A stretch of DNA of 64,000 nucleotides from Fibrobacter sp. GTDB taxonomy: Bacteria; Fibrobacterota; Chitinivibrionia; Chitinivibrionales; Chitinispirillaceae. The notes under the pieces are model-generated. The model did no database searches, was not told the origin of the DNA, and saw only the letters and a list, made by a program, of their open reading frames with translations. This document shows, one piece after another, positions 1 through 64,000 of the stretch. Each line of letters starts with the position of its first letter. Position 1 is the stretch's first letter. A program made the position numbers and the translations under genes. The stretch is from assembly GCA_012523595.1 (NCBI GenBank), contig JAAYIG010000137.1:1-64000 (forward strand), in the 5' to 3' direction.

Positions 1-94
1 TCACTACCATCCCATAGGTTTTCAGAAAAGTTGACAAAGTAGCTGGTCACATGACATGTTAAGGTTCTACTACAAACTTTAACAGGAGTGTCTA

Positions 95-1312
95 ATGCAA
101 CCAGCCAAACATAAATTTACTATTTTCAAGCAGATTGTGGAAATGATTCCATCATATCTTGTACCCAAACTTGCCCGGAAGCACGATGTAGAAAAACGAT
201 GCCGAACATTTTCAGCATGGAGTCATGTTGTTTCAATGCTTTTTGCTCACCAGTCACATGCTTTGAGTCTTAATGATATTGCAGATACTTTGCGATTTCA
301 TAAAGGTGCGCTATCGACACTGCGTAATGCTACACCACCAAGTCGTAATGGATTATCGCATGCTAATCGTGTTCGCCCTGCATCCATGGCCAAAGAATTA
401 TTCCACGAAGTCCTTCGTTATTTAACCAATAGGTTTCCACAGTTCGGTCGAATTGATACCACATTCAAATTACCACGGAAAATCAAACGGACAATTAATC
501 TGGTTGATTCTACAACTATACAGCTATTCGCTAATTGTATGAGCTGGGCGAAACATCGTCGCCGTAAGGCAGCCGCAAAATGCCATATGCTTCTTGATGC
601 TCAGACATTTCTTCCAAGATTCGCCGTAGTCAAAAATGCCAAGTCCCATGATGCTGTAATGGCAAAAACATTGTGCAGCGGGCTTAAAGATGGAGAATTT
701 GTCGTATTTGATAAAGCGTATGTTGATTTTTCACATCTCTTCGAGCTTATGCAACGGGGAATTCTTTGGATTAGCAGATCGAAAACAAATATGGCCTATA
801 GAATAGTGAAAAAATTAAAGATCACGAATAGAAGTATCATTGTAGATGCAAAGATAAAACTAACTGGAATCAAGAGCAGTCAATTGTATCCCGAATGTTT
901 CCGTTTGATTATCGCTGATGTAATCAGAGATGGTAAGATAGTTAGAATGGAATTTATTACCGATGATTTTGAGCTTGCAGCATCAACGATCTGTGATCTT
1001 TATAAAGCCCGTTGGGATATCGAAATATTTTTTAAGCAGCTAAAGCAGACACTCAAGCTCTCCGATTTCCTTGGGTATAATGAAAATGCAGTACAATGGC
1101 AAATATGGATGGCATTGCTGACCTATGTTCTAATGAGATTTATTGCGTATACAAGTAAATGGAAAGGGACCTTTGCCCGTTTATTTACAGTATTACGTGG
1201 TATATTATGGAACAGACTGGCATTACAGAGTGTGCTTGATTGTTGTGGGACAGCAGAGAAACAACTTCGAATGTGTATGCAACCTCAACAACTTTATTTG
1301 GCACTATTTTAA
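95..1312 (+). CDS. IS4-family DDE transposase
   Basis: The 405-residue transposase has an N-terminal region resembling DUF4372 (about residues 1-75) followed by a DDE catalytic domain. Candidate catalytic residues are D138 in VDST, an Asp at 206 or 211 in FDKAYVDF, and E310. E310 lies in a complete Y-x2-R-x3-E-x6-K signature (Y303, R306, E310, K317), which is diagnostic for IS4-type enzymes. An AGGAG ribosome-binding site stands just ahead of the ATG. The gene is full length with no frameshift, so the element may still be active. Confidence 0.93.
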   Translation: MQPAKHKFTIFKQIVEMIPSYLVPKLARKHDVEKRCRTFSAWSHVVSMLFAHQSHALSLNDIADTLRFHKGALSTLRNATPPSRNGLSHANRVRPASMAKELFHEVLRYLTNRFPQFGRIDTTFKLPRKIKRTINLVDSTTIQLFANCMSWAKHRRRKAAAKCHMLLDAQTFLPRFAVVKNAKSHDAVMAKTLCSGLKDGEFVVFDKAYVDFSHLFELMQRGILWISRSKTNMAYRIVKKLKITNRSIIVDAKIKLTGIKSSQLYPECFRLIIADVIRDGKIVRMEFITDDFELAASTICDLYKARWDIEIFFKQLKQTLKLSDFLGYNENAVQWQIWMALLTYVLMRFIAYTSKWKGTFARLFTVLRGILWNRLALQSVLDCCGTAEKQLRMCMQPQQLYLALF

Positions 1313-1424
1313 GAGAATTCTATGGGACAGCAGTATATCAATTACAATCATTGTAAATCAAAATGTGTGAACTTCCTAAAACAGAAATGAGTTATAAAAT
1401 GCTGAATATTAAGGGCTTTTTGCT

Positions 1425-2243
1425 TTAAAACAGTTTAAACTGATAAGATATGGGATGGTAGTGATCCGGTTTTGTAAATCTAATATCAGCACCGTCACTT
1501 CCAGCCTGCCCAAAATCGAAGTTATCCTTATTCAATCTGATCAGTAACGGAAACTCATATATGTCCCCGTTTATCTCTGCACCTGTGGGGGAAGTGTTAA
1601 GATAAATCCGCTGGTTGAACTTCCACTGGTGATTTGCAAGTATAACTGTGTCATCCGGAGTGACCTCAACATCTCTTCTGATTACAAACGATGAATCCCT
1701 GTCTGTCCATGATTGTAGGATTTCAGGAATTACTCCGGGTGGTACCGATTCAATAATCACCTCATTATTTCCACTTTCTATCATTGAATACAGTGATGTA
1801 CCGGGAATATAGACGTAACTGTTTGGTTCAGTAATATTGTCAGTGAATACAATTCTGATAGTTCCTGTTTTCTCAAGTTCAGCATCAGGGGCAAATACTG
1901 TATCTTTGGATATGTTTACATCTGTGATTATTGCCGCTGTGGCTGTACGACTGCTTCGGGCATTAATGGTATATCCGCCTTCAACTATCCGGGTAAACGA
2001 GTATGTGCCGTTTTCATCAGTAGTATCGATCAGACTTGAGGGCAGGGGACCGTCTTTAATGATATCGAAAGACTCCGGAATAAGCTGAACGACAGCATCC
2101 GGTTCCGGCGTTTTGTCCGGATTCAAGACACTGCCTGCAAGGCAGTTAATTGTCTCTGAGCCGGTTCCTACTGTTTTGTCAACCGCACAGGATAAGAGCA
2201 GGAAGACGGGGAATATCAATACTGATGAGATGCTGTTTTTCAT
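1425..2243 (-). CDS. Lipoprotein with DUF2341-like domain, 3' end replaced by the IS
   Basis: A predicted lipoprotein: the signal peptide ends in LLSC, with the acylated Cys near residue 20. After it comes a carboxypeptidase-regulatory-like beta fold (about residues 30-105). The C-terminal part has the start of a DUF2341 domain, recognisable from FPLLIRL and the NFDFGQAGSDGADIRF stretch. The domain breaks off and the last 12 residues (HYHPISYQFKLF) come from the IS terminal repeat, so the protein is truncated. In intact relatives a LamG-like domain often follows. A TTG at 2252 overlapping the upstream stop is an alternative start; I chose the ATG at 2243. It is coupled to the TIGR02147 gene upstream. 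Confidence 0.75.
   Translation of the reverse strand: MKNSISSVLIFPVFLLLSCAVDKTVGTGSETINCLAGSVLNPDKTPEPDAVVQLIPESFDIIKDGPLPSSLIDTTDENGTYSFTRIVEGGYTINARSSRTATAAIITDVNISKDTVFAPDAELEKTGTIRIVFTDNITEPNSYVYIPGTSLYSMIESGNNEVIIESVPPGVIPEILQSWTDRDSSFVIRRDVEVTPDDTVILANHQWKFNQRIYLNTSPTGAEINGDIYEFPLLIRLNKDNFDFGQAGSDGADIRFTKPDHYHPISYQFKLF
1449..1464. repeat. Right terminal inverted repeat of the IS element
   Basis: This is the exact reverse complement of bases 1-16. On the minus strand it is translated as the last dozen residues of the interrupted lipoprotein reading frame, which places the insertion junction at 1464/1465. Confidence 0.85.
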
Positions 2244-2248
2244 TTTTT

Positions 2249-3058
2249 TCAATCTGATAAAGGGAAGAGCTGAATATTCAACTGGTATACTTTTTCAGAA
2301 TTTTTCTCTTCTTTTGCCAGCTTCAGTGAGTTTTCTCTGAATATTTTGATCATTTCATTGAGTTTTTCAAGAGTATCTTCGGATACAGTGATGGTGACAG
2401 TGGAAATATTGCGTTTTTCTTTTGGATGGCGGCTGAGAGATTCTCCTGCAAGTCGAATAGTCTCAAGCTGGAAAGCCCTGATTGCTGCTGTTCGCACGGG
2501 TTCACCTGTAGTGATAATCTGCTTTGTCGGAGTATAGAACCCATCCGGATTTCTCTTTATAAGCTCCAGTTTTTCCAGTAATGCAATTGCTTTTCTGGTT
2601 TCATTTTCGGTAATTGGAGGGCTGATTTTCGTGGCAAGTGCCTTGTAATCATCTGAAAAGGGAAAAAAATCCAGAAGAGAGAGGACTGCTGTATAATACC
2701 ACTTAGTATAGAATTCATACTTATTCGATTCCAGCACCTCAGCTTTGACTCCTTTAAGAGCCAGAAGCTTATCAAAGAACATTTTGTATTCTCGTTCAGA
2801 CTTTGCCTTATTGAACCTTATCAGAGTTTCGAAATATTCCGCATCACTGTCTTTCAGATCACAGAATTTTATAAGAGGCTGAATCGTGTTTTCTCCAACA
2901 TGACGTTGTTTTTGGAATATCTTGGCCAGGTGTGAGGGGTCGATAGAGAGCTTATTTCCCATGTACCTGAACGAGAAATAGGGTTTCTGATTCTTGTTTT
3001 CCTCGTAAAAATCCCTGAGGAAATCTCTGTATTCCATATATTCTTTTAATGGCCTCAT
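2249..3058 (-). CDS. TIGR02147 family protein
   Basis: A predicted cytoplasmic protein of about 269 residues matching the TIGR02147 family, known mainly from Fibrobacter-type genomes. Typical features are the N-terminal YRDFLRDFYEENK segment, an HTH-like FSFRYMGNKLSIDPSHLAKIF region, and a central winged-helix-like part (NETRKAIALLEKLELI). The likely role is transcriptional regulation, but no target has been shown. The ATG at 3058 was preferred over one 29 codons upstream because family members start with a short tail before the YxDFLxDFY motif. Its stop overlaps the candidate TTG start of the next lipoprotein, indicating coupling. Confidence 0.8.
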   Translation of the reverse strand: MRPLKEYMEYRDFLRDFYEENKNQKPYFSFRYMGNKLSIDPSHLAKIFQKQRHVGENTIQPLIKFCDLKDSDAEYFETLIRFNKAKSEREYKMFFDKLLALKGVKAEVLESNKYEFYTKWYYTAVLSLLDFFPFSDDYKALATKISPPITENETRKAIALLEKLELIKRNPDGFYTPTKQIITTGEPVRTAAIRAFQLETIRLAGESLSRHPKEKRNISTVTITVSEDTLEKLNEMIKIFRENSLKLAKEEKNSEKVYQLNIQLFPLSD

Positions 3059-3286
3059 ATATTCCAAATATAATCGGGAATAGATCAATAACCCTTTTAT
3101 GCTCTGGATTGAAGAGAAAATCCGTTGGCCGGAATGCCCACGCATTTCTCAAATTATACAGCGGTTCAGATGAATTTTTAAATGAGAATAAACCAGAGGG
3201 TGAGCCTCAGAATTGTTGAGCACGGTAAGATGTCTAATCTTTCGGTGTTTCTCAGTAATACTCAATAACACAAAACAAAGGAAAGA

Positions 3287-4642
3287 TCATTCAATCACGA
3301 ACTTTCCTGTGTTGACAAGATTTCCGCTGTTACCTGTAACCTGGTAGATTATAGTTTTATGTGAAGTGATTCGTGACTTTGAAAGATTCTTTCCGGCAGC
3401 TCCCTTCAGAATCAGTTTTCCCTGCATGTCAAACACTTTGACCGTGTAACCGCTTTTCAGGTGTCCTGGACGGAAAAGGTCTGCAGGGGTAAATTTATCT
3501 TCCTGAGAGTTTCTGATCTTATTTGTCGAAGTGCCGGGACACTCGAAGTCAACCATCGATGCATGTGCATCGCGGAAGGCCTTGAGAGCCGATTTGCAGT
3601 TGTCCCATGTCCCATGTCCGTCATTGGCATAGTAGGACCATGGCATTATGCCTGCGTATCCGTTCTGGTAAGCATTGTTTACCATCTCTTCTACTGTATA
3701 CTTTCCTGTCATCGCGGGGGACTCTCCCACTATAGTCGGCTTGTCAAGTTCCCAGAATGTCACGGTCTTCCCCGGTTGGAAAGGATCATACCCCCAGTCA
3801 GGGTTGAACATCCAGTCATAGTAGTGTACCTGATAAAAGTCCAGATATGCTTCCGGTTTATTGTATGCAGCTTTCAGAAAAGAATCACTCCAGTAATGTG
3901 CTTCGGCCGGAGGCTGCTTTGATGAGTGCCATTTAAGACATGCAGATCCCACGGTTACCATCTTGTCAGAGTGAAGGTGTATTGCTTCCGCGATCATGGC
4001 ACAGAATCTTGCCATCTCAACAGCACTGACCTTCTGCACGGTGGTTCCTGGACCCTCAATACTCCACTCAGGTTCATTTATTACCTCCCAGGCAAAAAGA
4101 TTGCAGGTGTTGGCAAATCTCTGCACCATGGGGATAAGGGCATTGTTGATATATGATCTTGTTTTGAGAGTGTCCTGAATAAGATCTGCATGCATTCCGG
4201 CATACATTCCGGCTTCTGATTTGAAATCTTTTGTCATGTCAAAAGACCACAGACACGGCATCACCATCACATTGTTCTCTGCGGCAATGGAGAAGATATC
4301 CTCCATATCGGAAAGAAAGTTTTCATCGAGGCCGGTAACAAAACCGTTTTCATCAAATTCCGGTGTTGACCTTCCATCACAATGGACCCACCACCGGACA
4401 CAGTTTACACCGTAAGTCTTGCATTCCTGAAAGAATGTGGAGAAGAAGTCCCGGTCATAAAGCGGTCCCCACTCGTAATGTGTCCCGGCATCGGTACCAA
4501 AGGCGTTCCAGGGGACATTTATTCCGTTGATGTAGTAGTCTTTACCATTGTACTTGATGGTACCGGCAGGCTGGGCTGACACCGCAGCGATTGTAAAGAG
4601 AATCAAAACAGAAATGTTTCTTAAGATACGTATGGAATTCAT
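3287..4642 (-). CDS. Secreted glycoside hydrolase family 5 (mannanase/cellulase-like)
   Basis: A 451-residue secreted enzyme with a signal peptide ending near AVSAQ (residue 24). The TIM-barrel GH5 domain spans about 30-365. The acid/base Glu is E190 in WEVINEPEW, and the nucleophile is probably E307 in PTIVGESPA. The overall pattern (RWWVHCDG, HYYDWMF, PWSYYANDG) looks closer to beta-mannanase or mannosidase subgroups than to classic endoglucanases, but substrate is not decided. The last 60 residues form a beta-rich tail (YTVKVFDMQGKLI) resembling C-terminal sorting or attachment domains. A strong AAAGGAG site precedes the ATG. Confidence 0.88.
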   Translation of the reverse strand: MNSIRILRNISVLILFTIAAVSAQPAGTIKYNGKDYYINGINVPWNAFGTDAGTHYEWGPLYDRDFFSTFFQECKTYGVNCVRWWVHCDGRSTPEFDENGFVTGLDENFLSDMEDIFSIAAENNVMVMPCLWSFDMTKDFKSEAGMYAGMHADLIQDTLKTRSYINNALIPMVQRFANTCNLFAWEVINEPEWSIEGPGTTVQKVSAVEMARFCAMIAEAIHLHSDKMVTVGSACLKWHSSKQPPAEAHYWSDSFLKAAYNKPEAYLDFYQVHYYDWMFNPDWGYDPFQPGKTVTFWELDKPTIVGESPAMTGKYTVEEMVNNAYQNGYAGIMPWSYYANDGHGTWDNCKSALKAFRDAHASMVDFECPGTSTNKIRNSQEDKFTPADLFRPGHLKSGYTVKVFDMQGKLILKGAAGKNLSKSRITSHKTIIYQVTGNSGNLVNTGKFVIE

Positions 4643-4654
4643 TGCTGCTCCTTT

Positions 4655-4751
4655 ATGCCTGTTTTCACAGGCTGACGCTTTCGGGGTGACGTGTGTTAGT
4701 TACAAGGCATACACTTACCTTTGTGTCGTTCCTGCGAAAGCAGAAACCCAG
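4655..4751. repeat. REP-like dispersed palindromic repeat, copy 1
   Basis: This copy holds two related palindromic modules. The first is TGCCTGTTTTCACAGGC followed by a CGCTTTCGGG/GACGTGTGT tail; the second is the GTCGTTCCTGCGAAAGCAG type. The same two modules recur at 15703-15805 in the opposite order. Each module is roughly the inverted, diverged form of the other, like a REP doublet. No coding potential was seen in the gap between the GH5 and peptidase genes. Confidence 0.75.
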
Positions 4752-4868
4752 CCTTATACCATTGTAAATATAAAACAATTAGGAAGTCCAGTCAGAATCC
4801 TTCGGGAGAGCCGTGTGAATGAAAAGAGGAAAGGAGAAAAATTTGATGCAAAGACACAGAGAACGCTG

Positions 4869-5960
4869 TTAAAAAAGAAATCTCTGGCCCAGATCTCCTG
4901 TTTCTTCTTTATACTTTGGCACATCGTTGCGGACAAGAGGAAGAGTGACTGATTGTATGATCATCCCCATAACCAGCTTTGTCGCATCGATCAGATCACT
5001 TATTGAGACATATTCTGCCTCTGTCAGATTCTTCTTAAAGTTGCGGTTATGATAGTTTCCCAGTGGAATACTTATGGCTCCACAGGAATAACCAAACTGG
5101 TTAAACACCGTTCCCTCACACTGTCCGGCATCCATGAGTTTTCTCTGAAACCGGAAATTCTTGTCAAGTAGCTGGAGCGATTTTGCTGTGGAAACCATAA
5201 AATCAGTTATTGCAGGAGTAAAGACAGAGCGTGAGTCCCCGACTCTTATTACAACACCATCACCGATCCGGGCCCCAGGAAGTTCCCTGCTGGTTTCAAC
5301 AGATATGGGTATTGCCCGGGAAGGAAGGGTCATGTGAGAGCAAAGGTATTTGGCACCATGGAGCCCAGCCTCTTCTGCGACAGTGAAAACTGCGCCGAAA
5401 GGGAGAGGCATTTTATATAAGCGCTCTATCACATCCAGAATTATTGCACACCCGATAAGGTCATCACAACTTCGTGAAAAGAGAATATCTTCTTCCACCC
5501 GAAAGGTATCAAAATTCCACATTCCTATGTTTCCTATTTCAGCAGGGCCTTCCATTTTCAATAATGCCCTTCTGGCATGTTCCTTTGATGCCTTGCTCCA
5601 TGATATTGCTTCAGCTCTTACCTCACCATTTGAGGTGAAAAAGGTCACAGGTGCAGCCTTGAACCTTTCTGGATCCCATCCACCATAAAAGAGTGCTTCT
5701 GCAGTTCCATCCGGGTAGGTTTTTTCCAGGATAAAACCCGGATGATCAGTATGGGCGACAAAATACAGTGGTTTTGAATCTTTGCGATTTGGATGAATAA
5801 TCAGATTTCCGAAATCATCTATCTTGAAAGGAACATTTCTCTTTTTACAGTAGTCGGCAATAAACTCCCGGACGTGATGCTCTCTGAATGGGGCTGTTGG
5901 GCAGGAGAGCAATCCTTTGATCGTTTCGAGTAGTGATTTTGGGATTTTTTCCGCTTCCAT
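4869..5960 (-). CDS. M42-family metallo-aminopeptidase-like protein
   Basis: A 363-residue cytoplasmic metallopeptidase of the M42/M20 clan. Visible metal and catalytic motifs are H70 and D72 in VAHTDHPGF, the Asp pair at 166-167 in SCDDLIG, and E196-E197 in VAEEAGLHGAKY. A further His-containing segment (GNYHNRN) lies near the C-terminus. It probably trims N-terminal residues from peptides. The open frame extends upstream across the neighbouring gene, but the ATG at 5960 has an AAGG ribosome-binding site and begins exactly where family similarity starts. Confidence 0.85.
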   Translation of the reverse strand: MEAEKIPKSLLETIKGLLSCPTAPFREHHVREFIADYCKKRNVPFKIDDFGNLIIHPNRKDSKPLYFVAHTDHPGFILEKTYPDGTAEALFYGGWDPERFKAAPVTFFTSNGEVRAEAISWSKASKEHARRALLKMEGPAEIGNIGMWNFDTFRVEEDILFSRSCDDLIGCAIILDVIERLYKMPLPFGAVFTVAEEAGLHGAKYLCSHMTLPSRAIPISVETSRELPGARIGDGVVIRVGDSRSVFTPAITDFMVSTAKSLQLLDKNFRFQRKLMDAGQCEGTVFNQFGYSCGAISIPLGNYHNRNFKKNLTEAEYVSISDLIDATKLVMGMIIQSVTLPLVRNDVPKYKEETGDLGQRFLF

Positions 5961-6156
5961 TTTACCTTCGTAACAGTTTTGAGATAGGTGATTTGGCGAC
6001 TGTTTTTTACCTTTATACATGTTGATTTTAATATAGCATTTCTTGTGGTATCGGGTGAATCCTAAATTGCGAAGAAGGATTTCGAGAAACCATAATAACA
6101 GGTTTGTGATTTGCAGTGATAAAATTGCCGTAATCCGGTATTTCTGTGTTTTAGCT

Positions 6157-7821
6157 ATGGAAAATAAAAAAGAAAAATCATCCGGGATATTTTCTTCAGC
6201 CTGGTTTTCCCTCAGAGGCCGGTATCTGTCTCCCTGGGAATTCCGTGTGAGGCTTCTGGTCTCTTTTTTACTTACCATTGCGGTGCTTATTCTCAGCCCT
6301 GCTTTATCAGAACTGTTTCCATCCCTGAGACTGTCATTTACCGGGGACATCTGGGTATTGCTTTTTGCTTCACTCCTTCTTTTTGTTCTGGGATTTCTTG
6401 TCCTTTTTAAAGGTACAGAAGCTGAACTCAAATCCAGGAAGCCAGGGATGATGGTTCTTTACCTGCTGGCAATTTCCGCTCTTTTTGTTTATAGTGTTAT
6501 CGTTTTATTTAAGACGCCTGAAATTTCGCTTTTCTGGGAGATGGCGATTCTGATCGATATTTTTCTTGTCAGTGAGCGGGTACTTGATCCTCTTCCTTTG
6601 GCTTCCCGGAGAGAGGAATCCCGGATTGGTGTTTATCGGTTATCTGACCTGAGTTCATCACTGCTGACAATCGTAACGGTTTTCATCGCGGTGTTGAGCT
6701 TTATTATCTGGTATGTGATTCTCAGGAATGATTTCTCCTTTTGTTTTCAGAGGGCAGTATCGGTTCTGGTAATAGTTTCACCTCAGGCATTCAGTATATC
6801 TGCACTGCTTGTAATGACAATCTGCAATGCGAGACTTGCGGGCAGAGGAATAATGGTGGTAAGCAGTGAGGCACTGGAGCGTGCCCGCAGAATTGGAGCG
6901 GTTGTGTTCTCTAAAACCGGAATTCTTACCGAGGGAAGATACGGGGTAGCTGATATAGAGATATTCAATCCAGGGATGAGCAGGGATGATCTGGTCAAGT
7001 ACGCAGCCAGTGTGGAGGTCCACTCGAAACATCCTGTGGCCCGGGGGGTAGTGGAGTTTGCGGGTGATGTTTTCCCCGTAACCGGTTACCGTCACATACC
7101 TGGCAGGGGAGTCATGGCAAAAGTGCAGAACAGACAGGTGCATGTTGTGACCTCCTCTTATCTTTCAGAGCACAAGATCCGTTTTGATGTGAACCGGCTT
7201 CAAAGGATGAAGCAGGGAGGGAGGACAGTGCTTTATGTGCTTATTGAAAACGAGGTTTACGGGGCGATTATCCTCTCCGATGTTATACGTGCTCAGTCGA
7301 GGACAGCAGTGAGCAGCCTGAAGGCTATGGGGGTAAAGGCATTTGGTTTGACTGCGGACAGCCGTTCGGTGATGTCTTTTATTTCCGGTGAGCTTCATCT
7401 TGACGGCTTTTTTGCTGATGTTTCTCCGGGAGAGAAGGTATCGAAGATACAGGAGGTGCAATACGGGGGGATCATTACTGCGATGATGGGAAAGGCACCG
7501 GAAGATGCAGAACCGCTTGCCCGGGCTGATATAAGTTGTCCGGCGGGTACTCAGAGTTCTGAGGCTTCCACCAGGGCAGATATGGTCTTTGTCAATATAA
7601 ATCCACTCGATATGGTGACCATAATAAAGGCTTCAAAGTCCCTTCGCAGGAAGATACTTGAGAATCTGGGGTGGAGTTTTTTCTTTAATATGCTTGCCTT
7701 GCTGCTTGCCTCAGGGGCAATTCCCGCAGGGGTACATGTTAACCCTGTGGCGGCCTCACTTCTGATGGTGTTCAGTGTCCTTATTGTAATTCTCAATTCT
7801 CGAAGACTTGAGATCAACTGA
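6157..7821 (+). CDS. P1B-type ATPase-like protein lacking all catalytic motifs
   Basis: A 554-residue membrane protein built like a CopB-type P1B ATPase. The early membrane part (RKPGMMVLYLLAISALF, then FWEMAILIDIFL) is clear. The actuator domain with TGES is missing: the membrane segment runs straight on towards the ion-site helix. There CPC is replaced by SPQ (208-210). The phosphorylation motif DKTGT reads SKTGI (252-256), so the phosphorylated Asp is Ser. TGDN reads TADS (399-402), and GDGxND reads GKAPED (445-450). The nucleotide-domain HP pair (292-293) survives. The frame is intact, so it is not a simple pseudogene. A TTG start at 6043 is possible, but the ATG at 6157 fits better. Confidence 0.82.
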   Translation: MENKKEKSSGIFSSAWFSLRGRYLSPWEFRVRLLVSFLLTIAVLILSPALSELFPSLRLSFTGDIWVLLFASLLLFVLGFLVLFKGTEAELKSRKPGMMVLYLLAISALFVYSVIVLFKTPEISLFWEMAILIDIFLVSERVLDPLPLASRREESRIGVYRLSDLSSSLLTIVTVFIAVLSFIIWYVILRNDFSFCFQRAVSVLVIVSPQAFSISALLVMTICNARLAGRGIMVVSSEALERARRIGAVVFSKTGILTEGRYGVADIEIFNPGMSRDDLVKYAASVEVHSKHPVARGVVEFAGDVFPVTGYRHIPGRGVMAKVQNRQVHVVTSSYLSEHKIRFDVNRLQRMKQGGRTVLYVLIENEVYGAIILSDVIRAQSRTAVSSLKAMGVKAFGLTADSRSVMSFISGELHLDGFFADVSPGEKVSKIQEVQYGGIITAMMGKAPEDAEPLARADISCPAGTQSSEASTRADMVFVNINPLDMVTIIKASKSLRRKILENLGWSFFFNMLALLLASGAIPAGVHVNPVAASLLMVFSVLIVILNSRRLEIN

Positions 7822-7826
7822 GAGGT

Positions 7827-8066
7827 CTATCTTTGAAACACCTGAATAACAAACAGTGCCAGCAGGATCAGGGCGAGAAGCGCACCGGCTACTCTCAAGA
7901 CAATTTCAGCCACTCTGGTATTGGAATGATTCCTGCGGGCGTAATCATCAGTTGAAAGCCGCCGTTTAAGGTTTTCATCTTTCCGGGGTGGACCAGGTTT
8001 TTTCTCCGGGGGTTTATTGGAGAGTATCTCTCTGAGGCCATTCTCAAATTCATCTTTATTATTCAT
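7827..8066 (-). CDS. Small single-pass membrane protein
   Basis: A 79-residue protein of unknown function with a charged, proline- and lysine-rich N-terminal half and one C-terminal membrane helix (about residues 52-75, VAEIVLRVAGALLALILLALFVI). The ATG at 8066 lies at proper distance from an AAAGGA site; an ATG three codons upstream is too close to it. It converges with the P-type ATPase-like gene, only 5 bp away. Confidence 0.6.
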   Translation of the reverse strand: MNNKDEFENGLREILSNKPPEKKPGPPRKDENLKRRLSTDDYARRNHSNTRVAEIVLRVAGALLALILLALFVIQVFQR

Positions 8067-8389
8067 TATGATCATGTCCTTTGCTGAGTGTTAATGTCCG
8101 GAGCAGGCTGATTCTAAAATTTAATAATTAACAATAGTATAAGGCTTGGAAATAGGAGTCTAACGCGGATACGTGGAGAGAGCAGGCTGTTGTGGCTTAA
8201 TTTATTGAACTCAATATTGTAGATCGCAAATCGTAGAGCTATGAATGCAAGTATCTGATTTGCTTCCAGGTGCATCTTGAGTGAAACCCGTGAAATATTT
8301 TTTTTTAGCCTTGACCTTAAAAACAAGTTTTGGTTATTTTAACTTTCTTAGGTAACACAATAATCTGTAACAAAATACTGAAATAAGGG
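8067..8389. other. Intergenic gap with a possible promoter only
   Basis: An AT-rich gap between divergent genes. I see no gene or RNA. A TTGACC ... TATTTT pair about 18 bp apart near 8310-8340 could be a sigma-70-type promoter for the downstream phosphoesterase and mannose genes. Confidence 0.35.
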
Positions 8390-9247
8390 ATGTATCCAGA
8401 ATCGGTATCCTGTAAAAAAAAAGTAGATCTTCATATCCATACTGTTCATTCTGACGGTACAAGCACTGTCAAAGAGATAGTGGAAGTTGCATACCTCCAG
8501 GGGTTGAAGGCTGTTTCCATTACGGACCATGACTGCACAGATGCTTACCCGTTAGCGCAGGAACTGGGTGGTGAGGTCGGTATTGAGGTTATTCCCGGAG
8601 TTGAGCTGTCAAGTGAAGTCGAAGGAACCGATATCCATATACTTGGTTATTACATAGATCCCGAAAATCCTGCCTTCAGCCGTAAGCTTAAAGAGATGAA
8701 AGATGCCCGGTATGTTCGCGCCAAGAAGATTGTGGCCAATCTCAATAAACAGGGCATCGATCTGAGATTTGACACTGTTCTCAGTATTGCTGGAGTGGGT
8801 GCGATCGGACGGCCGCACATAGCATCGGCGATGCTCAAGGAGGAACTGGTTTATTCCTTTCGTGAGGCATTTGATAAATATATCGGCTATGGCCTTCCTG
8901 CTTATGTTGAAAAGCTCAAGATGAGTCCCAAAGATGTTTTTGATTTGATCAGGAATGCCGGGGGTATTCCTGTGCTGGCGCATCCAGGGGTCACGCAGGT
9001 TGATGAACGGATTCCAGAATTTGTGCGTGACGGGTTGATGGGGATCGAGGTTTTTCACACAGAGCATCCCTCCTGCGCTGAACGTCACTACATGCGCATT
9101 GCAAAAAAGTACAATCTTGCTTTTACCGGCGGCTCCGATTTTCATAACAACAATCATAATAAATCTGAACTTGGATCACCTGCAGTTCCGTATCAAGCGG
9201 TTAATAGTTTGAAAGAGAAACTGGGTATACCGGTTCAAGAGGTATAA
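8390..9247 (+). CDS. PHP-domain phosphoesterase (RNase AM / YciV-like)
   Basis: A 285-residue PHP-domain metal-dependent phosphoesterase. The four PHP motifs are visible: DLHIHTVHSDG near the start, SITDHDCTD, PGVELSSEV, then AHPG and a final GSDFHNNN. Relatives act as 5'-3' exoribonucleases or as 3',5'-nucleoside bisphosphate phosphatases. Its stop abuts the ATG of the mannose-1-phosphate guanylyltransferase gene (TAAATG), so the two are co-transcribed. An AAGGG stretch sits very close to the chosen ATG. Confidence 0.85.
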   Translation: MYPESVSCKKKVDLHIHTVHSDGTSTVKEIVEVAYLQGLKAVSITDHDCTDAYPLAQELGGEVGIEVIPGVELSSEVEGTDIHILGYYIDPENPAFSRKLKEMKDARYVRAKKIVANLNKQGIDLRFDTVLSIAGVGAIGRPHIASAMLKEELVYSFREAFDKYIGYGLPAYVEKLKMSPKDVFDLIRNAGGIPVLAHPGVTQVDERIPEFVRDGLMGIEVFHTEHPSCAERHYMRIAKKYNLAFTGGSDFHNNNHNKSELGSPAVPYQAVNSLKEKLGIPVQEV

Positions 9248-10330
9248 ATGACTATTGTACCTGTTATTCTGGCGGGCGGAATCGGGGAGCGCTTCTGGCC
9301 TCTGAGCAGATCATCGATGCCAAAGCAGATGCTTCGGCTTGTGGGGAACAGGACCATGGCTGAGGAGACTCTCTCCAGGGTTCATTCACTCTGTTCCTGT
9401 GATTCTTTACCACTGATTATTACAAGCAAGGCAATCGCCGGAAAACTCAAAAAGGCCATCTCACAGAGACTCAAGTACAATCTAATAGTCGAGCCAAAGG
9501 GAAAAAACACTGCTCCTGCGGTAGCACTTGCTGCTGCCTGGATTGAGAAAAAGTATGGTGATTCGGTGATGATGGTTCTTTCAGCAGATCATCATATCTA
9601 CCCTGTAAAGGAATTTGTCCGGGCTTCCAGATATGCAATTGAGTTGGCTCAGAGTGTAAATTCACTTGTGGTTTTCGGTATAAGACCATCGAGACCCGAA
9701 ACAGGCTATGGTTATATCCAGCTTGGAGAGCAAACCGGCTCATCAGGAGCCATTCAGGGATTCAAGGTTAAGAAATTTGTGGAAAAGCCATCGGCAAAGA
9801 AAGCCTGCAAGTACCTGGAATCCGGAAAGTACATGTGGAACAGCGGCATGTTTGTGTGGAGGACATCGGTGATCTTACAGGAGTTCCGTACTCATATGCC
9901 AGAGATTTACAAGGCAGTTCAGGCGCTCTCAAAGAAGGGTTTTACAAAGGCAGCACTTGAGAAGTTTTACGATGAGTGTGAGAAGGAATCCATCGATTAC
10001 GGAATTCTGGAAAAATCTTCAAATGTAAATGCGGTTGTAGGTCAGTTCGGGTGGGATGATATTGGTTCCTGGGAGTCTCTCTGTCGTCTTCATGGGCAGG
10101 ACAGCAAGGGAACTACGGTTACAGGCAAAAAGATCTTTCACAAGGAAAACCGCAATTCCATAATAGTCAACAAGTCCTCTCTTTCCGTTGCTGCGATCGG
10201 TGCAAGCGATACTGTGCTGGTGGTTACGGATGATACTGTGCTTCTCATTGACCGGTCCAGGATAGGTGATTTGAAGCGTTATCTGGCAGAGATGAAAAAA
10301 GAGGGCAGTCTTCCTCTGAATCTTTTCTAA
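9248..10330 (+). CDS. manC: Mannose-1-phosphate guanylyltransferase
   Basis: A 360-residue cytoplasmic nucleotidyltransferase making GDP-mannose from mannose-1-phosphate and GTP. The signature LAGGIGERFWPLSR (residues 8-21) with downstream PKQ is complete. FVEKPSAKKA, WNSGMFVW and a GWDDIGSWESL segment follow, as in the ManC/GMP family. It lacks the C-terminal isomerase domain of bifunctional forms; a separate isomerase gene lies at 48.0-49.1 kb. It is coupled directly to the PHP gene upstream. Confidence 0.93.
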   Translation: MTIVPVILAGGIGERFWPLSRSSMPKQMLRLVGNRTMAEETLSRVHSLCSCDSLPLIITSKAIAGKLKKAISQRLKYNLIVEPKGKNTAPAVALAAAWIEKKYGDSVMMVLSADHHIYPVKEFVRASRYAIELAQSVNSLVVFGIRPSRPETGYGYIQLGEQTGSSGAIQGFKVKKFVEKPSAKKACKYLESGKYMWNSGMFVWRTSVILQEFRTHMPEIYKAVQALSKKGFTKAALEKFYDECEKESIDYGILEKSSNVNAVVGQFGWDDIGSWESLCRLHGQDSKGTTVTGKKIFHKENRNSIIVNKSSLSVAAIGASDTVLVVTDDTVLLIDRSRIGDLKRYLAEMKKEGSLPLNLF

Positions 10331-10447
10331 CCTCAAAAAGCTGCTGTTCTCGCAATTATCTGGTAGCGTCTAGTAAATTCCAATATAAGGGTTTGTTTGC
10401 TCGCAGGTGAAATTGTGACTTAATTAGTAAGCCATAAAATCACACTG

Positions 10448-10490
10448 GAGATGAAATCATGACTTAAACCGTTAAGTCAATAATCACCTC
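10448..10490. repeat. Imperfect palindrome (hairpin) in the gap before lpxB
   Basis: GAGATGAAATCATGACTTAA pairs imperfectly with TTAAGTCAATAATCACCTC across a four-base loop. A related palindrome, also ending in AAGTCAATAATTCACC, lies at 54073-54112, so this looks like a small dispersed repeat. No T-run follows on the plus strand. Confidence 0.5.
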
Positions 10491-10539
10491 TGAGATAAGA
10501 ACTAAACTAGAATAGAACCATCTATTCATTATAAACACT

Positions 10540-11673
10540 ATGACATCACCATCTGTAATGATAATAGCGGGCGATATTTCTGGTGACGTACATGCATCAG
10601 GTGTAGTCAGAGAGCTTTGGTCTGATTTCCCGGAGATGAATATCTGGGGGATCGGGGGGCCAAAGATGCAGGCAGAGGGTTTTTCGGCTCTTCTGCCGTT
10701 TGAACCGTTTAACAGGATGGGTTTTCTTGAGGTGATCTCTCATCTGCCCTTTTTTCTCAGTGCGAAAAAGCTGGTTATAGATGAGATGAAAAGCAGGAGA
10801 CCGGATTGTCTGATTCTGGTTGACTATCCCGGATTCAACATGCCTGTTATGAAAGCTGCTCACAGTCTGGGGATCCCGGTATTATGGTATATAGCTCCGA
10901 TGGTGTGGGCCTGGAAGAGGAAGAGGGCGGAGGTGCTCGGTAAACTGGCTACCCATATCGCCTGTATATTTCCCTTCGAGGTTCAGTATTTTACCCCTTT
11001 CACCAGCAGCGTGAGCTTTGTTGGGAACCCTCTGATGGAGTCGGTATCTAAAATTTCAGGTAAAAAGGATAGCCTCGATGAGGGGGAGATCGATCTGGCG
11101 ATAGTACCTGGGAGCAGGGCTCAGGAGGTAAAAAAGATGCTTCCTGAAATGATTTCTGCTTACTGGATATTAAAGGAGTGTTATCCACGGGTCAAGGCCA
11201 GGGTTTCCCGCTGCGGGCCTGTTTCTGAGCAGTTTTACAGAGATGCAATCAGGGGAACGGATGCGAACCTGTTTGATGGGAATTTGAGGGAACTTTTGCG
11301 CAGATCCGATCTTGCTCTTGTTACATCAGGGACAGCTACTCTGGAGACGGCTCTGGAGGGGGTTCCGATGGTGATAGCCTACAGGACATCGATGGTTACC
11401 TATCACATTTTCAAACGGCTGCTCAGGATTCCTCATATAGGCCTGCCTAATATTATTGCTGGAGAGAGGATTGTTCCTGAGTGCATTCAGGAGAAGTCAG
11501 ACGCAGAGCAAATGGCGGCAGAATTGCAGGGATACATTGAAAACCCGGAGACTTACCGCAGCACCCTTTCCAGACTTTCAGGGCTGAGGGATCTTCTGGG
11601 ATCAAAAAAGCCGTCACGTGAGGTATCCGATATTGCTGGTGAGATTATAAGGCGCAGTGTGGCAGGCAGGTGA
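10540..11673 (+). CDS. lpxB: Lipid-A-disaccharide synthase
   Basis: A 377-residue GT19 glycosyltransferase of lipid A synthesis, joining UDP-diacylglucosamine and lipid X at the inner membrane. Matches include the N-terminal AGDISGDVHA, the GIGGPKMQAEG motif, VDYPGFNM, APMVWAWKR, FVGNPL and the donor-site VTSGTATLET. Length is normal for LpxB. It shows that the cell makes lipid A and so has a classical outer membrane. No clear ribosome-binding site precedes the ATG. Confidence 0.95.
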   Translation: MTSPSVMIIAGDISGDVHASGVVRELWSDFPEMNIWGIGGPKMQAEGFSALLPFEPFNRMGFLEVISHLPFFLSAKKLVIDEMKSRRPDCLILVDYPGFNMPVMKAAHSLGIPVLWYIAPMVWAWKRKRAEVLGKLATHIACIFPFEVQYFTPFTSSVSFVGNPLMESVSKISGKKDSLDEGEIDLAIVPGSRAQEVKKMLPEMISAYWILKECYPRVKARVSRCGPVSEQFYRDAIRGTDANLFDGNLRELLRRSDLALVTSGTATLETALEGVPMVIAYRTSMVTYHIFKRLLRIPHIGLPNIIAGERIVPECIQEKSDAEQMAAELQGYIENPETYRSTLSRLSGLRDLLGSKKPSREVSDIAGEIIRRSVAGR

Positions 11674-11795
11674 ACCGCTTTGATTCTCAAAACTACAGGA
11701 GTAAATATGTACACGGGGATCAGCAGGAATCTGTGGTCATCTGATAAAAAAAATATTACGTGTCATAACTTCTTTTGCAGGATTAGAGTGTATCT

Positions 11796-13724
11796 GTGAG
11801 GAATGTTGTCTGGATTTTCCTTTTCCTTTCAGCGCAGTTCTTCTCTTCTGAGGCAGCGTTCAGAGAGGGTGATTATGTCATTACCGGTTTTCGTTCCACC
11901 AGTCGTGACTTTCCTCAGACTGGCATCGGGTTGATAAAGGGTGCTTCTGCTGACACTCTTGAGGAGATAGATTCGGTTCCATCCATTCAGCCGGGGCAGA
12001 TTATCCTCAGGCGGAAGCGGGATGGTGAGTACAGGCTTTACAAAGGGATGCTGGATACTGCTGCTTTCAACAACAGGGCTAATCTTTACTATGCATTTCA
12101 GATTCCCGGATGGGCCAGGATTTCCGATCTGGTTCATTACCGCATATACCGGGGTCCGACAGACAAGCCGGGCAGTGATGAGAATTTGGTGTTTTTTGAC
12201 AGTGAGCGCATCTACCTTCGTCAGTTTTCCCGAATCTACTATTTTAAGAACGGGAACTGGTTCTCCATAGAGGGTTCTGCCTCTCTTCAGCAGGGTACAA
12301 TAAAGGTCACCTCGACACCTGAAGGTGCGCAGGTGATTATAAATGGCGTGCCATCGGGGAAAGTCACTCCCTGTGAGATCGAGGGGCTTATTCCCGGGAC
12401 ATACGTTTTGGAGCTGTTCCTTCCTGATCATCACTTTTACCGCAAGCTTGTTCCGCTTTTTCCCAAAGGCACAGTTTCTGTTTCCTTTGAGCTTTTTTCC
12501 GATATGGATACAGTCTTTATCACAGGAAAAGCTCCTCATGGCGTGCTGATTCTTCCTCAGCCTCCTGTAGACAAGCGCTACAGAATAGATTCCGTGACAG
12601 TTGACGATTACAAGGTAAGGCTGCTTCCAGGAGAACACAGGCTTAACTGGGACGGCGGGGCTCTTTATAAGTCTATTGACACTGTGATAACAATCGAGGA
12701 GGGCAGGGTATCGTTTTTTGATTACCTGTTCAGAAGGCAGTACGGGGTGCTGAGGGTTGTGCCTGATCCCGGTGATGCGGAGGTTTGTATCCAGAACTAT
12801 AACTGCCGTATTGGCGAACAGATTATCGAGGTGCCGACCGGCAGGTACAGTGTATCTGCATTCCGCCACGGGTTCAGAAATCTAAAGAGGGATGTTATTG
12901 TGTTGCCTGATTCCATTGTCAATTGCGAAATGAGCCTGATGCAGATTCCGGACAGAGACGCAGACGGGTACATTGACAATGTTGACAGGTGTCCCGATGT
13001 TTACGGGCTGCACGACGGCTGCCCCAGGCAGAAGATGAGGGAGGCGATTGAGGGAAAAAGGCAGGATCTTGTTGATTATATCCGGAATGATCATTTCGGG
13101 ATTGGTTTCACTGTGATGGGAATGATACTTAAGATACCCACGAGGAAGCATTTCTCCAATTTTGTCTCTACCTTTTCAAGCGGTAAAATAGGCGGTGTGA
13201 ACAATTACCGGGGGCTAACATTTGCAAACATGATTGAGGTGATGTACAGAGGATTGTTTGCATCGGTGGAACTTGGGCAGTGGACCGCAGGACTTCACTA
13301 CCAGCGTCCCGATACCATGGAGCTTAAGACCCGCAATACAACATATCTGGTCTATTATGATTCGATTATGGAAGTAGAGCCGGTCCTTTTCCTTCCCAGC
13401 ACAGCTGTTTCACTGGGAGTTCACTATAACTGGTCATGGTTAAACCTTGTGTACTCCATAGGTTATCAGTGGGAGGACATCATTATTGATCAGATATATG
13501 ATGTCGGGAAGCAGGAATTTTCCAGAATTACATTTGATAATGACTGGTGGTTTCATCAGTTGTATACTGAACTTGATCTTCAGGCAGGAGAGTTTTTCGT
13601 GCCATCGGTTTATTTCAAGTTCAAATTTCCCTTTGGACCATTCAGATGGACCCGCTGGCATGTGCTTCAGGCCGGATTACAGATAAAGCTTTTTCCGCAT
13701 CTTCGCAAGGAGAAGAAGAAATGA
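11796..13724 (+). CDS. Envelope protein with PEGA domain, TSP3-like calcium repeats and C-terminal barrel-like region
   Basis: A 642-residue exported protein with a signal peptide ending near SSEAA. A PEGA domain follows (about residues 168-240, STPEGAQVIINGV), then a second PEGA-like region (about 310-385). An Asp-rich thrombospondin type 3-like repeat (DRDADGYIDNVDRCPD) sits near 395-415. The rest (about 440-635) is rich in alternating aromatic residues and resembles an outer-membrane barrel. A role in anchoring or envelope organisation is inferred only. The start is GTG. Its stop overlaps the start of a small lipoprotein gene by 4 bp. Confidence 0.7.
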   Translation: MRNVVWIFLFLSAQFFSSEAAFREGDYVITGFRSTSRDFPQTGIGLIKGASADTLEEIDSVPSIQPGQIILRRKRDGEYRLYKGMLDTAAFNNRANLYYAFQIPGWARISDLVHYRIYRGPTDKPGSDENLVFFDSERIYLRQFSRIYYFKNGNWFSIEGSASLQQGTIKVTSTPEGAQVIINGVPSGKVTPCEIEGLIPGTYVLELFLPDHHFYRKLVPLFPKGTVSVSFELFSDMDTVFITGKAPHGVLILPQPPVDKRYRIDSVTVDDYKVRLLPGEHRLNWDGGALYKSIDTVITIEEGRVSFFDYLFRRQYGVLRVVPDPGDAEVCIQNYNCRIGEQIIEVPTGRYSVSAFRHGFRNLKRDVIVLPDSIVNCEMSLMQIPDRDADGYIDNVDRCPDVYGLHDGCPRQKMREAIEGKRQDLVDYIRNDHFGIGFTVMGMILKIPTRKHFSNFVSTFSSGKIGGVNNYRGLTFANMIEVMYRGLFASVELGQWTAGLHYQRPDTMELKTRNTTYLVYYDSIMEVEPVLFLPSTAVSLGVHYNWSWLNLVYSIGYQWEDIIIDQIYDVGKQEFSRITFDNDWWFHQLYTELDLQAGEFFVPSVYFKFKFPFGPFRWTRWHVLQAGLQIKLFPHLRKEKKK

Positions 13725-13864
13725 GGAAGGTTCATTTTCTGGTATGTGTATTTGTGCTCCTGGTGACACTTGTTCTGGGAGGATGTGGAGGAGGGTTCAG
13801 GGGGGACAGTGAGGGTGCCAATGATCTCGGGGAGACGATTTTCGGACCTGATTCGCTGATGTAA
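13721..13864 (+). CDS. Very small lipoprotein (47 aa)
   Basis: A 47-residue protein with a signal peptide and lipobox LGGC, leaving a mature chain of under 30 residues (about 27) that is rich in Gly, Asp and Glu. The ATG overlaps the upstream stop (ATGA) and has an AAGGAG site, so it is translationally coupled to the PEGA/barrel protein. It may be an accessory lipoprotein of that protein; function unknown. Confidence 0.7.
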   Translation: MRKVHFLVCVFVLLVTLVLGGCGGGFRGDSEGANDLGETIFGPDSLM

Positions 13865-13905
13865 AAAAGAAAGCCACGGTCAGGGAAAAACAGTAGGCCG
13901 TGGCA
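13863..13905 (-). terminator. Probable rho-independent terminator
   Basis: A GCCACGG/CCGTGGC stem (13873-13879 with 13898-13904) is followed on the minus strand by a T-rich run. It fits as the end of the barrel-protein transcript from 14448. The 18-base loop makes it moderate in strength. Confidence 0.55.
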
Positions 13906-13932
13906 GGTAAGAAGATTTTGCAAGGAAATTGA

Positions 13933-14448
13933 TTAGAATAGCAGTCCTACTCTTCCGGTCCAGGTCAGAGGGGTTTGGCCTCCGATATCTCTGAAAAGGA
14001 AGTTAGCATTGGTTTCGATTTTCAGTTTGATCGGTGAGTCCTGGAAAAGCAATACACCAAGTACACCAGCGGCATCGAATCCAAAGTCATTATCAGCCTC
14101 GCCACCATTGGCATATCCCAGACCTGCGGATGCACCGATGTAGGGGGAGAAGTTTCCGGCAATGGTCAGAGGATAGAAGTTGGCTCCAACCAGGGCTGAT
14201 GCCAGTAAAGCGTCCCAGTCTGTTGTAGCCTCTGCAATAGTTGTCATCCCGACATTATCTGTCAAATTCCAGATTCTTCCTCCGAAAAACTGCCATGCCG
14301 GATTGTCGGCATCGATACCCTGAAGAACTCCGGTTCCTGCTCCCAGAACATAGTTGTCCGGGGTGATGGATCTTGTTATGGCGCCGTCCTGAGCAAAACT
14401 GCAGACCGCAAAAAGTGCAATAAGCAAGCTGGAGAATTTACCTCTCAT
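13933..14448 (-). CDS. Small outer-membrane beta-barrel protein
   Basis: A 171-residue exported protein with a signal peptide ending at CSFAQ (about residue 19). The mature part consists of Gly- and aromatic-rich beta strands (FSPYIGASAGLGYANG, FGFDAAGVLGVLLF) and ends in LLF, the usual C-terminal Phe of outer-membrane barrels. The ATG at 14448 has an AGGGAGGA site; the longer open frame upstream lacks one. Function unknown; it resembles OmpA/OmpW-size barrels. Confidence 0.7.
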   Translation of the reverse strand: MRGKFSSLLIALFAVCSFAQDGAITRSITPDNYVLGAGTGVLQGIDADNPAWQFFGGRIWNLTDNVGMTTIAEATTDWDALLASALVGANFYPLTIAGNFSPYIGASAGLGYANGGEADNDFGFDAAGVLGVLLFQDSPIKLKIETNANFLFRDIGGQTPLTWTGRVGLLF

Positions 14449-14663
14449 ATTCCTCCCTTTCCAGATGTGAATATTGATAAGTTGGTGATTGCAGCAATCC
14501 TGAAACAATCAAATGCAAATCCTATACCTTTCTTTCTCAAATACAGGAAACGCTTAAATTGTCAGGTGAAGCGTTTAATGCCTTTTTGCCCGGATAAAAT
14601 TCTTTCCCGGTTCTCTATTTGCTCTTATCTGTAAGAAGAATTACATCTGAAAAAGGAGGAATT

Positions 14664-15563
14664 ATGATTGTTGTTTCAGATGCATCCAGTAAGACAGGTA
14701 CAGAGATAATATCCGCCCTGCTGAAAGCAGGAGAGCGTGTACGGGGCATAGACAATAGCCGGGAGAGGCTTGCAGCTCTGAGAAGTTCAGGGGTGGAGCC
14801 TGCTGTTGGTGAACTGACAGATCCGGTCTTTCTTCTAAGTGCTTTCAGGGATGCAGAGTCGGTGTTTTTTATCGTTCCATCAAGATCAGAAACTGAAAGT
14901 GTAAAGAAATACTTTGAGGATACAGGTTCTGCCTTTGTAAAGGCACTCAGAGATTCAAAAGTAAGGAATGTATACTTTCTGTCGAGTATGGGAGCGGATG
15001 AGGTATCTGAGGCGGGGCTGCTGCTGAGTCTGGGTGAGATCGAAAGACGACTTGACACCATAGAAACTGAAAACGTAATTACTTTTCGTCCGGGCTACTT
15101 TATGGAACACCTGCTCTCAAAAATCTCCTATATCAAAACACGGGATGTAATAGCGGATTCAACCAGTGGTGATACCCCGCTTTATCTTGTGTCCATTGGT
15201 GATGTTGCCCTGAAGGCAGTTTCCATGTTAAGGGAGCGATCATCTCTGGGACGCCGGAAAATTGAACTCTATGGCGACAGGCTGAGCTACAGAGATATGA
15301 CCCGGATAATCGGTACGAGTATCGGGATACCCGAACTGCCATACGTGCAGCTTCTCGATATTGATATGCGCAACGATCTGGTCAATCAGGGTTATTCAAT
15401 AAACATGGCCGATAACTATGTAGAGATGACCCATGCTTTAAGCAGAGGCGCTCTCACCCCGAAGCAGATCGATAAATTGACCCCAAACTGCCCCACAAGG
15501 TTCAAGCAGTTTGTAGATGATGTATTTGTGGAGGCGTATCACTGCGCAGAGCTGGAGAATTAA
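14664..15563 (+). CDS. NmrA-like atypical short-chain dehydrogenase family protein
   Basis: A 299-residue Rossmann-fold protein of the NmrA/NAD(P)-binding group. The N-terminal dinucleotide-binding region reads VVSDASSKTGTEI instead of the usual GATGxxG, so cofactor binding may be altered. FFIVPSRS, FLSSMGAD and the FRPGYFMEHLL segment are typical of the group. Relatives include redox sensors and quinone reductases. A strong AAAGGAGG site precedes the ATG at 14664. It stands alone. Confidence 0.75.
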   Translation: MIVVSDASSKTGTEIISALLKAGERVRGIDNSRERLAALRSSGVEPAVGELTDPVFLLSAFRDAESVFFIVPSRSETESVKKYFEDTGSAFVKALRDSKVRNVYFLSSMGADEVSEAGLLLSLGEIERRLDTIETENVITFRPGYFMEHLLSKISYIKTRDVIADSTSGDTPLYLVSIGDVALKAVSMLRERSSLGRRKIELYGDRLSYRDMTRIIGTSIGIPELPYVQLLDIDMRNDLVNQGYSINMADNYVEMTHALSRGALTPKQIDKLTPNCPTRFKQFVDDVFVEAYHCAELEN

Positions 15564-15702
15564 TAAGACAAGTACATCAGAATCAATGGCTGCGGGTGTT
15601 ATTCCTGAAACCGGGAAAGACACAAGTAGCCTTTTTGTTAACATTATAGAATATGTCACTGACTGTTTTATTGTTGATTTTTAAAAAGCGCACTTTCACC
15701 TC

Positions 15703-15805
15703 AATGTCATTCCTGCGAAAGCAGGAATCCAGTCCTGATAAAAAAATGAACAGGATGCCTGTTTTCACAGGCATGGCGCCTTCGGGTTCATGTGTTTGTC
15801 ACAAG
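15703..15805. repeat. REP-like dispersed palindromic repeat, copy 2
   Basis: GTCATTCCTGCGAAAGCAGG is followed about 45 bp later by ATGCCTGTTTTCACAGGCAT and a CTTCGGGTTCATGTGT tail. It is the partner of the copy at 4655-4751 but with the modules in the other order. It lies in the gap between two convergent genes, the usual place for REP elements. Confidence 0.78.
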
Positions 15806-15860
15806 AACATCTTCATTTCAAGGTTCATTGCCGTGAAAAGTAAAATATTTGAACACCATT

Positions 15861-16274
15861 CTACCCCGCTGATACACCGATCTTCTTTTCCTCCTTCCTG
15901 CCCGCTGCTTCAAGCAGCCCCGCAATTGCTGCCGCCATAGCATCAACAGCTTCCTGAGAATCAAACGTCAACTGCATCCGAACTTTCCCGTCAGCTTCAA
16001 CATTTGAAATAGATTTGAGACTCTCCTCAAGTGCCAGTGTAAGAGGACTCCTCTTCTCTTTAGTAACACTTGATGGTATCGATTCCCGGATAAAGGAAAA
16101 TACCGCGGAGAGCATTTTTCCGGAAGCCTCTGATGCCTTTTCGATGTTAATTACCGATGCTTTATCCTTTTCTTCAGTAACCTCTTCAAGCATGCTCATA
16201 TCTACCGGTGCCGGGTCCTTCTCACCAAGCAGCAGTTCCAGTTTCTTCTTAAGATCATCGATATTTGAGCTCAT
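15861..16274 (-). CDS. Conserved-looking hypothetical protein, 137 aa
   Basis: A 137-residue acidic and helical protein of unknown function. A short N-terminal coiled-coil-like segment (DDLKKKLELLLGEK) is followed by a central helical part. The C-terminal region (about residues 95-125) alternates a beta strand (VRMQLTF) with an Ala-rich helix. No signal peptide or membrane helix. Codon use and length suggest a real gene, but the ribosome-binding site is weak. Confidence 0.5.
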   Translation of the reverse strand: MSSNIDDLKKKLELLLGEKDPAPVDMSMLEEVTEEKDKASVINIEKASEASGKMLSAVFSFIRESIPSSVTKEKRSPLTLALEESLKSISNVEADGKVRMQLTFDSQEAVDAMAAAIAGLLEAAGRKEEKKIGVSAG

Positions 16275-16563
16275 CTCAACCGCTGTGACATCCGACGATG
16301 ATTCCAGGGCAGCGAGCGCTTTTGAAAGATATGGAACAGTCTCATGATTTGAGAATGAGAGTGGGTATGTTTAAAAGGATACGTTTAATCTGATTTTACT
16401 GGATGATTTGGTTTCAGCAGAATCGAGGCTAACAATATGATATGTTATATGGATGCGGCTAAGCATTGCTGGTCACATTTTATGGAACTTTTGCAACGAT
16501 AAATGAGCCATATCTTCAAATTATCGTTCTGAAATAGCTTGGGAATTCTGATGAAAAAAACGT

Positions 16564-16638
16564 CCATAAAAAAGAACCGCCGGGTACGAGACCCGGCGCT
16601 TCCGCTTCACCCAAAATAAATGCAAGAGGACCTTGCAT
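16564..16638 (-). terminator. Two stacked terminator-like hairpins
   Basis: CGCCGGGT-acgag-ACCCGGCG (16578-16598) is a perfect 8-bp stem followed on the minus strand by GTTCTTTTTT. A second perfect stem, ATGCAAG-aggac-CTTGCAT (16620-16638), also leads into a T-rich stretch on that strand. They would end the long ECF transporter transcript about 260-330 bp after its last gene. Confidence 0.55.
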
Positions 16639-16713
16639 AAGGTAGGATGCCATTAATATAATACCTGAAATTAAAAAAAACAAATTTTATTGCAATGGAG
16701 GCTTTTTTCTGTA

Positions 16714-16857
16714 GGGGCCGGTATCGGAATCGGTATCGATGAATATTGATATCGATGATCTTTACCTGCTTTAATTATTATTTCTGCTTTTTATGAATAA
16801 ATCTATCGATTTCGATGAAAATTTCGATACCGATGCCGATACCGATACCGACCCCGA
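16714..16857. repeat. Inverted CCGATA-type repeat, main copy
   Basis: The left arm (16720-16740) reads GGTATCGGAATCGGTATCGA, and the right arm (16825-16857) carries the complementary series of ATACCGAT units ending in ACCCCGA. The arms are about 85 bp apart and could form a long imperfect hairpin. Single-arm or paired relatives occur at 34651-34670, 50437-50460, 53995-54022 and 61569-61626. Confidence 0.7.
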
Positions 16858-16895
16858 TTATGGAACAGTGTCTGAAAAAGGAAAAATTGCCGGAG

Positions 16896-17570
16896 CTAAA
16901 AAGAAATCTCACCGCTGGAACTGTATTCCCTGATCTCTCTGTCCTTAATCACGAGAAACCGGCTGCAGATTCTGGAGGCAAACTCAATATCGTGTGTTGC
17001 GAGCAGGATTGAGGAATCGATCTTCTGAAGGATTCCAGCCAGGGATAATCTGCCGGGCGGATCGAGTGCTGAAGAGGGTTCATCGAGCAGAAGCAACGAT
17101 GGATTTGTGACAAGTGCACCAGCAAGGGCTATTCTCTGACGTTGTCCATGGGAAAGCTGGTATGGGGAGAGTTCCGCAGTCTCATCTACACCCAAAATCT
17201 CAAGTACCAACAAGGCCTTTTTTCGGGCTTCCAGGGGAGAAACTCCTTTGCGAATAAGACCATAGGAGACATCATCGAGTACCCGCGGAAACAAAATCTG
17301 GTCCTCTGGAATATTAAAAAGAAAGCCGGTCCTTTCTCTGACCTCCTGAAAATTCCTCTCCTCAACCGGGATACCATCGACAATAATAGATCCGCTGAAA
17401 GGTATAAGCCCCACAGCAGCAAGGAGAAGTGAGGTCTTTCCTGAACCGTTAAGTCCCAGAAGCGCTGCTTTTTCTCCGGGGTTAATCGTAAAGGAAATAT
17501 TGGATATAGTATCGGACTGTCTCCGGGGATACCGGATTGAAACAGATTTGAATTCAAGAGCCGCATTCAT
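16896..17570 (-). CDS. ECF transporter ATP-binding subunit (EcfA/CbiO-like)
   Basis: A 224-residue ABC ATPase that would power vitamin or metal uptake. Walker A is GLNGSGKTS, the signature is LSHGQRQRIALA, Walker B is LLLLDEPSSALDPP, and the switch His is in LLATHDIE. It is the only ATPase in the operon, so it probably works as a homodimer. The start overlaps the stop of the T-component gene (ATGA). Confidence 0.9.
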   Translation of the reverse strand: MNAALEFKSVSIRYPRRQSDTISNISFTINPGEKAALLGLNGSGKTSLLLAAVGLIPFSGSIIVDGIPVEERNFQEVRERTGFLFNIPEDQILFPRVLDDVSYGLIRKGVSPLEARKKALLVLEILGVDETAELSPYQLSHGQRQRIALAGALVTNPSLLLLDEPSSALDPPGRLSLAGILQKIDSSILLATHDIEFASRICSRFLVIKDREIREYSSSGEISF

Positions 17571-18316
17571 GATGAGGGCACCAGTCGTAAAACTATAGAA
17601 AATGCAAAATATAAAGAGGTGCAGACCAGGACCGCAAAATCTGCAGTGTGTAATACAGCAGGATCAGACCTGAGAGAAGTATTAATTCCGTAGCCGCGTA
17701 CTGCCATAGCAGCCGCACTCCGCTCGGCTCTGAAAAGCACCCGTACCATCCATACTACGGGAAAAGAGAAAAGGACTCTCCAGCCCTTTACACCTGAAGT
17801 CCCTCTGAAGCGCAGGACTTCTGTAATGCGTGAGGTTTCCTCCAGAAGCAGCATCGTCTGATTAATCAACTGAACAACCAGTGCTGTAAATGATTCAGGA
17901 ATCCGTAGAAGAACAAGCCCCCGATGAACATCGTTGATGGAAATAATTGTGACGGTTGATGCTGCGATAAAGAGAGTGCAGGTGCTGCGAAGTGCTATTC
18001 CCAGTGCATGTGCCAGTTTCCCGTCAAGAGGTGATGAATTGACATTTTGAATGTTTATCCAGGGAGTGAGCAGAAGAAAGGGAGAAAAAAGCATCAGGGA
18101 GGCAATGGCACACTGCAGAACCATTCGAAGAGGCAATGATGAAAGTGAACACCAAAGAATCGTACCACATAAAAGAGCGACCAGGCCTGTGATAGAATTA
18201 TGGGGAAGTAAAAGAACGGCTATACCTGTCAGAAGTCCTGAAACAATTTTTATGTGCGGATTCAGGGATTTCAGAGGCCCATCAGCACATCCCCACACTT
18301 GATGAAAGTCCCTCAT
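17567..18316 (-). CDS. ECF transporter transmembrane T component (EcfT/CbiQ-like)
   Basis: A 249-residue inner-membrane protein with about five or six hydrophobic helices. It has the coupling-helix signature of T components in RAERSAAAMAVRGYG (about residues 205-220), which contacts the ATPase. The gene starts directly after the methyltransferase stop and overlaps the ATPase gene by 4 bp, placing it in one transcript with the S component and the TonB receptor. Confidence 0.87.
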   Translation of the reverse strand: MRDFHQVWGCADGPLKSLNPHIKIVSGLLTGIAVLLLPHNSITGLVALLCGTILWCSLSSLPLRMVLQCAIASLMLFSPFLLLTPWINIQNVNSSPLDGKLAHALGIALRSTCTLFIAASTVTIISINDVHRGLVLLRIPESFTALVVQLINQTMLLLEETSRITEVLRFRGTSGVKGWRVLFSFPVVWMVRVLFRAERSAAAMAVRGYGINTSLRSDPAVLHTADFAVLVCTSLYFAFSIVLRLVPSS

Positions 18317-18934
18317 TTATCCTACTCTGGATGCTGTTATAAGGTATTCCTTCTCATTATCTGTTGTCTCCTCGATTGCAAATCCGATGGTTTCAAGCAG
18401 TGATGCCATCTCCCGGGCGGGCGCCAGAAGGTGGCTCTTTACTGCAGGGGAAGACCGGGAGTGAATTCTGTTGACCTCGTCACGGGAAATAAGATGCCAG
18501 ATATGGAGTTTCCCGCCGGGTTTTAGAATGCTGTATAAAAGTTTCCCGGTTTCTTCGGTATTTGTCAAATGAGGCCAGACAGAAAAGCAGATTATTCTGT
18601 CAAATGAATCCGGAACAGTTCCTGGTGTTTCGACTGATCCATGAATCCAGGTTACCCGTGGATCCTTTATCTTCGACCTGGCATTGTTAATCATTGCTTC
18701 TGAAATGTCGATTGCTGTGACTCTGCCATTCTCTTTGAGTCTGTGCAGCAGTGCTGCTGTAAGATTTCCGGTCCCGCAACCAACATCCAGAACATGTTCA
18801 TCATGCCTGACACCGAAATGTAAAAGTCCTTTATCAAGGTCAGACCCGACCTTTTGGAGATCGTGCCATGAATCCCATTGCGGTGCTATCGTGTCAAAGA
18901 ATTCTACAACCGATAAGGTTGAACTGTGAGTCAT
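18317..18934 (-). CDS. Class I SAM-dependent methyltransferase in the uptake operon
   Basis: A 205-residue Rossmann-fold methyltransferase. Motif I is VLDVGCGTGNLTAALL (about residues 47-62), an acidic residue follows in VTAIDISEAMI, and FDRIICFSVWPHL is motif IV-like. It resembles UbiE/small-molecule enzymes, so the imported compound may be methylated in the cytoplasm; this is inference. The ATG at 18934 overlaps the S-component stop and carries an AGGAGAAG site. Confidence 0.82.
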   Translation of the reverse strand: MTHSSTLSVVEFFDTIAPQWDSWHDLQKVGSDLDKGLLHFGVRHDEHVLDVGCGTGNLTAALLHRLKENGRVTAIDISEAMINNARSKIKDPRVTWIHGSVETPGTVPDSFDRIICFSVWPHLTNTEETGKLLYSILKPGGKLHIWHLISRDEVNRIHSRSSPAVKSHLLAPAREMASLLETIGFAIEETTDNEKEYLITASRVG

Positions 18935-19461
18935 TCTGTCTTCTCCTGTTTCAGAGGAAATAAGGAAACGGCCTGGGAGATCCTTATAACAGCCGGAATC
19001 GCGACAATCATCAGGACAACACCCGGCCATCCGCTGAGAATTGATGCACCGGCAACGAATTTTGCCGGAAGTTTCATAAATAGTGACATAAGATAGATAA
19101 GCCCCACCCCAATTGCACGTCCCAGGATAAGAACCGGTACAAGGATTACAAGCTCATGCAGGCGCGGAAAAAAAAGATGCATTGAGGAAATAATGGCAGA
19201 CATCATTGAAATCTCTATACTCATTAAAAATGCAACAGGCGGATAAAACGGAGGCATGCCAGTGAGGACGCCTGAGATAAGAGGGATAAGAAATGCCGTA
19301 AGTGCGGCTGGAAAGGGACTGGTGAAGAATGCCAGTGTGACAAGCGGCAGATACATGGGCATGAAAACAGACCCAAGGTGAAAGATGTGGAAAATGAAAG
19401 GAAGAAGTATTGCGGCTGCGCCGAATACAGAGCAAAAAGCGATTTCTCTGGGTTTCAGCAT
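18931..19461 (-). CDS. ECF transporter substrate-binding S component
   Basis: A 176-residue membrane protein with about five or six helices, the right size and shape for an ECF S component (small integral membrane protein giving substrate specificity). The start MLKPREIAFCSVFGAAAILLPF resembles the N-terminus of many S components. I cannot assign the vitamin or metal. It begins 2 bp after the TonB-receptor stop with an AAAGGT site, and overlaps the methyltransferase by 4 bp. Confidence 0.75.
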   Translation of the reverse strand: MLKPREIAFCSVFGAAAILLPFIFHIFHLGSVFMPMYLPLVTLAFFTSPFPAALTAFLIPLISGVLTGMPPFYPPVAFLMSIEISMMSAIISSMHLFFPRLHELVILVPVLILGRAIGVGLIYLMSLFMKLPAKFVAGASILSGWPGVVLMIVAIPAVIRISQAVSLFPLKQEKTE

Positions 19462-19463
19462 TT

Positions 19464-21365
19464 TTATACCTTTAGCGATAATCCACAAAGGAAGTTTAAT
19501 CCCGGCATGGGGTAATACTGTATATATTCATATTGCCTGTTAAGCAGGTTTCTGATCATGCAATAGGGCTCGATTATCACAGATCCGGAACGATATATCC
19601 TGAGACGCATCGATCCATCCATGAAAAAGATATCTTTCACCGGGTCACGTCTGTAATTATTCATGTACAAACCATGCACCCATTCACTGCTGAGTGAAAC
19701 TTCCAGTTCTGATGAATTGATTGAGGAACTGTAACTGATGCCTGTATTGACTTTTGAGCCAGGATTCTGCTTTGTATAAAACCCGGCATCCTGCCAGCAG
19801 GCTGTGATATAAGCCATGAACGGACCGATATTGTCTATTGAAATTTCTGCCTCTATACCCTGGATTTCAAGTCTTCCGATGTTTACCACTTCTGCAGACG
19901 GCCACATGCCGAAATAGCGGATCATGTCTTTTCCCCAGGTTTTAAATACGGAACATCCGGCTTTAAAATTCTCAACCTTTATCTCCATACCTGCATCCCA
20001 GTTTAAAGATAACTCAGGCCGGAGATCAGGGTTTGCAACCGGGAAGGGAAGATAGAGTTCGCGCAGAGTGGGGATTCTGAAATTCTTTGCGATACGGGAG
20101 TGAAAACTTAACGGTTCCAGAGGGTTCCAGTGTAAAGATGCTTTGTAAAGAAAAACCGTACCGTATCTGCTGCTGTAAAGAATTCTTGCTCCGGCCAATC
20201 CACTCAGATGTTTGTCAGCTTCAAGAGCAACCTGTCCATAGAGACCGGAGATGGACTGGCTTTTTAGAGATGAGGAGGTATTGGATATACGGTTCTGGAC
20301 TGTTCCATCGATATACTCACCTGATATCCCTGCAATTGTTTTAATCCATTTACCTGAGAGAGTGACTTCTGCAGAACCTCCGGCAGTATAGTCCCGGGAT
20401 AAGAAGCCATCATACAGCTTATGTTCACCGGTATTTATCCATGGGACAAGTGAAAGAGAAACGGAAGATCTGTCGTGTTTGAATTGTGCGCTGAAAGAGT
20501 TCCGGAGAACTTCGAAGAAATGATCTGTATAGGGGCTGATAACTGTACCGGGATCATTACCTTCAAGGCGGATGAGCCTGTCTCTGAATGAAATCGTGGA
20601 TTTTTCAGAGAGGCGTGTTTTAACGGCGACAGAACCGGCAATACTGTTTCCATCGGTTCCATCCCTGTGCCCATCTGTTGTAAAGGCACTTATTGCCGTT
20701 ACTGCGTCGATTCTGTTTTTACGGTAAAGGATGGAGAGGTTTTCACGGAAAGTGTTAAATGAACCTATTGAAGCATCATTCTGAATGCAGATTCCCTCTT
20801 TTTCAGGCCAGCGGGATTGGATATTTATCACTCCCATGGCGTTTGTACCATAAAGGACTCCGTCTCCGCCTTTTATGATTGTCACTTTGTCAATCATCGA
20901 CGGAAAGAAAGCATCGGGAATGGGATGTCCGAAAATTCCCTGGTAATCGGGTGCGCCATCTTCCACAACAAGTATCTGGGAATTGGGACTTCCGCCCATT
21001 CCCCTTATGTAAATCCCTCCTGATGCACCTGATGAGATGCCGTGCAATCCGGTACCTCTGCTGGTGATGTACACGCTGCCGGATTTCTGCGACAGTTCTT
21101 CAAGTGGAGTGGATCTTGCCGTTTCTCTTATCTGTTTTCCTTCAACGACCACTCTTTCTGAAACGGCGGCTTTTGTGAGAGGTTTCTGCCCCCGCACGGT
21201 CATTTTGTCAAGATCCTGCAGAGATGAAGTATCGGAAAGGGAACCGGCTTGTTCAGCGGCTGAATTCGATTCAGCGGTAAAACCGGCAGATGCAAAAGAA
21301 AAGAGGAGGCATGCTGCTGAGACTGCCGGGATCAATTTCAGGTATCTATAAAGCTTAGTGTCCAT
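19464..21365 (-). CDS. TonB-dependent outer-membrane receptor
   Basis: A 633-residue receptor with a signal peptide, a TonB-box-like segment (DKMTVRG, about residues 53-59) and a plug domain (about 70-180) containing GIYIRGMGGSPNSQILVVEDG and KVTIIKGGDGVLYGTNAMGGV-like sequence. The C-terminal barrel ends with NLLNRQYEY and a last hydrophobic strand. It imports a small substrate across the outer membrane using TonB energy. It sits between two Cys-rich exported proteins and ECF genes, so the ECF complex probably takes the same substrate over the inner membrane. Confidence 0.92.
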   Translation of the reverse strand: MDTKLYRYLKLIPAVSAACLLFSFASAGFTAESNSAAEQAGSLSDTSSLQDLDKMTVRGQKPLTKAAVSERVVVEGKQIRETARSTPLEELSQKSGSVYITSRGTGLHGISSGASGGIYIRGMGGSPNSQILVVEDGAPDYQGIFGHPIPDAFFPSMIDKVTIIKGGDGVLYGTNAMGVINIQSRWPEKEGICIQNDASIGSFNTFRENLSILYRKNRIDAVTAISAFTTDGHRDGTDGNSIAGSVAVKTRLSEKSTISFRDRLIRLEGNDPGTVISPYTDHFFEVLRNSFSAQFKHDRSSVSLSLVPWINTGEHKLYDGFLSRDYTAGGSAEVTLSGKWIKTIAGISGEYIDGTVQNRISNTSSSLKSQSISGLYGQVALEADKHLSGLAGARILYSSRYGTVFLYKASLHWNPLEPLSFHSRIAKNFRIPTLRELYLPFPVANPDLRPELSLNWDAGMEIKVENFKAGCSVFKTWGKDMIRYFGMWPSAEVVNIGRLEIQGIEAEISIDNIGPFMAYITACWQDAGFYTKQNPGSKVNTGISYSSSINSSELEVSLSSEWVHGLYMNNYRRDPVKDIFFMDGSMRLRIYRSGSVIIEPYCMIRNLLNRQYEYIQYYPMPGLNFLCGLSLKV

Positions 21366-21834
21366 AAGGCCCCGGAACAGAAAAATCCTGCTCCATGTTA
21401 TCTTCAGTCAGTTCGATCAGGAAAAAACCTCTGTCTGCATCTGTTGCACTGATTGTTTTGTAATTGAACCAGATTGGAGTCTGATCGATAATGTCTGTGT
21501 CCGGTGATACCCATGTTGAATCGCACATGCAGATGCTGTCGATAAGACTGTATCGGCTCTGGTTTCTGCAGTAAGAGTATGTATCAAGCTTTTTAAAATG
21601 AACAGAGCCCTCTCCACGCATGCAGGGTCTGGGACTTGTTGCCTCGCCATAACGCAGCACAGTATTCCAGACTGTACCGTTAAAGGAGGGGTTCTGAACC
21701 AGTACCTCAGGTGCTATTCTGTTGATGATTGTTACTTCCGGTTCAGAGAACATGCAGAAGCAGGGCAACAGGAAAAACAGTATCAGTAAGGTCTTACATA
21801 GAAAGAATACAAATTCAAGTATTTTTACTGGCAT
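21355..21834 (-). CDS. Exported Cys-rich protein upstream of the TonB receptor
   Basis: A 159-residue protein of unknown function with a long hydrophobic N-terminus (LEFVFFLCKTLLILFFLLPCFC) that may be a lipoprotein signal. The mature part has several Cys residues, two of them in a CMC motif, and ends in DFSVPGPYGH. It overlaps both neighbours (about 10 bp each), so it belongs to the uptake operon. A surface substrate-binding role is inferred from position only. Confidence 0.6.
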   Translation of the reverse strand: MPVKILEFVFFLCKTLLILFFLLPCFCMFSEPEVTIINRIAPEVLVQNPSFNGTVWNTVLRYGEATSPRPCMRGEGSVHFKKLDTYSYCRNQSRYSLIDSICMCDSTWVSPDTDIIDQTPIWFNYKTISATDADRGFFLIELTEDNMEQDFSVPGPYGH

Positions 21835-22325
21835 TGTGGGTTAAATTGCCGTTCTGAATAGTGCCTGAAATTGTATTTTGGCCACAACTGAAGAATCCTG
21901 TTATAAAGTACTTCCGGTATAGGCTCAATGCCTTCCGGAGGACAAGGCCCCTGATGATTGGGGGCATTAAGGTCAATTGTCCGCCTTTGTCCGGCGACAA
22001 CCTCCTCTTCAATTTTACTTGCCAGAGGAAGGCAGTTGTGTGTGCTGCATGATGTATCATCCCAGCAGGCTACCATAAGAACATAGTCAACTCCCGGTTC
22101 TACCTCTATGGCTGCACTGGAATCTCCAGGAAGAATCTTACCGAATTGCTTTCCCATATAACTGCTTTCAGCTATGGTCCAAGGTGGTCTGCGATCAAGA
22201 GATTTATTGTTGAAATCGTTTTTTAAACGAACAATTGCGGTCTTATCCTCTTGTGAGAAAAAGCTGCATGAGAGGAGGCAGGCAGCCGGTATGAGGAGTA
22301 AAGAGAGAATTAAAGTAGAACGCAT
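21825..22325 (-). CDS. Cys-rich lipoprotein heading the uptake operon
   Basis: A 166-residue lipoprotein with lipobox LLSC (Cys about 20). The mature part carries a CWDDTSCSTHNC cluster near residue 87-98 and further Cys residues near the C-terminus (GPCPPEG, NPQCQ). No family recognised. It is first in the operon, and a promoter region with two direct repeats lies just upstream. It could bind the substrate at the cell surface, as lipoproteins next to TonB receptors often do. Confidence 0.62.
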   Translation of the reverse strand: MRSTLILSLLLIPAACLLSCSFFSQEDKTAIVRLKNDFNNKSLDRRPPWTIAESSYMGKQFGKILPGDSSAAIEVEPGVDYVLMVACWDDTSCSTHNCLPLASKIEEEVVAGQRRTIDLNAPNHQGPCPPEGIEPIPEVLYNRILQLWPKYNFRHYSERQFNPQCQ

Positions 22326-22344
22326 ATTTTGTCCTTTCTCTATA

Positions 22345-22385
22345 GTGATGGTAGCACTAAAATAATATAAGTAGCACTGGCTGGC
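22345..22385 (-). promoter_or_regulatory. Candidate operator: two AGTGCTAC direct repeats
   Basis: On the minus strand AGTGCTAC occurs twice, exactly 20 bp apart (plus-strand 22351-22358 and 22371-22378), about 25-55 bp before the first gene of the uptake operon. A TTGCCA and an AT-rich -10-like TATATTATTT overlap them. The two-turn spacing suggests a dimeric regulator that controls uptake. No cobalamin-type riboswitch was seen. Confidence 0.5.
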
Positions 22386-22507
22386 AAGCAGAAATCACTT
22401 TATAATTTCCGGGGTTTTTTGTACCCCGGTAAACTGCATCAAGCACTCAAAATTTCCGGTCTTCTGCTATACTTAAGAGACAAAGGGCTTCTTGACAATG
22501 TACAAAA

Positions 22508-23530
22508 TCAGGTGATTTTTATAAACTTCTCAATCGTCTCAATGTTAAAACCAGTAATCTCCTGAATTGTCTGCATACTCATCCCTTTCTGAGCCATTCC
22601 TCTGACAATTTGGTGCACCAATTCATCTTTCTGCTCAATCACAGAATCTTTGTGCTCAAGCTCGGTATCTTTCTGCTCAATTTCCTTCTTTAATTCCCTC
22701 TCGATACTCTCCTTTTCTAACCTTTCTCTCTCACTAAATCTATCTGCTATCGTTGCCATAATAGCCTCACCATCTTTGTGTTCTCTCACCACTATTTCCT
22801 TAAACTTATCCATCAACCCACCATTGATCACAGAACTCAGATAGAATATAATGACCCGCAAATAATCACATTCTTTACCTTCAACCTTCATTGATATCCT
22901 GATAATTTGCGGTAAAACACTCAAAATTCCTGGGCTTCTGCTATGTTTGAGAGCCAGAAGAAGTATCTTGAGTTTCCCCGTTCCTTTCTCCGTGGGAGAA
23001 CCATCTTCCATCTGCTCCGGATCAAAAAACCATAAATCCAGCATTAAAAAATGGAAGTCCGGGACAGTTTCTTCGACTCCATCTATGATTGCGATCGCAT
23101 CCTTCATGCTATTGCCGGATTTACAAGGTCTGCCGCTATGGCATATTACAATCAGGATTACCTGCGGCAGAAGCCCTCCTGTCCCGTATTGCTTCTCATG
23201 CTGTTGCCAGATCTTCAGGATAAGTTCAAAAGCTGGAAATGGGTCCTTTTATCCGGTGCACTCTTATGCTCAAAGAGCAGATATACCCATTGATCATCTC
23301 CCGATATTTTTGCACGATAAATGATATCTGAACGATATTCCCTGAGGTTTTCATCGAGCCAGTTTTCTTTTACAATCTCTAATGTATCCCAAACGATACG
23401 GTTTTGAATTCTTGAAGGCAGTTTAATGAGGAGAGTTTCCAGGCAATATCAATATCCTGCATCGATTCACGAAAAAGACGATCGTGGGCTTGCTGAATTT
23501 AACCAGATCCTGATTGTCTTTTGGAACCAT
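22508..23530 (-). pseudogene. Frameshifted Rpn-family nuclease/transposase-like gene
   Basis: The intact part (22508-23107, about 199 codons) is the C-terminal half of an Rpn-type PD-(D/E)XK protein ending in a charged coiled coil and a GMSMQTIQEITGF helix. Upstream the same strand encodes the rest in three other pieces: MVPKDNQDLVKF, then QAHDRLFRESMQDIDIAW, then ETLLIKLPSRIQ through DENLREYRSDIIYR and LLFEHKSAP, then FELILKIWQQHEKQ. Each piece is in a different frame from its neighbour, so at least three small indels have broken the gene. Full Rpn proteins are about 300-340 residues. Confidence 0.75.
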
Positions 23531-23803
23531 ATTGCGTATTCCTCTCTGTCTTCTTGCAAGATGGTTTATTACTGTTCTGAATATGAACAGAGCTCAGCAT
23601 TTGGGGCCAGTTTTCAGGGTTGGATTCTGTTTTCGAAGATAGTATGGAAGTTCGATTGGTATAAATATGAATGATTCAGGCCTGGAAACTGTCCGCTTCC
23701 GTAATTCGATCCGTTTCAACCCTTTTTCGGCAATATATTTGCTCCCCAATAATGGCGACCCGCAAAAACAGTTTTGTTTTCTGATTAATCTGGAGAGTAC
23801 ATC

Positions 23804-25342
23804 ATGAGTCTCGAAGAGATGAAGATTCAACAGGAACGGAAAACCTCCGGGAGTGTGCATAAACTTGACAGACTACATTACAGAAGGCAGTATGTGATTG
23901 CCGTTGAACCGGTTGAGGAACTGTACGGATGGGATTGCATGAAGATAAACCGATATTATTTGTATGCACATCCTGATCTTGAAGTCAACTGTTTTGCGCA
24001 CTTTGTTCTTATAGGTAATATTTACAACTATGAGACACCGGAAAAGAACAATGGTGATATTCTGGTTGATATTGTAAAACATGGGGGAGGCAGGAGAGAA
24101 CTGTTTTCAATCATGAAGAAGTATGCGGGATGTTATGCACTTTTTATTGCAAGTGACAAGCCGATGATTTTCCATGATGCCAGGGGGTTAAGGGAGATAT
24201 TTTACTGTACCGGTGAAAACCGGATTGTCTGCGGATCGCAACCTAACCTTATAGCGGAATACAGCAGACCTTTGATAACACATAGAACCGATCAGGTTCT
24301 TTTAGATTTCTATAAGAATTTTGCAAGAGACTCACAATGGGTTGGTGATGAGACTCCATACATGGGAATCAAGCATCTGCTTCCAAACCACTCTCTCGAT
24401 ATCAATTCACGCAAAGTATTCCGCTACTGGCCTGATGAACCGGTAAGGAAGCTTAAGGTCAGAGATTCTGTGGAAAGAAGCTGTAGCTTTCTAAAGGGTA
24501 TAATGAAGTCTGTTGTTAACCGGCAGTCAACTGCCATGGCTGTAACAGCGGGAAATGACAGCAGAATCCTTCTGGCTGCCTCAAGAGAACTGATTAAGGA
24601 TATCTATTTTTTTGTCAATGACATTAACCTCGGCCCCACACATCCGGATATCTATATACCTGAAAGGCTTTTTAAAAGCATCGGTCAACCATTCCATATC
24701 CATAAAGCAGATGCCGGTGTTGACGAAAAATTCCGGGAATATTATTTAAAAAATGTATGTCTTGCTGAGAGCAGCAGAATCTCCTATATCTACAATATTT
24801 TTCATAAAAAACTCGCAGATAAGATATTGGTGCTGGGAGTGAGTGAAATTGGAAGATTGTTTTTTGGGAAAGATCCCCGGAAATTAACAGCTCTCAGGAT
24901 GGCATCGAAACTTGGATACGAAAGGAGCAGTTATGCACTCGACCAGTGTGCATCATTTAAAAATGAGCTTATAAGCACTGGACACAAATTCAACCTGAAT
25001 GTAATGACACTTTTTTACTGGGAACACCGTCTTGGCAACTGGGGGGCAACAAAGAATTCGGAGTGTCTCATCGCAATAGAAAAGATTGATCCCTTTAACA
25101 GCCATTATCTCTATGAGACTCTGTTAGGTGTAGATGAAAAGTATAGAAGTGCGGAAAGAGCGCTTTGCCCGTTGTTTAAAAAGATCATAGAGAACATGTG
25201 GCCGGAACTGCTTGAGGAGCCGGTCAATCCGGAGAGAACTGTGAAGGGTAAAATAAAGAGGATCTTGAAGAGTCTGGGTGTTTTCAGCCTTCTGAAAGAG
25301 ATAAAGTACCTTTATCTTTCATTTCGACAATTTTTAATATGA
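23804..25342 (+). CDS. Asparagine-synthase-like ATP-dependent amide synthase without glutaminase Cys
   Basis: A 512-residue protein. The C-terminal half has the PP-loop of asparagine synthetases, here AVTAGNDSRILLA (T248 to S253) rather than the usual SGGxDS. The N-terminal half resembles the Ntn amidotransferase fold (FAHFVLIGNIYNYE, GCYALFIASDKP) but does not start with Met-Cys, so glutamine hydrolysis is unlikely. Such proteins occur in polysaccharide and natural-product clusters. It stands alone between a pseudogene and a convergent MsbA-like exporter; a link to surface glycans is only a guess. A GGAGAG site precedes the ATG. Confidence 0.72.
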   Translation: MSLEEMKIQQERKTSGSVHKLDRLHYRRQYVIAVEPVEELYGWDCMKINRYYLYAHPDLEVNCFAHFVLIGNIYNYETPEKNNGDILVDIVKHGGGRRELFSIMKKYAGCYALFIASDKPMIFHDARGLREIFYCTGENRIVCGSQPNLIAEYSRPLITHRTDQVLLDFYKNFARDSQWVGDETPYMGIKHLLPNHSLDINSRKVFRYWPDEPVRKLKVRDSVERSCSFLKGIMKSVVNRQSTAMAVTAGNDSRILLAASRELIKDIYFFVNDINLGPTHPDIYIPERLFKSIGQPFHIHKADAGVDEKFREYYLKNVCLAESSRISYIYNIFHKKLADKILVLGVSEIGRLFFGKDPRKLTALRMASKLGYERSSYALDQCASFKNELISTGHKFNLNVMTLFYWEHRLGNWGATKNSECLIAIEKIDPFNSHYLYETLLGVDEKYRSAERALCPLFKKIIENMWPELLEEPVNPERTVKGKIKRILKSLGVFSLLKEIKYLYLSFRQFLI

Positions 25343-25398
25343 ATGTTTATTTGCTTCGATTTTGATACCAATCCGACATCGGACTCTAAAGAGGACAG

Positions 25399-27252
25399 TC
25401 AAGCTGGTTGAGCAGCAGTTGAGGCAAACTGAATATCATAAAAGTATTTATATTTTTTATTCAAGGCGATCAGTTCATCGTGAGTCCCCCGTTCAACAAT
25501 CTCACCCGACTCAAGAACCAGTATCAGATCGGCATGCCTGATTGTCGAGAGACGGTGGGCCACTACCAGTGCGGTTCTGTTCTCTATAAGATTATTTATT
25601 GCTGCCTGAACCAGTCGTTCCGATTCTGTGTCAAGTGCTGATGTTGCCTCATCGAGAATAAGAACAGGAGGGTTGCGCAGAAGTGCTCTGGCAATAGATA
25701 ACCTCTGTCTCTGACCGCCTGAGAGCATAACACCCCGTTCTCCTATTATTGTGTCAAGTTTATCCGGCATTTTTTCTATAAACTCCCAGGCATTGGCTGC
25801 ATTTGCGGCTGAGATAACCTTATCTCTTGTCGCGTTCGGGAGACCGTATACGATGTTGTTATATATGGTGTCATTGAAGAGAACGGTTTCCTGAGAAACG
25901 ATTCCGAAAAGCTCACGGAGACCGGCCAGATCAATATCACGCACATCGATACCGTCAATAGTGATACTTCCAGTGTTGATTTCGTAAAATCTGGGAAGAA
26001 GATCCAGGATGGTGCTTTTCCCCGCGCCACTTGATCCCACCAGAGCGACAACTGATCCCTTATCAATATTAAAACTTACATTGCGCAGAACAGGTTTTTC
26101 TGTTCCGGGGTAAGTGAATTCGACATTTGTAAAAGAAATTCTTCTGGAGAAGGAGGGTATATTCTCCGGTTTCATAACAGTGAGTTTTTCTTCGGATTTA
26201 TCTAACACTTCAAACACTCTCTCAGCGGCAGCAAATCCTCTCTGAAGTGTGCTGTTGATTGCCCCGAGTGATTTCAGCGGTGTAAATGTTGAGAAGAGAA
26301 ATATAAGAAATCTCACAAAATCCTCTGCTCCGAAATTGCTGGCGGAGAGCACTTCCTTGCCTCCATACCACAGAAGAATTATCACCACAACTACTCCCAG
26401 GCTCTCTGTAAGAGGGCTTGAGATTGCTCCTACTGATGTTGACTTGTAGGAGTGATGTGTGAAGTGCTCGTTTTCTTCCTTGAATTTGACACTTTCCTTA
26501 TCATCCATGTTGAACATCTTCACAACCCGGACTCCACCGATTGTTTCGTGAAGAATAGACATGAGTCCGGCCATATATTCAAGAGACCTTTTGCTCCTGC
26601 GGCGAACCGCTTTTCCGACAACCGCGATCAGATAACCGAGGATAGGGAATATTATAAAAACAGCCAGTGTCAATCGGGTGTTTATTATAAAGAGCATGCC
26701 GATAAAAGAGACAAGCCGCATCGGTTCTACAAACACCCGGTCAAACGTACCGGTCATCGATGCGTTTATACTCTGGACATCGTTGAGGATAAGAGAAATG
26801 ATGTTGCCTGACTTTGTGCGGTCGTAATAGGTTACAGGGAGTCTTAATACATGGTTGAAAAGCTGGTTTCTCATGTCACGTACTATAACCAGGTTCAGTT
26901 TTGCCATGACAAGAGATTTTATATATATCAGAAGGTTTTTCAGAAAAAAAGTCACAGCCATCAGGCCGCAAACTACCTTGAGCGAATCAAAAGGTGAATC
27001 CCGCTTTATTAATTGATATGTCCAGTATTTGAGAATCTCGTTGATGTTATCTAAAGATATTTTCGGAGGAGACAAGGCAGTGGCACTGGCAGGTTCGAAG
27101 AGCGTCTGGATCAGGCTTGCGCCAAACCAGAGCGATAAGGCCTCAAAATTAACAACTAAGAAGGAAAGGGTAATCGAGAGGAGAAACCATTGCCAGTAAA
27201 CAGCCAGATAGACCAACATTCTCCTGTATAAAGTAATACTGCCTTTTTTCAT
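25399..27252 (-). CDS. MsbA-like ABC exporter (lipid A / lipid flippase type)
   Basis: A 617-residue half-transporter with a six-helix membrane domain (about 1-330) and an ATPase domain. Walker A is GSSGAGKST, the signature LSGGQRQRLSIARALL, Walker B LILDEATSALD, and the switch His is in VVAHRLST. It probably flips lipid A core or another lipid across the inner membrane as a homodimer. The ATG at 27252 was chosen because the membrane domain starts there. The zinc-ribbon gene ends 32 bp upstream. Confidence 0.88.
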   Translation of the reverse strand: MKKGSITLYRRMLVYLAVYWQWFLLSITLSFLVVNFEALSLWFGASLIQTLFEPASATALSPPKISLDNINEILKYWTYQLIKRDSPFDSLKVVCGLMAVTFFLKNLLIYIKSLVMAKLNLVIVRDMRNQLFNHVLRLPVTYYDRTKSGNIISLILNDVQSINASMTGTFDRVFVEPMRLVSFIGMLFIINTRLTLAVFIIFPILGYLIAVVGKAVRRRSKRSLEYMAGLMSILHETIGGVRVVKMFNMDDKESVKFKEENEHFTHHSYKSTSVGAISSPLTESLGVVVVIILLWYGGKEVLSASNFGAEDFVRFLIFLFSTFTPLKSLGAINSTLQRGFAAAERVFEVLDKSEEKLTVMKPENIPSFSRRISFTNVEFTYPGTEKPVLRNVSFNIDKGSVVALVGSSGAGKSTILDLLPRFYEINTGSITIDGIDVRDIDLAGLRELFGIVSQETVLFNDTIYNNIVYGLPNATRDKVISAANAANAWEFIEKMPDKLDTIIGERGVMLSGGQRQRLSIARALLRNPPVLILDEATSALDTESERLVQAAINNLIENRTALVVAHRLSTIRHADLILVLESGEIVERGTHDELIALNKKYKYFYDIQFASTAAQPA

Positions 27253-27284
27253 TTTAATACCGGAGCAGGATCCTGTTGCCTTAC

Positions 27285-28019
27285 TTATGCGTGTTGTTCT
27301 TTTTTTGATGATTGATCCCAGACAAGTATGGAACCGCAGCTCTGACACAGAGTGAGTTTGGTTCCCCGCTTTATTTCGTTATAGAGTTGAGGCTCGAGAA
27401 CCTTGAAACATACGGTACAGGTACGGGAATCGGATACAAGGCTGAGAGCACGTCCGGTTTTTCTCTTTTTACGGATCAGATCATAAGTCCGGAGCAAATG
27501 CTTGCTGATCTTTGGAGAAACTGCGTCTCTCTCTACCATAATCTTGCTGATTTCAGTGTCGATTTTTCCAATCTTTTCCTTCAGTTCCGCGATTTTAGGC
27601 TCATTTTCAGCCTTGATCCTCACGTACTCCTTTTTGCTTTCCTCTACCGATGCCTTTAGTTTTTCGATCTCATTTTCCAGGTTTTTCCTTCTGGTTTCCG
27701 CACTGTTTATAATATTCTTATGGGTTTCTATCTCCGCATGCACAGCATCATATTCGCGGTTTGTTTTGATTGAGTTGAGTCTGCTTTGGCTTTTTTCCAG
27801 GGATTCATGAGCCTTTGAAATCTGTTCTTCGAAAGAACCCTTTTCAGACTCCATTTTCTTAAGCTTTGCTTCTATGTCCTCAAGATCGGTTTTTGCTTTG
27901 CTGATTCCATTCTCAAGCTCTGCTACTGCTGCAGGAAACTGTTCCTGAGAAAGCTCTTGTTCACGAATACGAAGATCTATCTCCTGAAGTTGAATCAAAT
28001 ACTCTAAATCCTCAATCAT
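27285..28019 (-). CDS. Coiled-coil protein with C4-type zinc ribbon
   Basis: A 244-residue cytoplasmic protein. A long antiparallel coiled coil (about residues 5-170) precedes a C4 zinc ribbon with Cys pairs CTVC and CQSC (about 200-232). This matches the CT398/DUF164 type, a widespread but poorly understood family linked to sigma-54 or export components in some bacteria. The motif TNREYDAVHAEI is typical. It lies just upstream of the MsbA-like gene and may share its transcript. Confidence 0.85.
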   Translation of the reverse strand: MIEDLEYLIQLQEIDLRIREQELSQEQFPAAVAELENGISKAKTDLEDIEAKLKKMESEKGSFEEQISKAHESLEKSQSRLNSIKTNREYDAVHAEIETHKNIINSAETRRKNLENEIEKLKASVEESKKEYVRIKAENEPKIAELKEKIGKIDTEISKIMVERDAVSPKISKHLLRTYDLIRKKRKTGRALSLVSDSRTCTVCFKVLEPQLYNEIKRGTKLTLCQSCGSILVWDQSSKKEQHA

Positions 28020-28049
28020 AATACCTCCATAGAATTAGCCGAAAAAATA

Positions 28050-28080
28050 AAAAAAAGCACCTCCCTAAGGTGGTGCTTTT
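28050..28080 (-). terminator. Rho-independent terminator behind the tRNA
   Basis: AAGCACC (28055-28061) pairs with GGTGCTT (28072-28078), with further pairing inside the loop. On the minus strand the hairpin is followed by eight T residues. It lies between the tRNA and the zinc-ribbon gene and would end the tRNA transcript. Confidence 0.75.
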
Positions 28081-28167
28081 ATGTTCGATCAGAGGGTTTA
28101 TGTTTAACAGAAATGTGTTTACTGCAAACTGAAAGAGTTTGCAAAATCCCTCCTTACCGGAAATTTT

Positions 28168-28241
28168 TGGGCCCACTAGGACTCGAACCTAGGACAAACG
28201 GATTATGAGTCCGCTACTCTAACCGACTGAGTTATGGGCCC
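28168..28241 (-). tRNA. tRNA with CAU anticodon (Met or Ile2)
   Basis: A 74-base cloverleaf on the minus strand. The acceptor stem is GGGCCCA with TGGGCCC, then discriminator A. The D-loop is AACTCAGTCGGTTAGAGTA, the anticodon loop CTCATAA, and the T-arm has GGTTCGAGTCC. The anticodon CAU could be elongator Met or lysidine-modified Ile; I cannot decide from sequence alone. CCA is not encoded. Confidence 0.93.
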
Positions 28242-28477
28242 TGATAATTCTTAAAAAATAATTCCGGAAGGGTCAGGTGGGCAAGCTACTTTTGTTCACT
28301 TGTTTTGAGTGCGTATACTCGAATTTTGTGGCTCAATTTTAAGTTGCTTTTCCATCTCAGAGATTATCTATTACCAAAAAAATTAGCCAACCTCTTCTGG
28401 TGGTTAAAAAAAATTAAAGTTTTCACCGAAGTTGCCGATATTAATAATAGGGCATGATAAACACCGGGAGGTGCAAG

Positions 28478-28648
28478 ATGTCTGTGACAGGTGTTGAATC
28501 GTCAGGCAGACGTGTTGAAAAGGTACAGAACGAAAGACGTGCTGAGGAAGCAAGAGCAGCTGAGCAGCGCAGTCGAAGTGAAGAGGACCAACGGGCACGT
28601 CGCTCTACGGAATCAGGACGAGGTGAAAACATGGACGTTACAGCCTGA
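28478..28648 (+). CDS. Small highly charged protein (56 aa)
   Basis: A 56-residue protein, about half Arg, Glu, Asp and Lys, with no membrane segment and probably helical or disordered (VEKVQNERRAEEARAAEQ). Reality is supported by a strong GGGAGGT ribosome-binding site at good spacing and by a perfect terminator 40 bp downstream. Function unknown. Confidence 0.62.
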   Translation: MSVTGVESSGRRVEKVQNERRAEEARAAEQRSRSEEDQRARRSTESGRGENMDVTA

Positions 28649-28687
28649 TAAACCTGGGCACAATACCTGGATTGTTATGATTGAAGG

Positions 28688-28722
28688 CAGGGTGAGTGTG
28701 GTGACTCACCCTGTTCTTTTTT
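28688..28722 (+). terminator. Strong rho-independent terminator
   Basis: A perfect 10-bp stem, CAGGGTGAGT (28688-28697) with ACTCACCCTG (28704-28713), has a 6-base loop and is followed by TTCTTTTTT. It ends the transcript of the 56-residue protein and touches the stop codon of the convergent peptidase gene. Confidence 0.88.
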
Positions 28723-31669
28723 ATGCCCATAGAAGTTGCTCGATATCCATGGAGAGACCCTGGGATTGAGCTGAGGCGAGTGCGGCATTGCTCCCAAGAA
28801 CTACAGTGGATGACGGCTTCGTATCCAGAACAGCTCTTGCTGCTTTTGCAAGGGAGTTGGAGTCTGCACCCATTATCGCCTCTCTAAGTTGCTGTTTAAA
28901 TTCCCTGGTGTTGCCGATCAGAAGATCAACAGTCTCACCTAACCCCTGGGAGTGAGGCGGTTGCGGGGCGTCAATTCTGCCGATTGTTCCTATGATGCTT
29001 TGATCAACTTTATCTGAAGGCAGTCCCGAGGCGACACCTTCTAGTCCCTTCTTGAAATGCTCGATTGTGCTCTTGATATTTGGATCGCGGTAAGAGGAAC
29101 AGGCGAATATCGGATGAGAGATAGACATCAGGGAAGATCCTCCGTAAGCTCCCCCTTCCACTCTTACTTTATCCCAGAGATAACCAGTGGAGAGATTTCT
29201 GGACATAAGGAAGAGCAGGCCTGAATTGTATGCCTCCACTTTTGGAAGTTTCCATGCCTGAGCGACAAAATTCACAGCAGAGTTGATCTCTATGCCTTTA
29301 ATCCTCTGTGGTACTGTTGGCAGGGATGGCATTGTAGTGTGGGAGGTCTTTTTTTCAGGGAGTTTCAATAGAAAACTCCTGACCATTGGCATGACCTCTT
29401 CCGGGTTATCTGCTGTGATGGAGACGACACAACCGTTGCGGTTTACAATTGTGGAGTGAATCTGATTGATTGCATCTGCTGTTTTGTCGATCCTGTCCTC
29501 TTTAACCAATTTATCCAGAAAACGAAGCTGGGAGATTCCCCCAAGCTGCTCGCCGATAAAGCGGGAGAGGGAAAGAGAGGATGATGCCATGGAGATGGCG
29601 AAACTGTTCCCGGCAGCAATGACAGAGGATAGCATGCTGTTGCGCTCCTCAAGCAGGATATCCTTGATCTGTTTGTGGCTGCTGAGATCAGCGGAGAGCA
29701 GAAGATCTCCCAATATATCGAGCATCTCTTCTGTTCTGGGTGCCAGGGCTTTGCTGTGCATGAAAGAGTGGAAAAACAGTTCTCTTTCTTCTCCTGTCAT
29801 GGTTTTGCAGAAAATCGATGCATCGACACCGCCGGTTGAGAGAGCAATCCTCTTGGCCATGCTTTCATAGGAGAGTCCTGCAGCTCCGCATCGTGTGATA
29901 AGTTCGCTATACACTGGAAGATAGGGGATGAGGGAATAAGGAATAGCCTGCAGGTCGAAACTGATATCAAAGTACACTATTCCAGAGGTGAACAGAGGAT
30001 GGGAGTAAATTTTTACACCCTCGAAGTCGGAAGTCTCCGTGGGGATATCACGACCCCGCAGCGGAAGATCGGTTTTTTTGAGCCTCGGCAGGGATGCGAG
30101 CTCTTCTGGAGAAGGAGATCTTTTCTGTTGCTCCAGAAGGGTTTGTGTGAGATGGAAATAGCGCTCCTTTTCCTCTTTCCCGAAGTCCTTTGTAAGCTCC
30201 CGTGCGTGTCTTTCGGTTTGCTGTTCAAGTCTGGTACCCATTTCCGAGGAGGCGATAATTACCGATCTGAGCCGGTGCGGGTTGTCCAGAAGTCTGGTTT
30301 TGATAATCCGGGAGAAGTAGGATGGATCTGAGGAGTTCTGTTCTTTAATGAAGGAGAGATGCTTCTCGAAGGCAAGGTGAGCCAGAGGATCACCATCGTA
30401 GACCCATGAGCGGAAGCAGCGCTCTGCCAAACGCAGGTTATAGGGGAAGTGTGCTCCTGTGATTTCGCGGAGCGAAAATTCCACCTGTCGTAAAGAACCC
30501 TCCAGAAGCTCTTTGTCCAGGTTGTTCTCTACCTGGTTCTGCAGAGTGTCAAGGATCAGTTTTTCAATTTTTTCGGCGTTTTCAGGCTTGCATTTTCTCA
30601 ATCCGGCTGCAAAGACTGAATTGATAGTATCGGAATCGAACCCCGAAATATCATCCAGGTCTTCTCCCAGCCCGGAATCAACCAGTGCTCTTTTCAGTGG
30701 AGAACTCTCGGTGCCCAGAAGGTAATGGCTGATAATGCGTCCGCAGAGTACAGATACAGGGTCTGTTGTGTCTCCGAAAAGCCAGGCCAGTGCTACTGTT
30801 GCGGTTCCGTCATCCTCTTTTGGTGCCGGTGCTTCGATGGAGATGCTACGTGGGCTGCTCCATGGGGTCTGTGCTTTAATCCGGGAGTCCACCTCAAGTT
30901 TACTGAAGTGTGAGAGATAGTCTGAGTCCAGGAACTTAAGGGTTTTCTCTGATGGAAGATTTCCATATAAGAAAATAAAGGAATTGGACGGGTGATAGTA
31001 TTTCTTGTGGAAATCGCGGAATTGCTGGTATGTGAGATCGGTGATATGCTCCGGTTCTCCTCCGCTTTCATGAAAATAGGTGGTATCAGGAAAAAGAGAG
31101 GAGAGGGTTTTTCTTTCTACATGGCTTGAGAAGTTGGAAAATACCCCTTTCATTTCGTTGTAGACGATTCCCTTTACACCCACATTACCGGAGATATCTT
31201 CCACATCGAAATGCCACCCCTCCTGGTAGAAAGTGTTTTCAGAGAGAACAGGGTTAAATACCGCATCACAGTATACATCAACCAGATTGAAAAAGTCTGC
31301 TTCCACCTGAGATGAAACCGGGTAGACAGTTTTATCAGGGTAAGTCAGGGCGTTAAGGAAAGTCTGAAGTGAGCCTTTCAGGAGTTCCTGGAAGGGATCT
31401 TTGAGAGGGAATTTTTTAGATCCGCAGAGAACAGAGTGCTCCAGAATATGAGGAACACCGGTGCTGTCCTGAGCCGGGGTGCGGAAAGCAATGGAGAAGA
31501 GGTTGTTTGGATCATCGTTGAAGAGGTGCAGAAGCCTTGCGCCGGTTTTCTGGTGAGAGAAGATGTAGGCGCAGCAGTGCAACTCCGGGATTTTCTCGAT
31601 GCGCTTAAGAACAAAGCCATTGACAATTGAATTGAAGGTCAGATTCTGTTCCGGTATGCTCTTTTCCAT
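28721..31669 (-). CDS. M16C presequence-protease-like zinc metallopeptidase
   Basis: A 982-residue peptidase of the pitrilysin family, PreP/Cym1 subgroup, which degrades short peptides in a closed chamber. The inverted zinc motif is HILEH (H74, E77, H78) followed by SVLCGSKKFPLKDPFQEL, typical of M16C. Further matches are YPDKTVYPVSSQ, EGWHFDV and KGIVYNEMKG with the distal Glu. The length is normal and both halves are present. There is no evident signal peptide. Transcription would start near the repeat-rich gap. Confidence 0.92.
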   Translation of the reverse strand: MEKSIPEQNLTFNSIVNGFVLKRIEKIPELHCCAYIFSHQKTGARLLHLFNDDPNNLFSIAFRTPAQDSTGVPHILEHSVLCGSKKFPLKDPFQELLKGSLQTFLNALTYPDKTVYPVSSQVEADFFNLVDVYCDAVFNPVLSENTFYQEGWHFDVEDISGNVGVKGIVYNEMKGVFSNFSSHVERKTLSSLFPDTTYFHESGGEPEHITDLTYQQFRDFHKKYYHPSNSFIFLYGNLPSEKTLKFLDSDYLSHFSKLEVDSRIKAQTPWSSPRSISIEAPAPKEDDGTATVALAWLFGDTTDPVSVLCGRIISHYLLGTESSPLKRALVDSGLGEDLDDISGFDSDTINSVFAAGLRKCKPENAEKIEKLILDTLQNQVENNLDKELLEGSLRQVEFSLREITGAHFPYNLRLAERCFRSWVYDGDPLAHLAFEKHLSFIKEQNSSDPSYFSRIIKTRLLDNPHRLRSVIIASSEMGTRLEQQTERHARELTKDFGKEEKERYFHLTQTLLEQQKRSPSPEELASLPRLKKTDLPLRGRDIPTETSDFEGVKIYSHPLFTSGIVYFDISFDLQAIPYSLIPYLPVYSELITRCGAAGLSYESMAKRIALSTGGVDASIFCKTMTGEERELFFHSFMHSKALAPRTEEMLDILGDLLLSADLSSHKQIKDILLEERNSMLSSVIAAGNSFAISMASSSLSLSRFIGEQLGGISQLRFLDKLVKEDRIDKTADAINQIHSTIVNRNGCVVSITADNPEEVMPMVRSFLLKLPEKKTSHTTMPSLPTVPQRIKGIEINSAVNFVAQAWKLPKVEAYNSGLLFLMSRNLSTGYLWDKVRVEGGAYGGSSLMSISHPIFACSSYRDPNIKSTIEHFKKGLEGVASGLPSDKVDQSIIGTIGRIDAPQPPHSQGLGETVDLLIGNTREFKQQLREAIMGADSNSLAKAARAVLDTKPSSTVVLGSNAALASAQSQGLSMDIEQLLWA

Positions 31670-31686
31670 TTTTACAGACAACCTTT

Positions 31687-32090
31687 CTTACCACTGATTA
31701 ATCTGATTAAAGATGATTACGCTAATTTTGACTAAGGAAGAAGATTTTCTTTTCATAATATCTTACCACTGATTAATCTGATTAAAGATGATTACGCTGA
31801 TTTTATCCACGGAAAAAGATTCTTATTTGTATTGATTTGTATCTGGATTATCCTGGGTCTGAATAGTTCGAATACAGAACAGAGAAGCTGTTTAAGTCTC
31901 CTGCTCTGTGAAGTGCATAAGATAAGTTATAGTAATGGCAAAAAGTGTACCTTTTTCTTACCACTGATTAATCTGATAAAAGGTGATTACGCTTATTTAA
32001 CCAGGGAAGAAGATTTTCTTTTCATAATATCTTACCACTGGTTAATGACCACTGATTAACCTGATTAGTTCTAATTGACCTGATTAATAG
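31687..32090. repeat. Degenerate tandem/dispersed repeat: CCACTGATTAATCTGATTAA units
   Basis: About 70-75 bp units starting TTACCACTGATTAATCTGAT occur at 31687, 31762 and 31956, with a shortened unit from 32031. Copies 1 and 3 also share a GAAGAAGATTTTCTTTTCATAATAT tail. An inverted remnant (TAATCAGCTTAATCAGTGG) lies at 32250-32270. The rest of the gap up to 32339 holds two ATCCGGTATACAAT direct repeats. No gene seen. Confidence 0.8.
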
Positions 32091-32339
32091 AGAGAGAGAA
32101 AGAAGAACTGCAGAGAGATTTTGGCTGCGGAAATCCGGTATACAATTGTCATTTTTGTTTCCTGGTTTAAAACAGTTAAATCAATCCCCCTGTAGAGATC
32201 CGGTATACAATATCGTTTCTTCTTCCTTAGTTAAATCAATGCAATCATTCTAATCAGCTTAATCAGTGGCCATGGTATGATTATTGCACTCTTTACAAAA
32301 TGTAACACCGGTTACGTAAAAGGGAATGATGAGGCAAAG

Positions 32340-32888
32340 ATGGATCAAAGCAGAGGTTTGCCCCTGGGAAGTGAGCTCCCCGATTTCTGGCTCCCCGATA
32401 TAAACGGAGTGATTGTCCCTAAAGAGCTGTTGATTGGCGGTCCGGCATCACTGGTTGTCTTCATGTGTAACCACAGTCCCTACGTAAAACATATCCGTGA
32501 GGTGCTTGTAAAGGTCATCTGGGAATACCAGCAACGCGGTATCTCTGTTGTTGCCATTAACCCCAATGATATAAATCTTTCTCCTGAGGACTGTCCAAAT
32601 CGCATGAAAGAAGAAGCCAGGCTCTATGGTTACACTTTCCCTTACCTCTTTGATGGGACCCAGAGCGTTGCCCGCAGCTTCAATGTTCTATTCACACCCG
32701 ATTTTTTCGTGTTTGACAGGGAGGGAAAACTGGCCTATCATGGGCAGATGGATGACAGCAGACCGGAAAACAACCTGCCGGTAACCGGAAAAGACCTCAG
32801 GGATGCTCTCAATGCCGCTATTCTGGGTGAAAAACCGCCCTCAATCCAGAAGCCATCCAGCGGCTCAGTTATCAGATGGAGAAAGTAA
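32340..32888 (+). CDS. Thioredoxin-fold protein of the AhpC/TSA-like type, one Cys missing
   Basis: A 182-residue thioredoxin-fold protein. The family usually has CNHCPYVK; here it reads CNHSPYVK (C43, S46), so the second Cys is lost and a normal disulfide exchange is unlikely. The rest is well conserved (VVAINPNDI, YLFDGTQSVARSFNV, TPDFFVFDREGKLAYHGQMDD). No signal peptide. The ATG at 32340 is preceded by GAGGC; an upstream in-frame start lies inside repeat-derived sequence. Confidence 0.8.
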   Translation: MDQSRGLPLGSELPDFWLPDINGVIVPKELLIGGPASLVVFMCNHSPYVKHIREVLVKVIWEYQQRGISVVAINPNDINLSPEDCPNRMKEEARLYGYTFPYLFDGTQSVARSFNVLFTPDFFVFDREGKLAYHGQMDDSRPENNLPVTGKDLRDALNAAILGEKPPSIQKPSSGSVIRWRK

Positions 32889-32990
32889 ATGTAACACTTG
32901 CATGACTGCTAATTAGAATCAGGAAATCCTTTAATCAATAAACTTAAGATCATTTTTCGATCTGGCCCCACTTTTGATCATCTGCAATGT

Positions 32991-34553
32991 ATGACCCAAT
33001 CCTCAGGAACGCAAAACAGTTCAGATCAGATGGCGTTATCAAGTGTAAATCAAGAGATTGATAAAAAGATCGGGCTGATTCTGGTTCAGATCGATGGTTT
33101 GTCCAGAAACCAGTTCCACAAGGCTATCAATTCTGCAAAGATGCCCTTTCTGAAAAAACTGCTCAATAGTAAGGGATACGATGTACACTCTTTTTATTCC
33201 GGGCTGCCGTCCAGTACTCCTGCAGTTCAGGCTGAGCTCTTCTATGGTGTTAAATGCGCTGTTCCATCCTTTGGTTTTATCAACCGGGAATCAAAAGAAT
33301 TCTACAACATGCTCTCATCACGGTTTGCCCTGAGGGTCCAGAAAGAGCTTGCGGAAATGGGAAGAGGACTTCTGACCGGTGGCAGTGCCTATTCAGACTG
33401 TTACACCGGGGGGGCCTCCAGGGCCTCTTTCTGTGCAACCAGTATAGGATTTGGATCCTGGTGGCTGCTCAGGCATCCCTTCAATTTTCTTCACTTTGTG
33501 CTTATCCACTGGCTTATGTTCCTCAGAGTAGCTTTGCTTATGATTTTTGAGACCGGGTTGGCAATTTTTGATCTCTTAAAGGGTTTAATCTCAAGGGAGA
33601 ACTTCTTTAGTGAACTGAATTTTGTACCCACACGGGTGGGGATATGTGTTCTTTTAAGGGAACTTGTTGTAACTGCGGTGTCCAGGGATATAAGGCATGG
33701 AGTACCTATAATTCACTGTAATTTTCTGGGATATGATGAGCAGTCGCACAGGCGTGGTCCATCCAGCCGTTTCGCTCACTGGACACTCAAGGGTATAGAT
33801 GATTCGGTAAGGAGAATTTATTGTGCCTCACAGAGATCAAAGAAACTGAATTATTCTGTCTGGATCTACTCAGATCATGGTCAGGAGAGTTCGCTTCCCT
33901 ATTCCAAACTTTTCGGGAAATCGATAGACCAGGCAATCTCTGATGTCATTAATCGCAGAGTTCTGGAGACGACTGATTATCCCAGTTTCAATACCGGAGT
34001 GCAGCTTGAAAGGGGGGCTTTACTTGGAAAATGGTTTTCAAGATGGCTGCCGGTGGGGCGGGCAGATTCTACCCGCAATCCAATCGCTATTACGGCTGTG
34101 GGGCCGATCGGCCATATTTACCTTAGTAAGCAGGATTTGGAGCGAAAAGAGAAAATCGCTCTTGATCTTGTTCTTCAGGCAAATATTCCGGTTGTGATTT
34201 TCTCCGATGCTTCCGGGCAGGTGAAGGCTTACACCAGCGAAGGATGTTTTGTTCTTCCGGAAAATGCAGACAGGGTCCTTGGCAGTGATCATCAGTTCCT
34301 TGCCGAGGCAACTCTCGATCTGCTTGCTCTTCAAAAAAACAGGTATTCAGGTGATCTGATGATTATTGGCTGGAACCGTGGCGATACTCCTCTTACATTT
34401 CCGATGGAGAACGGAGCACATGCGGGTCCGGGCAGAGATGAGACTCATGGGTTTGTGCTGGCTCCTGTGGACTCTCCGATCGATAGCGGAAGTAAAGGTT
34501 ACCTTCGACCGCTTGATTTAAGAGAAACAGCTTTCAGGCATATGGAGTCTTGA
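32991..34553 (+). CDS. Alkaline-phosphatase-superfamily phosphodiesterase-like membrane protein
   Basis: A 520-residue member of the type I phosphodiesterase / nucleotide pyrophosphatase group. Metal-binding residues are visible: D35 in VQIDGLSR, nucleophile T76 in SSTPAVQ, Asp and His in GYDEQSHRRG, DH in YSDHGQE, and His in GAHAGPG. A hydrophobic stretch of about 45 residues (near 160-205) inserted between the motifs may dip into or cross the membrane, suggesting a lipid-linked or envelope substrate. The N-terminus is uncertain; an ATG at 33030 is an alternative. Confidence 0.75.
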   Translation: MTQSSGTQNSSDQMALSSVNQEIDKKIGLILVQIDGLSRNQFHKAINSAKMPFLKKLLNSKGYDVHSFYSGLPSSTPAVQAELFYGVKCAVPSFGFINRESKEFYNMLSSRFALRVQKELAEMGRGLLTGGSAYSDCYTGGASRASFCATSIGFGSWWLLRHPFNFLHFVLIHWLMFLRVALLMIFETGLAIFDLLKGLISRENFFSELNFVPTRVGICVLLRELVVTAVSRDIRHGVPIIHCNFLGYDEQSHRRGPSSRFAHWTLKGIDDSVRRIYCASQRSKKLNYSVWIYSDHGQESSLPYSKLFGKSIDQAISDVINRRVLETTDYPSFNTGVQLERGALLGKWFSRWLPVGRADSTRNPIAITAVGPIGHIYLSKQDLERKEKIALDLVLQANIPVVIFSDASGQVKAYTSEGCFVLPENADRVLGSDHQFLAEATLDLLALQKNRYSGDLMIIGWNRGDTPLTFPMENGAHAGPGRDETHGFVLAPVDSPIDSGSKGYLRPLDLRETAFRHMES

Positions 34554-34650
34554 TCTTCTCTGTTTTTATAAAAATAGAGAAGAATCATTGAAGCTTTAGT
34601 TCTGGAGCAAACATTTCTGGATTACTTGCCAGAGGAAATCGTAAGAAAGA

Positions 34651-34670
34651 CATCGATACCGACACCGAGG
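34651..34670. repeat. CCGATA-type repeat, single arm
   Basis: CATCGATACCGACACCGAGG sits in the convergent gap between the phosphodiesterase-like and PAP2 genes and belongs to the same family as 16714-16857. Only one arm is present. Confidence 0.5.
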
Positions 34671-34679
34671 AGAGAGGAT

Positions 34680-35429
34680 TTACAACTCAATACTGAATCC
34701 CACCATTTTTCCGTTGACTACAGGAGAGATGTTTCTTTTCTGATGTATCAATGGAACTATAAGGCCCGATGCGGTGCCTAGTGCTGCTCCGCCCAGAACG
34801 TCGATAAAGTAGTGGTGTCCGGATGTGACCCGAAGAGTCGCTACGCCTGAGGCCAGGCCGAAATTACAAGCTGCAAACAGTGCTTTCAGAGCAGGTTTAA
34901 CTTTTGATTTCGAAAAGATGTATGAACTGAAAGTCGCTGTCACGAATGCCATAGTCGTATGACCTGAAGGGAAAGAGAAATAGCGGTCTGATTTGCTAAG
35001 CAGCTCAGAGGGGGTATTCCCGGAGGATACATACGGGCGGTATTTTGGAAAGAGTCCTTTTATCAGGTCTTTGGTTCCCCACGCCAGAAGAGCGCTTTCC
35101 AGGTACATCAGACCGATTGTTGCTATCTGGATTCGATCAAACCTGTCGAGCAGCAGGGGGAGAGAGATGACTCCGGCCGCAGTCAAAACAGTAGTGATCC
35201 TGTCTTGTGCTTTGCTGTAGTCAAAAGATGGCCAGCCCCAAAAACAATCCGGAGTAGAGGAAGGAGGTGTAGCATTTCTGATGAAGTAAACAGAAGCCAG
35301 ATTTACACCTGCACCAGTGCTCAGGAGAGTTATATCAGCGGGAAGGTTCAGGCTGAAATTGCTGCTGCCGCCGCAATACAGCACCGATGGAAACCAGATA
35401 ATCGATAGCAATACTAAGACTGGTTTCAT
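34680..35429 (-). CDS. PAP2-family phosphatase
   Basis: A 249-residue membrane phosphatase with a signal peptide or N-terminal helix. The three PAP2 motifs are complete: KGLFPKYRP, FPSGHTT and RVTSGHHYFIDVLGG. It probably removes phosphate from isoprenoid or lipid phosphates on the outer face of the inner membrane. It follows the histidine kinase gene by 6 bp, so it may belong to the lycopene-cyclase-like operon. Confidence 0.88.
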   Translation of the reverse strand: MKPVLVLLSIIWFPSVLYCGGSSNFSLNLPADITLLSTGAGVNLASVYFIRNATPPSSTPDCFWGWPSFDYSKAQDRITTVLTAAGVISLPLLLDRFDRIQIATIGLMYLESALLAWGTKDLIKGLFPKYRPYVSSGNTPSELLSKSDRYFSFPSGHTTMAFVTATFSSYIFSKSKVKPALKALFAACNFGLASGVATLRVTSGHHYFIDVLGGAALGTASGLIVPLIHQKRNISPVVNGKMVGFSIEL

Positions 35430-35435
35430 TCTGTT

Positions 35436-36521
35436 TCAGGTTGTTGACAGCACATTGGCGATATTAAGAAAAATTCTGGTACCATCATCAGGTTGTGAAT
35501 CGATTTTTACATCGATGCCTGACTTGTGGCAGGCTTCCAGCGCACTCACCAGGCCGATACCACGGCCATTTTTCTTGGTGGAAAAACCAAGACTGATTTT
35601 TGATGTATCAAATCCGCAACCATTATCTTCGATTACCAGAGAGTTTCCATCGCGGTAGATTTTTATCCTGCTTGCCCCGGCTTCCTGGGAGTTGGAGAAG
35701 AAAATATAGAGAGCGGAAAGGAAGAGTTGTTCATAGAGCATGGCTGGGGTATTTCTCAGGTGCAGATTGAATTTCATGGAATAATTGACACTGAAATAGG
35801 CGGCCATCCTGTTTACAAGCAGAAAGATATCTGATTTCACCTTGTTTTCTTCTGTGATACCTCCGACAGACGCGATTATCTGTTCGATGGTGCTTGAGAC
35901 GATGGATTCTATTTCTGGATAATCTTTTGAGAGTTTAAGAAGAAGTTGGTTGCTTTGACTTCGGATATTGTGAATCATGATTCTATGATGAACATCTTTG
36001 ACTGCCTGAGCAGCTTTTTCGAGTCTTTTATGCTTCTCCAGTGATTTTTCGAAAGCGTATAAAACAGATAAGCTTAAAACTATACTGAATGAAAAGAGAT
36101 AGAATATTAAAATGTTTTCCTGGAGAAATGTAAAAGAGTAAATGCAGACCAGAAGGGGTATCATTTTGAGGAAAATGCGTAACTTCCGGTCGATGCCCAA
36201 AACATAAGTATTGATTAAAGACTGTATCCAGATAATAAAAATGTAGAAATAGATAAAGGATGGGGGAGTGGTCTGAAAAACTACGGCAGATGCGATTATT
36301 ATATGGTCAGAGTAGGTGCGCAGTTTTATCAATTTTAAGAAATCATATTTAGTGAAAAATGGGATAGTGGTAAGGACCATCACTACAATTGCGAAGACAT
36401 TTAGAATCAAAGCCACCCGTGAAATCTGATCCGTAAGGGCAATTGAGGCAAAAATGATAGTTGTTAGTGCAGATCCCAGATAAAGGAGTGTCAATAATTG
36501 TTCATTTCTCTGAACTGTCAT
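35436..36521 (-). CDS. Membrane sensor histidine kinase
   Basis: A 361-residue kinase with about six N-terminal membrane helices (residues 10-160) and no periplasmic loop of note, so it may sense within the membrane. The phosphoacceptor helix has DVHHRIMIHNIRSQ (about residue 172), similar to HisKA_2 kinases. The ATPase domain shows FSNSQEAG (N box), DNGCGFD (G1) and KKNGRGIGL (G2). It overlaps the response regulator gene by 20 bp and follows two lycopene-cyclase-like genes. Confidence 0.85.
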   Translation of the reverse strand: MTVQRNEQLLTLLYLGSALTTIIFASIALTDQISRVALILNVFAIVVMVLTTIPFFTKYDFLKLIKLRTYSDHIIIASAVVFQTTPPSFIYFYIFIIWIQSLINTYVLGIDRKLRIFLKMIPLLVCIYSFTFLQENILIFYLFSFSIVLSLSVLYAFEKSLEKHKRLEKAAQAVKDVHHRIMIHNIRSQSNQLLLKLSKDYPEIESIVSSTIEQIIASVGGITEENKVKSDIFLLVNRMAAYFSVNYSMKFNLHLRNTPAMLYEQLFLSALYIFFSNSQEAGASRIKIYRDGNSLVIEDNGCGFDTSKISLGFSTKKNGRGIGLVSALEACHKSGIDVKIDSQPDDGTRIFLNIANVLSTT

Positions 36522-36861
36522 AATTCTCTACCAGATCTATGAGTTTTTTAAGTCCTATGGGTTTATTTACCAGGGTTCCACCTTGTTCGATGAACTCTTT
36601 CAGTTCACCGTTGAGAGGAGAACCTGTTATCAGCAGGAATGGAATAGCCTGTGAAATTTTACGAACTTCCCTGAAGAGATCAAGTCCGTTAAGGAAGGGC
36701 ATTACATGGTCTGAGACGATCAGGTCCAGACTGTCTATGTTTTCAAGAAAGCATCGGAGCCCGGACAATCCGTTATCAAAAGCGTGAACACAGTGAGGTC
36801 TGAGGTGTGATTTGTAGATCTCTCTGGTTATATCCTCATCCTCTACAAGTAATATTCTCAC
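36502..36861 (-). CDS. Single-domain response regulator
   Basis: A 119-residue CheY-like receiver without output domain. The acidic pair is in LLVEDED, the phosphoacceptor Asp in LIVSDHVMP (about residue 51), Thr in LLITGSP and Lys in LVNKPIG. It is the likely partner of the overlapping histidine kinase. With no DNA-binding part, it must act by protein contact. It overlaps the upstream lycopene-cyclase-like gene by 4 bp. Confidence 0.92.
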   Translation of the reverse strand: MRILLVEDEDITREIYKSHLRPHCVHAFDNGLSGLRCFLENIDSLDLIVSDHVMPFLNGLDLFREVRKISQAIPFLLITGSPLNGELKEFIEQGGTLVNKPIGLKKLIDLVENYDSSEK

Positions 36862-37718
36862 CTGTTACCTCTGTCAATAAAGAACTTGGTGCAAGCGACA
36901 GTCATGGAGTAGAAAAATATGCCCACTGATATGGCAAACCAGGGTGTGATCTCTATGGGGTTTTTAAAAATCCAGGCCCATTTATGTGTGCCATAATCAA
37001 GGAATACCCTAGAGTGTATATAATTATTATGCTGGTCAAATGCAATATAAACCCACTGTGATGCCCACGCCATCCCTGGCAGATAACTCAACCAGGAAAC
37101 TGCGAAATAGTCCCAAAGTATCTCAATAAGCAGAATTACCGTCATAAATTTTAAATAGTGCCTCACATCCCATCTGTCCCAGATATAGAAAAACAGAGCG
37201 ATTCCCGGGATGGCGCACTGGTAAGAGAGGCTTTTTCCGCAGGGACCTGTGAAGTAACAGAAAAAACTGGCTGCTGTGATATGGAAAACCTGCAGAGATA
37301 TTTTCTGAGCATCACTGGGTTTCTTTTCTGATTTCTTAAGGGCCAGAAAGATAAAATTAAATAGACAGGTACATAAGGGATAAAACAGCCAATCTTCAAG
37401 TGTCAATATAAATTCAATATTGGTAATGCTCCAAGGTAAAAACAGCCATCCCGGAAAACCGGGATCATATTTTTCAATATAAATGCCCCAGAACCATCCC
37501 GAGATAGTGCAAATAGCAAAAACTGGAAGAAAATGTTTCCAGTTCCATCTTGACTTTACTTTCCATGCACCAACAGATGTAATCTGGGCGATTATTAACA
37601 GAGTGACAGGGTAACCCATTCCAATAAATCTTTGCATAGATGTTTTTGGCGGGCCGCAGCATACCTGAGAAAAGAGTTTTTCGTAGAGTGTCTGATAAAA
37701 ATCAAGATTAGACGGCAT
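36858..37718 (-). CDS. Lycopene-cyclase-domain-like membrane protein 2
   Basis: A 286-residue protein with about seven membrane helices. It has the acidic LEDWLFYP motif (near residue 95), like the PxE(E/D)xxF motif of CrtYcd/CarR-type lycopene cyclases, and a second acidic site LIEILWDYFAVSW. It ends with a WAWIFKNPIEITPWF segment shared with its neighbour. The assignment is by motif and topology only. It is the tandem paralogue of the gene upstream (11-bp overlap) and precedes a response regulator. No carotenoid synthesis genes are in the window. Confidence 0.6.
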   Translation of the reverse strand: MPSNLDFYQTLYEKLFSQVCCGPPKTSMQRFIGMGYPVTLLIIAQITSVGAWKVKSRWNWKHFLPVFAICTISGWFWGIYIEKYDPGFPGWLFLPWSITNIEFILTLEDWLFYPLCTCLFNFIFLALKKSEKKPSDAQKISLQVFHITAASFFCYFTGPCGKSLSYQCAIPGIALFFYIWDRWDVRHYLKFMTVILLIEILWDYFAVSWLSYLPGMAWASQWVYIAFDQHNNYIHSRVFLDYGTHKWAWIFKNPIEITPWFAISVGIFFYSMTVACTKFFIDRGNR

Positions 37719-38547
37719 ATTTTCTTCTCACCAGAAAAATGTCGACGCTGTTTATAGCCATGTAGATAAAGGAGGACCCTGTTATTCCATACCAGGGGGT
37801 AATATCCACAGGGTTGTTGAAGATCCAGGCCCATCTGTGCTTTGCAGGGTCCAGGAAAACACTGGAGAAATGGGCAATTCCATTCTGGTCCCACGTGATA
37901 TAGATCCATCCCGGGGCCCAGGATTTATAATGATAGATCCAGGAAACAGCGAAGCAGTCCCATAAAATCTCAAAAAATACCATGGTTCCAATGAACAGGA
38001 GCATGTGCCTGCAGTTTATTTTATGCCAGGCGTAAATCATCAGGACCATTGATGGGACAGCATACATCAGTGTTTCGAGCTTTCCGCAGATTCCGCCGAA
38101 GGAAAGCATTAAAAGTGATGCTGTCCACATGAAGATAAAGAATGTGATTTTGAGCCCCTGCGCCCATTTAAAATCGGTTGTTTCCGTGTCCCCCTCAGTG
38201 AGTCTGTAAACACCATAGAAGAAGATGGTGAGGAAGATGTAAAAAAGGATATCCTCAACGCACCAGAATCCAATCCATCCCGACGAGCTCCAGGGAGGTA
38301 CAACCCACCCTGGAAATTCCGGGTCTATTTTGTAAATTATAGCACCCAGGAGCAGGCCTGAAGCCGCAGATGGGATGCAGATATACCAGAATGCATGCCA
38401 TCTCCATTTCTTTCTCTTTGTCAGTACAATCATCAGTATAATTGAAACAATCAGCACAATTATATCTGATATCAGAAAATTACGGGCGATTATCTTCTCA
38501 AACAGTGTTGAAGGAAGACCATCTTTCAGATAATAACTGAAATTCAT
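37708..38547 (-). CDS. Lycopene-cyclase-domain-like membrane protein 1
   Basis: A 279-residue membrane protein with about seven helices, clearly related to the next gene. Shared features are FPGW..PPWS, the acidic CVEDILFY site, FFEILWDCFAVSW and WAWIFNNPVDITPWYG. The pattern resembles bacterial and archaeal lycopene cyclase domains. Other roles, such as non-catalytic sensing of a membrane isoprenoid, are possible. A GAGAGGAAAG ribosome-binding site is present. Confidence 0.6.
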   Translation of the reverse strand: MNFSYYLKDGLPSTLFEKIIARNFLISDIIVLIVSIILMIVLTKRKKWRWHAFWYICIPSAASGLLLGAIIYKIDPEFPGWVVPPWSSSGWIGFWCVEDILFYIFLTIFFYGVYRLTEGDTETTDFKWAQGLKITFFIFMWTASLLMLSFGGICGKLETLMYAVPSMVLMIYAWHKINCRHMLLFIGTMVFFEILWDCFAVSWIYHYKSWAPGWIYITWDQNGIAHFSSVFLDPAKHRWAWIFNNPVDITPWYGITGSSFIYMAINSVDIFLVRRKYAV

Positions 38548-38555
38548 CTTTCCTC

Positions 38556-39050
38556 TCAGGTGAATATGAATTTAGAGAAGAACCAAACGAAGCAGCCTAC
38601 TACTGAGTAGCCCAGAAAGACCTGAAGAGGTATTCCCAGAATTACTGCTTTAGGGCGGAATGGCTTGAATAACCCCAGGTAATATGAATCGTAGTTATAA
38701 GTCCAGTAGCCCAGGGAGTGAAAAGTTATTTCCATCAGATTGCCTGCTATGATTGCTGAGATGATGTAAGACAGGAAACTTCCTCCCATTTTTGATGCGG
38801 CGATCATGGTAAGCGCAAAAATGAGGTTCCATCCAAGAGGAAAGAGATAGTTTACTTCGGTATTTTTTATACAGCGGCTGGTGACCAGGTCGGGATGGTA
38901 CTTGAACATGCCGTGCATTGTTGATTCATAAACAAACGCGAAACAGTAGTTGATCAGTGCAACTTTCCACCAGGATGATGGAAAGAGATGATAGAGGAGG
39001 AAAAGACTGAGAATTCCCTGACCTGTAATTGACCACTCTTTTTTAGTCAT
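38556..39050 (-). CDS. Small polytopic membrane protein heading the lycopene-cyclase-like operon
   Basis: A 164-residue protein with about four helices. The C-terminal part (YWTYNYDSYYLG, then AVILGIPLQVFLGYSVVG) resembles half of a lycopene-cyclase-like repeat, but without the acidic pair, so it may be a distant or inactive relative. Family not recognised. An AGGAGT site precedes the ATG; it lies 8 bp before the next gene in the operon. Confidence 0.6.
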   Translation of the reverse strand: MTKKEWSITGQGILSLFLLYHLFPSSWWKVALINYCFAFVYESTMHGMFKYHPDLVTSRCIKNTEVNYLFPLGWNLIFALTMIAASKMGGSFLSYIISAIIAGNLMEITFHSLGYWTYNYDSYYLGLFKPFRPKAVILGIPLQVFLGYSVVGCFVWFFSKFIFT

Positions 39051-39463
39051 ACCGACTCCTGTGCTGGTCTTTTTAAGGTTAGAGCCTGGTTTTCACCCTG
39101 AAATACTGCACTTTTAAAGAACGGTTCTACTATTTACTGAATATTTCTGTATCTGAATTATTTACAATTCTAATTCAGAATAAGTAAGAACATAAAGAAT
39201 CGTTTTTTTTATATAGAAGAAAGCAAATCTCAAAATTGAGTGAATCAAGGCAGGAGGAAGCTTAATATAATGGTACACGAGAAATTTGAGAATATCAAGC
39301 GGAATGCAAAAACATTAATCTGATTCATATACAGATAGAATAAGAGGGCCTTTTAGAATCAAACAATCCCATAATCAAATGAATCAAGGTATGGCACGTC
39401 TCTTGCACCCTGGGGAAAGAAGTGAGTTGTTCAGCCCTTAAAATGACAACCTGAAAGAGGCTT
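39051..39463. other. Divergent intergenic region
   Basis: About 410 bp, AT-rich, between the membrane/signalling operon and the pyruvyltransferase gene. Apart from the sigma-54 promoter at 39393 I see no RNA gene, and no ACA-N4-TGT dyad of the type found in the nitrogen island. Confidence 0.55.
39393..39408 (+). promoter_or_regulatory. Sigma-54 promoter of the pyruvyltransferase operon
   Basis: TGGCACGTCTCTTGCA is a near-perfect -24/-12 element (GG and GC separated by 10 bp). It lies about 55 bp before the start of the polysaccharide pyruvyltransferase-like gene. Confidence 0.82.
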
Positions 39464-40627
39464 ATGCAGCAGAAAACACCTGTTCGCATTGGGATCACGG
39501 GCTCTTACGGAGGGATGAATTTAGGGGATGAGGGAATACTGCACAGCATGGTCACACAACTGCGGAATTCCCTGAGAGCGGAGATCACGGTTTTTACCCG
39601 CTGTTGTGAGGATTCCCTGAGTCGCCATCCGATAGATCATGCGGTAAAATCCGTCAACATGTCCCTGCCTGAGATTTTGCCTGTGATTGAGAGGCTTGAT
39701 GCGCTGGTAGTGGGGGGAGGAGGAATTCTCTATGATGCTCACGCCAGGCTTCATCTTCGGGAAGCATCATTGGCCCTTGAAAAAGGTGTACCGGTGATGG
39801 TGTATGCAGTTGGGGCCGGGCCTCTGAAAGATTCATTGGTTGCCGGGTATGTTCGTGATGTTTTAAGTGCTGTTGATCGTCTGACTGTCAGAGATCGCCA
39901 TTCCTGCCAGATTCTGGAGGAGATTGGGCTGAGACGTGAAATGCTAATCACTGCAGATCCGGCGCTTCTTCTCAAGCCGGAAACTGTGGATAAAACAGTG
40001 CTGCGCCGGGAGGGGCTTTCAGGGAAAGGGAGACGAGTTGGAATCTCAGTAAGAGAAGCGGGAGTTGCCGCACCGGATATCCAGGAGAGTCACTATCATG
40101 CCCTGCTTGCCAATGCCGCGGATTTCATGATTGAACGTTTTGATGCGGATATCATCTTTATCCCCATGGAACCGGGTGTCTTTGATGTTCAGCAGGCACA
40201 TGCGGTAATCTCCAGGATGCTTCGTCCCCAGAGAGCATCGGTGCTGCGGGGAAACTACAATTCAAATCAACTTCTCTATATTATCAGCCATCTGGATTTC
40301 GCAGTGGGGATGAGGCTTCATTTTCTGATCTTTGCCGCCAGAATGGGAGTACCTTTTGTAGCTCTCCCTTATTCTTCGAAAGTGATGGGTTTTCTTGAGG
40401 AACTGGATATAGAGATGCCTCCCATTAATCTGGTCAATGAGGGGCGTCTTATGGCCTATATTGACAGAGCCTGGGATAGCAGAGAGGAGTTGAAGAGAAA
40501 GATAAATACCATGCTTCCCAGGCTCCAGAGCCGTGCTTCAGAGAATAATGGTGTATTGATAGATTTGCTTAAACAGAGAAAGATTCAAGACAAGAGGGAA
40601 CAAAATGCCTCCTCTGAGCCGTCCTGA
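39464..40627 (+). CDS. csaB: Polysaccharide pyruvyltransferase family protein (CsaB-like)
   Basis: A 387-residue GT-B-like enzyme of the CsaB/WcaK family, which adds pyruvate ketals to cell-wall or capsule sugars. Typical parts are GSYGGMNLGDEGIL at the start, GGGGILYD, GAGPL and a C-terminal RLHFLIFAARMGVPFVALPYSSKV. It is expressed from a sigma-54 promoter and overlaps the downstream FAD gene by 23 bp. The true acceptor is unknown. The gene symbol is by family only. Confidence 0.8.
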   Translation: MQQKTPVRIGITGSYGGMNLGDEGILHSMVTQLRNSLRAEITVFTRCCEDSLSRHPIDHAVKSVNMSLPEILPVIERLDALVVGGGGILYDAHARLHLREASLALEKGVPVMVYAVGAGPLKDSLVAGYVRDVLSAVDRLTVRDRHSCQILEEIGLRREMLITADPALLLKPETVDKTVLRREGLSGKGRRVGISVREAGVAAPDIQESHYHALLANAADFMIERFDADIIFIPMEPGVFDVQQAHAVISRMLRPQRASVLRGNYNSNQLLYIISHLDFAVGMRLHFLIFAARMGVPFVALPYSSKVMGFLEELDIEMPPINLVNEGRLMAYIDRAWDSREELKRKINTMLPRLQSRASENNGVLIDLLKQRKIQDKREQNASSEPS

Positions 40628-42008
40628 TAAAAATGAAAAAATAACCGTGCCTGCAAGTGAGGCACTTGTGGCAGCAGAAACCGATGTATTGGTGGTAGGG
40701 GGTGGTTCTGCAGGAATCGGGGCATCGTTTGGTGCTGCAAGGGCCGGTGGTGAGGTGATACTGGCAGAAAGGTATGGATTTCTTGGTGGCGCTGCTACTG
40801 TGGCACTGGTGATGCCTTTTATGTCAGCCCATACCCAGGAGTTTACTTTTCGCAAGCCCGGTAAGTCAAACCTGTTTCCTTCCGATCATGGTGAGGGTAC
40901 CAGGGTAATTGCCGGAGTGCTTCTGGAACTGGTGAATCGGCTGATTGAGAACGGGGGAGCTGTGCTTCCTTCCTTTGAAACCGGGTATGTAATGCCTTTT
41001 GATCCGGAGGTTCTTAAAAGCACAGCTTTGAGTATGCTGGATGATTCCAATGTTCGTGTGTTGCTGCACTCCTTTGCGTTCTCCTACTCCAGAGGGGAGG
41101 ATTTTTCCACGGTTTTTTTCATGACAAAATCCGGACCTGTTGCAATTCGTGCCCGCTGTATAGTGGACTGTACTGGTGATGGTGATGTGGCGTATCTGGC
41201 CGGGGCGCCTTACAAGATAGGGCGTGAAACTGATGGGTTGGTGCAGCCGATGACACTTTATTTCAGAATGGTGGGCTTTCATCGGCCTGCATTTGTCGAG
41301 TATGTGCGGAAACATCCTGAGCAGTGGTATGGAGTATTCGGATTGTGGGATCTGATCGAGAAGGCGACTGCTGAAGGGAAGTTGAAGTTTCCAAGAGAGG
41401 ATCTTCTCATGTTCGCAACTCCTCATGACCAGGAGGTAAGCGTAAACAGTACAAGGGTGGGTGGATTGGCGGTTGATGTTTTTGATCTGACTGTTTCGGA
41501 GTGGGAGAACAGGAAGCAGGCACATGAGGTTTCTGAATTTTTGAGAAAATGGGTTCCCGGTTTTGAGAATTCCTATATGGTGCAGACAGGTGTTCAGGTT
41601 GGAATCAGAGAGTCCCGCAGGATAATGGGAGAATATGTACTTAAGGGAGAGGATATAATCGAGGCCAGAAGATTTGATGATGTGATAGCGCGCAGTGCTT
41701 ATCCTCTTGATATTCATAATCCCAGGGGAAAGGGTACCCGTATGGAGCGGGTTCCTCCTGGAGAGGCTTACGATATTCCCCTCAGGTGTCTCAAACCTCT
41801 GGGGTGTGATGATATTCTTACTGGCGGTCGTTGTATTTCCGGTACTCACGAAGCACACTCATCCTACAGGGTAATGCCGGTGGCAATGGCTACGGGGCAT
41901 GCTGCAGGTGTGTGTGCAGCCCTGGCAGCAAAGGTCGGTAAAGTCAGTTTGGTTAAACCTGAAGATGTTCAGGTTGAGCTTTTGAGACAGGGAGCCAATC
42001 TGGGCTAA
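40605..42008 (+). CDS. FAD-dependent oxidoreductase
   Basis: A 467-residue flavoprotein. The N-terminal FAD-binding motif is VLVVGGGSAGIGASFGAARAG (about residues 28-48), followed by GRYGFLGG-like sequence. A second FAD contact (IVDCTGDGDVAYLAG) and a C-terminal GGRCISGTHEAHSSYR/MATGHAAG region are typical of the FAD-dependent family that includes anaerobic sugar- or polyol-acting enzymes. Substrate unknown. It overlaps the pyruvyltransferase gene, so they share a transcript. Confidence 0.82.
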   Translation: MPPLSRPDKNEKITVPASEALVAAETDVLVVGGGSAGIGASFGAARAGGEVILAERYGFLGGAATVALVMPFMSAHTQEFTFRKPGKSNLFPSDHGEGTRVIAGVLLELVNRLIENGGAVLPSFETGYVMPFDPEVLKSTALSMLDDSNVRVLLHSFAFSYSRGEDFSTVFFMTKSGPVAIRARCIVDCTGDGDVAYLAGAPYKIGRETDGLVQPMTLYFRMVGFHRPAFVEYVRKHPEQWYGVFGLWDLIEKATAEGKLKFPREDLLMFATPHDQEVSVNSTRVGGLAVDVFDLTVSEWENRKQAHEVSEFLRKWVPGFENSYMVQTGVQVGIRESRRIMGEYVLKGEDIIEARRFDDVIARSAYPLDIHNPRGKGTRMERVPPGEAYDIPLRCLKPLGCDDILTGGRCISGTHEAHSSYRVMPVAMATGHAAGVCAALAAKVGKVSLVKPEDVQVELLRQGANLG

Positions 42009-42147
42009 TTTCTCCGGTGTTTGTTTTCTATATTATTCTTGATAAAAGGTTCCCCATTTACCAGTTTTTAAACGTACCAGAAGTGCAGATCTTGTCATTT
42101 ACTGCTCTGTACAGAAAAATTCCTTTTTTTTAAAGTCCGGGTTAAAT

Positions 42148-42870
42148 ATGAAGAAAGCAGTCCTGGTGATCGGGGGTGGGAGAGGTATTGGACGGGCGGT
42201 GTGTTTACGCGGCGCACAGGATGGTTATCATGTACTGATAAACTACCGTCAGAACACTACAGAGGCAGAGAAGACTCTGGAGGAGGTCAAAAGATCCGGT
42301 GGCAGTGCTGAACTGTGCCGTTTTGATATTACTGACCGCAGTGAGACTGTTTCTGCAATTGAAGATTTACTGGCCAGAAATACTGTCTGGGGGCTTGTGC
42401 TGAGTGCGGGGATACGCAGGGATGAACTGCTGGTGTTTATGGAGGAGAATCACTGGGATGAGATTATCGACATCAACCTGCGCAGTTTTTACACTGTGGT
42501 TAAACCAGTTGTAAAGCAGATGGTTCTGAGCAGACAGGGGAGAATAGTGGTCGTATCTTCAACCTCCGGACAGACCGGGCTTCCGGGGCAGGTGCATTAT
42601 TCGGCTACAAAGGCGGGATTGATCGGTGCGGTTAAGGCGCTCTCCCAGGAGTGTGCCAAAAGAAATGTGCTTGTAAATGCTGTCGCTCCCGGTTTTATTG
42701 AAACAGATATGACTGATGATATAAATACTAAAGAATACAGGGAAAAGATTCCAATGCAGCGATTCGGTCGTCCTTCCGAGGTCGCATCGGTTGTTTCTTT
42801 TCTTCTGTCTCCAGACTCCAGTTATATGACTGGTCAGGTCCTGGGGATTAATGGCGGCATATACATGTGA
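42148..42870 (+). CDS. FabG-like 3-oxoacyl-ACP reductase / short-chain dehydrogenase
   Basis: A 240-residue classical SDR. The cofactor motif is GGGRGIGRA, the catalytic Ser lies in VVVSSTSG and Tyr/Lys in YSATKAG. NAVAPGFIETDMT and the C-terminal GQVLGINGG are typical of FabG. It reduces a 3-oxo substrate with NADPH, probably 3-oxoacyl-ACP. The lone position away from other fab genes leaves the substrate open. Lytic transglycosylase gene follows by 21 bp. Confidence 0.88.
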   Translation: MKKAVLVIGGGRGIGRAVCLRGAQDGYHVLINYRQNTTEAEKTLEEVKRSGGSAELCRFDITDRSETVSAIEDLLARNTVWGLVLSAGIRRDELLVFMEENHWDEIIDINLRSFYTVVKPVVKQMVLSRQGRIVVVSSTSGQTGLPGQVHYSATKAGLIGAVKALSQECAKRNVLVNAVAPGFIETDMTDDINTKEYREKIPMQRFGRPSEVASVVSFLLSPDSSYMTGQVLGINGGIYM

Positions 42871-42891
42871 ACTGGTTCCCAGGAACCCGGA

Positions 42892-45141
42892 GTGAATGTG
42901 AGAGCGTACACCAGAAGAGTAGCTTTTATAACTGCTGTGATTTTCATTCCGCTTCTGTGTCTGGCTTCGCAAGACAGCGGTAGTGTGTCAAAGCTTAGTC
43001 TTGTTCCTGCATATTTCCCCGGTATGGGAAATTTGAAGAGTGGAAATTATGAAGCTGCTCTGCAGGAGCTTCTTTCTGATTCTCTGGTAACAGATTCTAT
43101 CCAGCGGGTTTTCCAGTTGGCCAATATCCATCATAAGCTTTCCGATCACAGTAAAGCGCTTTTTCTCTACAGGCTTGCTGCCCAGAAAAATGAGGTGATA
43201 GCGCCGGTTGCCTACACATTTATTGGTGATATTGAATATGAGCAGGGGCGGGTGCAGAATAGCCTGACTGCTTACAGGGCTGCTCTTGGGCACAGGATTC
43301 CTCAGAAATATAAGATTTATGTCTTCGGGAAGATTCGGAAGGCTGTTGAGCAGGACAGCAGTGGTTTGTCTGATGCAGGATGGCTGGAGGAGTTCCGGAG
43401 GTGGAGGGAATCGGAGGAGAAGGTAAAGCTGCCTGATTTTTCGGACACTGTCGATGCGATGATCAAGGGGAGGAATTGGAGTGTGATAGATTCGCTCCTT
43501 GACACGATGGTTTTAAGCGGAAAAGAAGGCTGCCGAATCGCCAAGCTTGTTTTCAGTTCTGATTCACAGCAAATAGGCGGGAAAAACCAGTTTAAGCTTG
43601 CCAATGCTGCTGCACAGTGCAAGGACTGGAAGACGGCTGATGGGATTTTGCGAAATATAGCGGCTAAAAAAGGGTTGATGAGGGAAGTTCCGGAGGGAAG
43701 GTATCTGTATCTCAGGGCGCAGGTATACTATCAACTGGGGATGTTTGAGGAATCGATTAAGACCTACAGGAAAATAGACAGCAAGTATGGTTCTGACGCC
43801 AATGTTTTAATGAGTCTGGCGAGGGCTTACCGTAAAATCGGTAAAGCGGATGAAGCTGATAAGTGGTATGAGAGGCATTTAAAAGAGTATCCTTCTCATT
43901 CAAGAAACCAGGAGATAATGTGGCTCAAGGCCTGGAGGATGGAGGAGAAGGGGAAGATTAATGAAGCTGGTTCTGTGTACCGGCAGATTTATACCCGTTA
44001 TCCGAAGGGGTCGAGGCGGGATGAGTCGTATTTGAGACATGCACTTTGTTTTTACAAACAGGAAAAATATGATTCTGCCCTGACGATACTGGATAATTTT
44101 ACAAAGAAGTATCCTTATTCAAAACTGAGGCTTTCCATTTCTTACTGGAAAGGCAAGTGCCTGCTTGCGCTTGACAAGACAAGGCAGTCCAGGAAGGTTT
44201 TCCGCGAGATTTCAGCAGAGGAACCTTATGATTACTATGCACACAGATCGAGGCAGGTTTTATCTCTTCTGGGAGATACCGCTGAATTTGCTCTGGACAC
44301 CGTCTCCGGTCTTGATCATGTGTTCCAGTGGCTCGATTCCATATCGCCTGCCAAATTGAAAAAGGACCTCTCTGCATCAGATTCAATCGATTATATCCGT
44401 GGGATTTACCTTGCCTCGATCGGGGAAACAGAAGCAGCCGAATACTTTCTGGAAAAGCTGGAGACTTCTTTTCCTGCAAATCTGAGTCTTCAGTTGGAGT
44501 TGTCGCTCCTTTATTATATCGGTGATTCGCCTGCCCAAGCATACAGGGTTGCCCGTCGCTTGACCTGGCGGATACCCGTTGCCGCAAAGGGGAGAATGCC
44601 GCTTGGGCTTTACAGATTCCTTTATCCATCATTTTTTGGCGATATAATCAGGGAGGCTGCGGCACAACACAATGTTGATCCTTATCTGGTCAGTGCGGTG
44701 ATAAGGCAGGAGAGCATCTTTAATCCTGTGATCAAGTCGCCTGTTGGAGCGATCGGGCTGATGCAGATAATGCCTTATACAGGCAAGTACATCGCTGAGA
44801 AGGTTAAGGTTCCATTTGCAAATGATTCTCTTTCCTGTCCGCTTTACAATGTCCGGTTCGGGACCTTTTACATACGGGAGTTGCTGGATGAGTTCAACGA
44901 TAATGTAGTGCTGGTACTGGCCGGCTATAACGGGGGACCTCACAATGCCCGGAAATGGTTCAGCAGGAATAAAGAAGAGGAGTATGATCTTTTTGTGGAA
45001 GATATAGCTTTTTCTGAAACTCGTGATTATGTAAAGAAAGTGCTGGCCAATTACTGGACCTACCGGGTGCTTGCAGGTAATTCAGGTTTTGCTTTTGGGG
45101 TTGAGAGCGCATTGTCGGCAGGTACGCGTCATTCCAGGTAA
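42892..45141 (+). CDS. Soluble-type lytic transglycosylase with TPR domain
   Basis: A 749-residue exported protein. An N-terminal signal is followed by many TPR-like helical repeats (about 30-560), such as YLRAQVYYQLGMFEESIKTY. The C-terminal Slt domain (about 585-720) has the catalytic Glu in VIRQESIFNP, then GAIGLMQIMPYTG and LAGYNGGPHNA. It cleaves peptidoglycan in the periplasm. The start is GTG with an AGGA site. Confidence 0.9.
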   Translation: MNVRAYTRRVAFITAVIFIPLLCLASQDSGSVSKLSLVPAYFPGMGNLKSGNYEAALQELLSDSLVTDSIQRVFQLANIHHKLSDHSKALFLYRLAAQKNEVIAPVAYTFIGDIEYEQGRVQNSLTAYRAALGHRIPQKYKIYVFGKIRKAVEQDSSGLSDAGWLEEFRRWRESEEKVKLPDFSDTVDAMIKGRNWSVIDSLLDTMVLSGKEGCRIAKLVFSSDSQQIGGKNQFKLANAAAQCKDWKTADGILRNIAAKKGLMREVPEGRYLYLRAQVYYQLGMFEESIKTYRKIDSKYGSDANVLMSLARAYRKIGKADEADKWYERHLKEYPSHSRNQEIMWLKAWRMEEKGKINEAGSVYRQIYTRYPKGSRRDESYLRHALCFYKQEKYDSALTILDNFTKKYPYSKLRLSISYWKGKCLLALDKTRQSRKVFREISAEEPYDYYAHRSRQVLSLLGDTAEFALDTVSGLDHVFQWLDSISPAKLKKDLSASDSIDYIRGIYLASIGETEAAEYFLEKLETSFPANLSLQLELSLLYYIGDSPAQAYRVARRLTWRIPVAAKGRMPLGLYRFLYPSFFGDIIREAAAQHNVDPYLVSAVIRQESIFNPVIKSPVGAIGLMQIMPYTGKYIAEKVKVPFANDSLSCPLYNVRFGTFYIRELLDEFNDNVVLVLAGYNGGPHNARKWFSRNKEEEYDLFVEDIAFSETRDYVKKVLANYWTYRVLAGNSGFAFGVESALSAGTRHSR

Positions 45142-45261
45142 GCGGCTGCAGGTGTGGATTTTATGTGGAAATTTGAGTTTCTGTTGCACTGGAGGCTGAT
45201 CTCTCTTATTTTTCAGTGTTCGGGTAAAATGCCTGGGTAATTTTTTCAAACAGGAGGTCCT

Positions 45262-46221
45262 ATGTTCAGAAGTATTCTACTGTTAGGCATATTTGGCGTT
45301 TTCATGGCTTTTGCTCAGGATGACGATGATGTGAAAGCGGATTCGATTGTTTATGAAAAGCCTACAGAGTGGCGTGTCTTTTCTGCATCGGGACCAGTGA
45401 AAGCTTTTACTCTGCAGAATAATGTGTTGTGGTTCGCTACTCAGGAGAGTGTTTTTTCTACGAGCATGAAAAAGGCTGCTGAGCAGAAATTTCCCACTTT
45501 GGGAAAAATTGCGGGAAGTGATGTAACCTGCATGGTAACTGATGCTTCCGGTAAAGTATGGATTGGTGGAAATAACGGAGTAGCTGTCAGAAGCGGGAAT
45601 CAGTTTACAAACTACACATCTGAAAACGGCCTTCCAAGTGATGCTGTTAGCAGTATGGCTGCTTCGTCAGATGGAAAAGTATGGGTTGGTACAGATAAAG
45701 GGTTGGTTTGTTTCCAGGGAAGCTCATCGAAGACTTACACCACAAAAGATGGTCTGGTGAGCGACAAGGTGCAGGCACTTATGGCTGGGAAGAAGGGCGA
45801 TATCTGGGTAGGAACCAATAAGGGAATCAGTGTGTTTGATGGAGCGAAGTGGACACTTCATGATATGAAAAAGGGCTTGAGCTGGAACGATGTGAAGGCT
45901 TTGGCACAGGATTCCAGGAAGAATGTTATCTGGGCGGCAGTTGGAGAGAAAGATGTGAACTGCTTTGAGAATGGGAAATGGAACACTTATATGGAAATTC
46001 AGCCTGGGATAACGAGTATAATGGTTGATACACAGAGTAGAATCTGGTTTGGATCTGAAACTGGTCTGCTTAAGTTCAATGGAGATGAGTGGATTAGTGA
46101 TCCAAAGCAGTTAGGCATACCTGCTGCTCAGGTTTTCAGTCTTCACAGGGATAATGGTGGAAATTTGTGGTTTGCCATGGAAAGCGGAGTGGTCAGACTT
46201 GCAAATCCATATCCGTTCTGA
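45262..46221 (+). CDS. Secreted beta-propeller protein (two-component-regulator propeller repeats)
   Basis: A 319-residue exported protein with signal peptide ending at MAFAQ. The mature part is built of repeats of the type GKVWIGGNNGVAVRSG / GDIWVGTNKGISVFDG, characteristic of two-component-regulator propeller repeats, here without any kinase part. It is probably a periplasmic or surface binding protein. A very strong CAGGAGGT site precedes the ATG. Confidence 0.82.
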   Translation: MFRSILLLGIFGVFMAFAQDDDDVKADSIVYEKPTEWRVFSASGPVKAFTLQNNVLWFATQESVFSTSMKKAAEQKFPTLGKIAGSDVTCMVTDASGKVWIGGNNGVAVRSGNQFTNYTSENGLPSDAVSSMAASSDGKVWVGTDKGLVCFQGSSSKTYTTKDGLVSDKVQALMAGKKGDIWVGTNKGISVFDGAKWTLHDMKKGLSWNDVKALAQDSRKNVIWAAVGEKDVNCFENGKWNTYMEIQPGITSIMVDTQSRIWFGSETGLLKFNGDEWISDPKQLGIPAAQVFSLHRDNGGNLWFAMESGVVRLANPYPF

Positions 46222-46228
46222 TTCCTTT

Positions 46229-46244
46229 TGGCATAATCATTGCG
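46229..46244 (+). promoter_or_regulatory. Possible sigma-54 promoter before the inositol-phosphate synthase gene
   Basis: TTGGCATAATCATTGCG keeps the GG-N10-GC spacing, about 120 bp before the ino1-type gene. The -12 half (TTGCG) is off consensus, so this is weaker than the other sigma-54 sites. Confidence 0.4.
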
Positions 46245-46362
46245 GCATAAGAATTGACATGCTACTCTGAATCAGTACTGAAACGACCATGTCAGGGCGG
46301 GATGTCTGGTGTAGCTGTGCTTTTTAATGGTAAACATAAGAAATCAGGGAGGTTGCAGTGAT

Positions 46363-47490
46363 ATGGACAAAATAAAGATCGCGGTTGTTGGCATTGGCAA
46401 CTGCGCAAGTTCTTTAATCCAGGGTATTCAGTATTATAAGGATAAAAGGCCCCAGGATGCAATTGGTTTGATGCATTGGGATATTGGTGGATTCACACCA
46501 TCATCGATAGAAGTTGTTGCTGCTTTTGATGTTGACAAGAGAAAGATTGGAAAAGATGTCAACGAAGCGATCTTCAGCAAGCCTAACTGTACTGCTGTCT
46601 TCTGCCCTGAGATGCCTCTTGCTGGTGTAAAGGTAAGGATGGGGAAAGTGCTGGATGGTTTTTCAGAGCACATGAAAGATTATAATGAAAATGATCGCTT
46701 TGTGCTCTCTTCGGAAAAGGAACCTGAAAGAGAAGAAGTAGTAGATATCCTCAAGGAGACCGGTGCAGAGATACTTCTGAACTATCTTCCTGTGGGTTCT
46801 GAGGAGGCAACCCGCTTTTATGTCCAGTGTGCCCTTGATGCAGGGGTTGCTTTTATAAATAATATTCCCGTCTTTATCGCCTCAAATCCTGTATGGGCTA
46901 AAAAATTTGAAGAAAAGAATATTCCTATAATAGGAGATGACATAAAGGCGCAGTTGGGTGCTACTATAACCCATCGTACTCTGACAGATCTGTTCAGGAA
47001 AAGGGGTGTTAAGCTGGAACGCACCTATCAGCTCAATACCGGAGGTAATACCGATTTCCTTAACATGCTTAATCGGGCACGCCTTAAATCCAAGAAAGAA
47101 TCCAAAACAGAGGCTGTTCAATCGGTGGCTGCCTCCAGGCTGGATCAGAGGGATATCCATGTGGGGCCATCGGATTATGTCCCCTGGCAGAATGATCAGA
47201 AAATCTGTTTTATTCGCATGGAGGGAAAATTATTCGGTGATGTTCCCATGAATCTTGAACTTAGGTTATCAGTTGAGGATTCTCCCAACAGTGCAGGTGT
47301 GGTAATAGACACTATTCGCTGCTGTAAACTTGCCCTCGATGCCGGGTTAGGCGGTGTTCTGCATGGGCCATCATCGTACTTCTGCAAGCATCCTCCTTGT
47401 CAAATTACAGACGATGATGCCCACAGGAAAGTCGAAGAGTTTATAAAGCAGTACAGTGTTCAACCAGCAGTTATCAACCAGCCACTTTAA
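46363..47490 (+). CDS. ino1: Inositol-3-phosphate synthase
   Basis: A 375-residue NAD-dependent enzyme converting glucose-6-phosphate to myo-inositol-3-phosphate. Visible features are the Rossmann start [45 protein letters not shown], the [11 protein letters not shown] motif and [21 protein letters not shown]. These match the short prokaryotic Ino1 type. It may supply inositol lipids or solutes. The ATG at 46363 has a GGGAGGTTG site. Confidence 0.93.
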
Positions 47491-47503
47491 TCTGCAGCCG
47501 CCG

Positions 47504-48004
47504 ATGGTTTTTTTCACTGCCATGAGCGGCGCTTCTCCAGGGTTGAGAAAGAAAATTGCGTTTCAGATAACCTGTCTGACAGTGTTATCAGTGATGCTGA
47601 CTTTTTTTGGCTGCACGGTCGCGCCGAGGTATACTAAAAAGACAGAGAAAGAGGCTCCTCCTCCGGAGAAGAAGGTCTCTCCCGAAAAGATCAGGAAAAC
47701 GCACGGTAAGTATTTTCAAGTGGGGATGGCGTCGTATTATGCCCATAAGTTCCACGGGCGGAAAACTGCCAATGGCGAAATTTTTAATATGAATGAAATG
47801 ACCGCAGCCCATCCTACCCTCCCCTTCAACACAATGGTCAGGGTTACAAATCTAAGCAATAGAGTATCTGTTGTGGTCAGGATAAATGACCGGGGTCCAT
47901 TTGCAAAAAAGAGGATAATAGACCTTTCCAGAGCAGCGGCAAAAAAACTGGGTATTATTCAATCCGGGGTAGGGAAAGTTGGATTGGAGATTTTAAAAAA
48001 GTAG
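47504..48004 (+). CDS. rlpA: RlpA-like septal lipoprotein / lytic transglycosylase
   Basis: A lipoprotein of about 166 residues with a signal region ending in LTFFGC. The RlpA double-psi barrel domain (about 70-165) has [36 protein letters not shown] and RINDRGPF with the catalytic Asp. It acts on glycan strands at the septum. The C-terminal SPOR domain is missing. The start is uncertain: ATG at 47504 or 47522, and a GTG at 47456 would overlap ino1. Confidence 0.85.
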
Positions 48005-48019
48005 CCTTACGAGGCCTTC

Positions 48020-49078
48020 TTATTCATAGCTGACAGCTGTGTTACTGTAAATTTCCTCTTCGGAATAGCCTGCTCTCTTAAGTGGCTGTAGAAAATCGCT
48101 TTCTATATCAGGAATGTAGTTTTTCAGGATTTCTCCCTGGCCTGAAATCTGGAACTCTCCTGTGCAGGAAGGTACGAGAACCGATTCACCGTTCCCCATC
48201 TTTATCTCAGAGCTATTCCAATGAACTGAGGCTGTTCCAGAGATGATAGTATAGAGAATCATCTTACCGTTTGTGTTTTCCGTCATCGGTGATACCAGAG
48301 AGATCTTTTCAGTAGCGAAATGGCGATTGGCAACATAGTAGGTTATGGAGTTTCCGTCCCTTTTCAATTCAAGACCTTGTATCACCTGATTTTTCAATCT
48401 GCCCTTGAAATCCAGAACATCAAGTGTCTGTTTCAGATGAAGCTCTCTTGGTCGTCCATCGAGACCGGGGCGATTCCAGTCAAACACTCTGTACACGGTG
48501 TCGGAGTTCTGCTGTACCTCAAAAAGCACTATACCTTCTCCAATGGAGTGGAGAAGCCCTGCAGGAACATAGACAACATCACCTTTTTTCACTGGTATCT
48601 CATTCACGAGGGAATCAAAATCCCTGTGTTCGATGCCAAGTTTAAATTGTTCTTTTGATACACCTTTCTTTAATCCTAAAACGAGTCTGGCACCCTCTTT
48701 TGCTCTGAGCACATACCACATCTCAGATTTTCCCAGTTCTCCTCCCTCGTGTTCTCTGGCGTAACTGTCCTGAGGATGTACCTGGAGGGACAATCGGTTT
48801 TTAGCATCTATCAGTTTAATGAGCAGTGGAAATCTCTGCAGGTGTTTCCAGGTGCTACCAAGCAGTTCCTCTTTGAAATTATCAAAAACGTACCTCAGGC
48901 TTTTGCCTTTGAGGCTTCCATTTTCAATTATGCTTGCGCCACGGTTATGAGAGGCGACATTCCAGCTTTCGCCGGTATGTTTGAAGGGAACATCTTTATT
49001 GAATATTTCTTTTAATGCCTGGCCACCCCAGACATTTTCAGTGTAAACCGGAGTGAGTTTAAGTGGATAGAGAGTCAT
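48020..49078 (-). CDS. manA: Mannose-6-phosphate isomerase, class I
   Basis: A 352-residue zinc-dependent isomerase linking fructose-6-phosphate and mannose-6-phosphate. Zinc and active-site motifs are SLQVHPQD, GKSEMWYV, VYVPAGLLHSIG and VQQNSDTVYRVFDWNR. It provides the precursor for GDP-mannose made by the guanylyltransferase at 9.2-10.3 kb. Convergent with rlpA, 15 bp apart. Confidence 0.92.
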   Translation of the reverse strand: MTLYPLKLTPVYTENVWGGQALKEIFNKDVPFKHTGESWNVASHNRGASIIENGSLKGKSLRYVFDNFKEELLGSTWKHLQRFPLLIKLIDAKNRLSLQVHPQDSYAREHEGGELGKSEMWYVLRAKEGARLVLGLKKGVSKEQFKLGIEHRDFDSLVNEIPVKKGDVVYVPAGLLHSIGEGIVLFEVQQNSDTVYRVFDWNRPGLDGRPRELHLKQTLDVLDFKGRLKNQVIQGLELKRDGNSITYYVANRHFATEKISLVSPMTENTNGKMILYTIISGTASVHWNSSEIKMGNGESVLVPSCTGEFQISGQGEILKNYIPDIESDFLQPLKRAGYSEEEIYSNTAVSYE

Positions 49079-49202
49079 GTTTAATAACTTATCATACTAA
49101 AATCTGCGCAGGGTTAAAGATTCACCGGTCTAGTTAAAAAAGAAAATACATCAGGGAGCGGGAAAATCCGAATTCTAAGAGCTTTGTTACTGCTGGAAAA
49201 AC

Positions 49203-49364
49203 TCAGTTAAAAATCGGCCATAATCCGATCAGAATAAAAATGCCGGCGAGCAGTTGCAGGAGACTGAACAGAACAGGATTTTTAAGCGCGCCGAGATTGA
49301 TAAAATAGCTTGCTCCGGTTAGAATGAGCCAGATTGAGAGGAGAATCATGCCTAATCGTTCCAT
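49203..49364 (-). CDS. Small two-helix membrane protein (53 aa)
   Basis: A 53-residue hydrophobic protein with two membrane helices (about 5-22 and 30-50). The ATG at 49364 has an ideal CAGGAGG ribosome-binding site, which supports a real gene; the longer frame upstream does not. Function unknown. Confidence 0.65.
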   Translation of the reverse strand: MERLGMILLSIWLILTGASYFINLGALKNPVLFSLLQLLAGIFILIGLWPIFN

Positions 49365-49730
49365 ATTTTCCTCCTGAGGGTTGGGTTTATATGAGAACAG
49401 CAATTTAAGTGCCTGATTTTGATCTGGGGACGGACTACTTTTTTACTTTTATAAGCGCTTAAATAGTCTGGTAGCAGTATTTGGATTTAATTTAGCTGAA
49501 CAATACATGAGCCGTGATGCTCTTTTGTACCTGGATCGGAGGTGGAAATCTATCCTCTGCATTGGGAAAGACAGGTAATTTCCTTCAATATTAATGAATA
49601 CCGCAATAGATGGATTTTGTCTTCAGTCAGTTTTGAGTTGCAATTAAAGAAATAAAAATACCCGTCATGGATAAAAGGGATCCGATAACGGGTAAAAAAA
49701 TGTTCCTGCGGTCAGATTTCCGCTATGCAG
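49365..49730. other. Intergenic region between two membrane-protein genes
   Basis: About 365 bp. Holds the terminator at 49660-49693. I see no further gene or RNA; a plus-strand open frame from 49667 is mostly antisense to the HdeD-like gene. Confidence 0.5.
49660..49693 (-). terminator. Rho-independent terminator of the HdeD-like gene
   Basis: ACCCGT (49660-49665) pairs with ACGGGT (49688-49693); on the minus strand the stem is followed by ATTTTTATTT. It lies about 40 bp after the HdeD-like stop codon. Confidence 0.6.
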
Positions 49731-50297
49731 TTAATGTGCATATGCCTCACTTTTCCTCGGATGCGGTACTGAGTAGGGAAGAGCAACCATCACTACTCCC
49801 TGAATCAATATTTCTATTCCGACCAGAAGACCGATCAGAAAGAAGGAGATCTCTGGCCAGGCAGCGATAATCCAGATTCCAAAGGCAAGAGAAATGATCC
49901 CGGAAAGCATCACCCAGCCCCAGTTTGCACGATGCTCAACTGGTGCGGCAATGGCTTTGAACAATCCCAGAATGACAAGAAAAGCAGCTATGAAATATGT
50001 CAAAGCGGTGGTTGTCAGGCCGGGATGGAACATTACCAGAAATCCTATTGCAATTGCCAGAATCCCTCCAAAGAGATGCCAGAAAATTCCTCTGCGGCGG
50101 CCCGGTGAAAAAGCGGTTACTATATCAACTACTCCCCGGACTGCTATCACAATTCCCAGAGTAATAATGGATAACCATGTTGTAAAGGCCGCGAATGAAA
50201 TGCAGATCAATCCCAGGATTATCATCAATACCCCCAGCCCCACACTCCATCCCCGGTAACTTTCATAGACCGAACGATCTGTATCGATTGTGTTCAT
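49731..50297 (-). CDS. HdeD-family membrane protein
   Basis: A 188-residue protein with six membrane helices and the internal repeat typical of HdeD/DUF308 (LGVLMIILGLICI, GGILAIAIGFLVMFHPG, LSGIISLAFGIWIIAAWP). E. coli HdeD is linked to acid resistance; here the role is unknown. An AAGGAG site precedes the ATG. Confidence 0.85.
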   Translation of the reverse strand: MNTIDTDRSVYESYRGWSVGLGVLMIILGLICISFAAFTTWLSIITLGIVIAVRGVVDIVTAFSPGRRRGIFWHLFGGILAIAIGFLVMFHPGLTTTALTYFIAAFLVILGLFKAIAAPVEHRANWGWVMLSGIISLAFGIWIIAAWPEISFFLIGLLVGIEILIQGVVMVALPYSVPHPRKSEAYAH

Positions 50298-50436
50298 TGC
50301 AAAACTCCTTTAAGTTAAACGATCCGTTTCTCGTCAACCCTATTAATATTACGTATCACTGAGCCCGTCCTGACTTTTTTCTGCCAGTATCCGTTTTAAC
50401 TCAACTAAATAGCACACACCATGCTGGGTTTCCTGT

Positions 50437-50460
50437 TCGGGGTCGGTATCGGTATCGATG
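50437..50460. repeat. CCGATA-type repeat, single arm
   Basis: A TCGGGGTCGGTATCGGTATCG-type arm of the dispersed family, about 170 bp upstream of the first dyad of the barrel-protein promoter. Confidence 0.55.
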
Positions 50461-50626
50461 CCATTGCCCATGTATCCTAACTTTACTGCGTTCAATTTTA
50501 AACAGTTAAGGAAAAAGACTGATCACGCGGAGATTCGTTTGATTCCAGTTTTGGTTTTATTCCGTGACAATACTTGAAATGTAAACCCCCGGTTTGTGAT
50601 TAACCGGACTTCTGATCCCTTTATAA

Positions 50627-50673
50627 GTTACAAAAATGTTCTGTCAACTGTCTGTGTGTAACAAAATTGTCTG
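50627..50673 (+). promoter_or_regulatory. Tandem activator dyads upstream of the outer-membrane protein gene
   Basis: GTTACAAAAATGTTCT (50627) and GTAACAAAATTGTCTG (50658) both hold an ACA-N4-TGT core (the second with an AT-rich N4/N5 variant), 31 bp apart. They stand about 55-100 bp before the sigma-54 promoter, as expected of enhancer sites. Confidence 0.6.
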
Positions 50674-50725
50674 TCATGTATTCTGCGATCCCGCCTGAAT
50701 CCTCTTTCTAAGTGAAATCAGCTAT

Positions 50726-50741
50726 TGGCATTGCCTTTGCA
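50726..50741 (+). promoter_or_regulatory. Sigma-54 promoter of the outer-membrane protein gene
   Basis: TGGCATTGCCTTTGCA keeps GG-N10-GC spacing and lies about 45 bp before the ATG at 50788, which has its own GAGAGGA site. This rules out a longer frame that would start inside the promoter. Confidence 0.75.
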
Positions 50742-50787
50742 TAGATATCCTGCGAAAAAAAACGTCTCAATTATCAAGAGAGGATCT

Positions 50788-51873
50788 ATGCTAAAACTCA
50801 GAACTTTGGTCGTAATGTCAATGGTAACAGTCAATAGTATGGCGGCACCTGAGATATCTTTCAGCGGATATCTTGATGCTGATGTGTGGGTGGATTTACG
50901 GGGATCTTACTTTACAAACAGTGAGCTTGATCTTGGTTTATCTTTGCAGTTCAATCCAAAGATCAGTGCACATGTGTATACGACTGTGAATTCCGTGTAT
51001 TCATTGTCAGGACAGGGACAGATTCCTGCAGGTGCCGGACTTCCATCGGAGCGCTGGATTGAGGTTCATTTTGACGGGTTTGATATCACATGGGAGAGTA
51101 AAATCGGTACCTTCAAAGTGGGTGATCTTGTTTATCAGTACGGAAAATTCAACTACTATTTCTACAAACGCCTGAGCATGATAACGAAAGAAAGCTTTAC
51201 AAGAGGGCTAAGCTACGGACTCGGTAATGAAAAAATAAGGCAGGAGATAACAGCGGGTGTAGCTGATGTCGGGGATAATGTGGCGGATCTGCACGGGCTA
51301 ACAGGAGTCAACCTGAATGAGAATCATTCCCTGGAGCTGTACTACGGGATGCGGGGGAGTTCTCTCGAAGAGATATCATCAGGAACCGATTTCTTTGCAG
51401 GTGCACACTACCTGGGATCGATCGGTGACTATCTGTCAGTAAAGGCGGATGTCGGGTACACATCAATCGGAGGAACCGACCGGGGAAATGTGCTTTCTCT
51501 TCTTCTGGAACCGTCACTGACATTTAACCGGTTTTCATTGGCTTTCACCGGTTATGCACTGTTTGATCCTGATTCGGTAAATGAGCTTGCTGATGATCCG
51601 CTGTTCGGGATTGCTGATGAGCTGATGTTTTATGTGGAACCCGGGTACAGTTTCAATGACAAGTTCGCAGCAGGTCTGCCTCTGGAGTACCATGGGGCGG
51701 ATCTGGAGAACAAGGATGATAACGCGTTCTGGGCAGTCCCCACCTTTTACATCTATCCTGCTGAAAATATTCAGTGGTGGCTGTGGGGGCAGGTGGTGGG
51801 TCCGCTCTCTGATGGTGTAAAAGGCAAGGATCTTCTTTACGGAATAGGGTCCGAAATAATTGTGGAGTTTTAA
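50788..51873 (+). CDS. Outer-membrane barrel/porin-like protein under sigma-54 control
   Basis: A 361-residue exported protein with signal peptide ending near VNSMAA. The rest is a run of amphipathic beta strands (ISFSGYLDADVWVDLRG, FSLAFTGYALF, WWLWGQVVG) that ends in IIVEF with the C-terminal Phe of barrel proteins. No family recognised. It is the first gene of the nitrogen island and shares its promoter layout with amtB, so it may let a nitrogen source across the outer membrane. Confidence 0.72.
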   Translation: MLKLRTLVVMSMVTVNSMAAPEISFSGYLDADVWVDLRGSYFTNSELDLGLSLQFNPKISAHVYTTVNSVYSLSGQGQIPAGAGLPSERWIEVHFDGFDITWESKIGTFKVGDLVYQYGKFNYYFYKRLSMITKESFTRGLSYGLGNEKIRQEITAGVADVGDNVADLHGLTGVNLNENHSLELYYGMRGSSLEEISSGTDFFAGAHYLGSIGDYLSVKADVGYTSIGGTDRGNVLSLLLEPSLTFNRFSLAFTGYALFDPDSVNELADDPLFGIADELMFYVEPGYSFNDKFAAGLPLEYHGADLENKDDNAFWAVPTFYIYPAENIQWWLWGQVVGPLSDGVKGKDLLYGIGSEIIVEF

Positions 51874-52051
51874 GAAAATAACAGTTCTGTATCTGAAGTG
51901 AAAAAGTCTTTTGATTAAGAAAATCAAGGGGGTGGAGAATTGCAGACGCATGTGATTCCTGATACACAACGAGGTGTGACACGCCCATACCTTATACAGT
52001 CAAGATGCGGTTGAGATGAATATGCTTTACTTTATGAAAATGATTGGACTT

Positions 52052-52097
52052 GTTACAGAAATGTACCGCAGTCTGTCAAACGAAACAGTGTTGTGCC
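52052..52097 (+). promoter_or_regulatory. Tandem activator dyads upstream of amtB
   Basis: GTTACAGAAATGTACC (52052-52067) and GAAACAGTGTTGTGCC (52082-52097) each have an ACA-N4-TGT core, 30 bp apart, about 55-100 bp before the sigma-54 promoter. Confidence 0.6.
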
Positions 52098-52150
52098 GGT
52101 GCAGATCGATATCGGCTGTGAATAGAGCGTGTTTACACAATTTGCCATTC

Positions 52151-52166
52151 TGGCATGTCTGTTGCA
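52151..52166 (+). promoter_or_regulatory. Sigma-54 promoter of amtB-glnK
   Basis: TGGCATGTCTGTTGCA, a good -24/-12 element with correct spacing, about 77 bp before the amtB start. Confidence 0.85.
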
Positions 52167-52242
52167 CTGACAGGTTAACGTGGTTATTACAAGTCAAAAC
52201 GAGACAAATAATAAACTTTCAAATACATGGAAGGAGTTTTCT

Positions 52243-53562
52243 ATGAGTAAGGTTTGGATGGCGGTTCTGGCGGGGGTGGTTTTGACGCCAGGTTCGATAA
52301 GTGCTGAAACCGGAAGTACAATAAACACAGTTGACACACTCTGGGTGCTTGTCGCAGCATTTCTGGTATTTTTCATGAATGCCGGTTTTGCGTTTATAGA
52401 GACAGGTTTCTGCAGGGCGAAAAACGCTGTTAATATATTGACAAAAAATTATGTGGTTTTTGCGATTTCTGCCATGGTGTTCTGGGGACTTGGTTATGGC
52501 CTGATGTTTGGCGACAGGGGAAATAATTTTATTGGAGCCGGATCGTTTCTGGTGAGTGAAAATGCTTTCAGCCCGGTATCCAACATTCCTCTGTTTGCCT
52601 TTTTCTTCTTTCAGCTTGCCTTCGCTTCGGCTGCATGCTCGATAATTTCCGGGGCTGTGGCAGAGAGAATCAAGTTTACTGCTTTTATTCTCTTTGGTGT
52701 AGTGATGGTTGGTGTTATATACCCGATTGGCGGGCACTGGGTCTGGGGTGGAGGATGGCTTGCGAATCTTGGGTTTCATGACTTTGCTGGTTCTACCGTA
52801 GTGCATTCTGCTGGAGGATGGGCAGCACTGGCTGGAATAATTCTGCTCGGAGCGCGGCTTGGCAAATACAGAAAGGACGGGAGTGCAAGGGCAATAGTCG
52901 GTCATTCTATTCCTCTGGCTACACTGGGTGGTTTTATACTGTGGCTTGGATGGTTCGGGTTCAATCCCGGAAGCGAACTGGCAGTTACTGAGAATGTTCC
53001 AAGAATAGCTCTGACAACAGCTCTGGCATCGTGTGCGGGAACAATAACTGCGATGTTTACAGCCTGGAAACTTATGGGGAAGCCGGATTTGTCGATGATT
53101 ATAAACGGGTGTCTGGCTGGTCTGGTAGCAATCACTGCAGGATGTGCGGTAATTTCTCCTCTGGGCAGTGTAATAGTGGGTGCCATAGGTGGTGTTCTGG
53201 TGGTAGTATCAGTTATAACTTTTGACAAGATCAAAATTGACGACCCGGTTGGAGCCCTGTCTGTGCATCTTGTAAATGGAGTCTGGGGTACTTTAGCGGT
53301 GGGATTGTTTGCGGTACCGGGGCGTGTTGATGGAGTCACAGGATTGTTCTATGGTGGTGGTATCGGGCAGGTGTTGTCGCAGTTGGCCGGAATTACCGCT
53401 ATCGGTGGCATAGTTTTCATACTGTCAATGGTGTTCTGGTTTATCATAAAGAAAACAATCGGTCTGAGAGTCTCCCGTGAGGAGGAGATCGGAGGACTGG
53501 ATATCGGCGAGATGGGACTTGAGGCTTATAACGGGTTTCAGATATTCACTACTGAGGGATAA
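52243..53562 (+). CDS. amtB: Ammonium transporter
   Basis: A 439-residue Amt/Rh channel with a signal-like first helix and about eleven more. Conserved motifs include [40 protein letters not shown] with the first pore His, and [11 protein letters not shown] with the second. It brings ammonium into the cell. The ATG at 52243 has an AAGGAG site. It is followed by a PII gene after 31 bp, the standard amtB-glnK arrangement. Confidence 0.95.
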
Positions 53563-53593
53563 GATAACTGCGGAATAAACGGGAGGAATAAAT

Positions 53594-53935
53594 ATGAAGA
53601 TGGTTGTGGCGATTATACAGCCGAACAGATTACCTGATGTAAAACAGGCCTTGTTTGATGCGGACGTGCGAAAGATGACTGTGACAAATGTTATAGGCTG
53701 CGGGCAGCAGGCAGGGTATACTGAGAGCTATCGTGGCAATATATTCGAAGTCAATCTTCTTAAGAAGGTAAAGCTTGAAATTGCCGTAAATGAGGAATTT
53801 GTGGACCGTACAGTGCAGGCGATCATTAAAGGGGCACGTACGGGTAAAATAGGTGACGGGAAGATATTCATTTTTGATCTTCCCAGGTGTATCAGGATAA
53901 GGACAGGAGAGGAAGGAGGGTGTGCTATTGGTTAG
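53594..53935 (+). CDS. glnK: PII nitrogen-regulatory protein, GlnK-type, with Phe51
   Basis: A 113-residue PII protein that binds 2-oxoglutarate and ATP/ADP and blocks AmtB. The T-loop (about 37-55) reads [19 protein letters not shown], keeping Tyr46 but having Phe at position 51 where uridylylated proteins have Tyr. The C-terminal part has [15 protein letters not shown]. So control by uridylylation is unlikely, and effector binding alone may act. It is co-transcribed with amtB. Confidence 0.93.
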
Positions 53936-53994
53936 TAGGCGGGTGATTTAAGGTTAGAACTCGGGATTCAGGATTCAGGTAGTCCGTTTTTCAT

Positions 53995-54030
53995 GAATCG
54001 GTGTTGGTATCGGCACCGATTCAATTTTTT
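53995..54030 (+). terminator. Rho-independent terminator behind glnK, built from a CCGATA repeat
   Basis: GAATCGGTG (53995-54003) pairs perfectly with CACCGATTC (54014-54022), followed by AATTTTTT. The stem contains the dispersed GGTATCGG/ACCGAT sequence. Confidence 0.8.
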
Positions 54031-54072
54031 GCTCAATTTGCTCACAAAGGAAAGGTTGTTAATTCATATCCG

Positions 54073-54112
54073 GGTGAAAGTAGAATTTAAACGACTAAGT
54101 CAATAATTCACC
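54073..54112. repeat. Palindromic repeat related to 10448-10490
   Basis: GGTGAA and TTCACC arms enclose TTTAAACGACTAAGTCAAT, matching the arm and right half of the palindrome at 10448-10490. Confidence 0.45.
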
Positions 54113-54204
54113 ACGGAGAGAGGCAATCCATCGAACCTTATAAAAGTAAAAAGATAGTTCGTCCCCAAGTTTTTCAAAAATCATTAAAGAGATAATGTGT
54201 GGGA

Positions 54205-54395
54205 GGTTTGAGACTGTCTCAAAATAGGAATAAGATTTTGGGCGGCTGCCGCAGACGGGCACCGGGATGCTTTCTGCCCTTCCTGTTGGGCAGGTATCAC
54301 CTTCCGGCTCGTCGTTCCACCTCGGTATGTCGTTTGTATCGCGGAAGAAGACTTCCGCTTTTTTGGAGCATACTGCACCTGAAGACAGGTGCACC
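54205..54395 (+). other. Hairpin-rich GC island, possible structured RNA
   Basis: Between glnK and the activator gene lies a stretch more GC-rich than its surroundings with four perfect stems: TTTGAGA-ctg-TCTCAAA (54208-54224), CTGCCC/GGGCAG (54274-54293), GCGGAAG-aaga-CTTCCGC followed by TTTTTT (54341-54364), and TGCACCTG-aaga-CAGGTGCA (54374-54393). The third would terminate plus-strand transcription. No family recognised. A minus-strand open frame over it is not convincing. Confidence 0.4.
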
Positions 54396-54543
54396 TCCAG
54401 TCCGGCTGGCCGCGCGTGCTACGGGGCTTTATCAGGTGAAACAAACATTTATACCTTTAACATTCCATATCTTCTTAAGATTGTAAAGCTTTCAACATCT
54501 GGATTTCTGTTTTCACGGAATGAATTTCCAAGATGAAAAGAAA

Positions 54544-56091
<1,548 letters not shown>

Positions 56092-56102
56092 ATTTTTTCT
56101 CT

Positions 56103-56120
56103 TGATACAAAAATGTATCA
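56103..56120. promoter_or_regulatory. Perfect dyad in front of the NifA-like gene
   Basis: TGATACAAAAATGTATCA is a perfect inverted repeat with an ACA-N4-TGT core, 12 bp before the activator's ATG. The position suggests autoregulation, probably repression or translation-site overlap rather than activation. Confidence 0.65.
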
Positions 56121-56136
56121 TCTATGGTAATCAAGG

Positions 56137-56180
56137 CAATCAAGATCTGATATGAAGGTATCAGATTTGATTGCTTTTTT
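56137..56180 (+). terminator. Long hairpin between glnN and the activator gene
   Basis: CAATCAAGATCTGATA (56137-56152) pairs with TATCAGATTTGATTG (56159-56173) around a 6-base loop, followed on the plus strand by CTTTTTTATTT. Both flanking genes read the other way, where no T-run follows, so it may instead halt antisense transcription or shape the end of the glutamine synthetase mRNA. Confidence 0.5.
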
Positions 56181-56192
56181 ATTTAACACACT

Positions 56193-58385
56193 TCAGGAGA
56201 TAAACAGCATTTCTCTGTACTTTGGAAGATGCCACATGTGATCCGGAATCAGGGTTTCCAGGTCATCAACATGTCTTCTTATATGCTCCATCTGTGGTTT
56301 GACCTCATCAAAGTAGTACGCTGCACGCTCATCTTCGTGCATCGATTCTGCCTTTTTAACCATCTCAGAAAGGATGCGAGTATTTCTGTTTACGAACAGG
56401 ATGACTTCGCTGAGGTGTCTGTAGAGTTCTCTTCTGTTCTCGATACACTCAGGGTTCAGCTTGAGTTCTTTATCTTTCCCAAGCTCTGTCATCTGCAGCA
56501 CTGTCTTGCCGATATTGTGCTGGAATTCGTAGGCAGAGGGAAGTACCGATGAGTTGATCATGTCGATTATGGTTTTTACCTCGATATCGAGAACCTTATT
56601 GTAGATATCGATCCAGATATTGTAACGTGCGATCAGCTCTGATTTGCTTAGTACGCCCAGTTTTTCGAAGAGTTTGACATTTTCCGGATCGATCATCACT
56701 GCCAGAGCCGCTGCAGTGGAGGGCTTATTGGGAAGACCGCGTTTTTCGGCTTCTTCATGCCATTGCTTTGAATAGTTATTTCCATCAAACAATATTGGCT
56801 TGCTTTCCTTTATAGTTGCTGAGAGAACTTTGAGTACCGCGTTTTCAAAGGAATCACTCTTCATAGCTGCGGTAATTTTTTCTCTTATGTCGTTGATCGA
56901 GTCGGCTATGATGGAGTTTATAATTGTGATCGAGCTGGAAATATTGAACGAGCTTCCAACGGCTCTGAATTCGAATTTCATCCCTGTGAAGGCAAAAGGA
57001 GATGTGCGGTTGCGATCTGTTGTGTCACGCGGGAACTTGGGCAGATGCGCTATTCCAAAATCTACAATGTCCTTTTTTGAGATTTTATTACGGTTACCGT
57101 TTTCAATATTGTCGATTACCTGTTTGAGATGGTTACCGAGATAAACGCTCATGATGGCCGGAGGAGCCTCATTGGCGCCCAGCCTGTGTTCGTTTCCAGC
57201 GCTCGCGACAGATAGTCTCAGAAGATCGCTGCGTTTGTAAACAGCCTGGATCACAGCTACCAGGAAGGTAAGGAACTGCAGGTTTTCCTCTGGTGTTTCT
57301 CCCGGATTAAGGAGGTTGGATCCCTTGTTGTCGGAAAGCGACCAGTTCAGATGTTTTCCGCTGCCGTTGATACCGGCGAAGGGTTTTTCGTGCAGAAGGC
57401 ATTCCAGACCGTGTCTTTTTGCCACTTTGCGCATCAGGTCCATAAGGAGCACATTATGATCCGCAGCCAGGTTGGATCTTTCGAAGTACGGTGCAAATTC
57501 GTACTGATGCGGGGCGACTTCGTTGTGACGAGTGGTTACCGGAATTCCAAGCTTGTGTGCTTCCACGGCAACCTCGTTCATGTATGCGAGAACCCGGTCC
57601 TTTATGGAACCAAAATATTGATCTTCGAGCTGCTGGCCCTTAGGTGAGGGGGCGCCGATAAGTGTCCGTCCAGTGAGCTGAAGATCGCTGCGCATTTTAT
57701 AGTATTTCTGATCGATGAGGAAATATTCCTGTTCCGCACCGCATGTGGAATAGACACTTTTTACATCGTTATGTCCGAACAGTTTCAACATGGCCACAGC
57801 CGCTTTGCTCAAGGCCTGTTCGCTTCTTAACAGCGGAAGTTTCTTATCGAGAGCCTCGCCTGTGTAGGAGATGAAGATTGTGGGGATACACAGTGTCTTT
57901 CCGTTTCCGCCGTTCATGATAAAAGCGGGGGATGAAGGATCCCAGGCAGTGTAACCTCGTGCTTCAAAAGTGACCCTCAGACCTCCGGATGGAAATGAGG
58001 ATGCATCGGGTTCACCCTGGATCAATTTTGTACCGGTGAGTTTTTCCAGGATCTGACCCTTGCCGTTTATGGAGATAAAAGTCTCGTGTTTTTCTGCTGT
58101 TTGTCCGGTCATGGGCTGAAACCAGTGGGTGTAGGAATTGGCACCCTTCTCGATTGCCCAGCTTTTCATGGCATTTGCTATTTCATCAGCCTGCTCATTT
58201 GTTATCGGCACTCCATCTTCCTGCCACTGTTTGAAAGCATAGAAGGTTCTTTCGCAAACCATGCTCATCATAACAGCTTCGCTGAATGTGTTCTCTCCAA
58301 AATAGTCAGAGATTTTGCCGGAACATTCAAAGTTCCCGTTGCTGGCTGGTTTGATTGCCAGGTTTACTTCGTGACGTATACTCAT
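56193..58385 (-). CDS. glnN: Glutamine synthetase type III
   Basis: A 730-residue GSIII enzyme, forming glutamine from glutamate, ammonia and ATP. The length and N-terminal region (RTFYAFKQWQ, YTHWFQPMTGQTAEKH) are diagnostic for type III as found in Bacteroides, Fibrobacter-like and cyanobacterial genomes. Catalytic parts include STCGAEQEYFLID, TTRHNEVAPHQYEFAP and GINGSGKHLNWS. A GAGGAGC site precedes the ATG. No sigma-54 promoter was found directly upstream on this strand. Confidence 0.95.
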   Translation of the reverse strand: MSIRHEVNLAIKPASNGNFECSGKISDYFGENTFSEAVMMSMVCERTFYAFKQWQEDGVPITNEQADEIANAMKSWAIEKGANSYTHWFQPMTGQTAEKHETFISINGKGQILEKLTGTKLIQGEPDASSFPSGGLRVTFEARGYTAWDPSSPAFIMNGGNGKTLCIPTIFISYTGEALDKKLPLLRSEQALSKAAVAMLKLFGHNDVKSVYSTCGAEQEYFLIDQKYYKMRSDLQLTGRTLIGAPSPKGQQLEDQYFGSIKDRVLAYMNEVAVEAHKLGIPVTTRHNEVAPHQYEFAPYFERSNLAADHNVLLMDLMRKVAKRHGLECLLHEKPFAGINGSGKHLNWSLSDNKGSNLLNPGETPEENLQFLTFLVAVIQAVYKRSDLLRLSVASAGNEHRLGANEAPPAIMSVYLGNHLKQVIDNIENGNRNKISKKDIVDFGIAHLPKFPRDTTDRNRTSPFAFTGMKFEFRAVGSSFNISSSITIINSIIADSINDIREKITAAMKSDSFENAVLKVLSATIKESKPILFDGNNYSKQWHEEAEKRGLPNKPSTAAALAVMIDPENVKLFEKLGVLSKSELIARYNIWIDIYNKVLDIEVKTIIDMINSSVLPSAYEFQHNIGKTVLQMTELGKDKELKLNPECIENRRELYRHLSEVILFVNRNTRILSEMVKKAESMHEDERAAYYFDEVKPQMEHIRRHVDDLETLIPDHMWHLPKYREMLFIS

Positions 58386-58690
58386 AAAAGCTCCTCAAGT
58401 GAAATGATTTAATACTTGCAATTGATTATTCTGATTAAGAATCGACTTTCATGATTCTGACCAGAGAAACGTTAATGATCTTTTTTTTGTATCTGAGCAT
58501 CTGCACAAAAGTGTTGCTGATACCAATACGGAACTAAATTGACATCAGCATATAGTCAAATTGTGTGCCATCTTTTTTCTGTTCTATGTCATCACTGCAT
58601 AATTGCCCTTTTTTATCGATTAGAAGCGGTTATTTCGGTAGAGTACAGAAACGAAAGGGAGTAGAAGAGCCAAATTTGTACCCCTCGTTT

Positions 58691-58739
58691 TGATACCAAG
58701 ATGTATCAGGTGTGGGGTGGATGATACAAAATTGTATCA
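58691..58739 (+). promoter_or_regulatory. Tandem activator dyads upstream of the PEP/pyruvate-binding gene
   Basis: TGATACCAAGATGTATCA (58691-58708) and TGATACAAAATTGTATCA (58722-58739) are strong inverted repeats exactly 31 bp apart. They lie 130-180 bp before the sigma-54 promoter, a typical enhancer distance. Confidence 0.72.
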
Positions 58740-58870
58740 GTGGGGTGAATGCTTGAGGGTGTTACTGCTCAGTGTTTCGGGATTGATCTGGGTGAAAAAC
58801 ACCTTAATATGTGCCTGTTTTTAGGGCTTTTGATTATGGAATGGGTGATTTGACACAAAATTGAATTGCA

Positions 58871-58886
58871 TGGCACATTACTTGCA
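58871..58886 (+). promoter_or_regulatory. Sigma-54 promoter of the PEP/pyruvate-binding gene
   Basis: TGGCACATTACTTGCA, correct GG-N10-GC spacing, 36 bp before the ATG at 58923. Confidence 0.85.
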
Positions 58887-58922
58887 TAATTGTCCTGGGA
58901 TAAAATTAACAGAAGATATTTT

Positions 58923-61529
58923 ATGCCAAAAGTTCTGAATTCACTAAGTACAGGTTTGCCAGGTCTGGATGAGGTAATCCAGGGGATAAGGCCGGGAGAC
59001 AATATTGTATGGCAGGTAGAATCCATCGAGGATTACATTCCCTTCACAGAATATTTCAGCAGGGAATCACAAAAAACCGGTAATCCGCTTATTTATTTCC
59101 GCTTTGCAGATCATCATCCTCTTATTGCCGATGATATCGATGCTCTGAGATATGAACTTCATCCAGAGGAGGGGTTCGAGAACTTTATTTCTGCTATCTT
59201 CTCTGTGATAGAGAGGGTCGGTTTCGGGGCCTGCTACATTTTTGACTGCCTCTCAGAGCTTTCCGTAGACTGGTACAGTGACCGGATGCTTGGCAATTTT
59301 TTCATGCTGACCTGTCCCTATCTATACGACTATGACACCGCCGCCTATTTCGGGCTTCTCAGGAATCATCACATGTCTGCGGCAATCGGGGCGATTCATG
59401 ATACGGCTCAGGTAATTATCGATGTTCACCGTAAAGATGAGAGGCTCTATGTTCATCCGCAGAAGGTTTATAAGAGATACTCTCCGAGCATGTACACTCT
59501 TCATGGCTGGGATGGGGAGCGGTTCAATACGGTGATGTCCAGTGCGATCATATCGGAGATCCTGGAGTGTGATCCCCAGCCCTGGCTTGATTTTTCGGTT
59601 CAGCGTGCTGATATCTGGACAAGGAATTTTACACGTGCAGAGATGCTGGTTCAGGGGAAGTACTGTTCCGGGAATTGTGAGGGTGAGGTTGAAGAGCTGA
59701 AAGAGCAGCTCTTAAGGATGGCTCTTTCCAGGGATCCCCGTCTGTTGGAACTTGCGCGTCGCTATTTTGATCTGGCCGATCTGGTGAATATTGGAAGAAG
59801 GATGATCGGCACAGGGCTTATCGGTGGTAAATCGGCTGGAATGCTGACTGCAAGGGCTATACTGGCAAAAAAAGCTCCTCAGCTATATGCGCTCCTTGAG
59901 GTACACGATTCTTTCTTTATCGGTTCCGATGTCTTCTACACCTATCTTGTGCAAAACAAATGCTGGTGGATGAGGCGCAAGCTCAAGAGGAGCGGTTCGA
60001 TGTATGATGGGGCGGAGGAGATGCGTGAGCGGATGCTCAAGGGGAGTTTTCCCAAAGAGATCGAAGAGCAGTTTGCGCAGATGCTCGATTACTTTGGTCA
60101 ATTTCCCATAATTGTCCGTTCCAGCAGTCTTCTTGAGGATGCTTACGGAAATGCTTTCTCCGGGAAATACGAGAGTGTGTTTTGTGCCAATCAGGGGACC
60201 CCAAGGGAGCGCCTTGAGAGTTTCAAGCAGGCGGTCCGCACTGTGTATGCGAGTACAATGAGCAGGGAGGCTCTCTCTTATCGTGAACACTGGGGACTGA
60301 TGGAGCATGACGAGCAGATGGCTTTACTGGTGCAGCGTGTCTCTGGTGAGATGCATGGCTCGCTTTTCTTTCCGCATGCTGCAGGGGTGGGATTTTCGTT
60401 TAACCCCTTTGTCTGGAACAGTGATATTGATCCCTCCCAGGGAGTGCTTCGTCTGGTGTTCGGGCTTGGTACCAGGGCGGTGGATCGTGCCGATGATGAT
60501 TATACCAGGATTGTGGCACTCAATGCCCCGCTGAAACGTCCGGAAACCAGTCTTGACGAGGTCAGGCGGTATGCGCAGAGACGTGTCGATGTGATAAATT
60601 TAACAAATAATACAACCGAAACACACCGTTTTGAGGATGTGATTCAGCAGTCTCCGAGAGTGCCGGTTGACATCTTTGCTTTCCGCGACGAGGAGATGGA
60701 GCAGCGGGGTAAAGAGGCGGGCAGGGATGTGTTTTCCTATGTATTAACATTTGATAAACTGCTTTCTGATACCGGCTTCTGCGATGCGATAAGAGAGCTT
60801 CTCAGAGTGCTTCACATCGCTTACGATCATGCTGTGGACATCGAATTTACGCTGAACTTTCTTGATGATAAATCCTTCAGGATAAATCTTGTTCAGTGCA
60901 GGCCTTTCCAGGTAAAGGGACAGTTCCGCTCGGTAAATCTGCCCCGTGGAATTCCTCAGGAAAGGATTCTGATGAAGACAACAGGGCCGGTGATAGGAAC
61001 AAGTCGGGATATGACGGTGGAGCGCCTGATATATGTAGTTCCCGAGGTCTATGGCGGGATGAGCATGGGGGACAGATATTCGGTGGCGAGGCTTATAGGT
61101 CGCCTGACACACGCATCCGTGAAGAAGAATGAGGGACGTAAAGCGATAATGCTTCTTGGGCCCGGACGCTGGGGTACGACTACACCATCACTTGGTGTGC
61201 CTGTCTCATTTGCGGAGATAAACACTGTTGCTGTACTCTGTGAGATAGCATCGATGCATGAGGGGCTTGTTCCGGATGTATCGCTTGGTACCCATTTCTT
61301 CAACGATCTTGTAGAGATGGATATGCTTTACGCGGCGGTATATCCCGGCCGGACGGGAAGTTTCTGTCAGGAAAATCTTATTATGAGTATACCCAACCGG
61401 ATAGGTGAACTGGTTCCGGATGCATCGATCTGGAGCCGTGCAGTGCATGTGATTGAATCAGGGGGTGAGGCCGGCAGCATGAGATTGACAATTGATTCGA
61501 TGAAACAGGAAGGGATGTTGTATATATGA
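58923..61529 (+). CDS. PEP/pyruvate-binding fusion protein with KaiC-like N-terminus
   Basis: An 868-residue protein. The N-terminal 200 residues start like KaiC/RAD55 ATPases (TGLPGLDEVIQGIRPGDNIVW) but lack a Walker A motif. From about residue 300 a pyruvate phosphate dikinase ATP-grasp domain follows (GGKSAGMLTARAIL, IIVRSSSLLEDAYGNAFSGKYES, FNLVQCRPFQ-like). The phosphohistidine domain of true PPDK is not seen, so it may be a kinase or a sensor of energy state rather than PPDK. The C-terminal region (LLGPGRWGTTTPSLG) is conserved-looking. It is sigma-54 driven in the nitrogen island. Confidence 0.75.
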   Translation: MPKVLNSLSTGLPGLDEVIQGIRPGDNIVWQVESIEDYIPFTEYFSRESQKTGNPLIYFRFADHHPLIADDIDALRYELHPEEGFENFISAIFSVIERVGFGACYIFDCLSELSVDWYSDRMLGNFFMLTCPYLYDYDTAAYFGLLRNHHMSAAIGAIHDTAQVIIDVHRKDERLYVHPQKVYKRYSPSMYTLHGWDGERFNTVMSSAIISEILECDPQPWLDFSVQRADIWTRNFTRAEMLVQGKYCSGNCEGEVEELKEQLLRMALSRDPRLLELARRYFDLADLVNIGRRMIGTGLIGGKSAGMLTARAILAKKAPQLYALLEVHDSFFIGSDVFYTYLVQNKCWWMRRKLKRSGSMYDGAEEMRERMLKGSFPKEIEEQFAQMLDYFGQFPIIVRSSSLLEDAYGNAFSGKYESVFCANQGTPRERLESFKQAVRTVYASTMSREALSYREHWGLMEHDEQMALLVQRVSGEMHGSLFFPHAAGVGFSFNPFVWNSDIDPSQGVLRLVFGLGTRAVDRADDDYTRIVALNAPLKRPETSLDEVRRYAQRRVDVINLTNNTTETHRFEDVIQQSPRVPVDIFAFRDEEMEQRGKEAGRDVFSYVLTFDKLLSDTGFCDAIRELLRVLHIAYDHAVDIEFTLNFLDDKSFRINLVQCRPFQVKGQFRSVNLPRGIPQERILMKTTGPVIGTSRDMTVERLIYVVPEVYGGMSMGDRYSVARLIGRLTHASVKKNEGRKAIMLLGPGRWGTTTPSLGVPVSFAEINTVAVLCEIASMHEGLVPDVSLGTHFFNDLVEMDMLYAAVYPGRTGSFCQENLIMSIPNRIGELVPDASIWSRAVHVIESGGEAGSMRLTIDSMKQEGMLYI

Positions 61530-61568
61530 TGGATCGGACAGCGCATAATAGTTTCTTGATTTTGGACA

Positions 61569-61626
61569 GGTATTGGAATTGGTGCCGAAATGTCCGGAAA
61601 AGTATCGATACCGATTCCGACCCCGA
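61569..61626. repeat. Inverted CCGATA-type repeat before gltB
   Basis: GGTATTGGAATTGGTGCCGA and a downstream ATCGATACCGATTCCGACC arm can form an imperfect hairpin, in the gap between the fusion gene and glutamate synthase. Confidence 0.65.
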
Positions 61627-61679
61627 ATTGGGAAACTTGTAAAGTAAAACTGAAACAGAGAGGTTTTGACGGGAGCAAT

Positions 61680-64000
61680 ATGAAAAAACAGGGATTGTAT
61701 GATCCGCAATTCGAGCATGACAGTTGCGGGGTGGGTTTTATCGCGAATATAAACGGAAGCCGTTCTCACCAGATTGTCATAGAGGGCATATCGATACTTA
61801 AGAACCTGGTTCATCGCGGGGCAGTCGGCGGTGACTCGATGACCGGTGATGGTGCAGGGATTCTGCTGCAGATTCCCCACGTTTTCTTTGCACGTGAATG
61901 CGAGAAGAAGGGAATGGTTCTTCCGCCTGAGGGAAACTATGCTGTTGCGATGATCTTTATGCCTGATGATCCGGCTGTCCGCGGAAAACTTGTGCGTCTT
62001 GTCAATGATACAGTACAGGATGAAAACGGGAAAGTACTCGGGTGGAGAGATGTGCCTGTTTGTCCGGATTGCCTGGGAGAGATGGCGCGTAAATCCATGC
62101 CTTTTGTGAGCCAGATATTTGTTGTTTTCGATAAAAAAGGCGATGATCTGGAGCGAAAAGTCTACCTGACACGAAAATGTATCGAGAAGAGGGCAATGGA
62201 GTCTGGCTTTGGTATAGATGATTTCTATATCCCGTCATTTTCAAGCAGAACCATTGTCTATAAAGGGATGTTTGTGGCGCCGCAACTTGAGGCTTTCTAC
62301 CCTGATCTCAGTGATCCGGAGTTTCAAAGTGCCATAGCTGTGGTTCATCAGCGCTACTCCACAAATACTTTCCCCTCCTGGCCTCTTGCCCAGCCATTCA
62401 GATATATAGCCCACAACGGAGAGATCAATACGCTCCGGGGAAATATAAACAAGATGATAGCCAGGGAATCCTCTCTGAGGTCTGATCTTTACGGAGAAGA
62501 GATAGAAAAACTCAAACCGGTGATAAACACCTTGTTGAGTGATTCTGGAATTTTTGACAATGCTTTCGAGCTTCTTGCCAACAGCGGCAGGTCGATAGAG
62601 CATGCGATGATGATGATGGTTCCGGAGGCATTCGGTTCCAGGCTTCACATGAGCCAGGACAGGAGGGCTTTTTACGAGTACCATGCCTCGATAATGGAAC
62701 CCTGGGATGGTCCGGCTGCCATAGCCTTTACAGACGGAGTGAGGGTAGGGGCGACTCTTGACAGAAATGGATTGCGTCCTGCGCGGTATATCATAACCAG
62801 AAGCGGCAAGATGCTTCTGGCATCCGAGGTCGGTGTACTGGAGATCGCATCTGAAGAGGTACTGCAGAAAGGCCGCCTTGCACCAGGCAAGATGGTTCTT
62901 GTGGATACTTCACGCGGGAGAGTCATTTTCGATAATGAGATCAAGGCATCCATATCCCGAAGGAAACCTTACAGAAGGTGGCTGGAGAAAAATGTGATAG
63001 AGCTTAAAGGTCTCTTTCAGGTTCCGGGACCGGTGTCATTCACTGCAGATTCTCTGGATCTTCAGCAGAAGATTTTCGGGTATACACTTGAAGATATAAA
63101 AATGACAGTGGGTTCCATGGCGGAAAATGGTCAGGAACCGGTGGGGTCGATGGGTAACGATGCCGCGCTTGCGGTTCTGTCCGAAAGACCTCAACTGCTT
63201 TACAATTACTTCAAACAGCTTTTTGCTCAGGTGACAAATCCGCCAATAGATCCTTACCGGGAAAACCTGGTCATGTCTTTAATGAGCTATGTCGGACGGG
63301 AGGGGAATCTTCTTGAGGAAACTCCTGAGCACTGTCATCAGCTCAAACTGCTCTATCCGATTCTCACCAATGATGACATGAGCAAACTGCAGAATTCGGC
63401 ACAGGAGGATCTTCGCTGGGCGAAGTTATCCATTCTTGCACCGCTTGAAAACGATAGTGTGGATTTCAGCAGTGCAATTGAGCGGCTTTGCATAGAAGCA
63501 GAGAAAAAAGTGGATGAAGGGTGTTCGATAATCATTCTCAGTGACCGGGGTGCAGGGGAGAATGATGTACCGATGCCTGCACTTCTTGCTGTCTCAGCGG
63601 TACATCATCATCTGGTCCGTGCTCACAAGAGGCAATTGACAGGCTTGATAATCGAGACCGGAGAGGCTCGTGAGGTGATGCATTTTGCCACGCTGATCGG
63701 TTATGGGGCAAGTGCTGTAAATCCATATCTGGCTCTGGAGACGGTTGCTGGTCTCAAGGCGCAAGGTCTTCTGCCGGAGGGTCTGAGGCTTGAGACTGCC
63801 CTTGAGAATTATGTAACCGCGATAAAGAAGGGATTGCTCAAAGTAATGTCAAAGATGGGTGTCTCTACTATCAGAAGTTACAGGGGTGCCCAGATCTTCG
63901 AGGCAATCGGACTTAACAGTGATGTGGTTGAAAAGTATTTCCCTGGAACAGCATCGAGGATAGAGGGAGTCGGTCTTGAATCCATAGCCGCGGAATCTTA
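61680..64000 (+). CDS. gltB: Glutamate synthase large subunit, 5' part (runs off the window)
   Basis: The first 773 codons of GltB, which makes two glutamates from glutamine and 2-oxoglutarate. The catalytic Cys lies in HDSCGVGF (about residue 17) a little after the start, as in many gltB products that begin with a short leader. Further matches are LVHRGAVGGDSMTGDGAG, QRYSTNTFPSWPLAQPFRYIAHNGEINT, and at the end TASRIEGVGLESIAAES. The frame is open to the end of the window. A GGGAG site precedes the ATG. Confidence 0.95.
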   Translation, partial: MKKQGLYDPQFEHDSCGVGFIANINGSRSHQIVIEGISILKNLVHRGAVGGDSMTGDGAGILLQIPHVFFARECEKKGMVLPPEGNYAVAMIFMPDDPAVRGKLVRLVNDTVQDENGKVLGWRDVPVCPDCLGEMARKSMPFVSQIFVVFDKKGDDLERKVYLTRKCIEKRAMESGFGIDDFYIPSFSSRTIVYKGMFVAPQLEAFYPDLSDPEFQSAIAVVHQRYSTNTFPSWPLAQPFRYIAHNGEINTLRGNINKMIARESSLRSDLYGEEIEKLKPVINTLLSDSGIFDNAFELLANSGRSIEHAMMMMVPEAFGSRLHMSQDRRAFYEYHASIMEPWDGPAAIAFTDGVRVGATLDRNGLRPARYIITRSGKMLLASEVGVLEIASEEVLQKGRLAPGKMVLVDTSRGRVIFDNEIKASISRRKPYRRWLEKNVIELKGLFQVPGPVSFTADSLDLQQKIFGYTLEDIKMTVGSMAENGQEPVGSMGNDAALAVLSERPQLLYNYFKQLFAQVTNPPIDPYRENLVMSLMSYVGREGNLLEETPEHCHQLKLLYPILTNDDMSKLQNSAQEDLRWAKLSILAPLENDSVDFSSAIERLCIEAEKKVDEGCSIIILSDRGAGENDVPMPALLAVSAVHHHLVRAHKRQLTGLIIETGEAREVMHFATLIGYGASAVNPYLALETVAGLKAQGLLPEGLRLETALENYVTAIKKGLLKVMSKMGVSTIRSYRGAQIFEAIGLNSDVVEKYFPGTASRIEGVGLESIAAES

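Follow-up and report, generated by a model that had tools for sequence, protein, structure and literature searches.

Two tandem membrane proteins, P1 and P2, encoded in the window (the whole stretch of 64,000 nucleotides that was analysed) are, as judged from profile comparisons, remote members of the CarR superfamily and not lycopene cyclases. They are encoded in a compact operon together with a membrane histidine kinase, a stand-alone receiver and a PAP2-type lipid phosphatase, and this operon is best read as a CarR-superfamily module that is independent of carotenoids and coupled to a kinase.

Six complete ORFs were found tightly packed on the minus strand between positions 34680 and 39050 (Table 1). 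Calculated from the coordinates, successive genes were separated by 8 bp (S164/P1), overlapped by 11 bp (P1/P2), 4 bp (P2/receiver) and 20 bp (receiver/kinase), and were separated again by 6 bp (kinase/PAP2). The gene number, strand and order, as well as the overlaps of 4, 11 and 20 bp, agreed with the original prediction for this DNA. Both flanking genes were on the plus strand: one, 520 aa and phosphodiesterase-like, ended at 34553, and the other, for a CsaB-like pyruvyl transferase, started at 39464. A defence-system reading of the operon was rejected. The organism probably belongs to Fibrobacterota, in or near the class Chitinispirillia, as suggested by the size of its phylum (168 species), by the polysaccharide genes and by the TIGR02147 'Fsuc_second' family in kin genomes.

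Table 1. Genes of the operon, listed in order of transcription.
Feature	Position	Strand	Basis
164-aa membrane protein (S164), operon gene 1	38556..39050	-	ORF
P1, 279 aa, seven-helix CarR-like membrane protein	37708..38547	-	VEDILFY; LWD and NPVDITPW in second half; remote homology
P2, 286 aa, seven-helix paralogue of P1	36858..37718	-	LEDWLFY, LWD, NPIEITPW
Stand-alone receiver, 119 aa, GTG start	36502..36861	-	PF00072, 45.3 bits; residues checked
Membrane histidine kinase, 361 aa	35436..36521	-	PF02518, 31.7 bits; intact N and G boxes
PAP2-type lipid phosphatase, 249 aa	34680..35429	-	PF01569, 71.9 bits; catalytic motifs; hydrophobic N-terminal segment

The two-component pair and the PAP2 phosphatase that had been proposed were borne out by Pfam domains above cut-off with intact key residues. 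In the receiver, the phosphorylation residues (ED pairs 7 and 9, D51, T79 and K100) were all present, and the PF00072 domain alone filled the protein, with no output or DNA-binding domain found by Pfam. In the kinase, the ATPase domain exceeded the Pfam cut-off, HisKA was not recognised by Pfam, and His 178/179 or His 184 was chosen by inspection as the candidate phospho-accepting residue. The kinase, predicted to have six helices, was called as having about six with short loops, although a crude hydropathy count gave five. Its N-terminal membrane region had no detectable relative in 168 genomes of the phylum, and sequence searches with the kinase against Pfam, NCBIfam, PADLOC and PDB yielded no useful family. 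The PAP2 domain scored far above the Pfam cut-off, and its catalytic triad was intact (K-x6-RP, PSGH and R-x5-H-x3-D).

P1 and P2 were tandem paralogues with 34% identity, the conserved stretches including ED-x-LFY, LWD and NP-[IV][DE]-ITPW. Domain 1 of both carried ED-x-LFY without the proline of PxE(E/D), and this acidic motif was also retained in domain 1 of their only relative outside the phylum, a Methylococcales protein described below. Domain 2 carried NP[IV][ED]ITPW, and its acidic pair was reduced. Seven membrane helices, as proposed earlier, were present in the AF2 models of both proteins, although the crude hydropathy count was lower (six in P1 and five in P2). A rhodopsin-like reading was rejected by inspection, since no conserved lysine was found in the last helix. 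Neither protein matched the lycopene cyclase/CarR models (PF18916/TIGR03462) in Pfam or NCBIfam at E<=1, and PADLOC and PDB sequence searches gave no useful family. A fold search with the P2 model (pLDDT 62.7) against PDB and viral models returned nothing below E 0.7, and the P1 model was too poor for such a search. The lycopene-cyclase label originally attached to P1 and P2 therefore failed at the family level, but it survived as remote homology to the CarR superfamily in profile-profile comparisons.

A PF18916 search of the genome to which the window belongs returned one sub-threshold place, on another contig (C139), where a 726-aa hybrid histidine kinase (PAS, HisKA, ATPase and receiver domains) was followed by a 347-aa membrane protein, hereafter Y, and by proteins of 127 and 101 aa. 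Y contained LWD and GDVLFY, with GD where the others have ED or EE. The two small proteins kept PxEE (SPVEEYLFW in the 127-aa and IPVEEMMLY in the 101-aa protein) and matched TIGR03462 (CarR) with E values of 8e-4 and 5e-5, respectively, under the curated cut-off. Downstream of this locus, genes of 138, 143 and 297 aa (L004:6834-8570) appeared by inspection to be envelope-stress/YqjE-like, and they possibly share its transcription unit. In another genus (G006), kinase, Y and two CarR proteins were encoded in the same order as on C139. In a further genus (G012), a kinase orthologous to the C139 kinase (35-36% identical) was convergent to a pair consisting of a Y-family gene and a homologue of S164. 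This homologue was 35% identical to S164 and lay directly beside the Y-family gene and the hybrid kinase; since it pairs with Y, the window operon is tied to the Y operon. S164 itself had no Pfam or NCBIfam match. Small CarR proteins were present in two of the three Y loci (C139, G006 and G012).

For profile-profile comparison, a CarR profile was built from 18 domains of the phylum. Domain 1 of P1/P2 aligned to it with a score of 29.5 (hhalign, 52-55%, 95 columns in register), and domain 1 of P1/P2 combined with that of Y reached 34.1 over 105 columns (78% in one direction and 50% in the other). Controls, comprising 121 windows from other multi-helix proteins, had a mean score of 12.2 (sd 2.8); the highest of them, at 22.9, was, judging by where it lies in L004, part of Y, which left 18.0 as the maximum among real controls. 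The probability of real controls was at most 3.2%, and no reversed sequence scored above 13.3. For the second half of Y, the score was 22-28 over 68-70 columns. The CarR profile did not directly detect domain 2 of P1/P2, which was reachable only through Y, to which P1/P2 and the Methylococcales relative together aligned over 207 columns with a probability of 94-95%. The single sequences of domain 1 from P1 and from the Methylococcales protein scored slightly above the controls. S164 and a 200-aa membrane protein of other loci (see below) were suspected of being half-CarR proteins; in the same comparisons, S164 gave no more than a hint of a CarR relation.

P1 and P2 had no convincing relative in any other of the 168 genomes of the phylum. 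The sole other relative was the protein from a Methylococcales MAG, 40% identical to P2, which was encoded on a 3.1-kb contig with no kinase beside it, in a genome that has SQS_PSY (phytoene/squalene synthase). No further relatives turned up in IMG/VR, among plasmids or in 300 other genomes of the same order; all genome contigs were scanned for P1/P2 with two short peptide patterns only, and the rarity is partly a limit of this search. On the Methylococcales contig, an ORF at L006:538-1521 appeared by inspection to run from a TonB-receptor plug domain into a Vsr-endonuclease-like end. The contig is possibly misassembled, and the origin of the P2 relative is therefore uncertain. Weak matches to P1/P2 in G092 and G125, and PF18916 matches in G160 and G069, were dropped as chance-like.

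No SQS_PSY match was found at E<=0.01 in the genome assembly of the window, and control genomes were positive. The claim that phytoene genes are missing, made earlier for the surroundings of the operon, was thus upheld genome-wide for phytoene synthase, which supports a lack of carotenoid synthesis. SQS_PSY was likewise absent from the other kinase-linked genomes covered by the search (G006, G027 and G036) and from G003, G010, G024, G033 and G043. In G052 and G080, SQS_PSY lay on the same contig as a fused CarR cyclase, about 5 kb from it. The CarR family thus falls into two sets, one of carotenoid members and one found in genomes lacking crtB.

Kinase linkage was also found beyond the Y loci. 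In two genomes of another family in the same order (G027 and G036), one tight operon held a pair of CarR genes together with the genes for a 200-aa membrane protein and for a different hybrid kinase; in G033, two CarR proteins and the 200-aa protein were present before the contig ended. The 200-aa protein, encoded between the CarR pair and the kinase (L026:2834-3439 and L025:5968-6570), contained 'VEYLTEAYWDYN' and 'YPLEG' stretches and is perhaps another diverged CarR relative. The receiver had no attached output or DNA-binding domain in any kinase-linked locus, and PAP2 was found in the window operon only. The window kinase and the other CarR-linked kinases had only the core ATPase region in common, with no close kinship, so it seems that the coupling to a kinase evolved, or was replaced, on more than one occasion. 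As for conservation of gene order, the exact order of the window was unique among the 168 genomes, but CarR-like proteins were repeatedly linked, in several arrangements, to a kinase with receiver.

The 4.1-Mb genome held 41 ATPase-domain matches, and any given gene would by chance have a kinase within about 4 kb in roughly 8% of cases, a rough, post hoc estimate that leaves aside the CarR loci with no kinase (the UbiA-linked loci G006:C3, G003 and G010, and also G043). Both CarR loci of this genome have a kinase nearby. In the UbiA-linked loci, a UbiA prenyltransferase gene adjoined the CarR-domain gene (L022:6131-7890 in G006:C3, L023:2332-3916 in G003 and L024:751-2333 in G010), accompanied in G003 and G010 by an ABC transporter. 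These pairs resemble the pairing of UbiA and cyclase in C50 carotenoid synthesis, although such a role seems unlikely without phytoene synthase. In G043 (C533, L033:2-1138), a 114-aa CarR-domain protein was followed by a 263-aa CarR-like protein, and no kinase was noticed among the adjacent ORFs. In the openly accessible literature that was searched, a link between CarR proteins and kinases was nowhere described.

The recurring partnership of CarR-like proteins and kinases suggests an undescribed module for sensing or modifying a membrane lipid. P1 and P2 would be strongly diverged two-domain CarR members of the CrtYcd type, no longer engaged in carotenoid synthesis, and together with S164 they would presumably associate into a membrane unit. 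This unit may bind, and possibly cyclise or isomerise, a non-carotenoid membrane isoprenoid, for instance a polyprenyl phosphate or a quinone, which PAP2 may supply or consume; that the ligand or substrate belongs to the membrane isoprenoids we infer from the homology and the PAP2 neighbour only. The membrane-embedded kinase and its receiver would then read the state of the CarR unit or its ligand, the signal presumably passing from unit to kinase. Direct contact between a CarR subunit and the kinase is the most economical arrangement, because the receivers have no DNA-binding domain and the kinase and the CarR-like proteins are all membrane proteins. Retained catalysis is doubtful, since the motif reads GD in Y and has degenerated in the second domains. 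Against this explanation stand the missed family thresholds, the second domain of P1/P2 that escaped direct recognition, the kinase-less Methylococcales relative in a genome with SQS_PSY, the occurrence of PAP2 in the window operon only, the distance of the window kinase from the other CarR-linked kinases, the post hoc nature of the chance estimate and the weak structure models, which matched nothing. Taken as a whole, the proposal of diverged, post-carotenoid CarR proteins forming a membrane isoprenoid unit that is read by a kinase is put forward tentatively, with somewhat less than even confidence.

The signal may instead run in the opposite direction, with the CarR-like isoprenoid enzymes as the output, and kinase and receiver sensing membrane stress and switching the enzymes on through receiver binding or phosphorelay. 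A direct protein target is plausible for receivers that lack a DNA-binding domain in every locus. P1, P2 and the Methylococcales protein retain the acidic motif, the small CarR proteins retain PxEE, and downstream of the C139 locus lie several small genes that are probably related to the envelope. That the motif is degenerate in both Y and domain 2, however, speaks against enzymes as the output, as does the promoter scan, which gave no signal above chance, and we regard this direction as unlikely, if deserving serious weight.

It is improbable that P1 and P2 belong to an unrelated seven-helix family, CarR-like merely through membrane composition and a short acidic motif, in an operon that is an ordinary co-transcribed set. 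Such a reading would accommodate the rare distribution of P1/P2, the want of any curated family or fold match and the single domain 1 sequences scoring barely over the controls. It is countered by the family profile of domain 1, with its 95 columns in register far above controls and reversed sequences, by kinship to Y, whose second half scores independently and whose neighbours resemble CarR, and by the S164 homologue beside Y in G012. Least credible, to the point of being very improbable, is that the CarR-like proteins act on environmental carotenoids or apocarotenoids and give the kinase a pigment-based sensor: C40/C50 carotenoids are indeed the substrates of the CarR-superfamily proteins of known function, of the CrtYcd type (PMC2889829), and PxEE is retained in the small CarR proteins, but the genome search found no phytoene synthase, no carotenoid uptake gene is known here, and Chitinispirillum, the probable named relative, is an obligate anaerobe described without mention of carotenoids (PMC4814513).

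If the preferred reading of a kinase-coupled CarR module holds, the CarR fold has a second role, and such relatives offer a concrete starting point for learning how membrane isoprenoids are sensed or adjusted in bacteria. The CarR/CrtYcd cyclases in a survey of carotenoid synthesis (PMC2889829) were all carotenoid enzymes, from which relatives tied to kinases in crtB-less genomes would differ. The annotation 'lycopene cyclase domain' in such genomes should then not be taken as evidence of carotenoids. The wider claim, that a lycopene-cyclase fold was recruited into signalling without carotenoids, with CarR subunits that bind or modify a membrane isoprenoid and kinases whose receivers lack DNA-binding output forming a new class of membrane-lipid sensing in several arrangements, is possible but rather doubtful.

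Compared with known systems, the window PAP2 resembles the PgpB/undecaprenyl-diphosphatase type in its complete catalytic triad, but its scores fall far short of the NCBIfam cut-offs for the named equivalogs. DesK is a kinase that has several membrane helices and lacks a large extracellular domain. The window kinase resembles the DesK type in several membrane helices, short loops and the core kinase domain, and differs from it in the unrecognised HisKA, a membrane region for which no relatives were detected in the phylum and a receiver without output. The window operon and the Y loci have in common a P1/P2 homologue, a clustered kinase and receiver, and, in G012, an S164 homologue, whereas the Y loci have a 7TM-PAS hybrid kinase with fused receiver that is not orthologous to the window kinase, and no PAP2. 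From the CrtYcd, CrtYc+CrtYd and CarR cyclases (PF18916, TIGR03462), P1 and P2 differ in scoring below the family thresholds, in a long tryptophan-rich insertion in the second half, in a genome where no crtB was detected, and in an operon with kinase, receiver and PAP2. They are alike in their two three-helix units, in the acidic motif and aromatics before the third helix ([E/D]D-x-LFY versus PxEE-x-LFF), in a conserved WD ending a preceding helix and in the profile match of domain 1.
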